Source of the DNA: Phycisphaerae bacterium
GTDB taxonomy: Bacteria > Planctomycetota > Phycisphaerae > UBA1845 > PWPN01
Direction: 5' to 3'
DNA: 64,000 nucleotides
Assembly (NCBI GenBank): GCA_018003015.1
Contig: JAGNEZ010000028.1
Location: 1-64,000 of the forward strand
Shown: positions 1-64,000 of the stretch, one piece after another
How the letters are laid out: each line of letters begins with the position of its first letter
Position numbering within the stretch: position 1 is the stretch's first letter
Program-made: the position numbers and the translations under genes
Notes under the pieces: model-generated
The model's input: only the letters and a program-made list of their open reading frames with translations
The model's database searches: none
Told to the model about the DNA's origin: nothing

Positions 1-995
1 TCATAGGCCTGTTTCATCCGGGCGGTGGTCACGTGGGTGTAGATCTGGGTGGTGGACAATGACTGATGCCCGAGGAGTTCCTGCACCGCCCGCAGGTCGG
101 CCCCGCGATTGAGCATGTGGGTGGCGAAGCTGTGCCGCAGGGTGTGCGGGCTGATCGACGGGTCGAGCCCGGCTATGGCCAGGTACTTGTCGAGCTTGCG
201 GCGGACACTGCGGGTGCTGAGCCGCTGCCCGTGCTTGTTCACGAAGACGGCTTCCTGGTTGAAGCTGGATGACCGGGGATCGGAGCGGCGAAGGTCGGTG
301 TAGCGTCGGATCCAGGCCAGGGCGGTCGGCGCGATGGGGGTGACGCGGGCCTTCTTGCCCTTGCCCCGGATGTGCAGGGCCTCGCCCACGAAATCGACGT
401 CCGCGATGTTCAGGTCGACCAGCTCGCTGACCCGCACGCCGGTCGAGTACATGGTCTCGAGCATGGCCCGATCACGGGCTCCCAGAAGGGTGGTCACGTC
501 CGGCGTCTCGAGCAGCTTGCGGACCTGTTCCTCTTCCAGGAACTTGGGCAGCCGCTTGTCCTGCTTGGGTGTTCGGATGCTGGCCAGGGGGTGGCTCTGG
601 ATATAGGTCCGCTTCATACAGAACTTGTAGAAGCTGCGCAGCGTGGCCAGCTTGCGCGCGGTCGTGCTCTTGGAGTACTCACGTTCCTTGAGGAAGGCGA
701 GAAACCTGCGCACGTCCTCGGTGTCGACGGCCACAAGCAGATCGCGCTCGTTGGTCGTCACCGTCCGCGGCCGCGGCGGGGCCACGGCTGTCGCGACACC
801 CCCGCCGTTCCCGTTCTGGACCAGCGGATCGTAGGCACCGCTCGCGCCTCCCTCGGACCCGGCCTCGTTGCCGCGGAGGAAATCGCAGAACTGGTGCAGG
901 TCCGCGGCGTAGCACTTGGCCGTATGAGGCGAGAAGTGCCGTTCAAACCGCAGGTAATTGAGGAACTCGTCGATCAATGTGACATTCTCATTCAT
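1..995 (-). CDS. Tyrosine recombinase XerC/XerD (3' end outside window)
   Basis: Site-specific tyrosine recombinase of the XerC/XerD type, which in the family resolves chromosome dimers at dif. Read on the minus strand from ATG at 995, it is open for about 331 codons to the left edge with no stop, so only the last residues are missing. The N-terminal SAM-like domain starts MNENVTLIDEFLNYLRFERH. An insert of about 40 residues rich in Gly, Ala and Pro follows the first helices. All catalytic residues are visible: Arg in TGVRVSEL, Lys in GKGKKARV, His-x-x-Arg in SPHTLRHSFATHML, His in LLGHQSLSTTQ and the nucleophilic Tyr in IYTHVT. It lies 82 bases downstream of a 68-residue ORF on the same strand. 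Whether it is the housekeeping Xer or an integrase cannot be decided here, but no phage or integron genes are nearby. Confidence 0.93.
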   Translation of the reverse strand, partial: MNENVTLIDEFLNYLRFERHFSPHTAKCYAADLHQFCDFLRGNEAGSEGGASGAYDPLVQNGNGGGVATAVAPPRPRTVTTNERDLLVAVDTEDVRRFLAFLKEREYSKSTTARKLATLRSFYKFCMKRTYIQSHPLASIRTPKQDKRLPKFLEEEQVRKLLETPDVTTLLGARDRAMLETMYSTGVRVSELVDLNIADVDFVGEALHIRGKGKKARVTPIAPTALAWIRRYTDLRRSDPRSSSFNQEAVFVNKHGQRLSTRSVRRKLDKYLAIAGLDPSISPHTLRHSFATHMLNRGADLRAVQELLGHQSLSTTQIYTHVTTARMKQAY

Positions 996-1077
996 GGCGC
1001 TACCAACGTAGGCGGCGAACCCAGTGTTGATGCAACCTGGCCCGTCACGGCGGCCCGCCTCCGGCGGGACAGCCGAG

Positions 1078-1284
1078 TTAACTGGAAACCTCCTCGAGGT
1101 CCATCTCAAGCCGGCGGCCCATCTGGTAACTCAGGACCGCTGCGTCGAACCAATCGAAATCCTGCTCGGCATCGGCCGCCATCGCGGCAAAGGTCGCGAT
1201 GATGTCCGCCTCTCGACCCGCCTGGTACCGGAACACGTACCGGTGCTTTCCCTTGACCAGCGAGAGCTGCCGAACGTTATTCAT
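1078..1284 (-). CDS. Small conserved-looking hypothetical protein (68 aa)
   Basis: Acidic protein of 68 residues, beginning MNNVRQLSLVKGKHRYVF, with no signal peptide or membrane segment. Its ATG overlaps the stop of the upstream lipoprotein gene (ATGA, 4 bases), which indicates translational coupling and supports a real gene. The overlapping upstream codons include GGAGGCAGGAC, a good ribosome binding site for this start. The sequence YRYQAG-like/ADIIATFAAMA followed by DFDWFDAAVLSYQMG looks like a compact alpha/beta protein. I do not recognise a family and assign no function. Confidence 0.72.
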   Translation of the reverse strand: MNNVRQLSLVKGKHRYVFRYQAGREADIIATFAAMAADAEQDFDWFDAAVLSYQMGRRLEMDLEEVSS

Positions 1285-2042
1285 TGTCCTGCCTCCGTGT
1301 CAGCCGCGACGTCCACGACGGCCGGCGTTCTCTGCCCGCTCCACATCATCTGCTGATTCAGGTCTCGGCAGACCCGCGAGCAGCAGAAGCGGAGATACCA
1401 TTGCTGGCTTCGCAGATACTTCTTCCAGCCATACGGACTCTTGTTCGCGGTCCGCGAGTCCGAGTATTCCTTGACATCCTGCTGCACGTCCCCATGCTCG
1501 GCGTTGAACACCCGCTGGATCTCAGCCGAAGGCCGAGCCCCCCGGTCGGAGGGGCTGTAGTTGAACGGGCGCGCCATTCGCGAGGTCGCAACCGGATCAA
1601 GCGGTCGACCCGTCGCCTGGGGCGCGTACATCTGAGCCGCGATTCCGACCACCGGGGTGTAGGCGTCGTATTCGATGAGGGCGAAGACCAGGATCGCGTC
1701 GGCTCCGAGCCGATCGCACACCTGAAGAGCGTGTTCTGGCGACTGGATGCGATCAACGCTCTGCTCCGCAAGAACCGCCAACACCCGGTTTACGCCAATC
1801 ACCCCGATCCCGGGGGATTCTGAAAGTTCACTGGCCATGATGTCGGCCACTTTGACCGGATCGAAGTCCGCGCTTCCGCTGAAGTTCAGCGCCGGCGCCA
1901 CGGCGATGGTCCGATCCGGCGGGGCGGAAGACCACTCCAGGTTGTGCCGATTCCTCGATTCCGAGCAAGCGGCGGCCGCGGCCAGCGAGAGGCAGAGTAT
2001 CCCACTCCACCCACCGGCCTTCCGGCTCTTCGTGGAGGTCAT
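1281..2042 (-). CDS. Putative lipoprotein with CsgG/TolB-N-like domain
   Basis: Exported protein of 253 residues. The frame is open further upstream to 2189, but ATG at 2042 is preferred. It follows AAGAGAGG and gives a lysine/arginine-rich start and hydrophobic stretch ending LSLAAAAAC, a plausible lipobox. Residues 40-150 (TIAVAPALNFSGS, then KVADIMASELSESPGIGVIG and LGADAILVFALIEYD) resemble the alpha/beta domain shared by CsgG, LpoB and TolB-N type proteins, which act at the outer membrane or in envelope assembly. This is fold-level recognition only. The C-terminal third is polar and Cys-containing (RFCCSRVC). It is co-oriented with the TolB-like lipoprotein upstream and overlaps the next gene by 4 bases. 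Confidence 0.7.
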   Translation of the reverse strand: MTSTKSRKAGGWSGILCLSLAAAAACSESRNRHNLEWSSAPPDRTIAVAPALNFSGSADFDPVKVADIMASELSESPGIGVIGVNRVLAVLAEQSVDRIQSPEHALQVCDRLGADAILVFALIEYDAYTPVVGIAAQMYAPQATGRPLDPVATSRMARPFNYSPSDRGARPSAEIQRVFNAEHGDVQQDVKEYSDSRTANKSPYGWKKYLRSQQWYLRFCCSRVCRDLNQQMMWSGQRTPAVVDVAADTEAGQ

Positions 2043-2233
2043 CCTCTCTTCCCTGAGGTGAACCCCGGTCGTGATCATCCTTGACCAACCACCATCCTTG
2101 GGGCCGCGGGCGCCTGGAACGAGCGGTTTCCAGCTCGCGCTCTGCGACCCGTAGCCCGTCCCGGCCCCACATTCGCGGACCCGAGACACCTGTAACTTCG
2201 TCTAATTCCTAAACCACCTTGAACGTCAATTTC

Positions 2234-3442
2234 TCAATTCTGGTCAACCCTGGCGGCCTGCCGCCCGGTTCTTTCCGTGACCGCCTTGGCCGAGAGATCT
2301 TGGTTCGTTCCCCCTTCGGCCGCCGCCGCCGAAGGCATTATCGGAGCCAGCGCCGGCCGGACCGACCAGAGGTTCTCGGCCCCGGTCTGGCGGGAGCTGA
2401 AGTACACGCGTTGATCAACGCCCCAGGTCGGGCTGAAATGCATGCCTTCGCCGTCGGTGAGCTGCAGCGGCGAAGTTCCGTCCGCCCGAATGACCCAGAT
2501 ATCTCCCCGGCTCAGGATTGGACGGGTGGTGTCCGGCGTCTCGCCGCCCGCGCCCGGCTTGGCCGTCCCATAGGCAATCCACTGCCCATCCGGGCTCCAA
2601 CCGGGCTGGATGAGGGCCATGTCGGGGCTGGCCGCCACTTCGGTCGGGTATCGCGGCTCGCCCATCTCCAGGTCGGTTCGCCAGATACTGAACCACCGTC
2701 CGCCGCGTTCGCGGGCTCGCTGGTAGAGGATGCTGTCTCCGATCGGGCTCCATTCGGGGAACAGGCCTGTGCCGATCATCCGATTAGAGTTCGCAAGATC
2801 TAGCTGGACTGTCCAAAGCTCCCACTGATCGGCCCGAGCGTTATACGCGCAGTAGGCCAGCCGCTTGCCTTCCGGGGCAAAGGAGGGGTGAATCTCGTGC
2901 ATCGGCGAGTTGGTGAGTTGCCGGGGCCGCCCGCCGTCCAGGCCGATCAGCCACAGATCCCAGTTGCCCGACCGGTTGCTGGCAAAGACCACGGACTTGC
3001 CGTCCGGGCTAAAGCAGGGTTCCACGTCCGAGGCCGGATCGGAGCACAGCTGCGTGACCGCCCGGCCGTTGATCGTCTTCAGGTAGATGTCCGGGCGCAT
3101 CGAATGCCGCGTGGAGGCGAAGACCATCCACTTGCCGTCGGGAGAGACATCCACGTCGAAATCCGCTCCTTCGGTGGTGAAGGTATGCTGCTCCATGGGG
3201 GTGGCCGCCCGGGCATGGAAGGGCACCCGGGCTCGCTCGGGGAGTTCGCCGAACAAGGTCAGTTCAGGATCCCCGGCGGTGGGTAGGAGGGGTTCGATCG
3301 GTCGGATCTCGGTGGCGACCTGGTCAAGGGGCGGGGCGGGCTCCTCCCGGGAGCAGCCGTTCGGCAGCCAGACTGCTACCAGAAGGGTGGTCGTGGTCCA
3401 CCATGCTCGTTGCGTGCTCATTGCCTGCCACTTCGTCCGCAT
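2234..3442 (-). CDS. TolB-like beta-propeller lipoprotein (PD40/WD40-like repeats)
   Basis: Secreted six-bladed-propeller type protein of 402 residues. A hydrophobic N-terminus ends in WLPNGC, a lipobox, so it is probably anchored in an envelope membrane. At least five PD40 blades are visible, with signatures such as DVSPDGKWMVFAS, CFSPDGKSVVFASNRSG, SFAPEGKRLAYCA, GWSPDGQWIAYG and FSPTWGVDQRVYFSS. These repeats occur in the TolB C-terminal domain and in many planctomycete exported proteins, and typically serve protein-protein contacts. An internal ATG at 3421 would give a shorter, more typical signal peptide and is also possible. The gene is divergent from mutS2 across a 293-base gap, in which I see no clear regulatory site. 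Confidence 0.85.
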   Translation of the reverse strand: MRTKWQAMSTQRAWWTTTTLLVAVWLPNGCSREEPAPPLDQVATEIRPIEPLLPTAGDPELTLFGELPERARVPFHARAATPMEQHTFTTEGADFDVDVSPDGKWMVFASTRHSMRPDIYLKTINGRAVTQLCSDPASDVEPCFSPDGKSVVFASNRSGNWDLWLIGLDGGRPRQLTNSPMHEIHPSFAPEGKRLAYCAYNARADQWELWTVQLDLANSNRMIGTGLFPEWSPIGDSILYQRARERGGRWFSIWRTDLEMGEPRYPTEVAASPDMALIQPGWSPDGQWIAYGTAKPGAGGETPDTTRPILSRGDIWVIRADGTSPLQLTDGEGMHFSPTWGVDQRVYFSSRQTGAENLWSVRPALAPIMPSAAAAEGGTNQDLSAKAVTERTGRQAARVDQN

Positions 3443-3735
3443 ACCCGGCGATCGATCACCTTACCGTCCGATAGAACAGCGCCGGATCATCTATCGGCTC
3501 TGGATCCAGGCCTCATCACTTGGGTGTCGCCCCGACGCACGTCCGCCGGGTCTGTCCGATAACAAATCTCATATCGACGATCTGGAGGGGATGGCTGAAG
3601 GTCTGAGCCCCGAATACCTGGGCTTTTTTACTTCGCGCAAGCCGCCCGGCGCCCTCGGCAAAAACTGCGCGTTTCGGATAGAATGGGGCACGATTCCTTA
3701 CACTGCGGAGCCGCAGTGAGTTATGAGAGGGGCCG

Positions 3736-5640
3736 GTGGATTCTCACACCCTGACGGTCATCGAGTTCGATCGCGTTCGGGCCTTGCTGGCCGAACACGC
3801 CAGCTGCGCCCTCGGGCGACGGATGGCCGAGAAGGTCAGACCTGTGACTCGCCACGATTTGATCGAACAGTGGCTTGGTCAAGTGGCGGAAATGATCGAG
3901 GCCGGGGCGACGATCGAACTGCCCCCCTTCGGGGGTATCCACGATATCCGCGAGGCGGTGCGCGTGGCGGTTCCCCCGCACTGCCTCGAGCCGGACGAGT
4001 TTGCCGTCCTGGCCGAAACCCTGGATGCGACCCACGAAGTTGTTCGCTGGGCCTCCAGGCTCCGAGAAGAAGCCGTCCATCTTCGAGCCATCTGCGCACG
4101 AGTCAGTGATTTCCGCCCCCTGAGCGAAGCGATCTTGCGGGTGGTGGACAAGAGCGGGCAGATCCGAGATGACGCCAGCGCCAAGCTCAACAGGCTCCGC
4201 GTGGATATCGCCAACGCTCGAATCAAGATTGGCCATGTGATCGATCGCCTGCTGCGCGACAGGCACGCGACCCGCTGGCTGCGTTATCCTCAGGCCACGT
4301 TTCACGAGGACCGGCTTGTCCTACCCCTGTCCGCCGAGCATCGAGGACGAGTGCCGGGCATCATTCATCGCAGTTCGGATTCTGGGCAGACGCTCTTTGT
4401 CGAGCCGGCCGAGGCCGTCGAACTGAACAACCTCATTATCAGCCTCAAGAACGACGAAACCACGGAGGTCAACCGGCTTCTCTGGCATCTGACCCATCAG
4501 ACTCACCTCAACCAGGCGGCGATCCTGGACACGCTCGACGCTTTGGGTGTGCTCGACCTCGTGGTGGCCAAGGTGCGATTCGCACGTGCCTATGGTCTGA
4601 CCTGCCCGAGGCTTTCGACGGACCGCAAACTCCGCTTGCAGCGGGCCCGTCACCCTTTGCTGGTGGACATGCACAAGAAGGCCGGCGCCGAGGGCGAGGA
4701 CGATGACGTCGTGCCGATCGATGTACGGCTCAGCGATGATTTCGACGTGCTCGTGGTGACTGGTCCCAACACGGGGGGCAAGACGGTAACACTGAAGACC
4801 GTGGCCATTGCTTGCGCCATGGCCCAAGCCGGCCTGCCCATTGCCGCCGGCGAAGGCAGCGATGTCCCTGTGTATCAGGATGTTCTGGTTGATATCGGTG
4901 ATGAGCAAAGCCTACAGCAATCACTGAGTACGTTTAGCGCCCACCTGAAGCGGCTCATGGCCATGCTCCAGCGGGCCGGGGCTGATACCTTGATCCTGAT
5001 CGACGAACTCGGGGCGGGCACCGATCCGGACGAAGGAGCGGCCATTGGACAGGCCATCGTTCAGGAGCTGCTCGAACGTCGCTGCCCGGCGCTGATTACG
5101 ACCCATCTGGGCGTGCTGAAAAGCGTGGCCTACTCGCAGGCCAGGGCCGAGAACGCCTGTGTCGAGTTCGATATCGAGACTCTCCGGCCGACCTATCGTC
5201 TCATCATCGGTGAGCCGGGAAACAGCAACGCAATCAACATCGCCGCCCGCCTGGGTCTGCCCCGCAAGATCATCGAAGCCGCTCGGGGCTACCTCAGCGG
5301 CTCGCACGAGCAACTCAGCCGGGCGATCCGGGGTACGCTCACCTCGCGTCGTCAGGCGGAAGCCGCGCGAAGCGAGGCCGAGGCCGCCAAGCTGGCCGCC
5401 GATCAGGCCCGCCAGGCGGCCGAGAAGGAGCGAATGGCCCTGGCCGATCAGCAGCGGCAGTTCCAGAAGTGGATCGAGACGGTTTCTGCCCTGCGGCCGG
5501 GTGACCGGGTGCACGTCCAGAGGTTTGACCGCCCTGGTCAGGTCGTTAGGGTATTGCTGCATAAGCAGTTAGCGGTGGTGAACCTCGGAGCCATGGAGGT
5601 TGAGGTACCGCTGCGTGAGCTGTCGCTGCCTTCCGCGTGA
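3736..5640 (+). CDS. mutS2: MutS2-family ATPase lacking the Smr domain
   Basis: DNA-binding ABC-type ATPase of the MutS2 family, 634 residues. The MutS core (lever and clamp helices) covers about 1-300. Walker A GPNTGGKT lies near 343, the ABC-like loop is QQSLSTFSAHLKR, and Walker B LILIDELGAGTDPDEGAA lies near 420, followed by the conserved TTHLGVLK. A coiled coil (about 515-570) leads into a short beta-rich tail. Bacterial MutS2 usually has about 780 residues and ends in an Smr endonuclease domain. Here the stop comes before any Smr sequence, so nicking activity is not expected from this chain. Family roles include suppressing homologous recombination and rescuing collided ribosomes. The start is GTG at 3736, six bases after AGAGGGG. 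Its stop overlaps the following ClC gene. Confidence 0.93.
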   Translation: MDSHTLTVIEFDRVRALLAEHASCALGRRMAEKVRPVTRHDLIEQWLGQVAEMIEAGATIELPPFGGIHDIREAVRVAVPPHCLEPDEFAVLAETLDATHEVVRWASRLREEAVHLRAICARVSDFRPLSEAILRVVDKSGQIRDDASAKLNRLRVDIANARIKIGHVIDRLLRDRHATRWLRYPQATFHEDRLVLPLSAEHRGRVPGIIHRSSDSGQTLFVEPAEAVELNNLIISLKNDETTEVNRLLWHLTHQTHLNQAAILDTLDALGVLDLVVAKVRFARAYGLTCPRLSTDRKLRLQRARHPLLVDMHKKAGAEGEDDDVVPIDVRLSDDFDVLVVTGPNTGGKTVTLKTVAIACAMAQAGLPIAAGEGSDVPVYQDVLVDIGDEQSLQQSLSTFSAHLKRLMAMLQRAGADTLILIDELGAGTDPDEGAAIGQAIVQELLERRCPALITTHLGVLKSVAYSQARAENACVEFDIETLRPTYRLIIGEPGNSNAINIAARLGLPRKIIEAARGYLSGSHEQLSRAIRGTLTSRRQAEAARSEAEAAKLAADQARQAAEKERMALADQQRQFQKWIETVSALRPGDRVHVQRFDRPGQVVRVLLHKQLAVVNLGAMEVEVPLRELSLPSA

Positions 5641-7346
5641 CCCTGCGCCAGGTCTGCGGCGAGCCGCCCGCCGTTGCTATGAGTGAACGAAGCCAAACTA
5701 CGTTCTACCACGCCAGGATCCTGGTCTTGGCCCTGCTGACCGGTGTGGGCACCGGGGCTCTGGCGTTGGCCTTCCGCAGCGGGGTTCACGGTCTTCAGCT
5801 ATTCAGCAACTGGCTACAGGTGGAGCTGGGCGGCTTTGCGTGGTTGACCCGGCTGACCATGCCCGCCCTGGGGGGCCTCGTCGTCGGCCTACTGCTCTAC
5901 CGGTACTTGCGGGCTCGTTGCGGGCATGGCGTTCCGGTGGTGATCCACAGCGCCGCCGAGGACCGCCCGCTCGACGATCTCCGAATGGGTGCCGCGGCCG
6001 CGAGTTCCATGATTACGCTTGGCTCCGGTGGATCGGCGGGACCGGAAGGCCCGATCGTGGAGCTGGGTGCTGTAACTGGCTCGTACGCCTGGAGATGGAG
6101 TCGTTTGGAGAAGCGCGATATCCAGGTCATGATGGGCTGCGGGGCGGCCGCGGGCATGGCGGCGGTGTTCAGCGCGCCCATCGGTGGCGTCATGTTTGTA
6201 CTCGAAGTTGTCCTTCGCGATTTCCGCATCAAGACATTGGCGCCGGTGATGCTCGCTAGCGTCGCGGCCAGTGTCGTGAATGAATGGGCGTTCGGTCTCG
6301 AGCCTGCCATCTACCTGCCTTCGATCCCGGTGGCCGGCCCGAGGCTGCTGCTACTGGCTCTGCCCTTGGCGGTGCTTTGTGCGGCCTTGAGTGTGCTCTA
6401 TATGCGCTCATCGCAGGCCCTGTACGAGCGTGTGAATCGATGGTCGGTTCCGGTGTGGGTCAAACCGTCGCTGGGAGGCCTGGCCGTCGGGTGCATCGCC
6501 GCCTTCGTCCCGCAAGTTCAGGGTGTTGGCTACGACCACATCGAGACGCTCGTTGGCACCTCCCTGCCGCTGTTTCTGGTGGGTATCGTCGTCGTGGCCA
6601 AGCTGGCCGCCACCGTGTTGACCTTGTCGAGCGGATGCCCCGGCGGCGCGTTCGCACCTGCGCTCGTGATGGGCGCGGCCCTGGGCGCCTGTATCGGTGG
6701 AGCGATGGGCTTCGACCGAGCGGCCGCAGGTCTTTTGGGCATGGCCGGCATGATCGCGGGGACATTTCAAGCTCCGCTTTGTGCCCTGATCATCATGATG
6801 AAGCTGGGGCACTATGAGCTCGGCCTGATTGTCCCGCTGATGTGTGTGGCGGCCCTGTCCGCATGGATTGTGCAGCGGCTAGTGCCGGGGAACATGTACG
6901 ACCTGAGTCTGCTGCGGCGGGGCTTGGACCTCGGGGCGGCTCGGGGGGTGAGGGTTCTTCTGGAGGGTCGCCGGGCGGCGGAGATCATGCGTCGGCCGGT
7001 AGCGACCTTCTCCTTCAACGCTTCTTTGGGATCGATGCTGGACGTCGTGTCACGCAGCGGGCAGGAGAGCTATCCCGTGGTGAGCGAGCAGGGTGATCTT
7101 CTGGGTGTGGTCAATATGCCCACCATCCGGCACGCCCTTCGGACCGGAAGTCTCGACGGTCTGGTGCTGGCCTGCGATCTCCTGTCGCCTGCCCCGCCGG
7201 TCGTACATCCGGATACCGAGCTCACGGAAGTCTGGCGATTGTTCCAGACTTGCCAGGCTACAGAGTTGCTTGTCGCCGAGCCAGGGCCGGATGGGCGCGT
7301 GGCTACCCAGCTGGTGGGGTGGATTCGCGAGGGAGACATCCTCTAA
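5637..7346 (+). CDS. ClC-family chloride channel/transporter with CBS region
   Basis: Membrane protein of 569 residues with about ten hydrophobic segments. ClC selectivity-filter motifs are clear: GSGGSAGPEGP near 129 (with the gating Glu of the GxEGP motif), FSAPIGGVMFVLE, and SSGCPGGAFAPAL near 331. A Tyr in NMYDLSLL sits where the central chloride-coordinating Tyr is expected. A cytoplasmic C-terminal region of about 130 residues has CBS-like sequence (IMRRPVATFSFN, YPVVSEQGDLLGVVN). Presence of the gating Glu fits either a 2Cl-/H+ exchanger or a channel. The GTG at 5637 overlaps the mutS2 stop by four bases, while an ATG at 5679 (MSERSQ) is an alternative start. It is probably cotranscribed with mutS2, a combination with no obvious functional link. 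Confidence 0.94.
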   Translation: MTLRQVCGEPPAVAMSERSQTTFYHARILVLALLTGVGTGALALAFRSGVHGLQLFSNWLQVELGGFAWLTRLTMPALGGLVVGLLLYRYLRARCGHGVPVVIHSAAEDRPLDDLRMGAAAASSMITLGSGGSAGPEGPIVELGAVTGSYAWRWSRLEKRDIQVMMGCGAAAGMAAVFSAPIGGVMFVLEVVLRDFRIKTLAPVMLASVAASVVNEWAFGLEPAIYLPSIPVAGPRLLLLALPLAVLCAALSVLYMRSSQALYERVNRWSVPVWVKPSLGGLAVGCIAAFVPQVQGVGYDHIETLVGTSLPLFLVGIVVVAKLAATVLTLSSGCPGGAFAPALVMGAALGACIGGAMGFDRAAAGLLGMAGMIAGTFQAPLCALIIMMKLGHYELGLIVPLMCVAALSAWIVQRLVPGNMYDLSLLRRGLDLGAARGVRVLLEGRRAAEIMRRPVATFSFNASLGSMLDVVSRSGQESYPVVSEQGDLLGVVNMPTIRHALRTGSLDGLVLACDLLSPAPPVVHPDTELTEVWRLFQTCQATELLVAEPGPDGRVATQLVGWIREGDIL

Positions 7347-7715
7347 GCCCGTCGAATCATAAAATCTTAATCCTCAGTAGGTTATGATGTCCAGGCCTTC
7401 CGCTGGGGGGCGTTGATGCTTGGTACGGCGATTCGATCGTTCAGGGCACGCAGCATTGCGGTGCTTCGTCGGAAGTTTATTCATCTTCATAGGTTATGTT
7501 CGCTTGAGGCGACGTGCCTTTGAGGGTCATCGTCACCGGGCAGCCCTTCGCTACAGACGATCCGGTCGTTACAGTCGTCATACTCTGCCGGTATTTGCGT
7601 TGGTGGGGACGTAGGCGAGGTATTATAGGGCAGAGGGCCTGGTGACGGGCTGGACGGCACGATGGATGCTACGTGCGAGGCGGAGGGCGGGTATGCCCGG
7701 AGGGAGGTCTGAGGC
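7347..7715 (+). other. Intergenic region, no gene seen
   Basis: 369 bases between the ClC gene and the small lipoprotein gene. No convincing reading frame or RNA gene. A -10-like TATTAT at 7621-7626 lies about 90 bases before the lipoprotein start, with only poor -35 candidates (TTGCGT at 20-base spacing, TTGGTG at 15). Confidence 0.5.
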
Positions 7716-8090
7716 GTGCGGACGTGGGTGCTGATTACCTCAAGCCTGGTGATGTTCGCCGTCGCCGGCTGCGGCCCTGATCGGCACGGACCGGCCGGGC
7801 GCTGTTTCCAGCGGCATTCGGTTGCCGCGGAGAAGCCGCAGGGCACCCCGGTGGCGAAGCGGGAGCGCGGCTATGCCTCCGCCCTGCTTTTCGATCGCCG
7901 GCCCGGTCTTCATTCCGGGTCGGACTTTGCCTGCCGGAGTGACTGGCCTTCGACTCCGTCCTTCTACTCTCCAGGCCAGGTGATGGTGTTCAACGAGCGA
8001 TTCATCGACTACCAGGGCCGCGGTTTCGATGGATCGCAGAACACTTACCGCCGATTTGACTCGCAGCGAGTCGGCGTCGGTTTCAAGTGA
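7716..8090 (+). CDS. Putative small lipoprotein, function unknown
   Basis: 124-residue exported protein beginning at GTG 7716 behind GGGAGGTCTGAGGC. A hydrophobic signal (WVLITSSLVMFAVAGC) ends in a textbook lipobox, with Cys at residue 19. The mature part is short, polar and rich in Arg, Ser and aromatic residues, ending in DSQRVGVGFK. I see no enzyme motif and no family. A strong rho-independent terminator follows 78 bases after the stop, so it is probably a single-gene transcript. Confidence 0.68.
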   Translation: MRTWVLITSSLVMFAVAGCGPDRHGPAGRCFQRHSVAAEKPQGTPVAKRERGYASALLFDRRPGLHSGSDFACRSDWPSTPSFYSPGQVMVFNERFIDYQGRGFDGSQNTYRRFDSQRVGVGFK

Positions 8091-8167
8091 GCCCGAATCC
8101 TGGCATTACCGGTTGGCGCATCGTGAGCGGACATCGAAACTCACAGCTGATTTCACTTCCGGCTGCT

Positions 8168-8194
8168 CCCCGTCTGGACGGGGTTTTCCTTTTT
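8168..8194 (+). terminator. Rho-independent terminator after the small lipoprotein gene
   Basis: Perfect 6-bp GC-rich stem CCCCGT/ACGGGG with a four-base CTGG loop (8168-8183), followed directly by TTTTCCTTTTT. It has all elements of an intrinsic terminator on the plus strand. Confidence 0.88.
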
Positions 8195-8292
8195 GTGGCC
8201 CTGTTTGGGTGAGCAGGGCTCGTCCCGGTTCCTGGATCGTATCGGTTGGCCGATTTCGCGTTTGGACGTTGCGACGTTTCGCCCTTTCCCTC

Positions 8293-8320
8293 TTGACCAG
8301 GGACGGTTTTCCGCTATATT
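8293..8320 (+). promoter_or_regulatory. Sigma-70-type promoter for the LysM gene
   Basis: TTGACC (8293-8298), a 16-base spacer and TATATT (8315-8320). It lies between the terminator at 8168 and the LysM gene start at 8464, giving a leader of roughly 135 bases. Confidence 0.7.
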
Positions 8321-8463
8321 CGAGCGTTGTTTTCCACAAGCGGAGCAGTGGCGTACTGGGCCGCAGGTTCTGGAAAGAAGCGCGATGCACGGACGCGACC
8401 TGGGTGGTCATGGTGTGGTGCACCTGCCCGGCCGCCCCCCCCCATATGTCTGAGGGATTCACA

Positions 8464-9774
8464 ATGCGACGAGATACGACAATTGCCATCGGTGTGGCTG
8501 TCCTCTTGATTGTTCTTGGAACCAGTTATCTGGTTTGGGGCAACCGGGGCAGCTCGGCGAACAAGCCTGGGGGCGCCGCCGGCAGTGGCGACACGAGCGG
8601 AGCGACCGCCGACCAGGACAAGAACGGCAAGCCGACTCTGACCGGCGCGGCCCAGAAGACGGCCACCGGCGGAGCGCCCACGCTGGCCAAGCGTCCGGAT
8701 TCGGCTGCTCCGACGGGGCCGAGGACCGGGGGCTTCGACGCGTCCTCTTCCCCGATTTCGCCGATGGTGCGAGACACGGCGCCGCTGACGCCGCGGCCCA
8801 GGCCGGCGGAAACGACGATCCCGGGAAGCGGCGCGACCGGAGCCTCGGGCTACGGCCTGACGGGCTCAACGGGCTCGACCGGCTTCGGCGGGACCGCCAC
8901 CCCCCTGGCCGGGACTAGCTCACCGGGATCATCGTTCCCGGATGCCGCGAGATTACCGTTGGGCACAGGGGGCAGCTCGACCTCGTTTGGCAGATCCTCG
9001 GCCCTGACTCCTGGCCCGATGCCCAGAACCGCGACGCCGACGACCCCCTCGGTCGGGGTGTTGCCCCCCGCCCCCGGACTATCCGCGTTGCCGCCAAGCA
9101 CCCGTCCGTCGGTGGGCATGACATCGCCCATCCGCGTCGGCACGGTTGATCCCTTGGCCACAACGACCAAGACCCTCGACAGATCCTTGACACCCTCGCT
9201 GACCGGCCCGGTCGATTCGACCTTCAAGCCTGCATTGACGACCACCGGCAAGACGACTACCCATGTCATCCAGTCCGGCGACACCTATTCCTCACTGGCC
9301 CTCAAGTACCTTGGTCATAGCAAGTATGCCAACCTGATTGCCAAGGCCAACCCCAACATTGATCCTCGCCGGCTGAGGCTCGGCGCCAAGCTGAATATCC
9401 CTGCGGCCCCTGAGACGGCCACAGGTGGGTCGAAGGACGTGGCCAGTTCGGCGACCGACTCCGCCTTGAAGGCCGCGACCACGACGGCCAAGCCACTTAC
9501 CGCTACCACGGCCAGGAGGGTGGCAGACCCGATTCCGGCCGATCGAGCCTACAAGGTCTCGGCCAACGAGTCCTGGTCCTCTCTGGCCAGGCAGTGCTAT
9601 GGAGACAGCTCCCGCTGGATCGAGTTGTACGAGCTGAACAAGGACCGCGTACCCAGAACGCGCAGTTTCGCGTTGCCGGCCGGTACGATCATCGAGCTGC
9701 CCGCAGGCGTGAAGATTAACAGGCCCGCGGACGAGAAGAAGACCGATGACAAGACGACCGTGAAATCCTCGTGA
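8464..9774 (+). CDS. Membrane-anchored protein with two LysM domains
   Basis: 436-residue protein. ATG at 8464 follows GAGGGATTCACA. The frame is open upstream, but the N-terminal sequence MRRDTTIAIGVAVLLIVLG is a signal anchor. A low-complexity Gly/Ser/Thr/Pro linker of about 220 residues follows. Next is a LysM domain (about 260-310: THVIQSGDTYSSLALKYLG, NLIAKANPNI, LRLGAKLNIP). After a second Thr/Ala-rich linker comes another LysM-like domain (about 360-412: YKVSANESWSSLARQCYGD, LYELNKDRV, LPAGTIIELP). LysM modules bind N-acetylglucosamine polymers such as peptidoglycan. The anchor plus long linker suggests the domains reach from the inner membrane to the wall. No catalytic domain is present. 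Confidence 0.86.
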   Translation: MRRDTTIAIGVAVLLIVLGTSYLVWGNRGSSANKPGGAAGSGDTSGATADQDKNGKPTLTGAAQKTATGGAPTLAKRPDSAAPTGPRTGGFDASSSPISPMVRDTAPLTPRPRPAETTIPGSGATGASGYGLTGSTGSTGFGGTATPLAGTSSPGSSFPDAARLPLGTGGSSTSFGRSSALTPGPMPRTATPTTPSVGVLPPAPGLSALPPSTRPSVGMTSPIRVGTVDPLATTTKTLDRSLTPSLTGPVDSTFKPALTTTGKTTTHVIQSGDTYSSLALKYLGHSKYANLIAKANPNIDPRRLRLGAKLNIPAAPETATGGSKDVASSATDSALKAATTTAKPLTATTARRVADPIPADRAYKVSANESWSSLARQCYGDSSRWIELYELNKDRVPRTRSFALPAGTIIELPAGVKINRPADEKKTDDKTTVKSS

Positions 9775-9785
9775 TTTCGCGTTGT

Positions 9786-9805
9786 GCCGGTCTTTCATGA
9801 CCGGC
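9786..9805 (+). terminator. Hairpin after the LysM gene, possible terminator
   Basis: Perfect 7-bp inverted repeat GCCGGTC/GACCGGC with a TTTCAT loop, 11 bases after the LysM stop. There is no T-tract, so it may stabilise the 3' end rather than terminate transcription. The next 250 bases to the convergent GTPase gene show nothing else. Confidence 0.45.
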
Positions 9806-10059
9806 CGGACGGATCAGCCATGGCTTCCAGCGACCTCTTCGCCGGAAGCCGTGTGCGTTTTGACCGATGCGTGTTCATCGTCGCGAGGGCCTCACGACTC
9901 GCCCGGTCCTGCCCGCGAATCGACGTGGTCCGCGATCCCGAGGAATACCGAGGTTCTAACTGCGACGTGCGGGCCTCTCAACGGGCCGGGCGGTTTCCGG
10001 GTACTTGGCTTTCGAGGCTGATGTCCTCGGCGTGTGGCGTGCGGAGCTGGGAGAGCGCC

Positions 10060-11073
10060 TCAGGTGTGCAGTTCCACGACGTCGCGATCGTCGAGCACAT
10101 GGGTGGCGTGAACCTGCTGGCCATTGAATACCTTCTCGCCCCAGATGCGGGCATGCTTGAGGTGATCGGCGATGTCCTTGTGGATCATCCGGGCCAGTTC
10201 GCCGACCGTGCTGCCGGCCGGCAGGACAAACGGTTTCTCTCTGTCGGGCGGTTTTCCCGGTAGTTTGGTGTAGACACGAATCACGCCCAGCAGACCGAAC
10301 AAGTGGGCGAGCATCTCCTTGAGTCCTTCGCCGGTGAGGGCGGAGACGGGCATCATCGGTGGCGGGCCGGTGCGCAGCTCACGGAGTACCTCGAGGTTGG
10401 CGGCCGCGGCGGGCAGGTCGCATTTGTTGCACACGATCAAGGCGTGCGGACCGACAGCCAAGCCGGGTTCAGATACATCGTCCTCCCTTGCGGCGCCGGC
10501 CTCGTCGTCGCCGCTGGCCCGATCCCACTGCAGGCCGTGGGATCGGAGGATGGCGAGTAGCGTGTCGACGTCTTCGAGTACGCTGTCGGCCGCCAAGTCG
10601 ACTACCAGCAGCAGGGCGTTGGTGTTGCGGATCGCCCCCAGCATTCCCGGCGGCATGTGGTCGGGCGTCAGCGGCGGCAGATCAACCAACTCGATGGGCA
10701 CATCCTCGTGATGGGCCATGCCGGGTACGGGCAGGACCGTGCCAAACGGGAAGTCGGTGATCTTGACGGCGGCCTTGGTCAGGCACCCGACGATCGAGGA
10801 CTTGCCGCTGTTGGGCAGACCGAGGAGCAGGGCCTGCCCGCCGCCTTGGGGCGGAATGTGGTACGGATCGACTGCGGCCCCTTTCTTCTTCGCCGGGGCC
10901 TCGCGAAGCTCGCTGATCCGCCGCTTGATATCCGCCTGTTTCTTCTCGCTGGCCTTGTGCTTGGGTATGGTCCGGAGCATTTCCTCGAGAGCGGCCAGCT
11001 TCTCCTCGGGCGTGTGTGCCTGGCGATACTTGCGGTCCGCCTCGAAGTAGTCGGGAGTCAGGTTCAAGGCCAT
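10060..11073 (-). CDS. Obg/DRG-like GTPase with C-terminal TGS domain
   Basis: P-loop GTPase of 337 residues related to the Obg/DRG group. A helical N-terminal region (about 1-65) with many Lys/Glu precedes the G domain. G1 is GLPNSGKSS near 85, and G4 is NKCD near 203. G5-like PVSALTGEGL follows, and a TGS domain occupies about 260-337 (RVYTKLPGKPP, LPAGSTVGELA, DRDVVELHT). The G3 site reads VDLPPL instead of DxxG, so the glycine that contacts the gamma phosphate is absent. TGS proteins of this group associate with ribosomes or RNA. The frame runs upstream to 11220, but ATG 11073 begins at the family start and a perfect TATAAT lies only seven bases before it, suggesting a leaderless mRNA. 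Confidence 0.9.
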   Translation of the reverse strand: MALNLTPDYFEADRKYRQAHTPEEKLAALEEMLRTIPKHKASEKKQADIKRRISELREAPAKKKGAAVDPYHIPPQGGGQALLLGLPNSGKSSIVGCLTKAAVKITDFPFGTVLPVPGMAHHEDVPIELVDLPPLTPDHMPPGMLGAIRNTNALLLVVDLAADSVLEDVDTLLAILRSHGLQWDRASGDDEAGAAREDDVSEPGLAVGPHALIVCNKCDLPAAAANLEVLRELRTGPPPMMPVSALTGEGLKEMLAHLFGLLGVIRVYTKLPGKPPDREKPFVLPAGSTVGELARMIHKDIADHLKHARIWGEKVFNGQQVHATHVLDDRDVVELHT

Positions 11074-11086
11074 GGCGGGGATTATA
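11074..11086 (-). promoter_or_regulatory. -10 box TATAAT immediately before the GTPase start
   Basis: On the minus strand TATAAT (11086-11081) is followed by CCCCGCC and then the ATG at 11073. With normal spacing, transcription would start on or next to the A of the ATG. No convincing -35 hexamer was found and there is no Shine-Dalgarno sequence. Confidence 0.5.
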
Positions 11087-11251
11087 CCGCGGCAGCGGGA
11101 GATCGGGAGCGGCGATCGGAGAACCGTCGGCGAGCGGCGGTCGGCTGGCAGCAGGCCACGGAGGCCGCTATTCAGCAATGACGCAGATTCGGATCCGGCC
11201 CTGGGTGAAAAAAGGCGCAACTTGCGGTAAGTCAGACGGGTCTCGATCGTC

Positions 11252-11257
11252 TAATAT
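11252..11257 (+). promoter_or_regulatory. -10-like TAATAT eight bases before the ECF sigma start
   Basis: TAATAT lies eight bases upstream of the ATG at 11266, and no Shine-Dalgarno sequence is present. A weak AAGTCA sits 17 bases further upstream. It may be the divergent partner of the GTPase promoter in a 192-base intergenic region. Confidence 0.35.
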
Positions 11258-11265
11258 GGTCGCTG

Positions 11266-11889
11266 ATGTCGAACATCCGGGCGATCCCAGCGGACCGCAC
11301 GACCAGCCCCGCCGAGTCTGACGAGGAACGGCTCGTCGAAGGATTCGTGGCCGGGGACCGCTCGGCTTTTGACCGGCTGGTGGACCGTTATCAGGCCCGG
11401 GTGGCGGGGATGGCCTATCGGCTCCTAGGCTGGCCGGAGGACATCGACGACGTTGTGCAAGACGTGTTTGTCGCCGTTCTCAAGGGGTTGCCGAGCTTCC
11501 GCCGCGAGGCCCGGTTCTCGTCTTGGCTGACCCGGATCGTGGTCAATACCTGCCGGTCGCAAGGGCGTCGTCGCCGGCTGGTCTTGCGGTGGTTCCCGCG
11601 GCTGCAGGCGAAGGAGGCGGTCCTGGACGGGCTGAGCCACCGGACGGTGGCGGAGCAGCCGCCCTTGGCGGACCGCGAAGTGTTGGATCGCGTTCGGGCG
11701 GCTGTTCGGCAGATGCCGGAGATATATCGAGAGGTGGTCGTGTTGCGGTATCTCGAGCAGATGAGTTGCGGCGAGGTGGCGGAGGTTCTGGCGGTTTCGA
11801 TCAATACGGTGGAGGCCCGGCTGCACCGGGCGAGGAAACGACTGAGGGAGTTGTTGGGTGATTTAGCGGATGATGGAGAGCGATCGTGA
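11266..11889 (+). CDS. ECF RNA polymerase sigma factor (cassette 1)
   Basis: Sigma-70 family extracytoplasmic-function factor of 207 residues. Region 2 (about 24-95) contains FVAGDRSAFDRLVDRYQARV, the core-binding DIDDVVQDVFVAVLKGL and the -10-recognition stretch FSSWLTRIVVNTCRSQGRRR. Region 4 (about 140-195) has RQMPEIYREVVVLRYLEQMS and the helix-turn-helix VAEVLAVSINTVEARLHRAR. It directs polymerase to a regulon presumably controlled by the membrane partner encoded next. Its stop overlaps the next start by four bases (GTGA). The start lacks an SD sequence and may be leaderless. Confidence 0.95.
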   Translation: MSNIRAIPADRTTSPAESDEERLVEGFVAGDRSAFDRLVDRYQARVAGMAYRLLGWPEDIDDVVQDVFVAVLKGLPSFRREARFSSWLTRIVVNTCRSQGRRRRLVLRWFPRLQAKEAVLDGLSHRTVAEQPPLADREVLDRVRAAVRQMPEIYREVVVLRYLEQMSCGEVAEVLAVSINTVEARLHRARKRLRELLGDLADDGERS

Positions 11890-12515
11890 GCCAGGATCGG
11901 ATCGAGCAGTTGTTGAGGCAAAGTGATCGGCTGGCGGGTCCGCCGCCGCTGCTCGCGGGCCGTCTGTCGGATCGGGTCCGAGCGCGGGTCAAGCGGCAGC
12001 GGTGGTGGCGAATCGCAGGCGGGTCGGTGGCGGCCGTAGCCGGAGTGGCGGCGTGTCTGGCGCTGCTGCCGACCGTGCCGTGGGGGCAACCGAGCGAGGA
12101 CGGCCGCCCCATCGTCCAGGTCGACGGTCAGGGGCCGACATCGCGGAAGACCAACTTGGCTGCCGTTCAGGAACAAATCGCGGCTTTGCGTGCAGAGATC
12201 CGGCAGCTTCGCGGTGAGCTTCGGGCGGCCCTCGCGGACAACCGGATGCAGGCCGGAGCTGAGCAGGCGGCTCTTGTCGACAAGGCGGCCGACGCCCCCA
12301 TGGCGGACACGCTGGCTCGGTTCGACCAGGAGCTAGAGCGGACGGCCTTCCTGATGGTCTACCAGGCGGACCGGGCGTACCGCGAGCTTAACCTGCGCGA
12401 CGCCGCAGCCCGCTCGTACCGGCAGACGATCGAGCTATTTCCAGGCACGAACGCCGCGTCCGTCGCCCGGAAGCGGCTGGTGGAACTTGAGACTTCGAAA
12501 GGAGATCGACTATGA
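11886..12515 (+). CDS. Single-span membrane protein, probable anti-sigma partner (cassette 1)
   Basis: 209 residues. A short cytoplasmic N-terminal part (about 1-45, MSQDRIEQLLRQSDRLAG) precedes a single transmembrane segment (about 46-68, AGGSVAAVAGVAACLALLP). The periplasmic part carries a coiled coil (about 95-135, EQIAALRAEIRQLRGELRAA) and a TPR-like helical hairpin (about 155-195, AYRELNLRDAAARSYRQ, LFPGTNAASVARKRLVELE). The N-terminal segment is too short for a normal anti-sigma domain and has no zinc-binding His-x3-Cys-x2-Cys motif. The anti-sigma role is therefore inferred from position after the sigma gene and topology. GTG start overlaps the sigma stop, and its own stop overlaps the next ATG by four bases. 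Confidence 0.75.
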   Translation: MSQDRIEQLLRQSDRLAGPPPLLAGRLSDRVRARVKRQRWWRIAGGSVAAVAGVAACLALLPTVPWGQPSEDGRPIVQVDGQGPTSRKTNLAAVQEQIAALRAEIRQLRGELRAALADNRMQAGAEQAALVDKAADAPMADTLARFDQELERTAFLMVYQADRAYRELNLRDAAARSYRQTIELFPGTNAASVARKRLVELETSKGDRL

Positions 12516-13891
12516 GTTCGCTGAATCGCATGACGTTCGCCATTCTCGGTGGGTTGACGATCGCGGCTGTGGCAGTGGCGGCCGAACCGACCGCGCCGCC
12601 GGCCAAGCCGAAGCTCACGCCCGGGCAGGAGGCCAGTTGCCTGGTCAAGATCACCTGCGATCCGGCGGTGTTACCGCTGACGCCCGAAGTCGTCGGAGCG
12701 CTCCTCAAGAGCAGCCCGGTGGTCAAATCCGCGCTTCGAAGTGTCTACGGTGAAGATGTGGTCGACATTGGTGACGTGATCTTCGAAACGATGGGAGGAA
12801 CCGTATCAGGTGGGCAAGCCGGGGCGGGACTCGGCGGGTTCGAGGGCGGTGGCGCAATGATGGGTGGAGCTTCGCCGTACGGCCCGAGCGGCCCGAGCTA
12901 TGGAGTGCCTGGGGGCGCTTCCCGTGGACGTGGGTTTGGCAGGCCGGCGGCGGCCGGTGGCATGGAGGAGATGATCGGAGCGCCGAATAGGGCGGCCGAG
13001 ACGTTTGCCACCATGACGATGGACGATTCGGGCATCCACAGCGAGATCACGCTCCTGGGCACGGTGCATGTCTCCATGCCGACCGACGGGGGCGCGAATG
13101 AGGTTCTCCTGGCCATCTGTGAACGGCTGCGAGGCGCACTGACGGAGGTTCACAGGATGGAGCTCGGTCGAGCCGAGGAGACGATGAAGCTTGCGTCGAA
13201 GGAAGTCTCGATTGCCCGGGACAATCTCCGCCGCCTGCAGGAGACACGGCGTGCGCTCCTGGACAAGGCTCGCCAGGTGGAGTTGACCCGAGAAGCGGTG
13301 GTGGAAATGATCCGGCGGCTGGAGACTGAGAAGCAGGAGGTTTCCCTGAAATACGATACCACCCGGATGCGCAAAGAGGCGCTTGAGCGGCAGATCGCGG
13401 AGGTTGGCGTCAGGATCAAGGAGTTGCGGGCGGCGCCCGAGCATCCCAGCCTGGTCGCCGCTCGAGCCAAGCTGGATGCGCTTCGCCAGAAGGTTGAACA
13501 CATCAAGCTACAGGTGACGAGCGGTGTGGTCCCCACCAGTGAGGCGAATAGCGCGGCAGCCGAACTGGCGGCCGCTCAAGCGGAGTTGGCGGCCAGGACC
13601 GAGGAAATGATCGCGGCCCAAGGCGGGAGCCACGTGGCCAAGCTCAACGACGAACTGGGCGAGATCTCAATCCAGATGACCGAGTGCATGGGCCGTCTCG
13701 ACGTACTGGAGAAACGTTTACACGAAGCGCGGCCGCTCCTCGACGCGACCGATACCTACGAGGTGGATATTGTGCTGGAGTGGCCGCTGGCACGTCAGTC
13801 GTATGAGCGTGCCCGAGCCTTTCAGGAGAGCGTCGAACGCCGATGGCGTAGTATCCGCCCGCCGACGGTGACGGTGGTGGGCGAGAAGTAG
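12512..13891 (+). CDS. Exported coiled-coil protein of ECF cassette 1, function unknown
   Basis: 459 residues. A signal peptide (MTFAILGGLTIAAVAVAAEP) is followed by a region with two Cys residues (ASCLVKITCDP) that could form a disulphide, then a Gly/Ser-rich linker (about 95-150, GGGAMMGGASPYGPSGPSYG). A long coiled coil of about 200 residues (about 225-430) comes last, ending in a beta-like tail (VDIVLEWPLARQSY, RPPTVTVVGEK). I recognise no enzyme family. It is the third gene of a 4-base-overlapped operon (ECF sigma, membrane protein, this), so it may be the periplasmic sensor or effector of that signalling unit. The ATG at 12512 overlaps the previous stop as ATGA and is preceded by GGAGATCGACT. 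Confidence 0.72.
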   Translation: MSSLNRMTFAILGGLTIAAVAVAAEPTAPPAKPKLTPGQEASCLVKITCDPAVLPLTPEVVGALLKSSPVVKSALRSVYGEDVVDIGDVIFETMGGTVSGGQAGAGLGGFEGGGAMMGGASPYGPSGPSYGVPGGASRGRGFGRPAAAGGMEEMIGAPNRAAETFATMTMDDSGIHSEITLLGTVHVSMPTDGGANEVLLAICERLRGALTEVHRMELGRAEETMKLASKEVSIARDNLRRLQETRRALLDKARQVELTREAVVEMIRRLETEKQEVSLKYDTTRMRKEALERQIAEVGVRIKELRAAPEHPSLVAARAKLDALRQKVEHIKLQVTSGVVPTSEANSAAAELAAAQAELAARTEEMIAAQGGSHVAKLNDELGEISIQMTECMGRLDVLEKRLHEARPLLDATDTYEVDIVLEWPLARQSYERARAFQESVERRWRSIRPPTVTVVGEK

Positions 13892-14034
13892 ACGCCCCGC
13901 TCCGAGGGCCAGGTTCCATTGTTGTGCCACAAGCGGTTTGAGCGGCACCGGCGAGTTCCGGCTTCATCCGTCCGGCCTCGAGGCGGGTGAGGCCGTCTTT
14001 ACGGAGGTTGGCACAACTGGTTAAGATGCCGGCC

Positions 14035-16242
14035 ATGAAAACAACACATTCCGCCCGTATCGGAAAGAGGCTCGCCGTCGCCCTCATCCTGGCCGGTCTG
14101 TCCCCCGCAGGGGCCAGAGCCGAGATCCGCCTGCCTGCGGTGTTCGGCAGTCATATGGTTCTGCAGCAGGACCTGCCGCTGACGATCTGGGGATGGGCTC
14201 AACCCGAGGAGACCGTCACCGTGCAGTTCCTCACCGAGAGCGAGCAGGTCAAGGCCAACGACCGCGGCGAGTGGCGGGTCACGCTTGCCCCGGCCGACGT
14301 CGGAGGCCCGCACACCCTGACGGTGAGCGGCTCCAGCACGGTCAAGTTCGAGGACGTCATGGTCGGCGAGGTGTGGCTGTGTTCCGGGCAATCCAACATG
14401 GAGATGGGAGTGGCCGCCTGCAAGGATGCAGAGAAGGAGATCGCCGACGCCGACCATCCGGGCATCCGCCTGCTGAAGGTGGCCAAGAAGTGGGCGCCCG
14501 TGCCGCAGCAGGACATCGGCGGTGGGTGGAAACCCTGCTCGCCCAAGTCCGTGGCCGAGGGCGGCTGGGGCGGCTTCTCGGCGGCGGCCTACTACTTTGG
14601 GCGTGAGTTGCACAGGCAACTCGATGTCCCCGTGGGTCTGATCGATTCCAGTTGGGGCGGCACGGTGATTCAAACCTGGACACCGCCCGAAGGCTTTGCG
14701 GCCGTCCCGGCGCTGAAGGCGGACTATGAACGGGTGCAACTCGGCGATCCGCGCACGCCGCTTCATCAGCAGCGGCTGGAGCAGGTTCTCGCGGAAACCC
14801 AGCAGTGGCTGGAGGCCGCCAGGAAGGCCCTGAACGACCGCGGGCTTGTTCCGCCCATGCCGACCTATCCGGGGGAGCTGCAGCCGCCGAGCGACGTCCA
14901 GCATGCGACGGCGCTCTATAACGGCATGATCCACCCGCTTTGTCCGTTCACCCTGCGCGGGGCCATCTGGTACCAGGGCGAATCCAACCTCGGCGAGGGC
15001 CGGCATTACACCGAGCGGATGAAAGCCCTGATCAGCGGCTGGCGGCAACTCTGGGGGCTGGACGAGTTGCCGTTCTACTTCGTCCAGATTGCACCATTCA
15101 ACTACGGTGGCAACCCGGAGACCGAGGCCCTGTTCTGGGAAGCCCAACGGGCCGCCGCCGAGGAGATCCCGAACACCGGCATGGTCGTCATCAACGACAT
15201 TTCCAACCTCCGCGACATCCATCCCAACAACAAGCAGGACGTCGGCAGACGACTTGCCCTATGGGCACTGGCCAAGACCTACGGGCGCACGAACGTGGTG
15301 TACTCCGGGCCGGTGTACAAGGCGATGAGTATCGAGGACGACAAGATCCGCGTGACGTTTGACCACGCCGGCGGCGGATTGGCCAGCCGCGACGGCCAGC
15401 CGCTGACTTGGTTTGAGATCATCGATGCCGAGGAGGGCGGCTTCGTCAAGGCCGAGGCCAAGATTGACGGGGCAAGCGTGATCGTTTCCTCGCCGGAAGT
15501 GAAGAAGCCGGTCGCGGTCCGATTCGCCTGGAGCATGCTCGCCGAACCCAACCTGATGAACGCCGAAGGCCTGCCCGCCGGGGCCTTCCGTGCCGGCAAC
15601 GTGCCGGTTCGCGATCCGCTGGTGATGAACGTACCCGAGGCCAGACAATACCGATTGGTCTACGATCTCGATCTGGGCAAGCTCGGCGAGACCATCAACT
15701 ACGATGCGGATCACCGTGCCGGGATCACCCGGTCCTTTGATCGAATCGCCTACTTTGTCGAGCTGACTTCCGGCGAAGATGTTAAATACCTCTACGTGTC
15801 CATGGATGCCTTCACCGACGACCTGGGCAAGATCGGCGTGCCGACGGTCGCCTCCCAGGCCAGCTTCCAGCAGAACGTGGCCAACATGAACGTCTTTTCC
15901 AACGTCCAGGGCATCGTTACCGGTACGGGCCTGGCCGATGGCAACATCGAATTCTGGCCGCACAATTATGCTGCCACCAACGCGGCCAAGGTGCCCCAGG
16001 CGTCGTCGAACGTGTACGATTTTGGTGACCAAATCGCCGACCCGGTGGCCGGCTACGGCTCGATGCAGGTCCACAACCACAAGGCGAAGCAGACACTTTT
16101 CGCGATCAACCACTGGCGGGCCGGGCAGGGCGCGGACCTCGGCATCGGCAACAGACCCAAAGACAATCCCGACTGGACGTTTTCCTCCAACGCAGGTTCA
16201 TACTCCGCCAAGCGTCTCCGCGTGCTGGTGCGGTGCAAGTGA
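14035..16242 (+). CDS. Secreted sialate O-acetylesterase (SASA/SGNH type)
   Basis: 735-residue exported esterase expected to remove O-acetyl groups from sialic acids or similarly decorated glycans. A signal peptide (KRLAVALILAGLSPAGARA) precedes a beta domain (about 30-115: LPAVFGSHMVLQQ, WGWAQPEETV). The SGNH core follows, with the catalytic Ser in VWLCSGQSNMEM, the GAIWYQGESN block and a C-terminal Asp/His block in ISNLRDIHPNNKQDVGRRLA. A further all-beta domain of about 200 residues (about 535-735, starting RQYRLVYDLDLGKLG) is appended. I have no confident name for it, and it may bind carbohydrate. ATG 14026 or an upstream GTG 13987 are alternative starts. TAAGAT seven bases before ATG 14035 raises the possibility of a leaderless mRNA. 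It sits between the two ECF cassettes. Confidence 0.9.
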   Translation: MKTTHSARIGKRLAVALILAGLSPAGARAEIRLPAVFGSHMVLQQDLPLTIWGWAQPEETVTVQFLTESEQVKANDRGEWRVTLAPADVGGPHTLTVSGSSTVKFEDVMVGEVWLCSGQSNMEMGVAACKDAEKEIADADHPGIRLLKVAKKWAPVPQQDIGGGWKPCSPKSVAEGGWGGFSAAAYYFGRELHRQLDVPVGLIDSSWGGTVIQTWTPPEGFAAVPALKADYERVQLGDPRTPLHQQRLEQVLAETQQWLEAARKALNDRGLVPPMPTYPGELQPPSDVQHATALYNGMIHPLCPFTLRGAIWYQGESNLGEGRHYTERMKALISGWRQLWGLDELPFYFVQIAPFNYGGNPETEALFWEAQRAAAEEIPNTGMVVINDISNLRDIHPNNKQDVGRRLALWALAKTYGRTNVVYSGPVYKAMSIEDDKIRVTFDHAGGGLASRDGQPLTWFEIIDAEEGGFVKAEAKIDGASVIVSSPEVKKPVAVRFAWSMLAEPNLMNAEGLPAGAFRAGNVPVRDPLVMNVPEARQYRLVYDLDLGKLGETINYDADHRAGITRSFDRIAYFVELTSGEDVKYLYVSMDAFTDDLGKIGVPTVASQASFQQNVANMNVFSNVQGIVTGTGLADGNIEFWPHNYAATNAAKVPQASSNVYDFGDQIADPVAGYGSMQVHNHKAKQTLFAINHWRAGQGADLGIGNRPKDNPDWTFSSNAGSYSAKRLRVLVRCK

Positions 16243-16256
16243 GGACAAATAAGGAA

Positions 16257-16294
16257 GCAGGCGACCCGCCGTTCGAAGACCGCGGATCGCCTGC
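16257..16294. terminator. Hairpin between convergent genes
   Basis: 8-bp inverted repeat GCAGGCGA/TCGCCTGC with a 22-base loop that can itself pair (CCGC/GCGG). It lies between the convergent stops at 16242 and 16320. T-rich sequence (TTCCTTATTTG) follows only on the minus strand, so it probably ends the minus-strand cassette and may act both ways. Confidence 0.6.
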
Positions 16295-16319
16295 CCCGGT
16301 ACGGTGGCCATAGGGCCGA

Positions 16320-17162
16320 TTATCGTTCGCGCGGCTGGGCACGCTCGGAACGCGGGCCCGCTCCGAGAGGTGCACCCGGCCCGGAGGTAAGATCTTCCTT
16401 TCGCCCCGCGCTCTCCTCAAACGTATCGGTCAGGTGCTCCAGTTCGTTTTCCACGAGCTGAGCCTTGTTGGCCTGCTGCTTCGCCAGCCGTTCTTTGGCC
16501 TTTTCGATTCGCCTCTGGAGATCGCGAATCTCCAGCTCGAGCCGGGCCTGGCGGACGTCAAACCGCTGTTCAAGTAACCGGCGGATCTTGATGCGGATGC
16601 TTTCCCTCGCCGCCTCGGACGGAGCATCCCGATACCCGCGCCGGCTCTCCATCAGTTTCATCTCGATCCGGTGTTCCTCGATGAGCTTGCCGCCCAGCTC
16701 GGGGTCGTTTTTCTGTATGCGCATGAGCCGCAGCAACGGCCAGGCGATCCGTTGCGGAACGCGGCCCGCCCTGAGCCGGTCACTCAGTTCGGGGAAGTGT
16801 TCCTTGATGAAGTCCTGCAGGCGTTCTTGCTCCTCGGCGGTCAGGAAGTCGCGATCGTCGCCGGCGTCGCCCGCACCGCCCATGTAACGCGGCCCCCGCG
16901 GTCGCTCCTCACCGGTCCCGGCAGCGGTCTGTTCCGAACGATCGCCGCGTTCACGCCAGCCTTCGCGTCGCCCGCGTGTTTCTCTCTTGCCGATGCCGTC
17001 GGGCTCAGGGTCGTCGCTACGCTTGGCCGCCGCCCGGTCGTCAGCCGACGGCGGTGTTGCCGGCTCACCCACCGAGGATTGAACCAGCCCGCCGGCAGCC
17101 CATACGCCGAGAACCGCGATCGCCAAGCCCCGTAACCAGTGCGATCCCCTCGTCGGTCTCAT
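16320..17162 (-). CDS. Exported helical protein of ECF cassette 2, function unknown
   Basis: 280 residues. A hydrophobic signal segment (LRGLAIAVLGVWAAGGLVQS) is followed by a low-complexity charged region (about 35-105) and a helical domain (LTAEEQERLQDFIKEHFPEL, about 105-170). A coiled coil of about 80 residues follows (DVRQARLELEIRDLQRRIEK, about 195-255). No catalytic motif. The gene is third in a minus-strand operon, and its ATG overlaps the stop of the membrane-protein gene (ATGA). Its position and layout (signal, linker, coiled coil) match the third gene of the other ECF cassette, though I see no obvious sequence similarity between the two. Confidence 0.72.
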   Translation of the reverse strand: MRPTRGSHWLRGLAIAVLGVWAAGGLVQSSVGEPATPPSADDRAAAKRSDDPEPDGIGKRETRGRREGWRERGDRSEQTAAGTGEERPRGPRYMGGAGDAGDDRDFLTAEEQERLQDFIKEHFPELSDRLRAGRVPQRIAWPLLRLMRIQKNDPELGGKLIEEHRIEMKLMESRRGYRDAPSEAARESIRIKIRRLLEQRFDVRQARLELEIRDLQRRIEKAKERLAKQQANKAQLVENELEHLTDTFEESAGRKEDLTSGPGAPLGAGPRSERAQPRER

Positions 17163-17791
17163 CCCACCGCTCCTGCTTGGGTGCTCTCCAGTCGGCCGAG
17201 AACATCGATCGGCCCGGATTCGAAGAGATCATCGATCCTCTCGCCAATATCGTCCAGCACGTCCTGGACACCGTCGTTCGCCGTTCGGGCCCGGCCGAGC
17301 CCCTCCTCCAGGCTCTCGAGATCCGTGTCGATCGCCGCGGTCAGCGGATCGCCGGCCCAGACGTTGTTTGCGGCCTCGACAAACAGGGTCAGCGGATCGA
17401 TACTCAGGGTGTACGATTTGGACTCATGGTCTGCGATACTGTTCGTCGGCCGGGAGCCTGGCCAGCCCGCCTGATGCAGGCACACCATGCCGATCACGAT
17501 GGTCGCGGCAGCCGCAACGGGAAGGCGGAACCGCCAGCGGCGGAAGGTGCCTGCCCAACCGCCCGATACCCGGCTCAGTTCGGCCCGTACCGCCCGGCAG
17601 ACGCGCGCCCGGGTGGCCGAGTCTGGAGTGGGTGAAGCCTGGTCGTCGAACCAGGCTTCGTTCAGCTCTCGCCGGACCGCAACTCCCAAACACTCCCGGG
17701 TGCCCGGCGGCGGCAGGACATCAAGCGAGTCGGACCAAGTCGTGAGCATGGCCTCGACTTCGTTCTCGAGTTGTCTCAGGTCCGGGTTCAT
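17159..17791 (-). CDS. Single-span membrane protein, probable anti-sigma partner (cassette 2)
   Basis: 210 residues. The N-terminal cytoplasmic portion (about 1-88) is rich in Glu and Arg and begins MNPDLRQLENEVEAMLTTWS. It is followed by a transmembrane segment (about 90-108, LPVAAAATIVIGMVCLHQAG) and a periplasmic tail that ends in acidic helices (LESLEEGLGRARTANDGVQD). The N-terminal part is large enough for an anti-sigma domain, but no zinc-binding motif is visible. Placement directly after the ECF sigma gene, with a 4-base overlap at both ends, is the main evidence for an anti-sigma role. Confidence 0.75.
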   Translation of the reverse strand: MNPDLRQLENEVEAMLTTWSDSLDVLPPPGTRECLGVAVRRELNEAWFDDQASPTPDSATRARVCRAVRAELSRVSGGWAGTFRRWRFRLPVAAAATIVIGMVCLHQAGWPGSRPTNSIADHESKSYTLSIDPLTLFVEAANNVWAGDPLTAAIDTDLESLEEGLGRARTANDGVQDVLDDIGERIDDLFESGPIDVLGRLESTQAGAVG

Positions 17792-18375
17792 GACTTCCGT
17801 GCCTCTTCGTCGTTCATCAGTTCCCGCAGCCGGCTCAGCCCTCGATGGGCCCGAGCCAGCGCCGTGCCCAATGGCGTGCCCATCACATCGGCGATCTCGC
17901 GAAAACTCATCCGCGAGAAATGCCGCAGCACGATCACCTCTCGCTCGCCGGCCGACAGCCGCTCAATCGCTCCCTGGAGCCGGTCAACCTGTTCGGATCG
18001 GGGCACCAGTTCACCAGGGTCCTCGGCCGACGGGTCGGGCAAACGAGCGAGCAGCCCCGCCTCCTCATCGCCCTCATCCTGATCCAACGCCGTCGTCCGA
18101 GCCCGCCGCGCCCGCCGCACCCGATCGCGGACCAGGTTGGTGGCGATCCGGAAAAGCCAGGCGTCGAATCGCCCATCGTGCTGGTACTCGCCAATCCGCC
18201 GAACCAGCCGCACGAAAAGATCCTGAAGCAGGTCATCAGCATCATCCCGCCGCCCCGTCAGCCGGTAGAAGTACCCATACAACCGGTCGCTGTACGCCTC
18301 GATGAGCACATCAAAGGCGCCAGGATCCCGCTGCTGGGCCCGGGCGATCACCTCGGCGATTCGTTCGGCTTCCAT
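17788..18375 (-). CDS. ECF RNA polymerase sigma factor (cassette 2)
   Basis: ECF sigma factor of 195 residues from ATG 18375 (an in-frame GTG lies at 18381). Region 2 (about 8-80) has AFDVLIEAYSDRLYGYFYRL, the core-binding DADDLLQDLFVRLVRRI and FDAWLFRIATNLVRDRVRRA. An acidic linker (about 90-120) leads to region 4 with AIERLSAGEREVIVLRHFSR and helix-turn-helix IADVMGTPLGTALARAHRGL. It is first in a three-gene minus-strand operon with ATGA overlaps. The protein differs clearly from the cassette 1 sigma factor, so the two are not a recent duplication. Confidence 0.95.
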   Translation of the reverse strand: MEAERIAEVIARAQQRDPGAFDVLIEAYSDRLYGYFYRLTGRRDDADDLLQDLFVRLVRRIGEYQHDGRFDAWLFRIATNLVRDRVRRARRARTTALDQDEGDEEAGLLARLPDPSAEDPGELVPRSEQVDRLQGAIERLSAGEREVIVLRHFSRMSFREIADVMGTPLGTALARAHRGLSRLRELMNDEEARKS

Positions 18376-18381
18376 GAGCAC

Positions 18382-18752
18382 GACAGCTTAGGGTATGAAC
18401 GCACCAGACACCAAGTCATTGCCGGACAGAAGGAAACGCGTCAAGCCGTCGTCCGTCCGAAGAGCCAGCACTGCGGTCGTTCGAGTGGAGCATTAAGCGT
18501 CACTGTTTTGCGTATGTGGGTACTTTGAATCCGCGGGTTTTGTGAACCCTGGGGCCACCTGGCTCAGCCCAAGCCGTCTTTCTGGCCCCCAAGCAGCAGC
18601 CACGAGGTGCGGTCTTTCGCCCGCGGTTCATCGGGCTGGGCCCGGTTCAGAACATGGTGTGCCACCCGGCGCCAAGTTGGGGGTATGTACAGTCGGGCTT
18701 GCCCGTGCAGTCTGGGCTGCCCACAGAGCCCTGAAGGTGGTATGCTGCGGAT
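18382..18752. other. Intergenic region, divergent, no gene seen
   Basis: 371 bases between the divergent ECF sigma gene and the small lipoprotein gene. No convincing gene. TATGCT (18741-18746) sits six bases before the ATG at 18753 and could be a -10 box for a leaderless transcript. The weak -35 at 17-base spacing is TGCCCA. Confidence 0.45.
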
Positions 18753-19121
18753 ATGGTAGGAATGCGTTGGATATGGATGTTATTGATTTGTCTGGCCGCC
18801 GGCTTGGCCGGCTGTTGTGATCCCAGGCACAAGCAGGCGGTGGCGGAACGCGTGGACGGCATGGCCAGCACCTTGCAGGCTCTGGGCAAGCACGAGATCC
18901 ACCGGGGCGAGAACCTTCGGAAGACGTCTGACTTGGCCGCCCAGGAATGTGGGGAGGACGTTGAGCGCATGTCGGAAGCGCCGGCGGCCATCAAGGAACG
19001 CATCGAGGAGGATCTTGAGCACTGGCGGGACCGGGAGCCCTATCGGCGGCGCGTGTTTCAGGAAGAGATCGAGGGCCACCCGGCAAACATCGAGCGTGAT
19101 CTTCCGCACGTTCTCTACTGA
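18753..19121 (+). CDS. Putative small lipoprotein, function unknown
   Basis: 122 residues. The signal IWMLLICLAAGLAGCC ends in a lipobox (LAGC), so the product is likely a lipoprotein. An ATG three codons in (18762) is an alternative start. The mature domain is helical and strongly charged (GKHEIHRGENLRKTSDLAAQ, IKERIEEDLEHWRDREPYRR). No motif points to a function. A small Cys-rich protein gene follows 54 bases downstream on the same strand. Confidence 0.7.
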   Translation: MVGMRWIWMLLICLAAGLAGCCDPRHKQAVAERVDGMASTLQALGKHEIHRGENLRKTSDLAAQECGEDVERMSEAPAAIKERIEEDLEHWRDREPYRRRVFQEEIEGHPANIERDLPHVLY

Positions 19122-19175
19122 GGTCGCCGACCGAGACCCGTCCGCCCGTATCCAAGCGGTCAGGAGCAGCGAATC

Positions 19176-19511
19176 ATGATCCAGTGCCGGGATTGCGAGC
19201 ATTTCGTCCGAGGCCCGGGAAGCCAAGCCGGCTTCTCGTGTGACCCCTTCTCGACCATCAAGGAACCCGAGTGCCTGGTCAAGTGGCAGCTGATCAAGCT
19301 GGACATGATGGTTCAGGCCTACCAAGCCACGGTCGAGGTTTACCGGAAGCTGGCCCCACTCCAGGAGAAGATGATTCGTCACATGGAGCGGGAGATGAAA
19401 GACATCGATGAGGCCGACAGCTGGAAGACCGATGCAGACGATGGGGATGATCCGACGGATGAGGACGACTCCAACGACGACGCCCGAGGCGGAGGTCGCG
19501 ATTGGCGGTAG
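19176..19511 (+). CDS. Small CxxC protein, possible zinc-binding, function unknown
   Basis: 111 residues with a good ribosome binding site (CAGGAGCAGCGAATC before ATG). Four Cys residues at about positions 4, 7, 22 and 33 (QCRDCEHF, GFSCDP, EPECLV) could bind a metal. They are followed by a helical segment (KWQLIKLDMMVQAYQATVEV) and a very acidic tail (DDGDDPTDEDDSNDD). No signal peptide, so cytoplasmic. The arrangement CxxC-x14-C-x10-C recalls small zinc ribbons, but I cannot name a family. Confidence 0.75.
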   Translation: MIQCRDCEHFVRGPGSQAGFSCDPFSTIKEPECLVKWQLIKLDMMVQAYQATVEVYRKLAPLQEKMIRHMEREMKDIDEADSWKTDADDGDDPTDEDDSNDDARGGGRDWR

Positions 19512-19560
19512 TTGCTCCGCGGCGGATCTCCGTACCGCACGATGATGTCGAGACAACAAA

Positions 19561-19594
19561 ACGAGCGCCCGAGAGGACTTTCCCGGGCGCTCGT
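19561..19594 (-). terminator. Strong bidirectional-type terminator hairpin
   Basis: Perfect 11-bp stem ACGAGCGCCCG/CGGGCGCTCGT with a 12-base loop, between convergent stops at 19511 and 19640. On the minus strand it is followed by TTTTGTTGTC, which makes it the terminator of the pseudopilin-like gene. On the plus strand the T-tract is weak. Confidence 0.82.
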
Positions 19595-19639
19595 TGGCTC
19601 ATTTGCCTGAACACAGGTCATGGAATTCGGCGGTCGAGC

Positions 19640-20764
19640 TCACGGCAGCAAAAGCGAATCCGTGTTCCAGGAGGCCCGGCCGCGAGTCAGGCCGTAGCTC
19701 GCATCGGTTGACGGCGACAGATCCGTCACCGGCGCGACACCCTTCTCATCCAGCGTGCCGTAGATGAAATCGTCATCTGCGCCGACCTTGGGGTTATTGG
19801 CCCACTTGGCGTGTCCGTCCAGGTAGGCCACGACCTGGCCCTCCGACTTGTGGTTTCGCGAGTTGACGCTGAACGCATTGCCGTTGTAGGTGCCCTTGCC
19901 CTTCCTGAGGGCGGCCATGAAATTCGCGCCACCGGTCTGATCGTTGATCGGGGGGGCAAAGCCGCCAACGCTGGTGTTCACCTTGTACTGGTATTCACCT
20001 CTTCCCCATTTTACCGGACCGCTGGAGGTGACCACGGGAGAAGCGATGAAGTTGGAGTAGGGACTGCGGTCGGCGGCAATGGCCTTGCGCGGGTCCTGGG
20101 TGCTCTTGAGCACGCTGCCATAGGTGGTCTGGTTGGCCGTATGACGCTGGGTAACCTGGAAGGAATAGCTGAAGTCGGTCATCTCGTTGGCTCCCGAAGG
20201 CGCCGTGGTCGAACCTCCCGCGTCCCACCCGGCATTCAGCTCGGTGTCAAAACCGCTGAAATCGTACATCTGGTACTGAGCACCCGTTGTGGGGTGCATC
20301 GGCAACGGTTCGCTGCCATTGGGTTTGTGTCGTAGCGTACCGGCGCTGGGGCAGGTGAACTGCTTGGGCTGCATGTAGGCCTTCTTGCCATTGATCAGGA
20401 GCAGGTAGGCTGCCCGGGTGGCGCTACGGGGTTCGTTGGCTCCGGTGCCGGACCAGCCGGTGGAGCCGGGGGCCTGATAGGCAGGGTAAGGCCGGATGTC
20501 GCCGACGATGGTGCATTTGGCCTTGGCGGCGGTGTCGACGATGCCGTTGTTCTGCGGCGTACTGGGGAGGGTGCCGGTGTACGACTCGGAATAGACCAGC
20601 GATTGCCGAGCGTAGAAGCCCAGGTTGGAGGCGCAGGCGGTTCGCCGAGCCGACTCGCGAGCCCGGTTCAACGACGGGAGCAGAATGCTGATCAGCAGGG
20701 CGATGATGGCCACCACGACCAGCAGCTCGATCAGGGTAAAGGCACGATGGTCTCGGTTTCGCAT
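19640..20764 (-). CDS. Type II pseudopilin-like protein (prepilin N-terminal methylation domain)
   Basis: 374 residues from ATG 20764, six to seven bases after AGGAGGA. The open frame extends to 21028 but the upstream part is not protein-like. The N-terminus is a class III prepilin signal: [20 protein letters not shown], with Glu five residues into the hydrophobic helix, and then the typical [18 protein letters not shown]. The C-terminus holds [18 protein letters not shown], resembling the H-X9-DG motif of planctomycete pseudopilin-like proteins. This large family is probably processed by a prepilin peptidase and displayed in the periplasm or at the surface. No secretion-machinery genes are nearby, as is usual for these dispersed copies. 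Confidence 0.92.
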
Positions 20765-21146
20765 GACAAATCCTCCTCGAATGAGTCCTGGTATCCAAAC
20801 GAGCGGGCTACTGTACCGCCCCGGACCAGGTTCGCCAACCCTTTTGGAGCCGACTTGGCCGAACCACAGTACGCCTGGGTGGTCAGGTCGGTTGCAGAAC
20901 GACAATTCGACCTTGCATCCCGCGTGCCAGCGAGACAGGCCGGTTTCCGGGTCAGGAGCCGTCTCTGCCCTGCGGGGCAGGGCTTCGGCGTGGTTGAAAC
21001 CAACCGGGGGGCGGTTGAAATGAACCAATTGACGGTCGGAGGCCTCGTGCTCCTTTCAGTCGTCTTTGACTTGCCGTCTGGACAACGCCAATAATCGGGT
21101 GGCGAGGCGTCGGTGTTGACGGCCTCGCCCGCGGCAGGGGGGACGC
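20765..21146. other. Divergent intergenic region, no gene seen
   Basis: 382 bases between the divergent pseudopilin-like and GH18 genes. Frames on both strands are open but not protein-like. GGCAGGGGGGACGC just before 21147 is the GH18 ribosome binding site. I see no clear promoter pair. Confidence 0.4.
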
Positions 21147-22883
21147 ATGCGCCATTACGCCATCCTCGGTTCGTTCCTTCTCTGCATCCTCTTGATATGC
21201 AAGGGATTAGGTGTTTCCTGGGTCGATGGGTGGCGGCTGCCGGCAGCCGCCGCCGGAGAGGTGAACTTCGACGGCCAGGATCTGCCCGAATCTGGCGAGT
21301 TGGCCACACTCCAGGCCCGGACGGGCGGACCGGGAGCCACGGTCTTCGGGTATCTGCCCTACTGGGAGAAGACCGCCGCGCTGCGTTATGACCTGCTGAC
21401 GCACGTCGCCTGCTTCTCGGTTGAAGCGAACGCGGATGGCTCGATCTCCAATTCCCACGGCTGGCCCTGGACCTCGGTCATCAGCACCGCCCATCAGAAC
21501 GGGGTCAAGGTGATCCTCGTGGTCACCCAGTTTGACCCTGACACGACGCTGGCTCTGATCACCAACGCGGCGGCCAAGAGCAACTTCTTCGTCAACCTCA
21601 AGGCGCTCATGCTGGCCGGTCAGTCGGACGGCGTGAACATCGACTTTGAGGGCAGCGGCACCTACCGTTCCCACATCAATGGTTTCATGGCCGACCTGAC
21701 CAGCTACCTGCACGCGGAGATTCCGGGCAGCGAGGTGACTTTCGCGGGCCCGGCGGTCAACTGGGGCGGCGGGTGGGACTTGGCCGGCTTGGCCAGCAGC
21801 TGTGATGGCATCTTCATCATGGGGTATGACTTTTACGGTTCGTGGAGTTCCACCTCCGGTCCGTGTGCGCCGCTGACCGGGGGCTCGTACAACATCACCA
21901 ACACGGTGTACACCCAGTACGAAGAGGTGACCCAGAACAACCCGCAGAAACTCATCCTGGGGGTACCCTATTTCGGCAAGCACTGGACGACGGCTACGTC
22001 GGATCCTCGCTCCGCCGTGAAGGCCTACATCGGTTCGGCCTTCTACTCATCCGCTCGGGCCCAAGCAGAGACATACGGCCTGTTATGGGACGCCGCTTCG
22101 CAGACACCGTGGTACCGCTATCACGATGGAGCCGACTGGCATCAAGTGTGGTTCGACAACGCGGACAGTATTCGGCTCAAGTTCCAGTTGGCGAAGAACG
22201 CGGGGCTGCAAGGCGTGGGCATGTGGGCGCTGGGCTATGACGCCGGTCGAACCGAGTTGTGGAACGTGATCCGTGACGAGTTTGTGCTCGCCTACCGGCC
22301 GGACCTGGACGCGACCCTGATTGCCCAGTCGTTTCCCCCGACCCTGACCTGTGGTGAGACTGCCGAGGTCTGGGTTGAGTACACGAATATCGGCGGCGAA
22401 GCGTGGAGCCAGGGTTTGGTGAACCTGGGCACGTGGAGTCCACAGGATCGGGCCAGTTCGTTCTACACCGAGGGTGATTGGATTGGCCGTACGAGGCCTA
22501 CCGGCATGGACACGGCCCGATGCGAGCCGGATGGCTCCTGCCGATTCACCTTCACGATCACCGCACCGAAGATGGCCGGTGTGTACAACGAGTCGTGGCG
22601 GCTGGTTCAGGAAGGAGCGGCCTGGTTCGGCGACACCGGGGCGACGTTCCAGATTACCGTGCTGCCTCTGCCGATTCCCGGCGATTTCGATGAGGACCGG
22701 GACGTGGACATGGAGGATTTCGCGTTCCTGCAGAAGTGCCTGAGCGGGTCGGGCGTCACCCCGAGCGCGGCCTGCGAGGCGGCCGACCTGAGCGGGGACG
22801 ACGATGTCGATGGTCAGGACGCACTGCTGCTCAAGTCATGCATGAGCGGATCGGGCATCGAAGGCAATCCGGACTGCCTGTGA
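21147..22883 (+). CDS. Secreted GH18-type glycosidase with NBR1-like and EF-hand modules
   Basis: 578 residues. Signal anchor (YAILGSFLLCILLICKGLGV), then a GH18 TIM barrel (about 65-385) with FGYLPYWEKT at strand 1 and the catalytic motif DGVNIDFE near 165, where Glu is the acid/base. The barrel continues with IMGYDFYGSWSS and GVGMWALGYD. GH18 enzymes cleave beta-1,4-GlcNAc chains (chitin, peptidoglycan), but this subtype can also be a lectin. An Ig-like NBR1-type domain (about 395-505: VWVEYTNIGGEAWSQG, WRLVQEGAAWFG) and two EF-hand/dockerin-type loops (GDFDEDRDVDMEDFAFLQKC, LSGDDDVDGQDALLLK) complete it. The next gene has the same C-terminal layout. Confidence 0.9.
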   Translation: MRHYAILGSFLLCILLICKGLGVSWVDGWRLPAAAAGEVNFDGQDLPESGELATLQARTGGPGATVFGYLPYWEKTAALRYDLLTHVACFSVEANADGSISNSHGWPWTSVISTAHQNGVKVILVVTQFDPDTTLALITNAAAKSNFFVNLKALMLAGQSDGVNIDFEGSGTYRSHINGFMADLTSYLHAEIPGSEVTFAGPAVNWGGGWDLAGLASSCDGIFIMGYDFYGSWSSTSGPCAPLTGGSYNITNTVYTQYEEVTQNNPQKLILGVPYFGKHWTTATSDPRSAVKAYIGSAFYSSARAQAETYGLLWDAASQTPWYRYHDGADWHQVWFDNADSIRLKFQLAKNAGLQGVGMWALGYDAGRTELWNVIRDEFVLAYRPDLDATLIAQSFPPTLTCGETAEVWVEYTNIGGEAWSQGLVNLGTWSPQDRASSFYTEGDWIGRTRPTGMDTARCEPDGSCRFTFTITAPKMAGVYNESWRLVQEGAAWFGDTGATFQITVLPLPIPGDFDEDRDVDMEDFAFLQKCLSGSGVTPSAACEAADLSGDDDVDGQDALLLKSCMSGSGIEGNPDCL

Positions 22884-23071
22884 TCGGCCAGTGCAGCTGG
22901 GCTATTCACCGTGATTGGGGCGCGGAGCATCGATCCCTTGGCTTGGTGGAAGTTGACTGTCGCTGAGGGTACTTTCCAGTTATCATTACTTCGCAGGAAT
23001 GCGATCAGGAAACTGAGCCTGTGCCCGCGGGTCACTGCAGCCAGCACCGTTCGTTTGGGGGAAGAAGGCGT

Positions 23072-24412
23072 ATGCGAGCCTACGGATTCCATGGCCTGAA
23101 GAACCGGCGATTGGTCAGGTTGTCGCTCTTGCTGCTTCGACAGCTGTTCGCGGGCTCGTCTCTGCTCACTTTGCTCGCCGGTACCGGCGTTGAGGCCACG
23201 GCCATACGGATCATGCCGCTGGGCGATTCCATTACCGTGGGAGTCGGCGACGATAGCAACGGGGGCTATCGCGGCCCCCTTTATCAGATGCTCATCAGCA
23301 CGACGTCCGCGGTGGATTTTGTCGGCAGCCAGATCGGGGGCACGATCACGGACCGCAACCATGAAGGGCACAGCGGCTGGCGGGCTGACCAGATACGGGA
23401 CAGCATTCCCGGTTGGCTAACGGCCGCGCCCCCGGACATCATTCTTCTTCACATCGGCACTAACGACATCACCCAGGGGCAACAGGCGCCCGGCACGGTG
23501 ACCGAGATCGGGGAGATCCTGGATTTCGTCGACTCGTACGAGACGAACCACGGCACCCCCATTACCGTCGTCCTGGCCCGTATCATCAACCGCAGCAACT
23601 CCCTGGATGCTCTGGGCCTGGAGACCACCGCCCTCAACACCTCGATCGCGTCCATGGCTGCCGCCCGGATCGCCGCAGGTGATCGGCTGGTGGTGGTTGA
23701 CCACGAATCGGCCCTTTCCTATCCCGGTGACCTGGCCGATTCTGTTCATCCCAATCCCAGCGGTTACCAGAAAATGGCAGCGGTCTGGTACGAGGGGCTA
23801 CAGCCGCTGCTCAGAAACAGAGGAGAGTTCGTCAGCGACACCATCCCGAGAGCGATGGTGCCGGGCACGATCTATGAATGCAGCGTGACCATGCACAACT
23901 CCGGCCTCGAGGCCTGGCTGTGCTGGCCGGCGGGAACCATGCTGACCATAGGGCAGACTGCTGGGCCAATAGCCCACAAGCTGATTCCATACCCCTACTA
24001 CGAGGTCTACACCAATCCCTGCCAGATCGACGTTGGCCGGGAATGCACTTTCCCCTTCACCGTCAGCGTGTCAGCGGATACGCCGTTCGGGGATTACGAA
24101 ATCAGCTGGCAGATGAAGGACGGCAGCGAGTGGTTCGACAGTGGCGGACACAGCGCCGTCTTCCGCAAGACGGTCGCCGTCAGGCCGTATCCCTTCTACG
24201 CTGGGGATTTCGACGACGACGGGGATGTGGACCAGGAGGATTTCGGACATCTCCAGGCCTGCCTCTCGGGTTCACGTGACCCACAGAATGACCCGCGCTG
24301 CGCCGATGCCCACCTCGACAGGGATTCCGATGTGGACCAGCAGGACCTGGCTGTCTTCCGCCGATGCTCGAGCGGAGCGGCCTATCGACCCGATTCGAGC
24401 TGCATCCAGTGA
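23072..24412 (+). CDS. Secreted SGNH/GDSL hydrolase with NBR1-like and EF-hand modules
   Basis: 446 residues. ATG 23072 follows GGGGGAAGAAGGCGT. After the signal region (VRLSLLLLRQLFAGSSLLTL) comes an SGNH esterase domain (about 45-250). Block I is IMPLGDSITVG with the nucleophile Ser, block III LLHIGTNDITQ, and block V DSVHPNPSGYQKM with Asp and His. Such enzymes deacetylate or de-esterify polysaccharides, and the substrate is unknown. An Ig-like NBR1-type domain (about 265-370, ending ISWQMKDGSEWFDSGG) and two EF-hand dockerin-type loops (GDFDDDGDVDQEDFGHLQAC, LDRDSDVDQQDLAVFR) follow. The module order is the same as in the GH18 gene 188 bases upstream, suggesting related targeting and possibly joint action on one glycan. 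Confidence 0.9.
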   Translation: MRAYGFHGLKNRRLVRLSLLLLRQLFAGSSLLTLLAGTGVEATAIRIMPLGDSITVGVGDDSNGGYRGPLYQMLISTTSAVDFVGSQIGGTITDRNHEGHSGWRADQIRDSIPGWLTAAPPDIILLHIGTNDITQGQQAPGTVTEIGEILDFVDSYETNHGTPITVVLARIINRSNSLDALGLETTALNTSIASMAAARIAAGDRLVVVDHESALSYPGDLADSVHPNPSGYQKMAAVWYEGLQPLLRNRGEFVSDTIPRAMVPGTIYECSVTMHNSGLEAWLCWPAGTMLTIGQTAGPIAHKLIPYPYYEVYTNPCQIDVGRECTFPFTVSVSADTPFGDYEISWQMKDGSEWFDSGGHSAVFRKTVAVRPYPFYAGDFDDDGDVDQEDFGHLQACLSGSRDPQNDPRCADAHLDRDSDVDQQDLAVFRRCSSGAAYRPDSSCIQ

Positions 24413-24712
24413 GACTATCTCCAGGTTATGCATCGCCACGGTAGAGGTGGATGGTGGGCTGTGGGTCACCGGGTTCTTGGGGCGACATGCCTCGATTGGG
24501 CAGGCAGGTTTCGCCTTCTGGCTTTGTTCATGGCCCGGCTCATCCGGCTTGACCTTGGCGGGGACCGCCGGGCGGTGATCCACTCGTCGGTGTCCTTGCG
24601 GGCCTGCCGACCTTGCCGACTTGGTCCGCTTGGATTATGGTCCTTTCGGCGAACGCAGCCGTACGGCCCGTTGCGCCACGGCCCATCAGCAACGATTCGG
24701 GAGATTCCGTTC
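24413..24712 (+). other. Intergenic region, no gene seen
   Basis: 300 bases between the SGNH gene and the PQQ-type propeller gene. Open in the frame of the downstream gene but with Arg/Trp/Cys-rich, non-protein-like translation. The only recognisable element is the ribosome binding site CGGGAGATTCCGTTC just before 24713. Confidence 0.4.
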
Positions 24713-26044
24713 ATGAGTAGAACGTCTGTATTCCTGGTGTCGTCGACGCTCCTGGCCGGTTCCGCCCTGGGGGGTGAGAACTGGCCGCAATGGCGCGGAC
24801 CGAATCTGGACGGCACCAGCGACTCGACCGGTCTGCCGACGAGCTGGTCGGACACGGGGAACGTCAAGTGGAAGGCTGCGCTGCCCTCCTGGAGCGGGTC
24901 AAGCCCGATCGTGTTCGGTGATCGCGTCTTCGTCATGTCGCCGAGTTCAGCCAGGGACGGTCAGGTTGCCCCGACCCGCAGCAGCCTGGGTGTCAAGCTC
25001 GCCAAGGAAGGCAAGGATCTACTGCTCATCTGCCTGGCCCGCAAGGACGGCGCGCGGTTGTGGGAGCACCGGGTGTCGGACGACAATGCCCATGAAGCCA
25101 AACACAACATGAGTTCGCCTTCGCCGGTGGCGGACGGACGGCACGTCTGGGTGATGACGGGTACGGGCAAGGTCAAGTGTCTTGACGTCGAGGGCCGGCC
25201 GGTCTGGGATCGCGACATCCAGAAGGACTACGGCCAGTTCGGTCAGCTCTGGGGTCACGGGTCGTCACCCGTGCTCGTTGACGGACTGCTGATCATCGAG
25301 GTCCTGCACGGCAAGAAGACCCAGGCTCCTTCCTACCTGCTCGGTCTGGATGCGGCTACAGGCAAGACGGTCTACCGAGTGGAGCGCCCGACGGACGCCC
25401 CGGAGGAGTCTCAGGATGCGTACACCACGCCCACCCTGTTGAAGTACCGCGACCACGCCGAGCTGATCGTCAGCGGCGGCGCGTACATCACCGGCCACGA
25501 TCCGAAGACCGGCAAGGAGATCTGGCGGTGCGGCGGGCTGAATCCCCGAAGGGAGACGGTCTGGCGAGCGGTCGGCTCACCGGTTGCGGTTGATGGCGTA
25601 GCCTACGCGGTGATTCGCAACGGGCCGATGGTTGCATGTCGAGGGGGCGGGACCGGGGACGTGACCGGCACGCACACGCTGTGGACCAGCGAGTTGGCCG
25701 CGGATGTGCCTTCCCCCGTCACCGACGGCAAGTACCTGTACATTCTCCACGACAGTGGCGTGCTCAGCTGTCTGGACGCCAAGACCGGCAAGCCCTACTA
25801 CACACGGCAGCGAGTGGCCCGGGGCACGTTCAGCGCCTCGCCCCTGCTGGCCGACGGCCGGATCTACGCGACCGGCGAGGACGGCAAGACCACGATGGTA
25901 TCGGCCGGGCCGGAGTTCAAGATCCTGGGCAGTCATCAACTTCCCGGCGGATACACCTTGTCATCCATCGCGGTGGGGGGAAAGGACTTGTTCATCCGAA
26001 CGGCAACCACGCTGTACTGCATCGGCAAGACGGATGACAAGTAA
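24713..26044 (+). CDS. Exported PQQ-like beta-propeller repeat protein
   Basis: 443 residues from ATG 24713, eight bases after GGGAG. Signal peptide (SVFLVSSTLLAGSALGGE), then the common planctomycete opening NWPQWRGPNLDGTSDSTGLP and about seven PQQ-like blades. Examples are SPIVFGDRVFVMSPS, CLARKDGARLWEHRV, CLDVEGRPVWDRDI, LLGLDAATGKTVYRV, ITGHDPKTGKEIWRC, CLDAKTGKPYYTRQ and YATGEDGKTTMVSAG. It resembles quinoprotein dehydrogenase and BamB propellers. The PQQ-binding and catalytic residues of true dehydrogenases are not evident, so a scaffold or binding role is at least as likely. The frame is open to 24428 but the upstream part is not protein-like. Confidence 0.87.
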   Translation: MSRTSVFLVSSTLLAGSALGGENWPQWRGPNLDGTSDSTGLPTSWSDTGNVKWKAALPSWSGSSPIVFGDRVFVMSPSSARDGQVAPTRSSLGVKLAKEGKDLLLICLARKDGARLWEHRVSDDNAHEAKHNMSSPSPVADGRHVWVMTGTGKVKCLDVEGRPVWDRDIQKDYGQFGQLWGHGSSPVLVDGLLIIEVLHGKKTQAPSYLLGLDAATGKTVYRVERPTDAPEESQDAYTTPTLLKYRDHAELIVSGGAYITGHDPKTGKEIWRCGGLNPRRETVWRAVGSPVAVDGVAYAVIRNGPMVACRGGGTGDVTGTHTLWTSELAADVPSPVTDGKYLYILHDSGVLSCLDAKTGKPYYTRQRVARGTFSASPLLADGRIYATGEDGKTTMVSAGPEFKILGSHQLPGGYTLSSIAVGGKDLFIRTATTLYCIGKTDDK

Positions 26045-26225
26045 CGGATGGAGAGTAGGAGAGGCCCGGTAAGGGATCAGCAGTCAGCCATGGGGCTCTT
26101 GCCGATGAACCGGTGCTGGCCGCGGACGGCGGGAGGCTGACTGCCGAACGCCGCGTCAGTCTCGAGGGTCTTTTCCAGGTCTGTTGGTCGGGCCGCGACG
26201 GGAGCGTCGGCGACGGGAGCGATTC

Positions 26226-27629
26226 ATGGAGCTGCTGCAATCCTGGTACCACGCGATGGGGCCTTATCTCCAGGCCATCGAGCAAGGACTCCAAGCGGCG
26301 AGCACCTTTCTGTGGGGTCCCCCGACGCTCGTGTTGCTGTTCGGTACGCATGTCTACCTGACGTTGCGGCTGGGAATCCAACGACATCTCGGCAAGGCGA
26401 TTCGACTCTCGTTTCAGCGGAAGCGTGAAGGTGAGGGCGACATCAGCCATTTCGGGGCTCTGGCTACGGCGTTGGCGGCCACCATTGGCACGGGCAACAT
26501 CGTCGGCGTGGCCACGGCGGTTGCGTCTGGAGGGCCGGGCGCGGTGCTGTGGATGTGGCTGACCGGCGTGTTCGGCATCGCCACCAAGTACAGCGAAGCC
26601 CTGCTGGCGGTGAAGTACCGAATCGTGACCAGCAAAGGCCAGTTCGCCGGCGGGCCGATGTACGCTCTGGAGCGGGGACTGGGTCTCAGGTGGCTGGGTA
26701 TGATCTTTGCCCTGTTCACGGCCATTGCTGCGTTCGGCATTGGCAACATGGTTCAAGCCCATTCCATCGCGGACATGCTCGACCGGACGGCGGGGATCCA
26801 GCCCTGGATCACTGGCGGCGTGACGACGTTGCTCACCGCGATTGTCCTTCTCGGCGGGATCCGCTCCATTGCCCGGGTGTGTGAGGTCCTCGTGCCCTTC
26901 ATGGCCGTCTTCTACGTTCTGGGCTGCCTCACCCTGCTAGTGATGTACGCCTCGACGTTGCCGGCCACGATCGTCCTGATTGTCAAGAGCGCGTTCACGG
27001 GTCATGCGGCCGTTGGGGGATTCGCCGGCGCGGCGGTCAAGGAGGCCATTCGGTATGGGGTGGCGCGGGGGCTGTTCTCTAACGAGTCCGGTTTGGGCAG
27101 TGCCCCGATCGTGGCTGCGGCCGCGCAGACCACCAACCCCGTTCGTCAGGCCCTGGTTTCCTCGACAGGTACCTTCTGGGATACCGTCGTGGTCTGCCTG
27201 TTAACCGGCCTGGTCATCGTGAACTCCGGTTTCTGGCAAGAGGGTCTGGATGGTGCGGCTCTGACCCGAGCGGCGTTCGAGTCGATTCCAAGGGTTGGTC
27301 CCTTGATGCTGGCGGTTGGCCTGTTGACCTTCGTCTACTCGACGATCCTGGGTTGGTCGTACTACGGGGAGAAGGCCTGCGAGTACCTGTTCGGCCCGCG
27401 TTCAACGCTTCCGTACCGCGTCCTATGGGTGGTCGCGGTCATGATCGGCTCGACGTTGAGGCTGAACATCGTCTGGGACTTTGCCGACATAGCGAACATT
27501 CTCATGGCCGTTCCGAACCTGGTGGCCTTGTTGCTTCTGAGCAACGTAGTTGTCAGGGAGACGCGGGCTCACCTTGACGATCAGCCGATGGTCGGCTCGC
27601 TGCGAGGCGAAGGCGGGAGAGAGGGGTAG
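26226..27629 (+). CDS. Sodium:alanine symporter family (AGCS) transporter
   Basis: 467-residue inner-membrane protein with about 11 hydrophobic segments, from ATG 26226 after GACGGGAGCGATTC. AGCS signatures are clear: ATIGTGNIVGVATAVASGGP near 80, KYSEALLAVKYR, GQFAGGPMYALERGLG, GVARGLFSNESGLGSAPIV and GWSYYGEKACEYLFG. Family members import alanine or glycine with Na+. Substrate cannot be fixed from sequence alone. The last 77 bases overlap the 3' end of the convergent gene at 27553-28635, so both C-termini are encoded by the same DNA. Confidence 0.93.
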   Translation: MELLQSWYHAMGPYLQAIEQGLQAASTFLWGPPTLVLLFGTHVYLTLRLGIQRHLGKAIRLSFQRKREGEGDISHFGALATALAATIGTGNIVGVATAVASGGPGAVLWMWLTGVFGIATKYSEALLAVKYRIVTSKGQFAGGPMYALERGLGLRWLGMIFALFTAIAAFGIGNMVQAHSIADMLDRTAGIQPWITGGVTTLLTAIVLLGGIRSIARVCEVLVPFMAVFYVLGCLTLLVMYASTLPATIVLIVKSAFTGHAAVGGFAGAAVKEAIRYGVARGLFSNESGLGSAPIVAAAAQTTNPVRQALVSSTGTFWDTVVVCLLTGLVIVNSGFWQEGLDGAALTRAAFESIPRVGPLMLAVGLLTFVYSTILGWSYYGEKACEYLFGPRSTLPYRVLWVVAVMIGSTLRLNIVWDFADIANILMAVPNLVALLLLSNVVVRETRAHLDDQPMVGSLRGEGGREG

Positions 27630-28635
27630 GGCGTGACGCGCTTGGCCGGGTGGCGGCGGCGGCCTTCGCGGCTGCGACGGCCTCATCGGCGGCCTTTCGC
27701 TGGGCGGGTGTCGGGATGGCCTCAAGTTGGCTGACCATGTCCTCGTACATCTTGGCGATTGGGGCCCGCAGTTCTTCGCCTTTGCGGAATCGGGCCTCCA
27801 GGTCCTTGGTGTTGCGCAGGGCCATGAAGTCCTTCTCGTGTGTCTCCTGATAGTCGTCGCGACGATCCTCGAACTCCTCGAGGACGGATTCGGCCCTGGC
27901 CTGCTGGTCGTCATGGAGGTCGTACGCGTCGATGAACAGGTTCACATAGGCCCGCCAGGAGCTGAACGGACTGCTGGTTCTGCTCCGCAACTGGACGATG
28001 GGGGCGGGGCGTGTGGTGGAGGAACGGAGGCTGAGGGTGCGGTTCGCGACTGCGGCGGTGAGCAGTGAGCGCCGTTCCGCGGTGTTCTTCTCCTGTCGCT
28101 CCTGGGCGTCCGCGACCTGTTGTTCGGGCAGCAGGCTCTCGATCTCCTCGTTGACCACGCTGGTGTAGAGGGGGTGGCCGGTCATCAGCCGGGTGCGGCG
28201 TCGGCTCAACTCGCGGATCTGCTCAGCGACGGCCGGGGCGCTCCGGTTTCTCGACATCTGTTTGATCTGCCCGTTCAGCTTGCTGAGCTCGGCCTGGTTC
28301 TTCTTCCAGTAGGCCGGATATTCCTGCTTCAGTTGGTCCAGCCGCTTGCGGGCCACCTTCTCCTGCTCGGGAGTCAGCTGGTACTCTTTCTTCAGCCGGT
28401 TCGCGTGGCTGCGGGCCTGCAGCTCGGCGTAGGCAGCGAGTTCTGCCGGGGTGTATGTTTCCAGGCTGGGGGAGCCGCTGATGAGGCGGTCCAGGCTCCA
28501 TCGCCGCAGATCCTGGCGGAGGCGGTCCTCTTCGGATTGCGCGGGTGTACTGGCCGCCTTCGGTTCGGCGGGTACTCCCACGCTGGGCAGAGAGAGCACG
28601 ACCACGACGGCAAGCTGCGTTATCCGCGATCTCAT
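27553..28635 (-). CDS. Exported helical protein, function unknown
   Basis: 360 residues from ATG 28635, directly after GGAGGTCAACC. Signal peptide (RITQLAVVVVLSLPSVGVPA). The mature protein is almost all helix and highly charged (LKKEYQLTPEQEKVARKRLD, EIESLLPEQQVADAQERQEK, EEFEDRRDDYQETHEKDFMA) and ends in an Ala/Arg/Ser-rich tail (about 325-360). The LTPEQ and DLHDDQQARAESVLEEF segments recall Spy/CpxP-like or other periplasmic helical proteins found in planctomycetes, but this is only a resemblance. The C-terminal low-complexity tail overlaps the symporter gene on the other strand. Confidence 0.75.
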   Translation of the reverse strand: MRSRITQLAVVVVLSLPSVGVPAEPKAASTPAQSEEDRLRQDLRRWSLDRLISGSPSLETYTPAELAAYAELQARSHANRLKKEYQLTPEQEKVARKRLDQLKQEYPAYWKKNQAELSKLNGQIKQMSRNRSAPAVAEQIRELSRRRTRLMTGHPLYTSVVNEEIESLLPEQQVADAQERQEKNTAERRSLLTAAVANRTLSLRSSTTRPAPIVQLRSRTSSPFSSWRAYVNLFIDAYDLHDDQQARAESVLEEFEDRRDDYQETHEKDFMALRNTKDLEARFRKGEELRAPIAKMYEDMVSQLEAIPTPAQRKAADEAVAAAKAAAATRPSASRPTPLSRLRLAASRPSADRQGEPASP

Positions 28636-28935
28636 GGTTGACCTCCGAGAGCTGAATGGGCGACCGGGAGCCCGATCGTTGGTACGACGCGCATTTGGCA
28701 CGGGTTTCATTCTACACGCAGATCCTCAGCTGATCTAGGTCGGTCCGGGTGGTGGCCGGGCCGGGCTGTGGCCGCCGTACTCGGCGTGGATTGGGGCGCG
28801 ATCGGCCGCCGCGGTGCCTTTCCGCCGCCGCCCTGGCGCGCATATGACTCCTAATCCCTCTTAATAAATCCTACATTCCCATTCCAGCGGCATACCAGGT
28901 TGGCTGGAGGTGGAGGCGAGGATGAAAGGGTGCGG
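28636..28935 (-). other. Intergenic region upstream of the helical-protein gene, no gene seen
   Basis: 300 bases between the debranching enzyme stop and the helical-protein start on the minus strand. A small AT-rich patch around 28850-28875 (TTAATAAATCC on the plus strand) stands out from the GC-rich surroundings. It may hold a promoter, but I cannot define -35/-10 boxes with confidence. Confidence 0.4.
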
Positions 28936-30954
28936 TCATCCCGGCTCGGTCAGTCGCCAGGCGCGGAGCAGTTCGCTGACGCTCCAGGCCTGGGCGATGC
29001 ACCCGCGTGGGGTGTGAGGCGGGTCGCCGTCGAAGATCTCGCTCACCTGGCCGATGCCGGCCTGGTCCAGATGGTCGATGAGTCCGCGGAGTGCCGCCCG
29101 CATCCTGGTCTGTTCGGAGGTGGAGAAGCCATGGACGCGGAGGTGGGCCTCGACGTAGGGGCCGATCAACCAGCCCCAGACGGTGCCCTGGTGATAGGCG
29201 CGGTCTCGTTCGAAGGGGTTGCCCTCGCACCGGCCGCGGTACGCCGGGTCCTCGGGCGAGAGGGAGCGTAGCCCGCATGGGGTGAACAGCTCCTGGTCGA
29301 CGCGTTCGAGCACGGCTCGCTGCTGCTCGATGAGCAGCGGCGAGTGCGGCAGGCTGACGGCGAAGATCTGGTTGGGGCGTACTGCCGGGTCGCGGTAGCC
29401 GTCGCGGACGACGTCGTACAGGTATTGGCTGGTATTGTTCCAAAAGAGCTGACGAAACGAGCCGCGGGCATGATCGGCGATTTCGCCGAATCGCTCGGCT
29501 CGGCGCTGGGCGCTGCCCGATGACCGCTCTGCCAGGATCCGGAGGGCATGGTACCAAAGGGCATTGATTTCGACGGGTTTGCCGTGTCGGGGGGTGAAGA
29601 CGGTATCGCCGTACTTAGCGTCCATCCAGGTAATCTGGGTGGTGGCGTCGCCGCAGGACAGCAGGGCGTCGGTGTCCATGCGGATGTGGAAATCGGTGCC
29701 GGCGATGAAGGCCTCGACGATTCGCTCGCAGACCGGGCCGAGGAGGTTCTTCCAGGCGGTCTTGTCGCCGCTGGCCCGACAGTAGGCGTCGGCCGCATGG
29801 ATGTACCACAGGCTGGCGTCGACGCTGTTGTAGTCGCAACCGTCGCCGTAGTCGCTGAACTTATTGGGGATCAGGCCGGCCTTTTGGGCAGAGGCGAAGG
29901 TGGCGAAGACCTCCCGGGCTTCGGCGAACCGGTCGGTTTCGAGCAGCAGGCCGGGCAGGGCGATGAATGTGTCCCGGCCCCAGTCGCCGAACCAGTGGTA
30001 GCCGGCGAGGATGGTCGTGGAGAACGAACCGTCGGCGCGGCGTCGGCGGACGACGAAGGCTTTGGCGGCCTCACGAAGTCGCTCCTCGACGGACTGAGTT
30101 TGGGGTCGAGCGAGGTCGACGGAGACGGGCTCGGGGGACTTGGGTGGTGGCGGCGTGGGTTTGACGAACGGGAACTCGGCCCGGGCTCGGACGGTGATCT
30201 CGATCGTTCCGATGCCTGACGCCTGGAACCAGCCGGGGACGAAGAGGTCTTCCTGGCAGTCCTGGCCGCGATGGGCCTCTTCGCGGTAATGGAATTGTCG
30301 CCACCAGTGGGGTTCGGTCTCGAAGCGCAGCTCCCACACGCCCCGCCCGCGTTCTGCCAGGAGCAGCAATCGTGGACCGCCGGCGAAGGTGACCACAGTG
30401 CCGTTCTGGAGGGGTTCGATGGGGTAGCCGGGGTCAAATGCCCGGGTCAGGCCGTGGAAGTCGCGCATGCCGGTGAACGGCTCGACGCCCAGGGTGATGG
30501 GGGCCTGCGGCGGGCCTTCGAGGCGGTAGGCGATGGCCACTTCGTCGCATCCGTGGGGCAGGAAGATGGACTTGGTGAGTCGCAGGTGACCCCAGGAATA
30601 GGCGAAACGAACCCACGGCAGGGGGGCTGCGTTGCTCACCGCGAACTGGGTTTGCTGCTCGAAGCCACGGGGATGAAAGGCGCCGGCGAATTCGAAGCCG
30701 GGGGTCTCCCAGGTTCGTCCGCCGACGCCGACGCGTTCCAGGACGGCAGACAGGAGCGTCCATCGCTCCAGAGGGGGGCGAGCGGGAGCGATCAGCAGTC
30801 CATGGTAACGCCGTGTGGGGATCGCCACGCAGGTGCCGGAGGCGAATCCTCCGCGGTCGTTAGTGATGAGCCACTCGCGGCTGAGCTGCAGGTCCATAGG
30901 GTCAGGCGTGCTGGTCATGGGATTCGTCTTCGGTTCGAGGCAAGTACAGGACAT
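28936..30954 (-). CDS. Glycogen debranching enzyme (amylo-alpha-1,6-glucosidase type)
   Basis: 672 residues, GH133/GDE_C architecture as in archaeal and bacterial debranching enzymes. The N-terminal beta domain opens SREWLITNDRGGFASGTCVA and RRYHGLLIAP. The C-terminal (alpha/alpha)6 domain (about 280-672) carries the hallmark HWFGDWGRDTFIALPGLLLE, then SVDASLWYIHAADAY, TWMDAKYGDTVFTPRHGKPV and RDRAYHQGTVWGWLIGPYVE. It hydrolyses alpha-1,6 branch points of glycogen or limit dextrin in the cytoplasm. ATG 30954 lies 15 bases after the stop of the upstream gene. Met at 30918 or at 30897 (MDLQLSREW) are plausible alternatives nearer the family start. Probably cotranscribed with the CPBP gene. Confidence 0.92.
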   Translation of the reverse strand: MSCTCLEPKTNPMTSTPDPMDLQLSREWLITNDRGGFASGTCVAIPTRRYHGLLIAPARPPLERWTLLSAVLERVGVGGRTWETPGFEFAGAFHPRGFEQQTQFAVSNAAPLPWVRFAYSWGHLRLTKSIFLPHGCDEVAIAYRLEGPPQAPITLGVEPFTGMRDFHGLTRAFDPGYPIEPLQNGTVVTFAGGPRLLLLAERGRGVWELRFETEPHWWRQFHYREEAHRGQDCQEDLFVPGWFQASGIGTIEITVRARAEFPFVKPTPPPPKSPEPVSVDLARPQTQSVEERLREAAKAFVVRRRRADGSFSTTILAGYHWFGDWGRDTFIALPGLLLETDRFAEAREVFATFASAQKAGLIPNKFSDYGDGCDYNSVDASLWYIHAADAYCRASGDKTAWKNLLGPVCERIVEAFIAGTDFHIRMDTDALLSCGDATTQITWMDAKYGDTVFTPRHGKPVEINALWYHALRILAERSSGSAQRRAERFGEIADHARGSFRQLFWNNTSQYLYDVVRDGYRDPAVRPNQIFAVSLPHSPLLIEQQRAVLERVDQELFTPCGLRSLSPEDPAYRGRCEGNPFERDRAYHQGTVWGWLIGPYVEAHLRVHGFSTSEQTRMRAALRGLIDHLDQAGIGQVSEIFDGDPPHTPRGCIAQAWSVSELLRAWRLTEPG

Positions 30955-30969
30955 ACCCTTGTATCGGTT

Positions 30970-31860
30970 TCAGTCCCCCCCTGGCACAAGAATGAAGGTC
31001 GCGACCATGAGCATCTGGAAAACATGGATCAGCCAGCCCGGCCATATTGAACCGCTTCGCCAGACCAGATAGCACAGGGCGATGCCACCGGGGAAGGAAC
31101 TCGCCAGCTCGGTGGGGCCGGCGCCCACGTGGATGATCCCGAACAGGAGGCCGGCGCAGGTGATGGCCAGAAGCGAAGGGCCATCCAGTCCCCACCAGGC
31201 CAAGGCTCTTCGGGTCAGTGGTTGCCCGGGGTCAGTCGGTTGGGCTAGACCGAGCCATCGCAGGGTCTTCTTGGTGCGGGAGCCTTCCACGGCGGCCAGC
31301 CTTGCGGGGGTAGGGATTCGCCAGCCCTGACAAAACGAAGCCAAACAGATGCCGGTGAGGAAGATGTGCTCCGGAACGGAAACTCCAAGCATGACAAGGA
31401 GTTGCAGTCCGGCGGGGGGTTGATGTGGGGCTACCATGGCGATTCGTTCCTGGGCGAAGAGGAAGGCGAATGGGATGGTGAGACCGGCGGACAGGACGAC
31501 CATGCGCCATCCCCACCGGTTGGGCGGACGCAGCCCCATCGTGGCGGGTGAGCGTCCGGTCAGGGCGGCCAGGGAGAGCGGGAGGAGGGCGGCCATCACC
31601 AGGCCGACGACCAGCCAGAGGACGCGGTGGTGCGAGATGTACCCTCCTGGAGGAATGGTGACCTGCTGGACGTAAAGGTCCATGGCCTGGCGCATGACGG
31701 AGCCGCAGTGTTCGCGGATCCAGGATGGCCATTGCTGGCCGAAGTTCCCCCAGAAGGATGTCAGGTAGGTCGCCAGCAGGGGGAGCAGCACGGCTGCCCG
31801 AACCACCAATCTGGCCGTAAGCTGCGTGCCGGCAATGTTCTGGAGTGTTTTCGCCTTCAA
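30970..31860 (-). CDS. CPBP-family intramembrane protein with degenerate active site
   Basis: 296 residues with about eight hydrophobic segments. The C-terminal half matches the CPBP (CAAX protease/bacteriocin-processing, Abi) layout. Motif 1, normally EExxxRG, reads PEHIFLTG here, so the second Glu and the Arg are replaced. Motif 2 FGIIHVG retains His, and motif 3 WLIHVFQML retains a His. Family members are Rce1-like metal-independent glutamate proteases, and loss of the second Glu may abolish proteolysis. An insert between motif 1 and motif 2 (about 60 residues, including EGSRTKKTLRWLGLAQPTD) is unusual. It lies directly upstream of the debranching enzyme gene on the same strand. Confidence 0.75.
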   Translation of the reverse strand: MKAKTLQNIAGTQLTARLVVRAAVLLPLLATYLTSFWGNFGQQWPSWIREHCGSVMRQAMDLYVQQVTIPPGGYISHHRVLWLVVGLVMAALLPLSLAALTGRSPATMGLRPPNRWGWRMVVLSAGLTIPFAFLFAQERIAMVAPHQPPAGLQLLVMLGVSVPEHIFLTGICLASFCQGWRIPTPARLAAVEGSRTKKTLRWLGLAQPTDPGQPLTRRALAWWGLDGPSLLAITCAGLLFGIIHVGAGPTELASSFPGGIALCYLVWRSGSIWPGWLIHVFQMLMVATFILVPGGD

Positions 31861-32600
31861 GGGTCATCCTCGCGTGGTGAGAGCACTGTCCCGCAATGGT
31901 ACTCGTCGGTCAAGTTCTCGCGGGCTGCCTGGAGGTCTTGGCCTCGTCCGGAAGAACACGGTGTGGCGTCTCGGACAGGGGCTTTTCGGCGGGTCAGGTG
32001 TATCGAGGACAGTTGTGATGAGGGCGAACAGTGTCGTCAGCGGTTGGTTGGCGGTGGCTCTGGCTGAGGGGATGCCGTTACTGGATGGGCTTTCGGTTTA
32101 CGCGGGCGGCGGCCGCGATCCTGGTGGCCCGGCTGGGGCTCATGGCTCCGCCCCACGCGGGAGCGAGATGGAGGGCTTCTTGCGTGGGCAGTCCAGAGAT
32201 GATGATGCGAAAAACAGACGGGGGCGGAGTTGGTGTAACCATTTCTGAACGCTGCGATTATGTGCAGTGAAGGGGGGGTTGAGCTGTTGAGGGCGTGTCT
32301 GTGAGATGCCCTCCGGCATCATGACACCGGCGTTCGTCCGGCCGTCTGACGCGATTCTAACCTGCTGTTTTTCAAAGGATTAGGTTCCTTGTGACGGAAT
32401 TACGACACTCGTGGTCCGTCACGTGCTGGAGGAGGAGTAGCATGACCGGCAGGGGTTTCTTGCCGGGGGCAACGGGTGCGCGGTTGTCGCAGCGGGTGTG
32501 CTCCATCGCGACACGCAGTTGGTGGTGGGGTGAAGCGTCCCGAATCTGCAAAACAGTGCGGAATTATTGGGGAATTTGCACGGAAAGTCCTGCTCAGGAT

Positions 32601-32628
32601 TTGAAGCGCACCGGTCGAAAGGTATAAT
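32601..32628 (+). promoter_or_regulatory. Strong sigma-70-type promoter
   Basis: TTGAAG (32601-32606), 16-base spacer, perfect TATAAT (32623-32628). Transcription would start near 32635. The nearest protein start is 250 bases away, but an intrinsic terminator lies about 120 bases downstream. Confidence 0.75.
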
Positions 32629-32634
32629 TGAACG

Positions 32635-32757
32635 TCCGGGTTGGTTTCTTCTGTCAGCGCCTAGGAGGGAGTCGAACCCGACCCCGAATACGATCTTCCA
32701 CTCGCTGCGGCACCCTTGACCGCGCCAATTAGTATGGGGTGCCGCACGCCCTTTTTT
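32635..32757 (+). ncRNA. Candidate small RNA or attenuated leader of about 120 nt
   Basis: Bounded by the promoter at 32601-32628 and a hairpin with T6 ending at 32757. Inside, a first hairpin (32667-32685) pairs GGG+GTCG with CGAC+CCC around an AACC loop with one bulged A. The second is the terminator stem. No reading frame is evident within it. It does not match SRP RNA, 6S, tmRNA or RNase P cores as far as I can read. It may be a free sRNA, or a leader in which termination controls the oxidoreductase gene that starts 130 bases later. Inference from promoter-terminator geometry only. Confidence 0.45.
32706..32757 (+). terminator. Rho-independent terminator of the candidate small RNA
   Basis: Perfect 10-bp stem TGCGGCACCC (32706-32715) with GGGTGCCGCA (32737-32746), a 21-base loop, then CGCCC and six T residues (32752-32757). 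It precedes the oxidoreductase gene by 130 bases. Confidence 0.75.
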
Positions 32758-32886
32758 ACGGACTTCACTTGATCTCCTGGGTTGGGGTGGCCGCTGGCGT
32801 CGGACGGCGTTAAGCTTTATTCTTGTCGATAGTTGCGCTATTCTCGTCTTGTCGAGGTGGTTGGGCGTTTGAGGGAGGATTCTACC

Positions 32887-34245
32887 ATGGGGTGCAGGTT
32901 GACCAGGCGGCAGTTTTCGGTCGGCGTTGTGGCGGCGGGTGTGGGTATGGCGGCCAGAAGTGCCACGGCGAAGGTACACGGGGCCAATGAGCGAATCCGT
33001 CTTGGGGTGATTGGCTTGGGCAACCGAGGCGACCAGCTGATCGACGCCTTTCGGCCTCACAAGGATGCATGGATCGCGGCCTTGTGTGATGTGTACGCCC
33101 CGTATGTCGAGTTTGCCAAGGAGAAGGTTGGCGGCGAGCTGTTTACGACCAAGGATTACCGTGCGTTGTTGGACCGCAAGGACGTCGACGCGGTGGTTAT
33201 TGCGACGCCCGACCACTGGCATGCCAAGCAGTTCGTGGATGCCTGTGCGGCGGGCAAGGATGTGTATGTCGAGAAGCCGCTGTCGCTGGTGGTGAATGAA
33301 GGGCGGAAGATGATCGAGGCGGCCAAGAGTGCGAACCGAGTGACCCAGATGGGTGTTCAGCGGAGGTCCTCTAAGGTCTGTGCCAAGATCGCGGAGCTGA
33401 TTCAGGGCGGGGCGATCGGCAAGGTGACGGCCTGCCGGTGCTTTCATCTGACCAATGAGTGGCCGCACGGGATCGGCAATCCGGCGGACTGTGATCCGCC
33501 GGCGGGCCTGGACTGGGATTTGTGGCTGGGGCCGGCGAGGAAGGTGCCCTACAACCCGAACCGGTGTTTCTATCGGTTTCGCTGGTTTCGGGAGTACTCG
33601 GGCGGGCAGTTGACCAACTTTGGAACGCACTGGCTGGATGTGATTCAGCGGGCGATCGGGCAGGATTCGCCTGGGGGCGTGTTCGCGGTGGGCAGCAAGG
33701 GGACGATCAAGGACAACCGGGAGATTCCGGACACGATGGAGGTGGTGTGGAACTATCCGAATGGGACGTTGGTGTCCTTCTGCCAGTACAATGCCAACGC
33801 CTCGGAGGGGGCACCGCGTTCGGCTCATATCGAGTTTCGGGGGACGGAGGGGACGATTCTGCTGGACGGCTCGGAGTCACTGCAGCTCATTCCGGAGGCG
33901 GTGCGGACGGATGAGATCCCGGCGCTGAATCCGCGCAACCGGCAGGGGAACTCGAGGCAGGCTCGGGCCACGACCCGGCCGGCGGACAAGGCCCTGACCT
34001 TCAAGGGCCGGACGGATACGGCTGACCACACGCGGAACTTCCTGGACTGCATCAAGACGCGCAGGCCGTGCGTATGCCCGGTCGAAATCGGGCATCGTTC
34101 GACGGCGACCACGCTGCTGGCGAATCTGGCGTACGACCGCGGTCGGTACCTGACGTGGGATGGGGAGAAGGAGCAGTTCACCAACGATTCCGAGGCCAAC
34201 AAGTTGCTGTCGTACGAATACCGGGCGCCGTGGAGGCTGGAATAG
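32887..34245 (+). CDS. TAT-exported Gfo/Idh/MocA family oxidoreductase
   Basis: 452 residues from ATG 32887, seven bases after GGGAGGA. A twin-arginine signal (LTRRQFSVGVVAAGVGMAAR) indicates folded export with its cofactor. The Rossmann domain (about 38-160) shows RLGVIGLGNRGDQLIDAF, VVIATPDHWHAKQFVDAC and the Lys of DVYVEKPLS. A C-terminal alpha/beta domain follows (GWDLWLGPAR-like GLDWDLWLGPAR, FRWFREYSGGQLTNFGTHWL). Family enzymes oxidise or reduce sugars or inositols with NAD(P), often tightly bound. Exported copies are common in planctomycetes and usually linked to glycan breakdown. The glycosidase and esterase genes that follow on the other strand fit that setting. Confidence 0.93.
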   Translation: MGCRLTRRQFSVGVVAAGVGMAARSATAKVHGANERIRLGVIGLGNRGDQLIDAFRPHKDAWIAALCDVYAPYVEFAKEKVGGELFTTKDYRALLDRKDVDAVVIATPDHWHAKQFVDACAAGKDVYVEKPLSLVVNEGRKMIEAAKSANRVTQMGVQRRSSKVCAKIAELIQGGAIGKVTACRCFHLTNEWPHGIGNPADCDPPAGLDWDLWLGPARKVPYNPNRCFYRFRWFREYSGGQLTNFGTHWLDVIQRAIGQDSPGGVFAVGSKGTIKDNREIPDTMEVVWNYPNGTLVSFCQYNANASEGAPRSAHIEFRGTEGTILLDGSESLQLIPEAVRTDEIPALNPRNRQGNSRQARATTRPADKALTFKGRTDTADHTRNFLDCIKTRRPCVCPVEIGHRSTATTLLANLAYDRGRYLTWDGEKEQFTNDSEANKLLSYEYRAPWRLE

Positions 34246-34330
34246 AGGAACAGGGGCGCCGAAGCATCGCCTCGACGAGAACGGTGTCGGGGGGGGGGCG
34301 GAGTTGACGGGTGCAGGGCGGGTACCTCTT

Positions 34331-36862
34331 TCACGATGTCGAAGGAACATCGGTAGTTCTTCTTCGCCTGCGGTGGTCCTGCTCCATCAGGTTCACCTCG
34401 CGCATTCTGCCGGTCTTGGGGTTCACGCGCAGGGTCTTGATTTCGAAGCCGTGGAGGATCACCTGTTGGCGAGCGCCGGCGAAGGGGATGGAGAGGGTGG
34501 TAGCGCGTTCACGTCCGGTGGGCTCGAACAGGCGGACGATGAGGTCATGGCCGCGGGCGGCTCGCTTGAAAGCGCTCAGTTGGACGATGTCGTCGTCGAG
34601 GATCGCCCCGGGCTGGGGTCGTTTACCCATGCCGGGCGGGTTGAATGACAGGGCGAAGGGGGTCTCGTTGCGGGCCAGGGCCTCGCGGTCGATGGCGGCC
34701 AGCCGCCGGGCGGCGCGGTCGCCGTTCAGCCAGAAGCGGAACAGTCGCTCGCCCTGGTCCTGACGGGGGCTATAGCGGTCCTGGGGCATGATGGTTCGCT
34801 TGAGCAGCGGGTGGCCGGAGTAAGCCGGTGAGCGCATCAGGGTGAGCCGCAGGCCGTCGGTGGGGGTGAAGTCGGAGCCGTAGACGCCGTCGTTAATGCA
34901 GGTCAGGGCCCGGTTGTCTTTTCTGGATACCACTGCCACCCATTTCTGAGCGACGGCCTCCTCGCCGTTCTTTGGGAGGGTGCCGACGCCGAAGGCGAGC
35001 TGGCCGCGGTACTCGGGCGCGGTGGCGGTAGTCGGGACCGCCAGCTTGAGCATCTTGTCCTTCTCGTTCCAGTGGACGCGGGTCTCGACCTCGATTTCCG
35101 TACCGCGTTTAGGCAGCTTGTAGCGTTGGCAGATGAACGAATCGCGGTAGCCGAAGACGGCCTCGATCACGCTGCGGACCTGGCCGTCTTCGATCACCCG
35201 CACCGAAGGCAGCTGGCCGTGGGTGACGCCGGAGAATTGGGTTCCGAGCTTGCGAGGCAGGAGCTTGAAGCGGCCGGCCAGTTTGCGGAAGCTGCGGACG
35301 GTCATGCCCCACGGGTCCTCGTTATCCTTCATGACCAGGGGCTGAAAGGCATTGCGGCCGAGGTAGTCGACGCCGTTGGCGCGGTAGCGGTCGACCAGGC
35401 CGGTGCGGGTGTTGACGATGACTTCGAGTTCCTTGGTCTTGAAGCGGATGCGGCGGTTGGATTCCCTGAGTCTGGGAGGGGGCTTGCGTGGCAGGACCTT
35501 GAATCGGCAGTCGAATCGGTTCATTTGCGAAGGGGCGAGTTCGGCATTGAAGACCATGCGTTTGCGCCAGTCGAGCGGCAGGTTGCTCAGTTCTTTCTCG
35601 GCCTGAGAGGGGACCGGCTTTCCCGCGTGATAGACGGTGGGCAGGGTGAACTCGTCCTTCCAGTTAGCGTCGGCCAGCTGGAACTCGCACTCGACGATGG
35701 TTTTCACCGGGTAGGGGTGGGGGTTGTAGACCAGGATAGGGATCTCGTTGGGTCTGGCCTTGGGCTGACCGGCGGCCAGGGCGAAGAAGGCCCGGGCCTT
35801 GACGCGTGAGAGGATCTCGAGTCCGCGGTCCATCAGGCGCAGCGATGACTCTTCGACCGGCTGGATAGATGAGCCGGGCAGGATGTCGTGGAACTCGCCG
35901 TGCATGAGGTCGCAGGCCGCGTCGTGCAGTTCGGCCGTCGGGTAGGCCATGAGTTGCTGGCTGGCGGCGGTCGCGGCCATCTTCTCGGTCGTGTAGAGTT
36001 CGTTCTCGAGCTGGCGGTGCCGCTGCTTGACTCGGACCATGGACGTGTAGCATCCGACGCCCCAGGGGTTCAGATCGCGATTGACCACCTTCAGTTTACC
36101 GCGGATCTTCCTGACCTCTTTGAAATAGGCTTCGGGGGTCGAGTGGAGGAGCTCGACGTGTCTGAGCGTGCGTTGCAGCCCGCGGATGGCTTTGAGGTCG
36201 ACGCGTGAGGCACCGCCGCCGTGGTTGCCGACGCCCCAGAGCATTGCCCCGAAGTGGGGGTTGGGATGGTCCGTTTGCCAGTCGTGGATTTTCCTAGCGA
36301 CCTTGGCGAGCTGCGAGCTGTACCAGCCCACGACCCGCGAGGCGAACACACGGGAGCCGTCGCAGCCCTGCCAGATGAAATCGTGGTTCGGGAGGGTCAG
36401 GTCGCGGCTGTCCGGTCGGCAGAAGAGATATGAATCGTAGCCGCTTTTGGCGAGGATCTGTACGAGGCCCTGGGTGTGGCCGAAGGGATCGAAGTTGATG
36501 GCGGTGGTTGGCTCGACGTCGAACTTGTCCCTGAAGTAGGTCTTGCCCATGAGGATTTGCCGGACGAAGGACTCGCCGGAAGGCATGTTGCAGTCGGGTT
36601 GCAGATACCAGCCGCCCATGATGTGCCATCGACCTTCGCGGACGAGCTTCTGGATGCGTTTGAACAGGGTGGGCTCATATTCCTCGACCCACTTGTAGAG
36701 AATAACCTCGTTGTGGTTGAAGACGAAGCCGGGGGACTCCTCGATGAGATCGGCCGCGGTGCGGAAGGTGGAGATTGCAGCGGCGGCGCCTTCCTGCCAT
36801 TCCCATAGCCAGACGGGGTCGAGATGGGCGTTGCAGATCATATGGATTCGTCGTCGGGCCAT
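34331..36862 (-). CDS. Alpha-mannosidase (GH38)
   Basis: 843 residues from ATG 36862 after GAAAGGAGAACC. GH38 catalytic domain with zinc-binding ICNAHLDPVWLWEW near residue 10, and the nucleophile Asp in AINFDPFGHTQGLVQILAKS. The second zinc His comes in GEFHDILPGSS with VEESS following. A helical middle domain and large beta C-terminal domains (about 400-843) complete the fold. No signal peptide, so cytoplasmic. It cleaves alpha-mannosides such as N-glycan or mannan fragments. It is the second gene of a minus-strand pair with the exported alpha/beta hydrolase (33-base gap). Confidence 0.93.
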   Translation of the reverse strand: MARRRIHMICNAHLDPVWLWEWQEGAAAAISTFRTAADLIEESPGFVFNHNEVILYKWVEEYEPTLFKRIQKLVREGRWHIMGGWYLQPDCNMPSGESFVRQILMGKTYFRDKFDVEPTTAINFDPFGHTQGLVQILAKSGYDSYLFCRPDSRDLTLPNHDFIWQGCDGSRVFASRVVGWYSSQLAKVARKIHDWQTDHPNPHFGAMLWGVGNHGGGASRVDLKAIRGLQRTLRHVELLHSTPEAYFKEVRKIRGKLKVVNRDLNPWGVGCYTSMVRVKQRHRQLENELYTTEKMAATAASQQLMAYPTAELHDAACDLMHGEFHDILPGSSIQPVEESSLRLMDRGLEILSRVKARAFFALAAGQPKARPNEIPILVYNPHPYPVKTIVECEFQLADANWKDEFTLPTVYHAGKPVPSQAEKELSNLPLDWRKRMVFNAELAPSQMNRFDCRFKVLPRKPPPRLRESNRRIRFKTKELEVIVNTRTGLVDRYRANGVDYLGRNAFQPLVMKDNEDPWGMTVRSFRKLAGRFKLLPRKLGTQFSGVTHGQLPSVRVIEDGQVRSVIEAVFGYRDSFICQRYKLPKRGTEIEVETRVHWNEKDKMLKLAVPTTATAPEYRGQLAFGVGTLPKNGEEAVAQKWVAVVSRKDNRALTCINDGVYGSDFTPTDGLRLTLMRSPAYSGHPLLKRTIMPQDRYSPRQDQGERLFRFWLNGDRAARRLAAIDREALARNETPFALSFNPPGMGKRPQPGAILDDDIVQLSAFKRAARGHDLIVRLFEPTGRERATTLSIPFAGARQQVILHGFEIKTLRVNPKTGRMREVNLMEQDHRRRRRTTDVPSTS

Positions 36863-36894
36863 GGTTCTCCTTTCGGTCTTCCTGGAGAGGGGAG

Positions 36895-38262
36895 TCATTG
36901 TGTTTCATCGTGGCCTGGAGCGTCTTTGGTCTTGCGGTCTGCGGCAACGGACTCGATCCAGGCCGCGAGGTCTGCGACGACCTGGACATCCACGTGGCCG
37001 GGCTTGCCGTATTCGGCGGGGGTGGACGGGCCGCTGCCCGGGATGAACAGGTGGTTGAGCTTGTCGTAGAGCCTGAAGGTGACATTCTCGCGAGTACCGA
37101 GGGTCTTCTTCCACAGGTCGAAATCGGTTTTGGTGACTTGGTAGTCCCGGCCGCCCTGGGCGATGAGGATGGGGGTGGTCAGCCCCGCCGCCACCTCGAT
37201 GGGTTTGAGCGTGTGCATGCGGGCCAGGTAGGTGGCGGGCATGCCGACCTTCTCGGTCAGGCCGTCCGTCTTGCCCTGGCGGATGAGGGCCGTTGCTTCC
37301 CGGAGGATGCGGAGCCTCTTGTGGTCGTCGTCGGAGATGGAGCCGTCGAGGCCGGCCAGATACTCGGTCTGTTCATCGATCAGGTCGAGGATCGAGCGTG
37401 CGTTGCCGGCCAGGAGGGCGATGCCAGCCAGCTTGCTGTCTCGCCTGGCGATGAATGGTGCTGCGAAGGCGCCGAGGCTGTGGCCGGCGAGGAAAACGCG
37501 TTTGGGGTCGATGTCCGCGCGTTTCCGCAGCAGTTCGGCGGCGGCGACGGCGTCCTCGATGGTCTCGGTTTCGAGGGTCCACTCCTCCGGTTTCACCGCG
37601 GTGGGGTACTGGTGGGTGCGTTTCTGGTACCGGAGCACGGCCACGCCGCGGGAAGCCAGCCCGAGGGCGAGATCGCGGAACGGTTTGTTTGCCGCGACGG
37701 TCTCATCTTGGTCGTGTGGGCCGGAGCCGTGGACCAGCAGCACGGCGGGGTGTGGGCCGGGTCTGGTTGGCAGTGTGAGGGTGCCGGGCAGTGGGAACTG
37801 TCCTGCGGAGACGGTGATCTTCTCTTCGCGGCAGGCCTTGGGATCGGCGTAGGGGGGCGGCCGGTAGGGGGCATCGGGCTCGACGGCATCGAACCACAAG
37901 CCGGACAGGCGATCCGCGTCGTCGAGGACGATTCGCAGCGTGGCCTTGCCGCGTTCGAACCGGCAGACGAAGCGGACCACATGGGCTCCTGGGACCTTGG
38001 CGTATGTGGCCGACTCTTCGGAACGGTAGGGGCCGACTTTGGTGGTGATTCCGGTCCAGGTCTGCTCGGCCTGCTGGGGGCTGAACGCGGCCTTGACCTT
38101 CTCGTCGGCCGCGGCGACGAACTCTGTGAACTCGCCGCGAGTGAGCAGTTTCAGCAGGTCGCGGGCTCGAACGGTCTTGGCATCGGGTTCGGCCTTATTC
38201 GCGAAGCAGGGGCAGGCGCCCAGGGTGATTGCCAGCAGGAGACAGTTCTTGAGGAGTTGCAT
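36895..38262 (-). CDS. Exported alpha/beta hydrolase with DUF3887-like N-terminal domain
   Basis: 455 residues. Signal peptide (LLKNCLLLAITLGACPCFAN), then a small domain (about 28-125: ARDLLKLLTRGEFTEFVAAA, VKAAFSPQQAEQTWTGI, RFERGKATLRIVLDD) matching the DUF3887 type. An alpha/beta hydrolase (about 140-450) follows: oxyanion region VLLVHGSGPHDQDET, nucleophile elbow VFLAGHSLGAFAA, Asp in LIAQGGRDYQVT and His in DKLNHLFIP. The full Ser-Asp-His triad is therefore visible. Such proteins act as esterases, and substrate is unknown. It is first in the minus-strand pair with the GH38 gene. Confidence 0.88.
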   Translation of the reverse strand: MQLLKNCLLLAITLGACPCFANKAEPDAKTVRARDLLKLLTRGEFTEFVAAADEKVKAAFSPQQAEQTWTGITTKVGPYRSEESATYAKVPGAHVVRFVCRFERGKATLRIVLDDADRLSGLWFDAVEPDAPYRPPPYADPKACREEKITVSAGQFPLPGTLTLPTRPGPHPAVLLVHGSGPHDQDETVAANKPFRDLALGLASRGVAVLRYQKRTHQYPTAVKPEEWTLETETIEDAVAAAELLRKRADIDPKRVFLAGHSLGAFAAPFIARRDSKLAGIALLAGNARSILDLIDEQTEYLAGLDGSISDDDHKRLRILREATALIRQGKTDGLTEKVGMPATYLARMHTLKPIEVAAGLTTPILIAQGGRDYQVTKTDFDLWKKTLGTRENVTFRLYDKLNHLFIPGSGPSTPAEYGKPGHVDVQVVADLAAWIESVAADRKTKDAPGHDETQ

Positions 38263-38344
38263 AGATGCAGCCTAGCCATGCCTGTCGATCTCGGCAAGGC
38301 TTCTCGCCGGGCGTGGTGGTGTTGCGTTGGGTTCCGCGTTGGGG

Positions 38345-38373
38345 TTGACTATTGTCTGGTGAAGGGCCATATT
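38345..38373 (+). promoter_or_regulatory. Promoter-like pair upstream of the 2-hydroxyacid dehydrogenase gene
   Basis: TTGACT (38345-38350), 17-base spacer, CATATT (38368-38373). If used it would give a 5' leader of about 335 bases containing the alternative hairpins at 38473-38505. Confidence 0.42.
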
Positions 38374-38472
38374 GGGTTTCGTGCCAGCGGGGAGAGCCGG
38401 GCATCCGGCGGCTGAAGGGGCAAGTGTTCAAGTTGCCGTTGAGCACGAGACTCTCGGGCAGATAAGGCGCTG

Positions 38473-38505
38473 GCTCCGATAGCCGATATCGGGAGCAGGG
38501 CTCCC
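38473..38505 (+). promoter_or_regulatory. Mutually exclusive hairpins, possible leader switch
   Basis: GCTCCGATA (38473-38481) can pair with TATCGGGAGC (38487-38496, one bulged G). The same GGGAGC (38491-38496) can instead pair perfectly with GCTCCC (38500-38505) over a three-base loop. One segment thus has two competing partners, the geometry of attenuators and riboswitches. No T-tract follows, so control of translation or RNA stability would be more likely than termination. Confidence 0.35.
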
Positions 38506-38714
38506 GGAGTCCGGCGCGAACTTCTGGAGAGTCGCCGCTCGAGGTAAGGCTGCGAGCAAGGACCGGCCCCGAGCTTCCACGACAGAGGTATTCCCTCAGA
38601 GGCCAGTTGAAGACTGCGATGAGTTGCCGGCCGTGCCGCGGGTGGTGCGCGGGTTCAGGGATGGGTTCTTTCCGTCCGAGGCTTGGGTTTGGGACTTGCG
38701 AGAGGACGGTGTTC

Positions 38715-39668
38715 ATGAAGATCGTGGTGCTGGACGGATACACGCTGAATCCTGGCGACAATCCCTGGATCGAAGTGGCGAAGCTGGGCGAGCTGGTGGT
38801 CTACGATCGCACGCCGGCGGATCAGATTCTGACCCGTTCGGGCGGGGCGGCCATTCTGCTCACCAACAAGACTCCTCTGATTGCCGAGATGATCGCCCGA
38901 CTGCCGGAGCTGAGGTACATTGCGGTTTTGGCCACGGGATACAACGTGGTGGATGTGGTCGCCGCCCGGAAGCGTGGCATTCCCGTGTCGAACGTGCCGG
39001 TTTACGGCACGGACTCTGTGGCCCAGTTTGTCTTTGCTCTCCTGCTGGAGATGTGTCACAACGTGGCTCTGCATAGTCGGCTGATCCACGCGGGGGAATG
39101 GTCTCGGCGGGAGTGGTGCTTTTGGGACGCGCCGCTGATCGAGCTGGCCGGCCTGAAGATGGGTCTGATCGGCTTTGGCCGGATCGGGCGGCGGGTTGGG
39201 GAACTGGCCCACGCCTTCGGGATGGAAGTCCTGGCGTTCGACAGTTTTCGGGGAAGCGATCCGTCGTTCCGTCCGTTTTCCTGGTGTGGGCTGGAGGAGG
39301 TTTTCGCTCGGGCCGACGTGGTTTCGCTGCACTGCCCGTTGACCGTGGAGAACACGGGACTGGTAGACGCCAGGCTGCTGGGGCTGATGAAGCAGGGGGC
39401 TTTTCTGATCAATACTGCCCGTGGTCCGCTGGTTCGCGAGCAGGACCTGGCCGAGGCGTTGTGTTCGGGCAAGCTGGCGGGTGCGGCCCTTGATGTTGTC
39501 ACCGAGGAGCCGATCGGCGCTGGGAGTCCGTTGCTTTTGGCTCCGCGCTGCATTCTGACTCCGCACATCGCCTGGGCGACGGCCTCGGCTCGCAAGCGGC
39601 TGACCGAGACGACCGCCAAGAACGTGGCCGCTTTTCTTCGCGGGGCGCCGATCAACGTGGTGAATTAA
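38715..39668 (+). CDS. D-2-hydroxyacid dehydrogenase (glycerate dehydrogenase-like)
   Basis: 317 residues from ATG 38715 after GAGAGGACGGTGTTC. NAD-dependent D-2-hydroxyacid dehydrogenase: the substrate domain has the conserved AVLATGYNVVDVVAARKRGI and SVAQFVFALLLEMCHN, and the nucleotide-binding motif is MGLIGFGRIGRRV. The catalytic Arg is in LINTARGPLV, Glu in DVVTEEPI and His in CILTPHIAWA. The overall look is closest to hydroxypyruvate reductase/glycerate dehydrogenase, which interconverts hydroxypyruvate and glycerate. A glycerate kinase gene 5 kb downstream supports that reading but does not prove it. Confidence 0.9.
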   Translation: MKIVVLDGYTLNPGDNPWIEVAKLGELVVYDRTPADQILTRSGGAAILLTNKTPLIAEMIARLPELRYIAVLATGYNVVDVVAARKRGIPVSNVPVYGTDSVAQFVFALLLEMCHNVALHSRLIHAGEWSRREWCFWDAPLIELAGLKMGLIGFGRIGRRVGELAHAFGMEVLAFDSFRGSDPSFRPFSWCGLEEVFARADVVSLHCPLTVENTGLVDARLLGLMKQGAFLINTARGPLVREQDLAEALCSGKLAGAALDVVTEEPIGAGSPLLLAPRCILTPHIAWATASARKRLTETTAKNVAAFLRGAPINVVN

Positions 39669-39972
39669 GGCTGATCAAGGTCGAGGGTGACGGCCGATCC
39701 GCGTGCCGACCGTCGGTTTTGGGGTGACGGATGGCTGGTGTCGGTTCCGGCTGTTTGGTGGTAGATTTGCAGGCAAGAGGCCTGTCTGTGCGACTCGCAG
39801 AGCGTCTTCAGCGGTGTGGGAGTCGAACGACTTTTGCGGTCTCGATCGAGGCAACGGTCTGGGTGTGCAAGGGTCGCGGCATCTCTTCCCTCCAGCCGGT
39901 TGTGAGGAATCCACCCATTCCGGACAACGTTGTTCGGGCTGTCTCCGAGGCCATCGAGGATGGCAAGACGGG
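39669..39972. other. Convergent intergenic region, weak terminator only
   Basis: 304 bases between convergent genes. A short imperfect hairpin with GACGG (39689-39693) and CCGTC (39710-39714) followed by TTTT (39717-39720) could end the plus-strand dehydrogenase transcript. Nothing else recognised. Confidence 0.4.
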
Positions 39973-41370
39973 CTACTTGGCGTTCTCCGCCGGCTGGCTC
40001 GCGCCGGCCTCGATTGGTTTGACACGGAGGTTGGTGAACTGGACGGTCATTGGTTCGTCGCGGTGGAGCTGCAGGGAGAAGATGCCGAAGCGGGGTTTGG
40101 TGGTGTCGGTTTCGGTGTAGTCGGCGGTGACCAGGCCGTTGGTCTTGATGATGATGCGCGGGCCCTGGGCGATGACCTCCATCTCGTTCCAGTCCTTGAG
40201 GTTGACCACTTTCTCGGCCTTGCCGGTCCATCCGTCGACCAGTCGTCGCCGGCCGTTCTGTTCGTGCAGGTTGCCCCAGCCGTCAGGCACGACGTCGGCC
40301 TGGTAGCCGGCGACTTCGTACTCGGGCAGTTCCTCGCTGCGGAACTGCACGCCGGTGTTGCCGCTGATGTACTTGACGCTGAAGCGGAGCACGAAGTCGA
40401 TGTACTCGCCGGGGGCGATGGCGTTGGAGTTTTTGGTCAGGCCTTTGGGGTGGGAGTCGCCGATGATGATGCCGTTCTCGACCCTCCAGAGTGCCGGGTC
40501 ATAGCGCCATTCGTCGAGGGCGTTGCCGTTGAACAGAGGCAGGAAGCCGTCGAGCATTTCCGCCTCGCTCACCACGGTTGGCGGCCCGAGCCGGCCGCCG
40601 GCCCAGCGGGTGCCGTTGGCCAGCAGTTTCAGGAATGCCGGCTCGGTGTGGGACTTCTCGTCGTGGCCGAACATGATCGAGAAGACGCGAGCGCCGGCGT
40701 ACCGTGTTGTCCAGACCATGGGTTCCGGCTTGCTGCGTTTACCCCGAGGCTCGGCGGTCTGCACGATGACGTGGTTATCCTCGATCCACTCCTCGGCCAG
40801 GTAGGGCTCGTCGCTGATCTTGAACTCCATGGGCACGTTCCTGGCAATCGGATGGTCGCTGTCCACGACCACGGACTCGAAGGAGGTGAACGGGTCGTGT
40901 CCGCGCACGACGCAGCCGACGATCCTGCGCCATTCCGGCCAGGGCTGGAACGAGTAGAGGGCGCAGTGCATTGCCACCAGGCCCTTGCCTTGCCGGAGCG
41001 CTCCGAGGATCGCTTCGCGCTGGGCGTCCGTCAGCTTGTCGTCCTGGCAGTTGTTGAACATCATGACATCACACTTGCTCAACTCGTCGGGTGTGAGGAT
41101 GCCGAGATCGCCGACCACGCGGACTTCCAAGTCGCGGTCCTTGGCGAGGTTGTCGGCCAGCTTCTTAGGCAGTGTGTCATAGTTGTGAGCCTGGCCGGCG
41201 GCGATCATCAGGACTTTGAGGGGAGGCAGGGTAGTGATCGATGGCGGTCTGGTGGTCGGCGACGGCTTCGTGGTCTGAGCCTGGGTGGGGATTGTGACCA
41301 GTCCCAGCAGGGCCGCCATGACGGTCGACACGATGGCGCTCTGGATCCAACGCGAACGCTGCCTCTTCAT
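39973..41370 (-). CDS. Exported ThuA-domain protein fused to DUF1080 domain
   Basis: 465 residues from ATG 41370, just after GGAGACGAAC. A signal peptide (SAIVSTVMAALLGLVTIPTQ) is followed by a ThuA-like class I glutamine-amidotransferase fold (about 48-265: KVLMIAAGQAHNYDTLPKKL, GLVAMHCALYSFQPWPEWRR, GARVFSIMFGHDEKSHTEPA). A DUF1080 concanavalin-like domain (about 275-450: LPLFNGNALDEW, YISGNTGVQFRSEELPEYEV, DWNEMEVIAQGPRIIIKTNG) follows. DUF1080 proteins include 3-keto-disaccharide hydrolases, and ThuA proteins are linked to trehalose and keto-sugar use. This fusion is common in planctomycetes and probably acts on oxidised sugars in the periplasm, together with Gfo/Idh/MocA enzymes. Confidence 0.9.
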   Translation of the reverse strand: MKRQRSRWIQSAIVSTVMAALLGLVTIPTQAQTTKPSPTTRPPSITTLPPLKVLMIAAGQAHNYDTLPKKLADNLAKDRDLEVRVVGDLGILTPDELSKCDVMMFNNCQDDKLTDAQREAILGALRQGKGLVAMHCALYSFQPWPEWRRIVGCVVRGHDPFTSFESVVVDSDHPIARNVPMEFKISDEPYLAEEWIEDNHVIVQTAEPRGKRSKPEPMVWTTRYAGARVFSIMFGHDEKSHTEPAFLKLLANGTRWAGGRLGPPTVVSEAEMLDGFLPLFNGNALDEWRYDPALWRVENGIIIGDSHPKGLTKNSNAIAPGEYIDFVLRFSVKYISGNTGVQFRSEELPEYEVAGYQADVVPDGWGNLHEQNGRRRLVDGWTGKAEKVVNLKDWNEMEVIAQGPRIIIKTNGLVTADYTETDTTKPRFGIFSLQLHRDEPMTVQFTNLRVKPIEAGASQPAENAK

Positions 41371-41533
41371 GTTCGTCTCCTGGCCTTGGCCGTTGGCGGG
41401 ACTCGCGTCGGCCGGTTTGGTGGGGCTTCGGCCGGAGCGCCAGTCCTCGGTCTCGCTTCTCAAGTTCCTCCGGGTTACCTAGTATAATGCCATCCTGGCG
41501 CGACGACGACCCTTTGAGACAGGAGAGGTCCTC

Positions 41534-43162
41534 ATGCCGACGACGGTTGATGCTCCGAAGCGTGTGTTTCCGGAGGTGGCGGAGATCCCCGCCGACGTTC
41601 GCATGGACTTCTACGGGGCAGCTGATCGGTACCTGGTTGGCGGTGAGGTTCGGTCGTGGTCTGGGCCGCGGCAGAGGGTGCTGTCGCCGGTTTGTGTGGC
41701 CGGTTCCAGTGGTTCTCGGCCCTTTGAGTTGGGCGAGTATCCGCTGATGACCGCTGAGGCTGCCCTCGAGGTGCTGGATGCCGCCTGCCGGGCGTACGGG
41801 CAGGGTTGCGGCCGGTGGCCGACGATGTCGGTGGCTGATCGCATCCACCATTTAGAATCCTTCATTCCCCGGATGCAGGTGGTTCGCGAGCAGGTCGTGT
41901 GCCTGCTGATGTGGGAGATTGGCAAGAGCCGGGCGGACTCGTGCAAGGAGTTTGACCGAACCGTCGATTACATTCGTGACACGATCGAGGCCCTGAAGGA
42001 GCTGGATCGCAACAGTTCACGGTTTGCGGTTGAGCAGGGCTTCGTGGCCCAGATTCGCCGCAGCCCCCTGGGCGTCGTTCTGTGCATGGGGCCGCAGAAC
42101 TACCCGTTGAACGAGACCTTCACAACGCTGATTCCGGCCCTGATCATGGGCAACACGGTTATCTTCAAACCGCCCAAGTACGGCGTGCTGCTTCACGCCC
42201 CGTTACTGGAGGCGTTTGCCTGCTCGTTTCCTCCGGGTGTAGTCAACACGGTGTACGGTGATGGTCCGACGGTGGTGGGGCCGCTGATCGAGGGTGGGCG
42301 GATTGACGTGCTGGCCTTTATCGGGTCGGCCAAGGTAGCATCCCTGCTCAAGCACCAGCATCCCCGTCCGAACCGGCTGCGGTGCGTTCTGGGGCTGGAT
42401 GCCAAGAATGCGGCCGTCGTGCTGCCGGATGCCGATCTCGACCTGGCGGTTTCCGAATGCGTATTGGGTGCTTTGTCGTTCAATGGGCAGCGGTGTACGG
42501 CCATCAAGATCATCTTTGTTCACCGGAGTCTGGCGGATGAGTTTGCCCAGCGGTTTGCCCGGAAGGTTGAGCAGCTGAAGGTCGGCATGCCCTGGGACGA
42601 CGGCGTCCACATCACGCCGCTGGCCGAGCAGGGTCGCCCGGAGTGGTTCAAGGGGCTGGTCGATGAGGCCGTTGCCGCTGGGGCGAAGGTGGTCAACCGT
42701 GGTGGGGGGACGATCGACCAGACGCTGTTCTATCCGGCCGTGCTCTACCCGGCCGATCTCAAGACGCGGATCTGCCAGATCGAGCAGTTCGGTCCGGTCA
42801 CGCCAATCGTGCCCTACGACGACGAACGGGAGGTGATTGACTGGGTGGTCGCCTGTCCGTTCGGGCAGCAGGCCGCCCTGTTCGGCAGCGATCCTCGGCG
42901 GCTCAGCCGGCTCATCGATCCACTGGTCAACCAGGTCTCGCGGGTGAACATCAACAGCCAGTGCCAGCGCGGTCCGGACAAGTTTCCGTTCGTGGGCCGG
43001 AAGGACTCGGCCGAGGGCACGCTCTCGGTCAGCGATGCGCTCCGGGTTTTTTCGATTCGCAGCCTGGTGGCCGCCAAGAGCACGGAGCCGAACCAGCGGA
43101 TCGTGTCTGGGATCGTTTCGGGTCGTTGCTCGAAGTTTCTGTCGACGGATTTCATCTTCTGA
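41534..43162 (+). CDS. Aldehyde dehydrogenase, non-phosphorylating GAPDH (GapN)-like
   Basis: 542 residues, NAD(P)-dependent aldehyde dehydrogenase superfamily, preceded by ACAGGAGAGGTCCTC. An N-terminal stretch of about 40 residues is followed by the normal fold. Visible features are VLCMGPQNYPLNETFTTLIP with ALIMGNTVIFKPPKYG (cofactor site), FIGSAKVASLL, and the catalytic Cys in LSFNGQRCTAIKIIFV. The usual general-base segment LELGGKN reads LGLDAKN here: the standard Glu is replaced by Gly and an Asp follows two residues later. The best fit is the GapN-like group oxidising glyceraldehyde 3-phosphate to 3-phosphoglycerate. TATAAT at 41483-41488 suggests a promoter in the 163-base divergent gap, though its -35 is poor. 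Confidence 0.85.
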   Translation: MPTTVDAPKRVFPEVAEIPADVRMDFYGAADRYLVGGEVRSWSGPRQRVLSPVCVAGSSGSRPFELGEYPLMTAEAALEVLDAACRAYGQGCGRWPTMSVADRIHHLESFIPRMQVVREQVVCLLMWEIGKSRADSCKEFDRTVDYIRDTIEALKELDRNSSRFAVEQGFVAQIRRSPLGVVLCMGPQNYPLNETFTTLIPALIMGNTVIFKPPKYGVLLHAPLLEAFACSFPPGVVNTVYGDGPTVVGPLIEGGRIDVLAFIGSAKVASLLKHQHPRPNRLRCVLGLDAKNAAVVLPDADLDLAVSECVLGALSFNGQRCTAIKIIFVHRSLADEFAQRFARKVEQLKVGMPWDDGVHITPLAEQGRPEWFKGLVDEAVAAGAKVVNRGGGTIDQTLFYPAVLYPADLKTRICQIEQFGPVTPIVPYDDEREVIDWVVACPFGQQAALFGSDPRRLSRLIDPLVNQVSRVNINSQCQRGPDKFPFVGRKDSAEGTLSVSDALRVFSIRSLVAAKSTEPNQRIVSGIVSGRCSKFLSTDFIF

Positions 43163-43179
43163 GAACACGGGTGGGCGGG

Positions 43180-43193
43180 TATACTCGGTCGCC
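43180..43193 (+). promoter_or_regulatory. -10 box TATACT immediately before the HtrA start
   Basis: TATACT (43180-43185) ends eight bases before ATG 43194. TTCTGA (43157-43162) at exactly 17 bases spacing is a fair -35 that overlaps the end of the aldehyde dehydrogenase gene. No SD sequence is present. Suggests a leaderless HtrA mRNA. Confidence 0.5.
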
Positions 43194-44531
43194 ATGTGTA
43201 CATGGATGAATATTGTCGTGGCGCGGGTCCTGGTTCTCGCTCTGCTCGGGGGGACACCGAGCGTGATCTCGTCGTCCAATCAGCCCAGCCGGCGGACGCC
43301 GATCGTCGAGGTGTTCGAGCGGGCTCGAGACAGCGTGGTCAACATCACGGCCACGCAGATCGTCGAGATCGAGCGCCGAGTGAGCCCGCTGGAGAACTTT
43401 TTCGACCTTCCCGGATTCGGCCCGCAGAAGCAGCGCTACGAACGGACGTCGCTGGGTAGCGGCTTCATTCTGCACGCAGACGGGTACGTGGTCACCAATG
43501 CCCACGTTGTCGCCCAAGCGGCCAGGCCAAAGGTCATCTTCGCGGACCGCTCGGAGCATGAGGCGGACCTGGTCAGTATCGATGAGCGGCACGACCTGGC
43601 GGTCCTCAAGATTGACGCGAGGAGGGCCTTGCGGGCGATTGTCATGGGCCGCAGCGACGACCTCATGATTGGCGAGACGGTCATAGCCATCGGCAACCCG
43701 CTGGGCTACGAGCACACTGTGACGGCCGGCATTGTGAGTGCACTGAACCGCAAGCTCACCATCGGGGAGGATGTTCTCTCGGAGCATCTGATCCAGACGG
43801 ACGCGAGCATCAACCGGGGCAACTCCGGCGGGCCGCTGCTCAGCATTCTGGGTGAACTGATCGGCATCAATACCGCGATTCGGGGCGACGCCCAGAACAT
43901 CGGATTCGCCATTCCGGTCGACGATTTGCGGAAGCTACTGCCGGACATGCTGTCCATCGAACGGCGCAAGCGGCTGGAGACTGGCCTGCGGCTGAGTTCT
44001 CGGGGCAGGCCCAAGGTCATCGAGGCCGTTGGGCCGGCAGCGGCCGCGGGCATTGAGCCGGGCGATGAGTTGACTGCGGTAGATGGCAAGCCGATCACCA
44101 GCGACGTGGACTTTCACGTTCACATGCTGAGTGTGAGTCGAAACAACAAGGTGGATATCAAGTTGACTCGGGGCAACAAGTCCATGTCCGCCACGCTCGT
44201 ACCGAAGGCGATCCCGATTCCGGACGGCGCCGAGTTGCTGCAGCACAAGTTCGGTCTGACGGTCCGGATACTGACGCCGAAGGAAGCCAAGCAGCTGGAC
44301 GTCGACGGGCGACTGCTGATCACTCGCGTCGAGCGTGACAGTCCGGCGGGTCGGGCCGGCTTCGTTCCCGGCCTGATCATCTTTCAGATCGGTAACGACT
44401 TCCCGAGCGATCTGGAAGACGTCGGCCTGCTCCTCGAACAAGTCAGGCCGGGCGAGAAGCTCCTGTTCAAGGTGTACGAGGTGCAGCAGATGTTCCTGCG
44501 GGTGCTGGCGGGGGCTCTCATTGCGAGATAA
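43194..44531 (+). CDS. HtrA/DegP-type serine protease with two PDZ domains
   Basis: 445 residues. A signal peptide (IVVARVLVLALLGGTPSVIS) is followed by a trypsin-like domain (about 30-255) with the full triad: His in YVVTNAHVVAQ, Asp in DERHDLAVLKID and Ser in NRGNSGGPLLS. LGSGFILHADG and GNPLGYEHTVTAGIVSALNR are typical HtrA. Two PDZ domains follow (about 265-345, VIEAVGPAAAAGIEPGDELT; about 355-440, ITRVERDSPAGRAGFVPGLI). Role: quality control of envelope proteins. An internal ATG at 43206 is an alternative start. The long internal linker seen in some HtrA LA loops (SPLENFFDLPGFGPQKQR) matches DegP-like Q-linker regions. Confidence 0.94.
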   Translation: MCTWMNIVVARVLVLALLGGTPSVISSSNQPSRRTPIVEVFERARDSVVNITATQIVEIERRVSPLENFFDLPGFGPQKQRYERTSLGSGFILHADGYVVTNAHVVAQAARPKVIFADRSEHEADLVSIDERHDLAVLKIDARRALRAIVMGRSDDLMIGETVIAIGNPLGYEHTVTAGIVSALNRKLTIGEDVLSEHLIQTDASINRGNSGGPLLSILGELIGINTAIRGDAQNIGFAIPVDDLRKLLPDMLSIERRKRLETGLRLSSRGRPKVIEAVGPAAAAGIEPGDELTAVDGKPITSDVDFHVHMLSVSRNNKVDIKLTRGNKSMSATLVPKAIPIPDGAELLQHKFGLTVRILTPKEAKQLDVDGRLLITRVERDSPAGRAGFVPGLIIFQIGNDFPSDLEDVGLLLEQVRPGEKLLFKVYEVQQMFLRVLAGALIAR

Positions 44532-44573
44532 GCCCGAGGGTAGGGATTAGCGGTCAGCGATGAGCGGTTGGCC

Positions 44574-45773
44574 ATGCGTGTTGTCATTGCTCCGGACAAG
44601 TTCAAGGAGGCTCTATCGGCCGGGGAAGTTTGTGCGGCCATTGCCCGGGGCGTACAGCGGGTGGTGCCGGATGCGGAGATTGACCTGGTGCCCATGGCCG
44701 ACGGCGGCGAAGGCACGGTCGAGGCGTTGGTCGCGGCTACGGGTGGGACACGTCAGGTGGCGTCCGTGGCGGGGCCACTGGGCGATCCGGTCCAGGCGGT
44801 GTGGGGTATGCTCGGCGGACCCAGCCGGACGGTGGTCATGGAGATGGCCGCCGCGACGGGGCTGGCACTCGTGCCGCCCGGGAAGCGTGACCCGTTGCTG
44901 ACCAGCACATACGGCACCGGCCAACTTGTGATGGCCGCTCTCGACGCCGGTGCCCGGCGGATCCTGATCGGGATTGGCGGGAGCGCGACCAATGACGGCG
45001 GAACCGGTGCCGCCCAGGCGATTGGCGTACGGTTTTTCGGCACCGGAATGCTGTTGTCCGCGCACGAGTGCGGTTGTGGCGACGCGGCGGAGTCCTGCGG
45101 TGCCGGCTCTGCTGCGATGGTTCTTCCTCTTCGGCTGAGCGGTGGCCGGCTGAACGAGATCACCCGCATCGACCTTGCCGCTCGCGATCCGCGAATCGCG
45201 ACGACCGAGATCCTGGTTGCCTGCGATGTTGACAATCCCCTGTGTGGACCGCGCGGGGCGTCGGCCATCTATGGCCCGCAAAAGGGCGCGACGCCGGAGC
45301 AGGTGCGGATACTGGACCGCAATCTCGGTCACTTGGCGGGGCTCATCCAGCGAGACCTCGGCCTCGATGTGGCCGATCTGCCCGGTGCCGGAGCGGCCGG
45401 CGGGCTTGGGGCCGGACTGGTCGCGTTCTTCGGTGCCCGGCTGGAATCGGGCGTGCAGATCGTCATGGATGCCGTACGGTTGGCGGATCGCGTGGGCCGG
45501 GCCGATCTGGTCATCACCGGCGAGGGGCGGATCGACCGGCAATCGATGATGGGCAAGGTGATCGCCGGCGTTGGACGGACCGCGAAGGCGGCGGGGGTCC
45601 CGTGTCTCGCCCTGGTCGGCGGTGTGGGCGACGGCGCGGGCGCGGCGCTCGAGGTTTTGGAGAGCTATCACCCGATCAATCCGCCGGGCACGCCGTTGTC
45701 GGAGGCTCTTCCCCGGACGGCCGGGGCGCTGGAGCAGACGATGGTGAAAGTGATGGCCGGGCGAGTGAGATAG
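44574..45773 (+). CDS. Glycerate kinase (GlxK/GarK family)
   Basis: 399 residues. MRVVIAPDKFKEALSAGEVC at the start, MADGGEGTVEALVAATGG, TYGTGQLVMAALDAGARRIL, IGIGGSATNDGGTGAAQAIG, the P-site VACDVDNPLCGPRGASAIYG and ITGEGRIDRQSMMGKVIAGV are all hallmarks of the GlxK family. It phosphorylates glycerate, usually to 2-phosphoglycerate. An in-frame TTG at 44568 is possible but ATG 44574 starts exactly at the family N-terminus. There is a Cys-rich insertion near 163-185 (ECGCGDAAESCGAGSAAM) not usual in the family. It lies 42 bases after the HtrA gene, so cotranscription is likely. Confidence 0.94.
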   Translation: MRVVIAPDKFKEALSAGEVCAAIARGVQRVVPDAEIDLVPMADGGEGTVEALVAATGGTRQVASVAGPLGDPVQAVWGMLGGPSRTVVMEMAAATGLALVPPGKRDPLLTSTYGTGQLVMAALDAGARRILIGIGGSATNDGGTGAAQAIGVRFFGTGMLLSAHECGCGDAAESCGAGSAAMVLPLRLSGGRLNEITRIDLAARDPRIATTEILVACDVDNPLCGPRGASAIYGPQKGATPEQVRILDRNLGHLAGLIQRDLGLDVADLPGAGAAGGLGAGLVAFFGARLESGVQIVMDAVRLADRVGRADLVITGEGRIDRQSMMGKVIAGVGRTAKAAGVPCLALVGGVGDGAGAALEVLESYHPINPPGTPLSEALPRTAGALEQTMVKVMAGRVR

Positions 45774-46095
45774 CCTTTATCGCCCTGCCTGGTGGGAGCT
45801 ACGTGGGGAGTATTCTGACCGTCTGGAAGTGATGTCCAACCTCGACCTGATCGAGTACTGGCCAGCTGCAGGAAGCGAGTTCACGATTCGGATTCGCAGA
45901 TGGGAGATCTGCATCTACAGTTGCCTCGATGAAACTGGAGACGATCGCTCCGCTCGGCTGTGGGTCGAGAAGGTCGGACCGCGTTCGGGTGGCCAGCCGA
46001 GTTGAGGCGTCGGCTGACCGACCGCGGTACGATAGCCTGCCGGAGGGCAGTGTGGGCGATCGCGGCAGGTCATCAAGATGAAGGGAGGTTTGGTC
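45774..46095 (+). other. Intergenic region, no gene seen
   Basis: 322 bases between the glycerate kinase and fucose-isomerase-like genes. No convincing gene on either strand. GGGAGGTTTGGTC at its end is the ribosome binding site that selects the ATG at 46096 over an ATG at 46078. Confidence 0.45.
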
Positions 46096-47589
46096 ATGCA
46101 GGAGACGCACGATCACCGGGGCGATGCTCATTCGGTTACTCGTCGCCGCTTCATCCTGGGTGCTTGCGGTGCGGCCTGCGGCTGTTCCCTCGCGGGTTGT
46201 GCGAGCGCGGGATTGGCCGGGAGTGGGTGGCTGGTTTCGGCGAGCGGTTTCAAGGAGCGACGGATCAAGCCGTGTGGGCCGGGTTCCAAGTACGTTCCCA
46301 AGCTCGCGGTCGCCTTCGTTCGGCGGAAGGAGGATTACGGCATCCGCTGGCCGGGAGCCATCTATGATGGCCAGGCCGCGCTGTTGCACTACCGCGGTCA
46401 GATCGAATCGACTGCCAGGCAACTGGGCATGGCTGCCACGCTCCGGCCGGAGCCGATCTATTCGCCTGCGGAGGCGGATGGGTGGCTCGCCCAGAGCAAG
46501 GCCGCCGAGGCGGACGGGCTGCTTGTTGTTCTTCTGGACCGGCAGGCGCACGCCTGGCCGACGGCCGTGAAGGCGGCGGACACCGGCCTGCTCACGGTGG
46601 TGTTCGCACCGATTGGGGCGGCCTTCACGATCAATACCGCCCCGCTGGCCAGGCGACAGGGCTGCCACATCTGCTCGGGGGATGATTTCGCTGAGGTCGC
46701 TTATGCGATGAAGATGGTGCGGGCGGCGGCCAAGCTCCGGGAGATGCGCTACATTGTGCTGGCCGGCAGCAAGCGGCGCGATGAGGCGATGAAGCATTTT
46801 GGCACCAAGCTTCGCTATCTGCCGGCCGGCGAGTTTCTGGACGAATACAACCGCACCTTGGAGACGGACGAGGTCCGGGGTATTGCCGAGGATTATCTGG
46901 GTCATGCGACCAAGCTGGCGGGTCCGACTCGTCAGGACGTGCTCAACGGGGTCAGGAGTTATGTTGTTGCCCGCACGATCCTCGAGCGCGAGGAAGGTGA
47001 CGCGATCACCATGGATTGCCTGGGAGCCCTGGGTAAGAGCAAGGTCAGCCTGCCGTGTATTGCCTGGTCGCGGATGAACGATCACGGCATCCCGGCCGCC
47101 TGCGAGGCCGATCTCGGTGCCTGCCTGACGCATGCCCTGGTGCAGCAGCTCTTTGATCGGCCGGGTTTCCAGCAGGACCCGGTGCCGGATACGGGCAGGC
47201 AGCTACTCATTGGGGCTCACTGTTCATGCCCGACGCGGATGAAGGGTTTTGACGAGCCGGCCGAGCCGTTCTACCTCTCGTTCCATCACGGCAAGCGTGA
47301 CGCGGTTCCGCGAACGACGTGGAGACCGGGCGAGCGGGTGACGGTCGTGGACATTGAACCGAGCGTGGCGGGCACCGGCCCGCGGATGATCATTGGCAGT
47401 GGCGAGGTCGTCGACAACATTGCGGTCCCGCCAGCGGGCGGTTGCGTAGTCTCGGTCAGCGTCAAGCTCGATGGTTCGCCAGACTTGCTGGACTACCCAG
47501 GTTTCCACCAGCTTTTCTTTTATGGCGACTACAAGAAGCAGTTGCAGGGATTCTGCAATCTGGCGCGGGTAGCACCAGTGGTTGCGTGA
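46096..47589 (+). CDS. Exported L-fucose isomerase-like protein
   Basis: 497 residues from ATG 46096, seven bases after GGGAGG. The N-terminus carries a twin-arginine signal (VTRRRFILGACGAACGCSLA) that runs into a possible lipobox (SLAGC), suggesting a TAT-exported, perhaps lipid-anchored protein. The mature part resembles the fucose/arabinose isomerase fold. The C-terminal half is clearest: DAITMDCLGALGKSKVSLPC, ACEADLGACLTHALVQQLFD, QDPVPDTGRQLLIGAHCSCP and FDEPAEPFYLSFHH. In true isomerases two acidic residues and a His bind Mn2+. Equivalents may be Asp in ITMDCLG, Glu in ACEADL and His in IGAHCSC. Sugar isomerases are normally cytoplasmic, so export is odd. Confidence 0.82.
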   Translation: MQETHDHRGDAHSVTRRRFILGACGAACGCSLAGCASAGLAGSGWLVSASGFKERRIKPCGPGSKYVPKLAVAFVRRKEDYGIRWPGAIYDGQAALLHYRGQIESTARQLGMAATLRPEPIYSPAEADGWLAQSKAAEADGLLVVLLDRQAHAWPTAVKAADTGLLTVVFAPIGAAFTINTAPLARRQGCHICSGDDFAEVAYAMKMVRAAAKLREMRYIVLAGSKRRDEAMKHFGTKLRYLPAGEFLDEYNRTLETDEVRGIAEDYLGHATKLAGPTRQDVLNGVRSYVVARTILEREEGDAITMDCLGALGKSKVSLPCIAWSRMNDHGIPAACEADLGACLTHALVQQLFDRPGFQQDPVPDTGRQLLIGAHCSCPTRMKGFDEPAEPFYLSFHHGKRDAVPRTTWRPGERVTVVDIEPSVAGTGPRMIIGSGEVVDNIAVPPAGGCVVSVSVKLDGSPDLLDYPGFHQLFFYGDYKKQLQGFCNLARVAPVVA

Positions 47590-48044
47590 AGGCCGTGGGC
47601 AGCTACAAGCTGTTGACTTTCAGCCGCGGGCCAGGCGTCGGGCTTGGACCGTATCGGGGTTCTGGGGTGGTTTCATTTTGAGGTGGTCGTGCAGGCTTGA
47701 TTCGGGCATCCGTCATGATCGTCGTTCTCGCTTGCTGCCTGGGCATGTGACGTCACCGAAGTGGCGGGCATGTGCGGAGGGGCGGGGCTGTGGTGACTGC
47801 CTGTCGACGGGCGGGTTCATCGGTTTTCATCACATCGAGGCAGGGGTGGGGTTCTCCGTTGTCCGCCTGTCTTTGCTGCGGCGCGCGGTGTCCGATTCGA
47901 GGTTCTTTCCGGTGGAGGCAGGCTGGTCGATGGAGTGGTCAGGGGGGGAGGGTTTTGCTACAATGCTGTTCAGGTTTGGGGCGAGCACCTCGGCTCGTAG
48001 GTAGCCTGTACACTGCAGCCGTTTTCTGGGGAGAGGAGGATGGC
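47590..48044 (+). other. Intergenic region with a promoter near its end
   Basis: 455 bases between the fucose-isomerase-like and PEP-CTERM genes. Nothing protein-like. A promoter pair lies at 47936-47964. The G-rich run at 47941-47952 sits in its spacer. Confidence 0.45.
47936..47964 (+). promoter_or_regulatory. Sigma-70-type promoter for the PEP-CTERM gene
   Basis: TGGTCA (47936-47941), 17-base spacer, TACAAT (47959-47964). Leader to ATG 48045 would be about 75 bases and ends in a strong ribosome binding site. Confidence 0.5.
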
Positions 48045-48848
48045 ATGAGGACAGGGTCTGTCGCGTTGGCGGTCGCGGTCACCGCCGTATCGGTTGCAGT
48101 GGTCCAGGCAAGTGAGTTGTATGCCGTCAGCAAGTTTGCGGGTCCGGGGCTGGTCTACCGGTTGGACCCGGTGACAGGGGCGAGCAGCCTGGTTGGTCCG
48201 ACCGGCTATGATTACGCTGGCGATCTGGCCAGTGATACCCGGCCGGGCTCGTACCGTATCTGGGCGCCGGACGTCACCACGAACACGCTGCTCATCATTG
48301 ACCCGATCACCGGGTCAGCCACGGCCGTCGCGCCTTTCTCCAGCAGCGATAAGATCGTTTCGCTGGCTTTCGACCCGGTTGCGGGCAAGCTCTATGGTAC
48401 CAGCGCTCGCGGCTTTGGGGCGGCCGGCGATCAGCTCTACGAGATCGATCCCGACACTGGTGGGGCGGCGCTCGTTGGGGCGCTCGGCGTCAACAACGTT
48501 TACGCCCTGGCCTTCAATGCCGGCACGCTTTTCGGCGTCAGCGAGGATCGCCGGGCCCTGTATCAGATCAACACCACGACGGGGTTTGCGACCCTGTGTG
48601 CCTCTATAGCCCTCGAGCATGTCTACGACATCGCCACCCGGCCGGAAGACAACGTTACCTTTGCCGTCGATTCGGGAACCAACACGCTGTATACGCTCGA
48701 CTTGAGCAGTGGGGTGGCCGTGTCCGTTGGCTCCTACGCGGTCAGCAACCTGGTCGGCCTGGCTTTCACTTCGGCGCCCGAGCCTGCCACGGTGGCCCTG
48801 CTGGTTCTGGGTGGCCTCGGCGTTCTGGGCCGTTTCCGCCGCCGGTAA
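48045..48848 (+). CDS. PEP-CTERM-sorted propeller-like surface protein
   Basis: 267 residues from ATG 48045 behind GGGGAGAGGAGGATGGC. Signal peptide (VALAVAVTAVSVAVVQAS), then WD40/YVTN-like repeats (LVYRLDPVTGASSLVG, LLIIDPITGSATAVA, LYEIDPDTGGAALVG, LYQINTTTGFATLCA, LYTLDLSSGVAVSVG). The C-terminus is a PEP-CTERM sorting signal: the PEP motif in SAPEPATVALLV, a hydrophobic helix and the terminal RFRRR. Exosortase would process it and link export to exopolysaccharide. No exosortase gene lies in the window, but the UDP-glucose dehydrogenase/WecA polysaccharide genes 3-6 kb away fit. Confidence 0.9.
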   Translation: MRTGSVALAVAVTAVSVAVVQASELYAVSKFAGPGLVYRLDPVTGASSLVGPTGYDYAGDLASDTRPGSYRIWAPDVTTNTLLIIDPITGSATAVAPFSSSDKIVSLAFDPVAGKLYGTSARGFGAAGDQLYEIDPDTGGAALVGALGVNNVYALAFNAGTLFGVSEDRRALYQINTTTGFATLCASIALEHVYDIATRPEDNVTFAVDSGTNTLYTLDLSSGVAVSVGSYAVSNLVGLAFTSAPEPATVALLVLGGLGVLGRFRRR

Positions 48849-49053
48849 GGGCCTATCCCAGTAGATTCCATAAAACCGGAGAGCTGCTTGAGTCAGCACT
48901 GGCGAGACGCTGGTTCCACGCCTCCAGAGATCGACTTCCAGTAGTCGGTGAAGGGCGGCTTGGGGCGAGCAGCGGCCGCTTGTGGTTTGGTTCGACCTGT
49001 GGGTGGCCCACCTCAAGCCTGGCGAGGGTGTTTGTCCGGGCCGGGCCAGGAGG

Positions 49054-50181
49054 TCAAGGCGTGGCCGGTACGATGCCCGCGCTCTCCAGCTCCCGCAGGA
49101 TTGCGTTCGTGTAGGCCATCGCGCCCTTGTAGTTTGGGTGTCCCATCGAGGTGTAGTAGCACTTGGGTGATGGGCTTGCGCCGGGGTTGGACATGCAGGT
49201 ATTGATCCGCGAGAGGAAGAGGGGGTCTTCCGGGATCCACTCCATTCTCATGAAGAAGAACAAGCCCAGCGGATCGAGGTTGGTCAATCCCCACAGCCAG
49301 GGATCGTCGGTGAACAAGGCGTGTTCCGGTCCGAAATTGGGATCGGCGAAGAGCGTGCGGGGGGCGGCCACCTCGGTGGTGTTGAGCCTATCGACGGCCT
49401 CGCGCAGACTGCTCCGGGCGGTCTGATTGAAGGTTTGGCAGTGGCTGGCCGCGATCGAGAGCCACTGGGACAGGCCTCTCTCGGCCGACAGGCTGGCCCA
49501 GTACAATCGCTCGTCGATTCCGGGGGGGATGTGGCTGTATTGGCTGACGATGGGGTAGTAGCCGGTGACCACGATGTGAGCCTGGGGCATGACCGTTCGG
49601 ATTCTGCTCAGCAGAGTGACCATCTCGTCGCGGCAGAACCGTCGGGTCAGATCGGCCAACTCCTCGTCCGTTTTGTCCGGTGAGATGATCGTGGTCACGC
49701 CGACGTCGTTGATGCAGGCGGTGAGCAGGACGAGATCAATAAGTTCTGGCAGGGTGACCAGGTCGATCTGGCGGTGGATTGAGGTGGGGATGGCCGGCGA
49801 TTCCGCGAAGCAGCCGGAGTCGCATTGTTCCTCGCCCGCGCGTCGGAGGATTGTGGCCGCGGAGGCCGCCTGGCGTTGATGGATCACAGGACGGCCGGTA
49901 CGGCGCTGGATCTCGGCGGCCACCTGGTTGGCAAACTTGGTTTGTTGGGGCAGGCCGTTGCCGGCGGCGACCGACTCGCCGAGGGTGACCAGGTAGAACG
50001 GCTCTGCGTCCGGTGACACCTCTTCGATGGGTCGGAACGCGAGAACCAGGGGGAGGGCATCGGAGATCAAGGATCCGGGATTGCCGGGGAAGCAGCCCGA
50101 CAGCCCGAGAGCGCAGAGGCTGGCTGTGGCCACAAGGACCGGGATCGCTTGAGCTCCGGGATGACGGCTGGCGGTCGGCAC
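49054..50181 (-). CDS. SGNH-hydrolase-like lipoprotein with GES in place of GDS
   Basis: 375 residues. The signal (VLVATASLCALGLSGC) ends in a lipobox with Cys near 30. SGNH layout: block I reads YLVTLGESVAAGNGLPQQ, with Glu instead of Asp before the nucleophilic Ser. Block III is LLTACINDVG, with Asn-Asp conserved. Block V reads YYTSMGHPNYKGAMAYTN with His but no obvious Asp three residues before it. Four or more Cys in pairs (EEQCDSGCF, INTCMSN, SPKCYY) suggest disulphides and an extracytoplasmic site. Likely an esterase acting on a lipid or glycan ester. The active site needs checking because two canonical acidic residues are changed. Confidence 0.82.
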   Translation of the reverse strand: MPTASRHPGAQAIPVLVATASLCALGLSGCFPGNPGSLISDALPLVLAFRPIEEVSPDAEPFYLVTLGESVAAGNGLPQQTKFANQVAAEIQRRTGRPVIHQRQAASAATILRRAGEEQCDSGCFAESPAIPTSIHRQIDLVTLPELIDLVLLTACINDVGVTTIISPDKTDEELADLTRRFCRDEMVTLLSRIRTVMPQAHIVVTGYYPIVSQYSHIPPGIDERLYWASLSAERGLSQWLSIAASHCQTFNQTARSSLREAVDRLNTTEVAAPRTLFADPNFGPEHALFTDDPWLWGLTNLDPLGLFFFMRMEWIPEDPLFLSRINTCMSNPGASPSPKCYYTSMGHPNYKGAMAYTNAILRELESAGIVPATP

Positions 50182-50238
50182 GTTCGTTTACCAGACGCAG
50201 GATGCTGACGGAGAAACGTCCTCGCCGCAGAGACACTC

Positions 50239-50439
50239 CTACGGGAGGCTCACATCCAGGCGGTCCGACAATCGGGCGGCGTTGAGATCGGCATTGACGC
50301 GGGCTGTGCCCGCATCGGGGAGCGATTCGCCCGGGCGCGCCTGGAGGAGGGCGAAGTCGCTGATGTCGATATCGCCGTCACGGTTAAGATCGCCAAGAAA
50401 GCCGGACGGCTTGACTTGCCGCGAGTCATGGCCTTCCAT
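50239..50439 (-). CDS. Mini-ORF consisting of a dockerin-type EF-hand pair
   Basis: 66 residues from ATG 50439 (AAAGG six bases before). The sequence begins MEGHDSRQVKPSGFLG and contains a perfect calcium loop DLNRDGDIDISDFALLQARP, then a second, weaker repeat (NADLNAARLSDRLDVSLP). This is the same module that closes the large secreted hydrolases in the window, but there is no enzyme and no signal peptide in front. The frame is open far upstream, with Pro/Arg-rich, non-protein-like translation reaching into the UDP-glucose dehydrogenase gene. It is either the surviving 3' end of a decayed secreted-enzyme gene or a tiny free dockerin. Confidence 0.45.
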   Translation of the reverse strand: MEGHDSRQVKPSGFLGDLNRDGDIDISDFALLQARPGESLPDAGTARVNADLNAARLSDRLDVSLP

Positions 50440-50686
50440 TTGCGGCCTTTGCTGAGCCAGGGGGGATACCGGCGGCGCTGTTCCCCGAGGGCTCGTTATC
50501 GGCGATTGTAGAATCCTGAGGGCTGGGAATCCACGTGGGGTCCCGGGCGACTTGGGGTTGGGGTTCGGTGTTGAGGCTGGCCGAGGCCGCGGGTGGTGGC
50601 CGCGTGTCGGTCGTTGTTGGGGGCGTGGGGTCTTTGCCGGGTGGGCATGGGCGGATCGGCGGGCGTTCGGTGTAGGGTTTGGGGCA

Positions 50687-52006
50687 CTATCGGGTGAGGG
50701 GTGTCGCTGATCGACCGATGCCGTAGTATTCGAAGTGGTGTTTGCGCATGGTTTCCAGGGAGTACAGGTTGCGGCCGTCGAAGACAATCGGTTGGCGCAT
50801 CCGGGCCCGCATCAGCTCGAAATTGGGGGATCGGAACTCGTTCCACTCGGTGAGGATGGCGAGCGCGTCGGCTCCGTCGAGGGCCTCGTAAGCCTGCTCG
50901 TGGCAGCTGACCCGGTCTGCGAAGCGTTGCCTGAGGTTGGCCAGGGCCTCGGGATCGTGGGCTCGCACGGTTGCCCCGGCCTCGAGGAGTTTCTCGATCA
51001 GGATGACCGCGGGGGCCTCGCGGATATCGTCGGTTTTGGGCTTGAAGGCGACGCCCCAGATGGCGAAGGTGAGGTTGGCGAGATCCTGGCCGAATCGAGT
51101 GATGATCTTGTTGTAGATGACGAGACGTTGGCGGACGTTGACCTGGTGTACGCTTTCCAGGAGGTCTGCGGTGACGCCGGCCCGTTTTGCGACATAGACC
51201 AGTCCCTGGACGTCCTTGGGGAAGCAGCTGCCGCCGTATCCTGCGCCGGGGTAGAGGAACTGGAAGCCGATCCGCGAATCGGATCCGATACCCCGGCGGA
51301 CATCGTTGACGTCGATTCCGAGTTCGTCGCAGATATTGGCGACCTGGTTGATGAAGCTGATTCGGGTTGCGAGGGCGGCGTTGGCCGCGTACTTGGTCAT
51401 TTCTGCGGCCGCCCGGCGCATGATGTGCACGGGGCGCTGGTTGCGGATGAATGGCTCGTGCAACTCGCTGATCACCGCGGCGGCCTCGGCCTTTTCCGCC
51501 CCGATGATCACCCGATCGGGTTTCTGGAAGTCCGCGACGGCGCTGCCCTCCTTGAGGAACTCGGGATTGTTGACCACCGAGACCTTGAAGGGAGCCTTGG
51601 CGTTGATTCGCTGCTCCAGCTCGTCGCCGGTGCCGACGGGGACGGTGCTCTTGATGACCACGATCTTGGGTCTGTCCAGGTGCTGGGCGATATCGTCGCC
51701 GACCGCCCGGATCGCGGTGAGGTCGGGAGAGCCATCGGTCTTGGGCGGGGTGCCCACCGCGATGAAGATCACGTCTCCGTGACGGATTGCCGCGGGCTTG
51801 TCCAAGGTGAAGCGGAGGCGACCGGCTTTCATGTTGCTGGTCAGGATTTCGCCCAGGCCGGGTTCGAAGATGACCGTCTCGCCGCGATTCAGGGCCTCGA
51901 CCTTTGAAGGGTCGTTGTCCAGGCCGACGACGTCGTTGCCGGTATCGGACAAGCACACGGCGGTGACGAGACCGACATATCCTGAGCCAATCACCGTTAA
52001 CTTCAT
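50687..52006 (-). CDS. ugd: UDP-glucose 6-dehydrogenase
   Basis: 439 residues. NAD-binding motif MKLTVIGSGYVGLVTAVCLS at the N-terminus, DNDPSKVEALNRGETVIFEP, FIAVGTPPKTDGSPDL and STVPVGTGDELEQRI. The catalytic Cys is in GAGYGGSCFPKDVQGL, and a C-terminal domain contains FAIWGVAFKPKTDDIREAPA. It makes UDP-glucuronate from UDP-glucose for surface polysaccharides. GCTGGAGCAACGTC precedes the ATG. It is the last gene in a minus-strand row with a membrane protein (14-base gap) and a WecA-like transferase, consistent with an exopolysaccharide or lipid-linked-sugar operon. Confidence 0.95.
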   Translation of the reverse strand: MKLTVIGSGYVGLVTAVCLSDTGNDVVGLDNDPSKVEALNRGETVIFEPGLGEILTSNMKAGRLRFTLDKPAAIRHGDVIFIAVGTPPKTDGSPDLTAIRAVGDDIAQHLDRPKIVVIKSTVPVGTGDELEQRINAKAPFKVSVVNNPEFLKEGSAVADFQKPDRVIIGAEKAEAAAVISELHEPFIRNQRPVHIMRRAAAEMTKYAANAALATRISFINQVANICDELGIDVNDVRRGIGSDSRIGFQFLYPGAGYGGSCFPKDVQGLVYVAKRAGVTADLLESVHQVNVRQRLVIYNKIITRFGQDLANLTFAIWGVAFKPKTDDIREAPAVILIEKLLEAGATVRAHDPEALANLRQRFADRVSCHEQAYEALDGADALAILTEWNEFRSPNFELMRARMRQPIVFDGRNLYSLETMRKHHFEYYGIGRSATPLTR

Positions 52007-52019
52007 GACGTTGCTCCAG

Positions 52020-52910
52020 CTACTTCCTGCGTATCAAGGCGACAAACCGACGATGGACGTGTTCGAGGGCTGCGGTGTCCGCGATGACCAGAAGGGTGGT
52101 GGCCAGTATGCCGCCGCAGGTGGGGATACTGCCTGCCCATCCCCGCGGCCACTCTCCCCGAGTGAGCATGACGACGGCGACGATCGCCCAGGGGACGATG
52201 GTCAGGATCCAGGCGACTTCGGCGATAGCTCCGGCCGGGGTTCCCGGTTCTTCGGCGGGTGTTGAGGGTGCGGGTGATCGTTGCTGATCCAGCAGTCTGA
52301 TCTGACTCTCGAGGTCCCGGGCGACGCGGTGCACGGCGAACATATGGACGATTGGGATCAGGGAGAGGAAGGTCCAGAGGGGTGGCCCCAGGCGGACATG
52401 CTGCAGGGCCCGCTGGCCAAACGGCAGGAGCAGGATGAACACGGCTCCCAGGGCGAGATACACGGCGCCGAGGACCGGTTTCGACAGACTGACTCGCAGG
52501 AACACGCTCAGTATCGGGGTTCCGGCCATCAGGGCGAGGAGGAGCAGGGCGACCGTGCCAGGCAGGCAGGCCCTTGCCGTCAGCCACCTGCGCTCACGGT
52601 TAGAGCCGACGGTGGTGGCAGGGCTTGTTCGTGGCTCGCCCTCGCCGCCGGGGGGACTTTGGGCGTTTGCCAGCAGGCTCAGGTCGGTGACGATCTGGAC
52701 TGCCCACCACAGGACCAGAATCTGATCCAGCGAGCAGATGCCGGCCAGGGCAACCAGGGTGGCCGATCGTTCGAGTTGCCGGGCGATGAACACGATCAGG
52801 GCTACGAGCAGGAGCACCATGAGGACCCGGGTGATCACCAGGAACTCGATACTCCCGTCGGGGAAGAATCGAAACCACCGTTGCCGTTCGACGAGAGGGC
52901 CGTTGCTCAT
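52020..52910 (-). CDS. Multi-pass membrane protein, function unknown
   Basis: 296 residues from ATG 52910. The frame is open to 53060 but that part overlaps the upstream gene and is not protein-like. About seven hydrophobic segments are seen (VITRVLMVLLLVALIVFIAR, GTVALLLLALMAGTPILSVF, LGAVYLALGAVFILLLPFGQ, LWTFLSLIPIVHMFAVHRVA, WILTIVPWAIVAVVMLTRG, TCGGILATTLLVIAD). Charged loops between 75 and 110 and again around 215-235 are low-complexity. No family recognised. It sits between wecA-like and ugd genes with 13-14 base gaps, so a role in surface-polysaccharide assembly is inferred from context only. Confidence 0.75.
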   Translation of the reverse strand: MSNGPLVERQRWFRFFPDGSIEFLVITRVLMVLLLVALIVFIARQLERSATLVALAGICSLDQILVLWWAVQIVTDLSLLANAQSPPGGEGEPRTSPATTVGSNRERRWLTARACLPGTVALLLLALMAGTPILSVFLRVSLSKPVLGAVYLALGAVFILLLPFGQRALQHVRLGPPLWTFLSLIPIVHMFAVHRVARDLESQIRLLDQQRSPAPSTPAEEPGTPAGAIAEVAWILTIVPWAIVAVVMLTRGEWPRGWAGSIPTCGGILATTLLVIADTAALEHVHRRFVALIRRK

Positions 52911-52923
52911 CACCTTAGCCTGC

Positions 52924-54111
52924 TCATGAAGGACTCTTGTCGGCGCTGGAACCGCGTGTGCTGTTCTCGTTTTGCCGTCGGTTCTCGATACCGACCATGT
53001 CGAACTTCCACACCGCAGCCACGACCCCCAGACAGGCAAGGCCGTAGACCAGGATTGCATACCGGGTTCGGAGGAAGATCACCGAGATCCCGATCAGCAC
53101 GAACGCCAGGGTCAGGAGATAGCTGATGACCACGACCTGCCGGACGCTCAGGCCGCGGTCGCGGAGTTGGTCGTAGAAGTGGCTGCGGTCGCCGATCATC
53201 AGCGGCTTGCCGTTTCGCCATCGCCGGGCCAGGGTCAAGAGCATATCGGCAATCGGCAGGCCGAAGACCATGAGAGCGCCGATCATCCAGAGCACGAGTT
53301 GGACTTCGGCGAACAGCAGGATGAGAACGGCGGCATTGAGTCCGAGCAGCATGGAGCCTGCGTCGCCGAGGAAGATCTTGGCCGGGTTCATGTTGAATGG
53401 CAGGAAACCGGCGGCTGCTCCCAGCATGGCCAAAGCGAGGACGATCCGTTCGTTGTTCACGTCCACGTTGGAGTACATGCGCAGGTGGATGGCCAGGATG
53501 GCGAAGCCGATCGAGATGATGCCGAGTACCCCCGCGCACAGGCCGTCGAGGCCGTCGATCAGGTTGGTTGCGTTGCAGGCTCCGACGACGATGAAGAGCA
53601 CGATCGGCACCGAGTAGACCAGTTCCAGCCAGCGGTCCAGGGGCTCGTTGCGAGGGACGATCAGCCCAGTGAAGACCTGGATGATGTGGTCGCCGAGTCC
53701 GAAGAGAAGTAACCACACGGCCACAGTGATATTGCACGCCAGCTTGATTGTAGGGCGCATGAACCGAAGGTCATCGAACAGGCCGACGAGCATGGTGGCC
53801 GCCCCGGCTGCCGCGATGCCGAGGATCTGGTACTTCTGCACGGTCACGTGGGCGTCGAGCAGGGAGACGAGGATGCCCGCGAGCCAACCGGCGAAGACCG
53901 CGACGCCGCCGAGGTAGGGGATCGGCACCTTGTGTGGCTTCAGGAAGTCGTCCGGCTGGTCGACAATCCCGTTGCGAAGGGCAACATGCCGGCAGAGGGG
54001 CGTGACCAGCAGTGAGACGCCGAGCGACACCGCGACCACGGGCCAGAACTGGCCGAGGATCGCTTCCCAGGTGGTTGTTGCGGCCCCAAGAACGAAGTCG
54101 ACGCTCACCAT
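52924..54111 (-). CDS. Polyprenyl-phosphate sugar-1-phosphate transferase (MraY/WecA family)
   Basis: 395-residue membrane protein with about ten hydrophobic segments. Family motifs: KPHKVPIPYLGGVAVFAG (start of the cytoplasmic catalytic face), GLFDDLRFMRPTIKL, the ACNATNLIDGLDGLCAG metal/nucleotide site, KIFLGDAGSMLLGL and MIGDRSHFYDQLRDRGLS. It transfers a sugar-1-phosphate, commonly GlcNAc-1-P, from a UDP-sugar to undecaprenyl phosphate and so starts an O-antigen, teichoic acid or exopolysaccharide repeat. The GNxxY-type details cannot fix the sugar. Start: Met at 54111 is closest to the family, while an upstream Met at 54168 is also in frame. The C-terminal tail (ENRRQNENSTRGSSADKSPS) is disordered. 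Confidence 0.93.
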   Translation of the reverse strand: MVSVDFVLGAATTTWEAILGQFWPVVAVSLGVSLLVTPLCRHVALRNGIVDQPDDFLKPHKVPIPYLGGVAVFAGWLAGILVSLLDAHVTVQKYQILGIAAAGAATMLVGLFDDLRFMRPTIKLACNITVAVWLLLFGLGDHIIQVFTGLIVPRNEPLDRWLELVYSVPIVLFIVVGACNATNLIDGLDGLCAGVLGIISIGFAILAIHLRMYSNVDVNNERIVLALAMLGAAAGFLPFNMNPAKIFLGDAGSMLLGLNAAVLILLFAEVQLVLWMIGALMVFGLPIADMLLTLARRWRNGKPLMIGDRSHFYDQLRDRGLSVRQVVVISYLLTLAFVLIGISVIFLRTRYAILVYGLACLGVVAAVWKFDMVGIENRRQNENSTRGSSADKSPS

Positions 54112-54217
54112 GGTCCGGATTGTCCTCGACCCGTCGCATTTCGTAAAGAGCCAGCGCCTGGGGTGCATCCTGAGCTCACTCGGGACCCTCGAGTGTCACC
54201 GTGATTCGCTCCTGGCC

Positions 54218-54760
54218 TCACCGCGGCCTGAGGGTGACAGCGCGGTGACCGAAGCCGTACCGGCGATAGAAAGGGAGGACCTGTGGGTTGCCCCAGACAG
54301 CGACGCGGGTCCTGGTCTGAACGTGCTCGTCATCCAGCCACCCAAGGGCTCGGCGGATCAGAGTGCCGCCGATGCCTCGGTCCGGATGTTCCGAGTGCAC
54401 GCAGAGGGAGTCGATCTCGCCCGCGCCGGCGGTGTCGATGGAGCTGACGCAATAGCCGGAGTATTCGACAGCGGGTCCGCCGTCGCCCTGGGAGGGTGTC
54501 CCCCGTGCCCGATAGTTAGCCGGCGGGGTGCTGGTGTCACCTGGGTGTGGTGACCAGCGCCTGGCCAGGTCGGCTTGGAGCTTGGCCCGGGCGGCCTTGT
54601 CGATCAGCGGTTGTCTCCGAGATTTGAAGGCGAAGGTCACGAAGCTGTCGGCGAAGTACTCGGATACGGCCTGATGGTGGCGGTTGAGCTCCTCCCACAG
54701 GGGGGCGAGTGTGTCGAGCAGCTCGATACCGCCGGTGATGCAGGTGATGTCGGCCGTGAT
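54218..54760 (-). CDS. GNAT-family N-acetyltransferase with no canonical start codon
   Basis: Acetyl-CoA-binding GNAT domain. Motif A is IDSLCVHSEHPDRGIGGTLI followed by RRALGWLDDE, and motif B VWGNPQVLPFYRRYGF lies near the C-terminus. Standard gene finding would start at GTG 54640 (140 residues) and cut off the first strand and helices. The same frame upstream still reads like GNAT sequence (ITADITCITGGIELLDTLAP, LWEELNRHHQAVSEYFADSF) back to about 54760, then becomes non-protein-like until a stop near 54858. No ATG, GTG or TTG is in frame in that stretch. TATACT lies six bases before an ATC at 54760, so initiation at a non-AUG codon, or a mutated start, must be considered. Acceptor substrate unknown. 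Confidence 0.6.
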   Translation of the reverse strand: MTADITCITGGIELLDTLAPLWEELNRHHQAVSEYFADSFVTFAFKSRRQPLIDKAARAKLQADLARRWSPHPGDTSTPPANYRARGTPSQGDGGPAVEYSGYCVSSIDTAGAGEIDSLCVHSEHPDRGIGGTLIRRALGWLDDEHVQTRTRVAVWGNPQVLPFYRRYGFGHRAVTLRPR

Positions 54761-54840
54761 GGCCGGAGTATAGCCGCACGAGCCGATCCTGCAGCGGGTT
54801 GTCGTCGTTTTGCGGGGTGCGGTGCTGGGGTTGATGCGGC

Positions 54841-54869
54841 TTGAACGTTGGGCCGGTTTGCCCTATTAT
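54841..54869 (+). promoter_or_regulatory. Sigma-70-type promoter for ahcY
   Basis: TTGAAC (54841-54846), 17-base spacer, TATTAT (54864-54869), about 75 bases before the ahcY ATG. Transcription would start near 54876. No SAH or SAM riboswitch core is evident in the short leader. Confidence 0.65.
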
Positions 54870-54944
54870 TCGTTTCCTTCAGGGCTTATGGTGCGCATGC
54901 CGCCGACGATTTGACGGGTGTTAATCCTTGTGGAGTAAATACTG

Positions 54945-56369
54945 ATGGCTACTGCGGTTACGGATTTCAGAGTCAAGGACATCTCGCTGGCCGAGTGGGG
55001 TCGCAAGGAGATCGGGATCGCCGAATCGGAGATGCCCGGGCTGATGGCCATTCGGGAGGATTACGCGGCCCGCAAGCCTCTGGCCGGGGCGAAGATCACC
55101 GGTTCGCTGCACATGACCACGCAGACGGCGGTGCTGATCGAGACGCTGGTTGCGCTGGGGGCGGAGGTCCGCTGGGCGAGCTGCAACATTTTCTCGACCC
55201 AGGACCAGGCGGCGGCGGCCATCGCCAAGGTTGGCATTCCGGTATTCGCATGGCGGGGCGAGACGCTGGAGGACTACTGGGACTGTACGCTGCGGGCCCT
55301 GACCTGGCCGGATGCAGACGGGCCCACGGGGATCGTCGATGACGGCGGCGACGCGACGTTGCTCATTCACCGGGGGCACGCTTTCGAGTCGGAGCACGCC
55401 AAGACCGGCAACCTGCCGACGCCGTGCACCGACAACAAGGAGATCGAGATCATTGACAAGTTGCTGATCAAGGTTTTGCAGAAGGACCCGCAGTGCTGGC
55501 ACAAGGTGGCCAGGCGGGTGATCGGGGTGAGCGAGGAGACGACGACCGGCGTACACCGGCTGTACCAGATGGCCAAGAGCGGCGAGCTGCTTTTCCCGGC
55601 GATCAACGTCAACGACTCGGTGACCAAGAGCAAGTTTGACAACCTGTACGGCTGCCGGGAGAGCCTGGTGGACGGCATCAAGCGGGCGACCGGCGTGATG
55701 GTGGCGGGCAAGAAGGTCGTGGTGCTGGGCTACGGCGATGTGGGCAAGGGCTGTGTGCAGTCGATGAAAGGGCTGGGCGCGACCGTGTTCGTTACCGAGA
55801 TCGACCCGATCTGCGCGTTGCAGGCGGCCATGGAAGGTTACCAGGTGGTGACCATGGACGAGGCCTGCAAGTTCGGCGACATTTTCGTCACCGCGACCGG
55901 CAACGTCGATGTCATCACCCGGCAGCACATGGATCAGATGAAGGACGGGGCCATTGTTTGCAACATCGGGCACTTCGACAGTGAGATCCAGGTCGATTCG
56001 CTCGCGAATCTGACATGGGAGGAGATCAAGCCGCAGGTCGATCACGTCATCTGGCCGGACGGCAAGCGGATCATCGTGCTGGCCAAGGGTCGGCTGGTGA
56101 ACCTGGGGTGTGCGGCCGGCCACCCGAGCTTCGTGATGAGCAACAGCTTCACCAACCAGACTATCGCCCAGCTCGAGCTGTGGGAGAACCGCGGCAACGG
56201 CAAGTACGAGCGGAAGGTCTACACCTTGCCCAAGGTGCTGGATGAGAAGGTGGCCATGTTCCACCTCAAGAAGCTTGGCGTCCACCTGACCCGGTTGACT
56301 GAGAAGCAGGCCAAGTACCTCGGCGTGCCGCAGCAGGGGCCGTTCAAGCCGGATCACTACCGGTATTGA
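54945..56369 (+). CDS. ahcY: S-adenosylhomocysteinase
   Basis: 474 residues. S-adenosylhomocysteine hydrolase, which splits SAH to adenosine and homocysteine in the methyl cycle. Highly conserved segments are present: [73 protein letters not shown], the NAD site [19 protein letters not shown], and [17 protein letters not shown]. The C-terminal KPDHYRY ends exactly as in bacterial and plant enzymes with the tail that closes the NAD pocket. GTGGAG lies nine bases before the ATG. A single-gene transcript is likely, from the promoter at 54841. Confidence 0.98.
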
Positions 56370-56574
56370 TCAGTGACTGGAAGTGTCGAGCATGGTCCTG
56401 ACGGCGGCGAGTTCGCTCTCCGCCGTCAGTGTCTTCTCGGTCCAACCGAAGAACGCTCCATTCCGCCGGGATGGGGATGTGTCCTTGTCGTTCGCGGAGT
56501 CGAGGCGCGGCCCACTTCTCCAATTGACGTGGACCCCGCGGTATGATGGCGTCGGCTCACATGGAGGATGACCG

Positions 56575-59500
56575 ATGCCGCGTGCAACGCTCCGGATGCC
56601 GCCGGCTGTTATTTCCCTTTTCGCTCTCTTAGGTGCTTCAGGGGCTGCTGGTCCGCAGGAGCCGGAGGTTCTGCAACGATGGACGTTCACCACCCCGGTT
56701 GACCTGGCCGCGTGTCAGGGCCTCCATCATCTCAAGGATCTCACCGTTGTCGACGGCCGGTTGAAGATGACGATCGCTGGTCCGGACGCGTTTTTTTCAT
56801 TGCCACCCGTCGACGTGCCTTTCGACGGCCTCAGGCTTCGTGTTCGGATGCGCAGTGACCGTGACGGTTACGCCCAGGTTTACTGGCAGCTGGCCGATGC
56901 CCCAGGATTCACCGAGGCTCGTCAACTGACCGAGAACACTCCCGGCCGGCCGGCCATTCCTCCCGGGAGTCAGGACCGGGACGGCTTTTTCACCGTCGAG
57001 TTTTCTCTAGGCGGCCCGCTCGACGCCGGCAGGCGACTGACCGGCGTGCGACTCGATGTCTGCAACGACAACGTCGACGGCACCGTCGAGATCGCCGCCA
57101 TTGAGCTTGTGCGCATGCCGGCCAGGTGGGCGGCCACGTGGTCCTCCGGTTCTGCCCACACCCCGGTCGGGGCCGAGGTGGAGCTGAAGGTCACTCTTCG
57201 CCAAACCAGTGGCCGGAGTGTACAGGAGGAGTGCGACTTCATCTTGGCCGAAGGCAACGCCCGGACGGCAAAGACTACCCCGGGCGCCCCGGCGGCATTG
57301 ACGACCAGGCTTCATTACGACCGCCCCGGTGTGCACACAAGCTCGGTCCGAATTCTGGGATCATCCCACCGCTCGCTCACCGATCTCCAGACATCAGTGA
57401 TTGTGGGGGAGGATGAGACGCTTCCCCTGGCCGGCGGCATCCGCAATGACCATGTGCGGCTCGACTTCATCTCTACTGCGGACGGCAGGGGTCTCGGCGC
57501 TGCCCGGTGGATGGTTCGTGACCATCAGGATCACTGGCGACTGGCGGGCTGGTTGCTGCCGCTCGCTGAAGTTACGGTGTGCGAGGCGGACGGCAGTATC
57601 GTTCGTCGCCGTCCGACCTTTGGTCTGGCCGATCGCACTTCGAGCAGCGCCCGGCTCAGTGGCGTGATCGCGGATCTGCCCGGCTGGTCGGTTGAGTTCA
57701 AGCCACGGATTCTGGAGAAGAACGGGCTGGTCGCGATTGAAGTGGTGGCCACCTTGGTCGGTCCCGAGGGTGGCCGGCTTCTCGATTTCAGTGCCCCGGT
57801 GCTGCTTGCAGATCGCTGCGCTCCACCCGCCGCTGCCGGGCATGCCTCGGCTGCTGCCGACCCGCTGGATCGCTATGCTGTTTTCGGCGGCCTGGAGCTA
57901 CTTGAGCCGGGCTGGCGATCATCGAGCGACCGGGCGGTTGGTCGCCGATTCGCCGATCGTTGGACGCCGCACCCGTTCAAAGTCACGCTGCCGATGATGG
58001 CTGTCGAAGCTCGGGGTGTGACCGCCGCCCTGATGTGGCAGCCGCGGGATGCCTGGTGCGGCCGGAACGACATGCCCGCTGCCACCTTCGCCTCGCCCAA
58101 TTTCCTCGACGGCCAGTTGAACCACCTCATGCGACTCTCCGCCCCGTCGATTCCGGCATGGCGAGACGAGAACTCATCTCTGGCCTCAAGGCCGTTCGTG
58201 ATGGCGACCCCGCAGCCGGTCACCCTTCGGGCAATGCTGTACGCGGAATGCGATGCCCCGGTGGTCGGAATGGGTCGGCGTTGGTATGAGCTTTTGGGCA
58301 CACCGGTTCCACCCCCGACTCCTCACGATGCCGCCACGACGAAAGAGCTGATCGCCCAGCACTTCGGCCAGACGATGTACTGGCCGGCCGAGAAAGGGTG
58401 GCGTCATCACTGGTATCTGGACAGGCGTAGCGAGTTCATTCCCCTCATGGCAGGGGAGTTGATCAGTCATAAACTGTTTACAGGAAAGACGTTATGGCTC
58501 GATCGGACCGGGCTGGTGGGCCGAACGCTGATCGACACGATGGTTCCGCTGGCTGTCCGGGCGGCGAATGCCGGGCCTGCGAGGGCGGCCATCGCAGGCC
58601 TGCGTTCGGACGGAACTTGGCCCTACGCGGACACGCCCGAGGTGCGTGACCAGACGCGTCGGTTCAGCAAAGGTGAATACGCTTCTTTGGGTGAAGGTGG
58701 AAGTACATCCCTGGGTACCTGTGTTACGCCGACGCTGCTGGTACTTCAGCATGCGTTACTCACCGGTGACGAGGAGTCGTCACGAGCTGCCTTGAAGGCC
58801 CTGGAGGCGATGAGGCGGTTTCGCGTTCCTCGCGGCGCCCAGACGTGGGAGGTTCACAAGGACATCCCGGATATTCGGGCGGCGGCCCTGGCGGTTGAGG
58901 CCTACCAGCTTGGGTATCGACTTACGGGAGAGGAGCGGTATCTGGACGAGGCGAATTACTGGGCCTGGTCCGGGGTGCCGTTTCTGTACAGTTGGCACGT
59001 GCCGATCGAGGCGATCCCCGGCACGATTCGGGCTACCCGCAGCCGAGACGACTGGCAACTGCAGGTTATTCCGGCGGCCGAGGCGTTCCAGAATCCCAAC
59101 CGGCAGGTGACTCCGTACGGTTCCGTTCCCGTTCTGGGTCCGAGCTTCTACGCGATCAGCTGGTTTGGCGTCATCGTGCAGTGGTGTGGTCTGGAGTGGG
59201 CGGCCAAGGTTATCGAGCTGGATCACAACCGGCCGGATCCTCTGCTCCGCGTCATCGCCGAGGGTGTGGTCGGGAGTGGATGGCAGCAGATCTTCGACCG
59301 CGAGCCGTGGGTGGGTCTTTATCCTGACGTATGGGACCTGCACGCGAACCGGGCCCAGGGGGCGTTGATCTGCGCCCAACTGCCGCTCGCATGCCTCAAG
59401 GCCCAGGGTCGCCTGCCCCGGTGGACGGACCCCTGGACTCGAGTCGTGCCGGACGGATGGGGCGGGAACCGCTGGCACGTCAGCGGCTGGGGCAGCCCGC

Positions 59501-59760
59501 CCGATCTGCGGGCACCCCACCCCGATACCTTCTGGGCCTTGCCGCTGGACTATCCGCCTGATCAGCCCAATGAGCTGGTCATCACGCGGGTATCCCGGCC
59601 CAAGAGAGTTCACGTCGGCGGCCGGCTTCTCGACGCCCGTCCCTCCACCGCTGGGCGGGGTGAGCAGGAGCCGGGGTGGGCTTACCACGCGGCGTTTCAA
59701 GCCCTCGTGATCCGCTTCATTCAGCCGGCCCCGAGAACGGAAGTACTTGTCCAGTGGTGA
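56575..59760 (+). CDS. Large secreted protein, possible six-hairpin glycosidase, unassigned
   Basis: 1061 residues from ATG 56575 behind ATGGAGGATGACCG. Signal peptide (AVISLFALLGASGAAGPQEP). About 30-175 looks like a jelly-roll carbohydrate-binding domain (FDGLRLRVRMRSDRDGYAQV, VEFSLGGPLDAGRRLTGVRL). About 180-290 is Ig-like, and 300-560 is a beta-sandwich. About 590-960 is helical with aromatic-rich repeats typical of (alpha/alpha)6 toroids: MYWPAEKGWRHHWYLD, ALAVEAYQLGYRLTGEERYL, YWAWSGVPFLYSWHVP and GSGWQQIFDREPWVGLYPDV. A small beta domain closes the chain. I cannot assign a known glycoside hydrolase family or catalytic acids, so this could be a polysaccharide lyase or an unclassified glycosidase. 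Confidence 0.78.
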   Translation: MPRATLRMPPAVISLFALLGASGAAGPQEPEVLQRWTFTTPVDLAACQGLHHLKDLTVVDGRLKMTIAGPDAFFSLPPVDVPFDGLRLRVRMRSDRDGYAQVYWQLADAPGFTEARQLTENTPGRPAIPPGSQDRDGFFTVEFSLGGPLDAGRRLTGVRLDVCNDNVDGTVEIAAIELVRMPARWAATWSSGSAHTPVGAEVELKVTLRQTSGRSVQEECDFILAEGNARTAKTTPGAPAALTTRLHYDRPGVHTSSVRILGSSHRSLTDLQTSVIVGEDETLPLAGGIRNDHVRLDFISTADGRGLGAARWMVRDHQDHWRLAGWLLPLAEVTVCEADGSIVRRRPTFGLADRTSSSARLSGVIADLPGWSVEFKPRILEKNGLVAIEVVATLVGPEGGRLLDFSAPVLLADRCAPPAAAGHASAAADPLDRYAVFGGLELLEPGWRSSSDRAVGRRFADRWTPHPFKVTLPMMAVEARGVTAALMWQPRDAWCGRNDMPAATFASPNFLDGQLNHLMRLSAPSIPAWRDENSSLASRPFVMATPQPVTLRAMLYAECDAPVVGMGRRWYELLGTPVPPPTPHDAATTKELIAQHFGQTMYWPAEKGWRHHWYLDRRSEFIPLMAGELISHKLFTGKTLWLDRTGLVGRTLIDTMVPLAVRAANAGPARAAIAGLRSDGTWPYADTPEVRDQTRRFSKGEYASLGEGGSTSLGTCVTPTLLVLQHALLTGDEESSRAALKALEAMRRFRVPRGAQTWEVHKDIPDIRAAALAVEAYQLGYRLTGEERYLDEANYWAWSGVPFLYSWHVPIEAIPGTIRATRSRDDWQLQVIPAAEAFQNPNRQVTPYGSVPVLGPSFYAISWFGVIVQWCGLEWAAKVIELDHNRPDPLLRVIAEGVVGSGWQQIFDREPWVGLYPDVWDLHANRAQGALICAQLPLACLKAQGRLPRWTDPWTRVVPDGWGGNRWHVSGWGSPPDLRAPHPDTFWALPLDYPPDQPNELVITRVSRPKRVHVGGRLLDARPSTAGRGEQEPGWAYHAAFQALVIRFIQPAPRTEVLVQW

Positions 59761-59919
59761 GAAAACAAGCCGGAAGTTATCGGAGTGACGTTAAGTCGCG
59801 TCTGGTTTCCGCCGAATCAATGGATGCCGATTTTGAGATGGGTATCTGGGTGGGGCCGCGACGGACACCCCGGTCATGGGGTCCCAGGCGGCCTCCGTGG
59901 ATAGGGTGGACCGACTCCC

Positions 59920-61176
59920 TTGGCAACGCCGCACGTCCAACTCATTGTCGATCACGGGATGGCTCCGCCACAGTCGCTCAAGACTGCTCTCTACCGGGTC
60001 AACGCTCGGGTTTCGATCCGTTCTCTGGACAAGGCCCTGACCAGTGGCATTCCGGACAGCGCCGATGTCTGTGTCATCCTGCCCTCGGCGGCATGCTCGT
60101 CGGCCGCTCTCGAACGCCTGGTGACCGAGACCTCCGCTCGAGCCTGCGCCACCCTGGTTCTCGATGAAGACGGCGCCAGTCGCGACGAAGCGACCCTGGC
60201 TCGCGGCGGAACGACTTTTTCCGGTGAGGTTGGCAGTCCGGTGACGTCCACTGGGCGGATGCTGCTTCCGATCCAGCCGTTCAAGCGGGCGCCGTTGAAC
60301 GCCGACGAGCTGACCGGGCGAATCAAGGCCCTGTGCGAGATTCGCCGGCCGCTTCGCAGGATGCGGGAGGAGATTGCCGAGCTGCGCCGCGATCGCCCGC
60401 CGCGGAGCACGATTCACACCGATCTGGATGAACAGATACGGCTCGCCGGGCAGATCCAGAATGACCTGCTGCCTGAGCCCATTGGCGATGCCGCGCCGCT
60501 CAGCATCTCGACCCTCTATTTGCCAGCGGACTTCGTCAGCGGCGACACTTACGATATCAGCCGGCTGGACGAGGACCGGTTCGGTTTCTCCCTGGCCGAC
60601 GCCACTGGGCACGGTTTGCCGGCGGCGTTGCTGGCGATCCTGGTCAAGAACTCGCTTCGCGGCAAGGAGATCGTCGACGGCTCGTACCGGATCATTGAGC
60701 CGGACGAACTGCTTACTCGCTTGAACCAGGATCTGCTGTCCGCCCGGCTTCGCCAGTGTCACTTTATCACTGCGATGCACGCGATCTTCGATCGTACCAC
60801 CAGCCTGATCCGCTGGGCTCGCGGTGGGACGCCGTATCCGATCCTGTTCCGTGAAGGTCAGAGACCTCGCCAGATCCGCAGCGGAGGCGGTTTGCTGGGA
60901 GCGTTCGAGGATCAGGCCTTTGAGGTCGCGGCCCATGCCTTCGAGCCGGGCGACGTCCTTTTCTTCTACACCGACGGCTTGGAGGCCTTGTTGCTTCAGA
61001 GAAACGAACCGCGCGGCGAGGATGCCATTCTTGCCACCGACTGGATCGAGCGGTTCCGGACCTATGGTCCCGAGGTCGCGCTCGATGAGGCCCGCCGCCG
61101 GGCGACTGAACAGCCGTCCTACGACTGGTCCCGCGATGACATCACCGCGATCGCCATTCGCATGACTGGCGAGTAA
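59920..61176 (+). CDS. SpoIIE/RsbU-type PP2C phosphatase with receiver-like N-terminus
   Basis: 418 residues from TTG 59920, chosen because it includes the first strand of the N-terminal domain (HVQLIVDHG). ATG 59959 is an alternative. Residues 1-135 look like a response-regulator fold without the phosphoacceptor Asp (the third strand reads DVCVILPSAACSS). A linking helix (REEIAELRRDRPP) leads to the SpoIIE domain (about 165-418). This carries the metal-binding Asp residues in SGDTYDISRLDEDRFGFSLA, DATGHGLPAALLAILVKN, LFFYTDGLEALLL and SRDDITAIAIRM. It would dephosphorylate an anti-sigma-factor antagonist (STAS protein) in a partner-switch pathway. No such partner genes are in the window. Confidence 0.88.
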   Translation: MATPHVQLIVDHGMAPPQSLKTALYRVNARVSIRSLDKALTSGIPDSADVCVILPSAACSSAALERLVTETSARACATLVLDEDGASRDEATLARGGTTFSGEVGSPVTSTGRMLLPIQPFKRAPLNADELTGRIKALCEIRRPLRRMREEIAELRRDRPPRSTIHTDLDEQIRLAGQIQNDLLPEPIGDAAPLSISTLYLPADFVSGDTYDISRLDEDRFGFSLADATGHGLPAALLAILVKNSLRGKEIVDGSYRIIEPDELLTRLNQDLLSARLRQCHFITAMHAIFDRTTSLIRWARGGTPYPILFREGQRPRQIRSGGGLLGAFEDQAFEVAAHAFEPGDVLFFYTDGLEALLLQRNEPRGEDAILATDWIERFRTYGPEVALDEARRRATEQPSYDWSRDDITAIAIRMTGE

Positions 61177-61401
61177 CCAGACCCGTCCGGTTTTCGCGGC
61201 TCCCAGCCTCTGTCGGCGAAGAAGCGGGCTATGCGTTTTCTTGATGCTGCCGTGGCCCGGAGGCTCCTGCTCGAGAGATGCAGACGGCGGGCCGTGTCGA
61301 GGGTGAGTCACTAATCCGCGAACCGCGCTCGTCCGAACCGTCCGGGCCACGGCGAAGGGGTGGTCGTGGGAGGCTGGACACGGCTCGTCGCTTGTTTTCC
61401 C

Positions 61402-62922
61402 TCACCTCTTCGCGGGCACGGCGTACAGCGTGACCGCCTCGATGGTGACGGCATCCGCTCCGAGGAAGTAACCCTTGGAGGCGGCGTTCTTGCCGACGCA
61501 TTCGAACTTGAGTTCGTACGTTCCGGCGTCGAGTTTGACGCTGCCCACCTTGAAGTTCTGGGAGACGATGGTTGGGCTGTAGAGATCGACGGCATCCATA
61601 CCCTTGAGCGGCCTGCCGTCCAGGGAGACCTTCCAGGTACCGTAGTCGTGTGACTTGGTCAGTTTGAGATGGGCAAGCCCCTCGATGGGCTTGTCCAGCT
61701 TGATGGGTACAGCCAGTGTGGACTGCTGGCCGGTGAACTGGACGAACAACTGCTTGTTGGCGCTGTAACCGCCATCCTGAATCTCGACCCGGGTGTCGGC
61801 CGGTGTCATCTTCACATCCGCCTTGGCCGATTCGAGTTCGATGCTGATTGCCGGCACGGTGCGTTCCTCGACCGGGGGCATGTTGGCGAACCGCTTGGCG
61901 ACACCGGTCTGGTACCAGAAGGCCACTGAGCTGTAGAGATCGGACCGCTCCTCATAGCCGGAGACCAGCTTTCCGGTGTCATCGAACATGCCGCCCTTGT
62001 GCTCGATCTCGACGCGCAGCGACTTGGTGAACCGAACCGGGTCCTTGGTGTGCCAGCGGTAGGCGGTGCATCGGTCACCGACGTCATAGCCTTCCCAGAT
62101 GACCACGCCGTAATATGGTCGCATGAACTCGCGGAAGCCCCAGGCGTCGTTGAAGTAGTCCTCCGTCCCGGTGCCCTTGATGGTGGGTTCCTTCTCGCCG
62201 TCGATGTAGAAGAAGTCGTCGCCCTCGCCGAACCATCCCCCGCTTCGGGCCTGGGATGAGAGAACCGTGCCGACGTACAGGCCGGCGCCCTCCGTGTCCA
62301 GCAGCAGGTAGTTCTGGCCTTTTTTAGCCGGGTACTCCTGTCGGTATTGAGCATGGAAGTAGGCGGCGTCGGCCGGCAGGGAGGGCATCTTGTCGTAGTC
62401 CACCTGGAAGTAGATCGCATTGGCGATGAATTTCTCTGAGTCGTTGGTGAGGGTGATGCGGGCGTGTTTGCGGAAGGGCATCGGCCAGTAGCAGTTGTAG
62501 GCCCGGCCTTCGGAGCTGACCGCCACGAGTTCGGAAATGACGTTTCGGCACAGGCCATGGCCGACTGCGAAGAAGTCGCCGAGGGGTGCCTCGACGGCCG
62601 GCTGATCCTGTCCGTCCCAGAACATTCGCAGGGTGAGCGAACGTCCGTACTTGGGATCTTCGGCGGCGATAGTGAACCAGATATGACGGATCACACCCGG
62701 GCCGTCGATATCGGCGATGGTGACGGTATCGCCCGCCTTGAGATATCGGCAGTCGCCGTTGCCGGTCTGCCAGTTGAGGTCGGAGCTGGAGGATCGGCCG
62801 GTGCGCACGTCCCGCAGGCGGTACAGTTCATCCTGCCCGTCGTCGGCCATGGCGGTTGGGCCGCACACAAGGATCACTATTGTTGCCGCCATCATGGCTG
62901 CCAGGGTGGGGTGCCGTCGCAT
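61402..62922 (-). CDS. Exported DUF2961 / GH172 family protein
   Basis: 506 residues from ATG 62922 after AAGGAGACTCACAA. Signal peptide (TLAAMMAATIVILVCGPTAM). DUF2961 hallmarks: YLKAGDTVTIADIDGPGVIR, HIWFTIAAEDPKYGRSLTLR, APLGDFFAVGHG, the Glu in GWFGEGDDFFYIDGEKEPTI, and GTGTEDYFNDAWGFREF. DUF2961 defines GH172, whose characterised members act on difructose dianhydrides, arabinan or similar furanosides. The two conserved Glu (EGDDFF and GTEDY) are likely catalytic. A C-terminal beta domain of about 110 residues (about 390-506, LAVPIKLDKPIEGLAHLKLT) may bind carbohydrate. The gene faces the SpoIIE-type gene, and the 225 bases between them hold nothing recognised. Confidence 0.9.
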   Translation of the reverse strand: MRRHPTLAAMMAATIVILVCGPTAMADDGQDELYRLRDVRTGRSSSSDLNWQTGNGDCRYLKAGDTVTIADIDGPGVIRHIWFTIAAEDPKYGRSLTLRMFWDGQDQPAVEAPLGDFFAVGHGLCRNVISELVAVSSEGRAYNCYWPMPFRKHARITLTNDSEKFIANAIYFQVDYDKMPSLPADAAYFHAQYRQEYPAKKGQNYLLLDTEGAGLYVGTVLSSQARSGGWFGEGDDFFYIDGEKEPTIKGTGTEDYFNDAWGFREFMRPYYGVVIWEGYDVGDRCTAYRWHTKDPVRFTKSLRVEIEHKGGMFDDTGKLVSGYEERSDLYSSVAFWYQTGVAKRFANMPPVEERTVPAISIELESAKADVKMTPADTRVEIQDGGYSANKQLFVQFTGQQSTLAVPIKLDKPIEGLAHLKLTKSHDYGTWKVSLDGRPLKGMDAVDLYSPTIVSQNFKVGSVKLDAGTYELKFECVGKNAASKGYFLGADAVTIEAVTLYAVPAKR

Positions 62923-63017
62923 TTGTGAGTCTCCTTGTTTCAGGGTTTTGTCGTTCGGGTTCCGCCATCGGGTCTCCGGGGTGGAACCGGGCACACCATA
63001 CTCGCCGGACGCGCCGA

Positions 63018-63046
63018 TTGGCAAGCCGCGTGCTTCCCTGTATACA
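63018..63046 (+). promoter_or_regulatory. Sigma-70-type promoter for the small Cys-rich protein gene
   Basis: TTGGCA (63018-63023), 17-base spacer, TATACA (63041-63046). It lies in the divergent gap between the GH172 gene and the small gene at 63147, giving a leader of about 95 bases. Confidence 0.65.
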
Positions 63047-63146
63047 ATGACCCGGCCAAGGCGGGGCGGCTCAGGGCCTTGGTGTTTACGGCCAGGGTGA
63101 GACGGGGGAGCGATAGCACGGCGGGAGCGTCCTTCGGGGAGGTTTG

Positions 63147-63470
63147 ATGAGCACGCTGCGAGAACGAATCGAAGTGCGTCTTCAGGAGCGAGTGGGGTGC
63201 ATTCTCAGTGAGGCGGGCAACCGGTTACCGGCCGATGCCTTCAACACCCTGTTTGCCCGGCTGGATGAGGTTATCCGGATTGTGGCCCAGATACGGGACT
63301 TTTCCACAGAGCCGTACTACCAGAGGCTACGCGAGGTGGTGTGTGCCCGCTGCCGCGAGGATGACCAAGGCCGCTGCATTCGTCGTGAGGAAGGCGAATG
63401 CGGGCTGGACGAGTACTTCCCGACCATCGTTGCCATCATCGAGCAGGAGTTCAAGGCCGACGTCGGCTGA
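63147..63470 (+). CDS. Small Cys-rich cytoplasmic protein, function unknown
   Basis: 107 residues from ATG 63147, after GGGGAGGTTTG. An N-terminal helical part (STLRERIEVRLQERVGCILS, FARLDEVIRIVAQIRDFSTE) is followed by a cluster of four Cys (VVCARCREDDQGRCIRREEG then ECGLDE). The cluster spacing is C-x2-C-x7-C-x7-C, suitable for a zinc or iron-sulphur site. It ends in a helix (YFPTIVAIIEQEFKADVG). I do not recognise the family. It has its own promoter and strong ribosome binding site and is followed by a hairpin, so it appears to be an independent gene. Confidence 0.78.
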   Translation: MSTLRERIEVRLQERVGCILSEAGNRLPADAFNTLFARLDEVIRIVAQIRDFSTEPYYQRLREVVCARCREDDQGRCIRREEGECGLDEYFPTIVAIIEQEFKADVG

Positions 63471-63506
63471 CGGGTGCTGCCCTGTGGGCCGGGTGTAGAT
63501 ATGAAG

Positions 63507-63538
63507 GGGCCACGGATGCGTTGCCGCACCCGTGGCCC
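63507..63538. terminator. Hairpin between convergent genes
   Basis: Perfect 9-bp stem GGGCCACGG/CCGTGGCCC with a 14-base loop, between the convergent stops at 63470 and 63581. No T-tract on either side, so a terminator role is likely from position rather than proven by sequence. Confidence 0.55.
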
Positions 63539-63580
63539 GTTGCGCTGATAGGGTACAATAGCTTTTCGCCGGTCAGGCGA

Positions 63581-64000
63581 TCACGGCTGGCATTCGGGCT
63601 TCAGAAGCTCGCTCCAGGTAATGGTCGGACCGGTCACGCACTTCAGGAACTCGGTGAAGTCCATGGGGTCTACGTCGGTATCCCCGTCCTTATCGAAGCA
63701 CTTGCACACGCTGCCGGTGTAGGCGATTGTGTCGCCGGAGAAGCACGCCTGGAAGACGCCGAAGTCCATCTGGTCAACGTCGCCGTCCGCATCGGCATCG
63801 ACCGACGGGTAGGCACACGAAGTGAGTCCGACATACATCTTGGCCGCATTCTCCGTGTTGACCGGGATGCGAACGAATCCATCCCCGGCTTCGTTCGGCA
63901 GGACCTCGTCGAAGGAGACGGCGTACCCACCGACGCCCTGGTTGTACTCCAAGGTGAACGGATACAGGCCATCTTCCGGGGCGTTGACGTAGAACGTTAC
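63581..64000 (-). CDS. C-terminal part of a secreted protein with EF-hand/dockerin-type pair (5' end outside window)
   Basis: The last 139 codons of a gene that enters from the right edge on the minus strand. The visible part starts VTFYVNAPEDGLYPFTLEYN, a beta-sandwich fragment (VNAPEDGLYPF is typical of PA14-like or carbohydrate-binding domains). It continues with GDGFVRIPVNTENAAKMYVG and ends in two calcium loops, DADADGDVDQMDFGVFQACF and DKDGDTDVDPMDFTEFLKC. Cys residues flank both loops, as in the GH18 and SGNH proteins at 21-24 kb. It is thus probably another exported hydrolase or binding protein. No start can be given. Confidence 0.82.
   Translation of the reverse strand, partial: VTFYVNAPEDGLYPFTLEYNQGVGGYAVSFDEVLPNEAGDGFVRIPVNTENAAKMYVGLTSCAYPSVDADADGDVDQMDFGVFQACFSGDTIAYTGSVCKCFDKDGDTDVDPMDFTEFLKCVTGPTITWSELLKPECQP

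Follow-up and report, generated by a model that had tools for sequence, protein, structure and literature searches.

A candidate small-RNA family with a nearly invariant terminator-like hairpin in an order of the Phycisphaerae

Introduction

Several bacterial small RNAs (sRNAs) and RNA motifs offer points of comparison for the locus described here. In RepG of Helicobacter pylori, as its report describes it, the loop of the terminator hairpin is the pairing site, and this C/U-rich loop recognises G-repeats of a known mRNA by base pairing (PMC8295292). The 115-nt sX13 of Xanthomonas, Hfq-independent according to its authors, is described as directing three C-rich loops against G-rich motifs near translation starts (PMC3771888). 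The 6C RNA of Actinobacteria is presented as a short sRNA found in many genera of one lineage, with a function called unclear in that paper (PMC4046766). Closer in phylogeny, the table of a 2010 survey lists the Rhodopirellula-1 motif as a candidate RNA for Planctomycetes, and also Proteobacteria, under no RF number (PMC2864571). For the PVC group as a whole, a review based on Rfam annotations puts the number of sRNA families at eight (PMC9029176).

Here we analyse a 64,000-nt stretch of a Phycisphaerae bacterium (the window), from a 6.86-Mb assembly of 144 contigs, which very probably contains a free-standing gene for an independent, trans-acting sRNA of a new family. Like RepG, it has a terminator loop that we propose, by analogy, as a pairing site; the loop reads GACCGCGCCAA rather than being C/U-rich, and the two are set apart by description, as far as the RepG report details its loop. 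With sX13, as reported, the unit would share a similar length, exposed motifs and the Hfq independence proposed here, but it offers a single terminator loop and, beside it, a linear segment instead of three loops, and no clear enrichment was seen at gene starts. It resembles 6C RNA, in the published description, in being a short sRNA of many genera within one lineage; 6C RNA differs in having two hairpins with C runs and an Rfam family, whereas no Rfam match was obtained here. Rhodopirellula-1 is likewise a planctomycete candidate RNA, and since the survey table gives it no RF number an Rfam search may not cover it. That table also lists Proteobacteria, whereas the record titles carrying our module are almost exclusively those of Phycisphaerae or Planctomycetota. 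We describe the unit as a candidate new family among independent bacterial sRNAs, distinguished from Rhodopirellula-1 by description only.

A promoter-like and terminator-like unit in a non-coding region

The unit lies on the forward strand of a non-coding region bounded by a minus-strand ORF (30970-31860) and a Gfo/Idh/MocA-like gene. An initial annotation of the window had proposed a promoter, two hairpins and a T-run as a candidate small RNA or attenuator, and its structural claims were borne out in part. The -35-like hexamer TTGAAG (32601-32606) and the -10-like hexamer TATAAT (32623-32628), separated by a 16-nt spacer, are present in the sequence and were recovered by a consensus scan. 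From the position of this promoter we infer that the RNA starts at about 32635. The annotated 10-bp stem is formed by TGCGGCACCC (32706-32715) and GGGTGCCGCA (32737-32746), followed by CGCCC and a T6 run (32752-32757); in relatives this run is variable, and some have it interrupted. The Gfo/Idh/MocA-like gene has its ATG at 32887, 130 bases past the T-run as annotated, the longest listed ORF beginning with a TTG at 32833.

The second annotated hairpin, of 7 bp at 32667-32685, fared less well. It appeared only when an isolated 32-nt piece was folded (-10.4 kcal/mol), and the best folds of the 60-nt domain and of the whole unit pair these bases elsewhere. In a sister genome the corresponding 5' domain is predicted to fold as a single long hairpin. 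The minus strand at 32667-32679 also carries a tRNA T-arm-like string, GGGTTCGACTCCC; ARAGORN predicts no tRNA there, and the string differs in the sister genome.

Taken alone, the promoter, the 10-bp stem and the T6 tail are unremarkable, and the consensus scans are weak. The promoter scan returned one site against 0.2 expected, and the terminator scan two terminator-like sites against 1.2 expected. The 10-bp stem was in neither of the two, its 21-nt loop placing it outside a scan with a loop limit of 8 nt. The predicted fold of the whole unit was modest (z -1.63), with 15 of 200 shuffles equally stable.

The 3' module is conserved across an order

When positions 32560-32900 were compared by BLAST with the window's own genome and 40 relatives of the same order, a full-length match was obtained in the own and sister genomes alone. 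In the remaining relatives the strong match was confined to about 65 nt in one piece, around 32693-32760, and further short matches with E values up to 1 were listed as well. This 3' module, present by BLAST in 36 of the 41 genomes, occupies 32695-32757. It consists of a nearly invariant, unpaired CTTCCACTC (32695-32703) and a 12-bp terminator-like stem enclosing a loop with the nearly invariant GACCGCGCCAA (32718-32728), most of whose positions have a predicted unpaired probability above 0.8. The 5' arm of the stem is GCTGCGGCACCC (32704-32715), and the 3' arm (32737-32749) is GGGTGCCGCA followed by one bulged C and then GC. An alignment of the 20 best-scoring BLAST places, which are not a random draw, showed CTTCCACTCGCTGCGGCACCC, GACCGCGCCAA and GGGTGCCGCACGCC unchanged throughout between variable flanks.

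With a covariance model built from these 20 places, 87 of the 397 class genomes searched were positive for the module. Every one of them belonged to the window's order, probably UBA1845 of GTDB (87 of 98, own genome included), and the 299 other genomes gave none, under the stricter filters that the two class searches shared with the search of the phylum and that weak homologues may fail to pass. Only two of the 11 order members without a match had a completeness of at least 90 and a contamination of at most 5, and about 63 of 65 good genomes were positive. The module was single copy in 86 of the 87 matching genomes, the exception being G322 with two matches; BLAST additionally revealed a second, diverged copy in G017 (L227). 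In a phylum sample of 392 genomes the model returned one match besides the own genome (G584), which begins where a tRNA-Glu gene ends and was taken as the terminator of that gene. A 41-genome sample of the class gave six strong matches, all in the same order, and eight weak ones (E 7.8e-4 to 0.93). The best weak match outside the order, on reading, was an unrelated-looking GC-rich hairpin.

The exact module pattern occurred in 85 stretches of a species-genome collection and gave no matches in viral contigs. Nearly all of the 80 record titles listed among these stretches named Phycisphaerae, Phycisphaerales, Planctomycetota or other planctomycetes; the exceptions were one title naming Alphaproteobacteria, another naming Chloroflexi and a third saying only bacterium. 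Both of the former records (L067 and L072) carry the module; the title of L067 seems wrong, and its genome is probably one of the window's order.

Letter conservation was further considered over 89 loci, the set also used for promoter boxes. As 68 of these came from the exact-pattern scan, their selection alone makes the letters of the pattern invariant among them. Letters outside the search pattern were nearly fixed as well, namely CTTCCA in 87 and the 3' arm in 88 of the 89 loci. Conservation of the module is far beyond chance, which settles the question of whether the feature is real. With a 3' hairpin that is almost letter-for-letter constant across the order, the module represents, at the level of sequence, a candidate regulatory-RNA family.

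Gene neighbourhoods argue against a leader or attenuator

Because the Gfo/Idh/MocA-like gene follows on the same strand after 130 bases, the unit could instead be its leader or attenuator. Neighbours were compared, by mechanical gene calls, for the window together with 85 long and 13 short loci, 99 in all, a set in which some genomes occur twice. The same family is next downstream at L026 and L080 and third downstream at L068, but these and the window are the only four of the 99 loci at which it was found. For the window and the 85 long loci we located the closest ORF downstream with a length of 150 amino acids or more: it was on the opposite strand in 42 cases and on the same strand in 33, and was not seen in 11 of the 86. 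The nearest upstream ORF of that length was on the same strand at 42 loci, on the opposite strand at 34 and not seen at 10. Downstream families differ between locus groups, and some groups keep a neighbour, the largest such case being one upstream family at 19 of the 99 loci. Downstream neighbours that are varied and often convergent contradict a leader or attenuator of the Gfo/Idh/MocA-like gene, a reading that we now regard as very unlikely.

Of the two possibilities raised by the initial annotation, the attenuator thus falls with its changing neighbours, whereas the small RNA is favoured, at the sequence level, by the promoter-like boxes, the terminator-like hairpin, the order-wide conservation and those same changing neighbours. 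No case of both stems being lost next to retained neighbours was observed: in the sister genome (L003/L080) the two neighbours persist together with an unchanged terminator stem.

A long ORF overlaps the module at 11 loci. Some of these overlaps may be real 3' ends, because the family concerned at L038 and L093 is also convergent at three other loci. In L035, L074 and L081, three loci of the window's family, the gene that converges from downstream resembles, by eye, that of transcription termination factor Rho.

Stem pairing, promoter-like boxes and a structured 5' domain

Pairing of the 12-bp stem was assessed in 31 matches (30 distinct sequences), a set chosen to include divergent copies and aligned by fitting to the structure; all 358 of its stem cells were standard pairs. 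Two stem pairs changed on both sides, from A-U to G-C in G029 and from C-G to U-A in the second copy of G322, and G-U variants occurred at three pairs among the 30 distinct sequences. None of 500 shuffles reached two such two-sided pairs, a count that is not to be read as a probability, and slid controls gave zero or one. The covariation score of the structure (0.039) was exceeded by that of the control slid by +2 (0.047). In the 20-locus alignment no stem pair varied, so that the covariation rests on few events.

Over 62 loci the mean predicted unpaired probability within CTTCCACTC was 0.53 at the first base and 0.72-0.78 at the others. The stem arms lie 21-25 nt apart, and the T-run is 5-6 long in most of the 89 loci and interrupted in some. 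Given this large loop and the interrupted T-runs of some relatives, termination at the hairpin is not certain. Divergent copies may help to rank the parts of the module: the one in G014 keeps the hairpin and loop and lacks CUUCCACUC, while the second G322 copy (L142) retains most of the module with a compensatory stem change and has no T-run.

Upstream of the module, a TATAAT-like box (at least five of six letters) was found at a distance of 70-110 nt in 53 of the 89 loci, against a mean of 8.4 and a maximum of 18 in shuffles, the interval having been picked after inspection of the loci. TTGA stood near its expected position in 38 of the 62 loci having a -10-like box. In these 62 loci the 5' domain, from the predicted start to the module, had a mean folding z score of -2.08, compared with -0.04 (n=59) and -0.11 (n=60) for the flanks. 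In the window this variable, structured domain corresponds to 32635-32694, its 3' end being a mostly unpaired spacer. The domain has diverged beyond easy alignment. No common structure emerged in three of four aligned groups (24, 10 and 9 sequences), and the fourth (4 sequences) gave nine pairs with four one-sided and no two-sided changes. Folding predictions thus suggest that the 5' domain is structured, though not as yet by visibly homologous pairs.

An inverted repeat that is near single copy would also suit a DNA-level site for recombination, partition or an operator protein. We consider such a site most improbable, as the promoter-like boxes, the T-run, the structured 5' domain and the G-U and compensatory changes in the stem all point to RNA.

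The unit revealed no shared small ORF. The longest ORF averaged 13.2 codons over the 89 loci compared with 11.0 in one shuffle each, a difference that we did not count as evidence. In a clade whose module contains CACCCTCAGACC (for example L040 and L090), 21 of the 24 loci show, exactly 25 nt upstream of the module, a TAA triplet. The frames before this TAA differ among members, so no stop codon is shared, and the letters beside it seem, by eye, to co-vary with the 5' strand.

Known RNA families and RNA-binding proteins

Near-universality in an order is also what a diverged form of a known housekeeping RNA would display, and the Rfam 6S model detected nothing in the window's own genome, although it responds in only 5 of 14 control genomes. 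The layout of the unit is, however, presumably unlike that of 6S RNA. SRP RNA was matched above its cut-off on another contig of the genome (52.4 bits), and ARAGORN found no tRNA or tmRNA in the window. Searching the window against Rfam 15 gave no match at the gathering score. With E values up to 10, the sole match over 32300-32900 was an FMN riboswitch of 12 bits on the other strand, which we took as chance. We therefore hold a diverged SRP RNA, tmRNA or 6S RNA to be highly unlikely.

The family search and intergenic alignment that the initial annotation had suggested yielded no Rfam family, a conserved terminator stem and a 7-bp hairpin that is not conserved. No description of such an RNA was found in the mostly open-access literature searched.

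Among RNA-binding proteins, CsrA was detected in 21 of 21 genomes and Hfq in none of the 21, by a profile that responds in 5 of 14 controls. The 60 nt preceding the module contain no excess of GGA (0.76 compared with 1.05 in shuffles, 89 loci), and no GGA was seen in the window's module, making a CsrB-type sponge for CsrA unlikely despite the ubiquity of that protein.

A proposed antisense mechanism and its main rival

We propose that a sigma70-type promoter would drive transcription of roughly positions 32635-32757, giving an RNA of some 123 nt. Its structured 5' domain would be the fast-changing part, joined through a short stretch of unpaired spacer to the nearly invariant 3' module. The module would present CUUCCACUC unpaired, followed by the terminator hairpin with GACCGCGCCAA in its loop, and both accessible segments would pair with one or a few mRNAs without Hfq, while a 5' hairpin would shield the 5' end of the RNA. 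A chaperone-free design fits the failure to detect Hfq in any of the 21 genomes; it is this result, together with the unenriched GGA, that leads us to propose antisense action through CUUCCACUC and the terminator loop. The complete reading, sRNA gene plus Hfq-independent antisense mechanism, we judge only slightly more probable than improbable; transcription, termination, pairing, targets and the role of the 5' domain are elements of it that we infer.

The stem itself counts against antisense action. In antisense sRNAs the sequence of the terminator stem generally drifts, and the stem here hardly varies. Such fixed letters may point to recognition of the hairpin by a protein. The same sRNA gene could then carry its 3' module as a protein-binding site, within a small RNP or as a sponge for an RNA-binding protein. 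This is our main rival explanation, which we regard as a serious possibility though clearly short of an even chance. It would account for letters of stem and loop that are fixed beyond the needs of pairing, for an order-wide, near single-copy distribution, and for the divergent G014 copy, which retains just the hairpin and loop; the lack of a clear antisense signal at predicted gene starts (below) is also in its favour. The conserved unpaired CUUCCACUC beyond the hairpin, on the other hand, suggests base pairing too, and the form of this explanation that involves CsrA is disfavoured by the GGA counts.

We consider it rather unlikely that the unit is an order-specific housekeeping RNP RNA whose hairpin and CUUCCACUC would be the heart of a dedicated complex, for instance one with RNA polymerase or the ribosome. 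If it were true, the RNA would fill a role that elsewhere falls to a different RNA, and would do so in genomes where Hfq was detected in none of 21 and, in the window's own case, the 6S model was silent.

Under any of these RNA readings, the candidate family extends over an order of planctomycetes, is close to single copy and shows almost no change in the letters of the stem, the loop and the adjoining unpaired segment. Such constraint in bacteria without detectable Hfq would provide a clean test of sRNA action without the classical chaperone, and the module offers an exact bait for finding its partner.

Search for pairing partners

For the antisense mechanism proposed above, possible partners were sought at 856 gene starts, all predicted mechanically, in two relatives and the 85 loci. 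No 7-mer complementary to the module exceeded its composition expectation by more than about twofold, in an enrichment test that an sRNA with few targets would escape. A few complementary 7-mers did exceed a low coding-sequence expectation at these starts, for example with 4 occurrences versus 0.7. The pattern CGAGTGGAAG followed by ATG within 30 nt gave 290 matches in 41 genomes versus 140 for the reversed pattern, a count that includes the module itself and an excess that may reflect codon usage (Glu-Trp-Lys). No clear recurrent gene stood behind this pattern among the matches listed.

We also read short second matches to the seed at 20 places, a selection of those among the BLAST matches listed. 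At five of them (L120, L126, L129, L131 and L133) a seed complement of 13-19 nt lies inside, and antisense to, a gene that we take, by eye and from a sequence motif, to encode a ribonucleotide reductase. This gene is a possible target, or the matches may merely reflect conserved Ser-Glu-Trp-Lys codons. In L134 and L135 the match lies in the sense direction in a gene that looks integrase-like by eye, and the other 13 of the 20 places had no common gene that we recognised.

Pairing with stable RNAs was considered in the same way. Of six comparisons with rRNA, the one that stood out was that of the conserved loop with 16S rRNA, covering the own genome's 16S alone: a 9-nt complement at about position 1405 (L220) surpassed 60 of 60 shuffles. 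The longest match to 23S rRNA was 10 nt. Among 16 tRNAs in the sampled DNA the longest complement was 9 nt, and two tRNA-Ser carry 7 nt of the seed complement.
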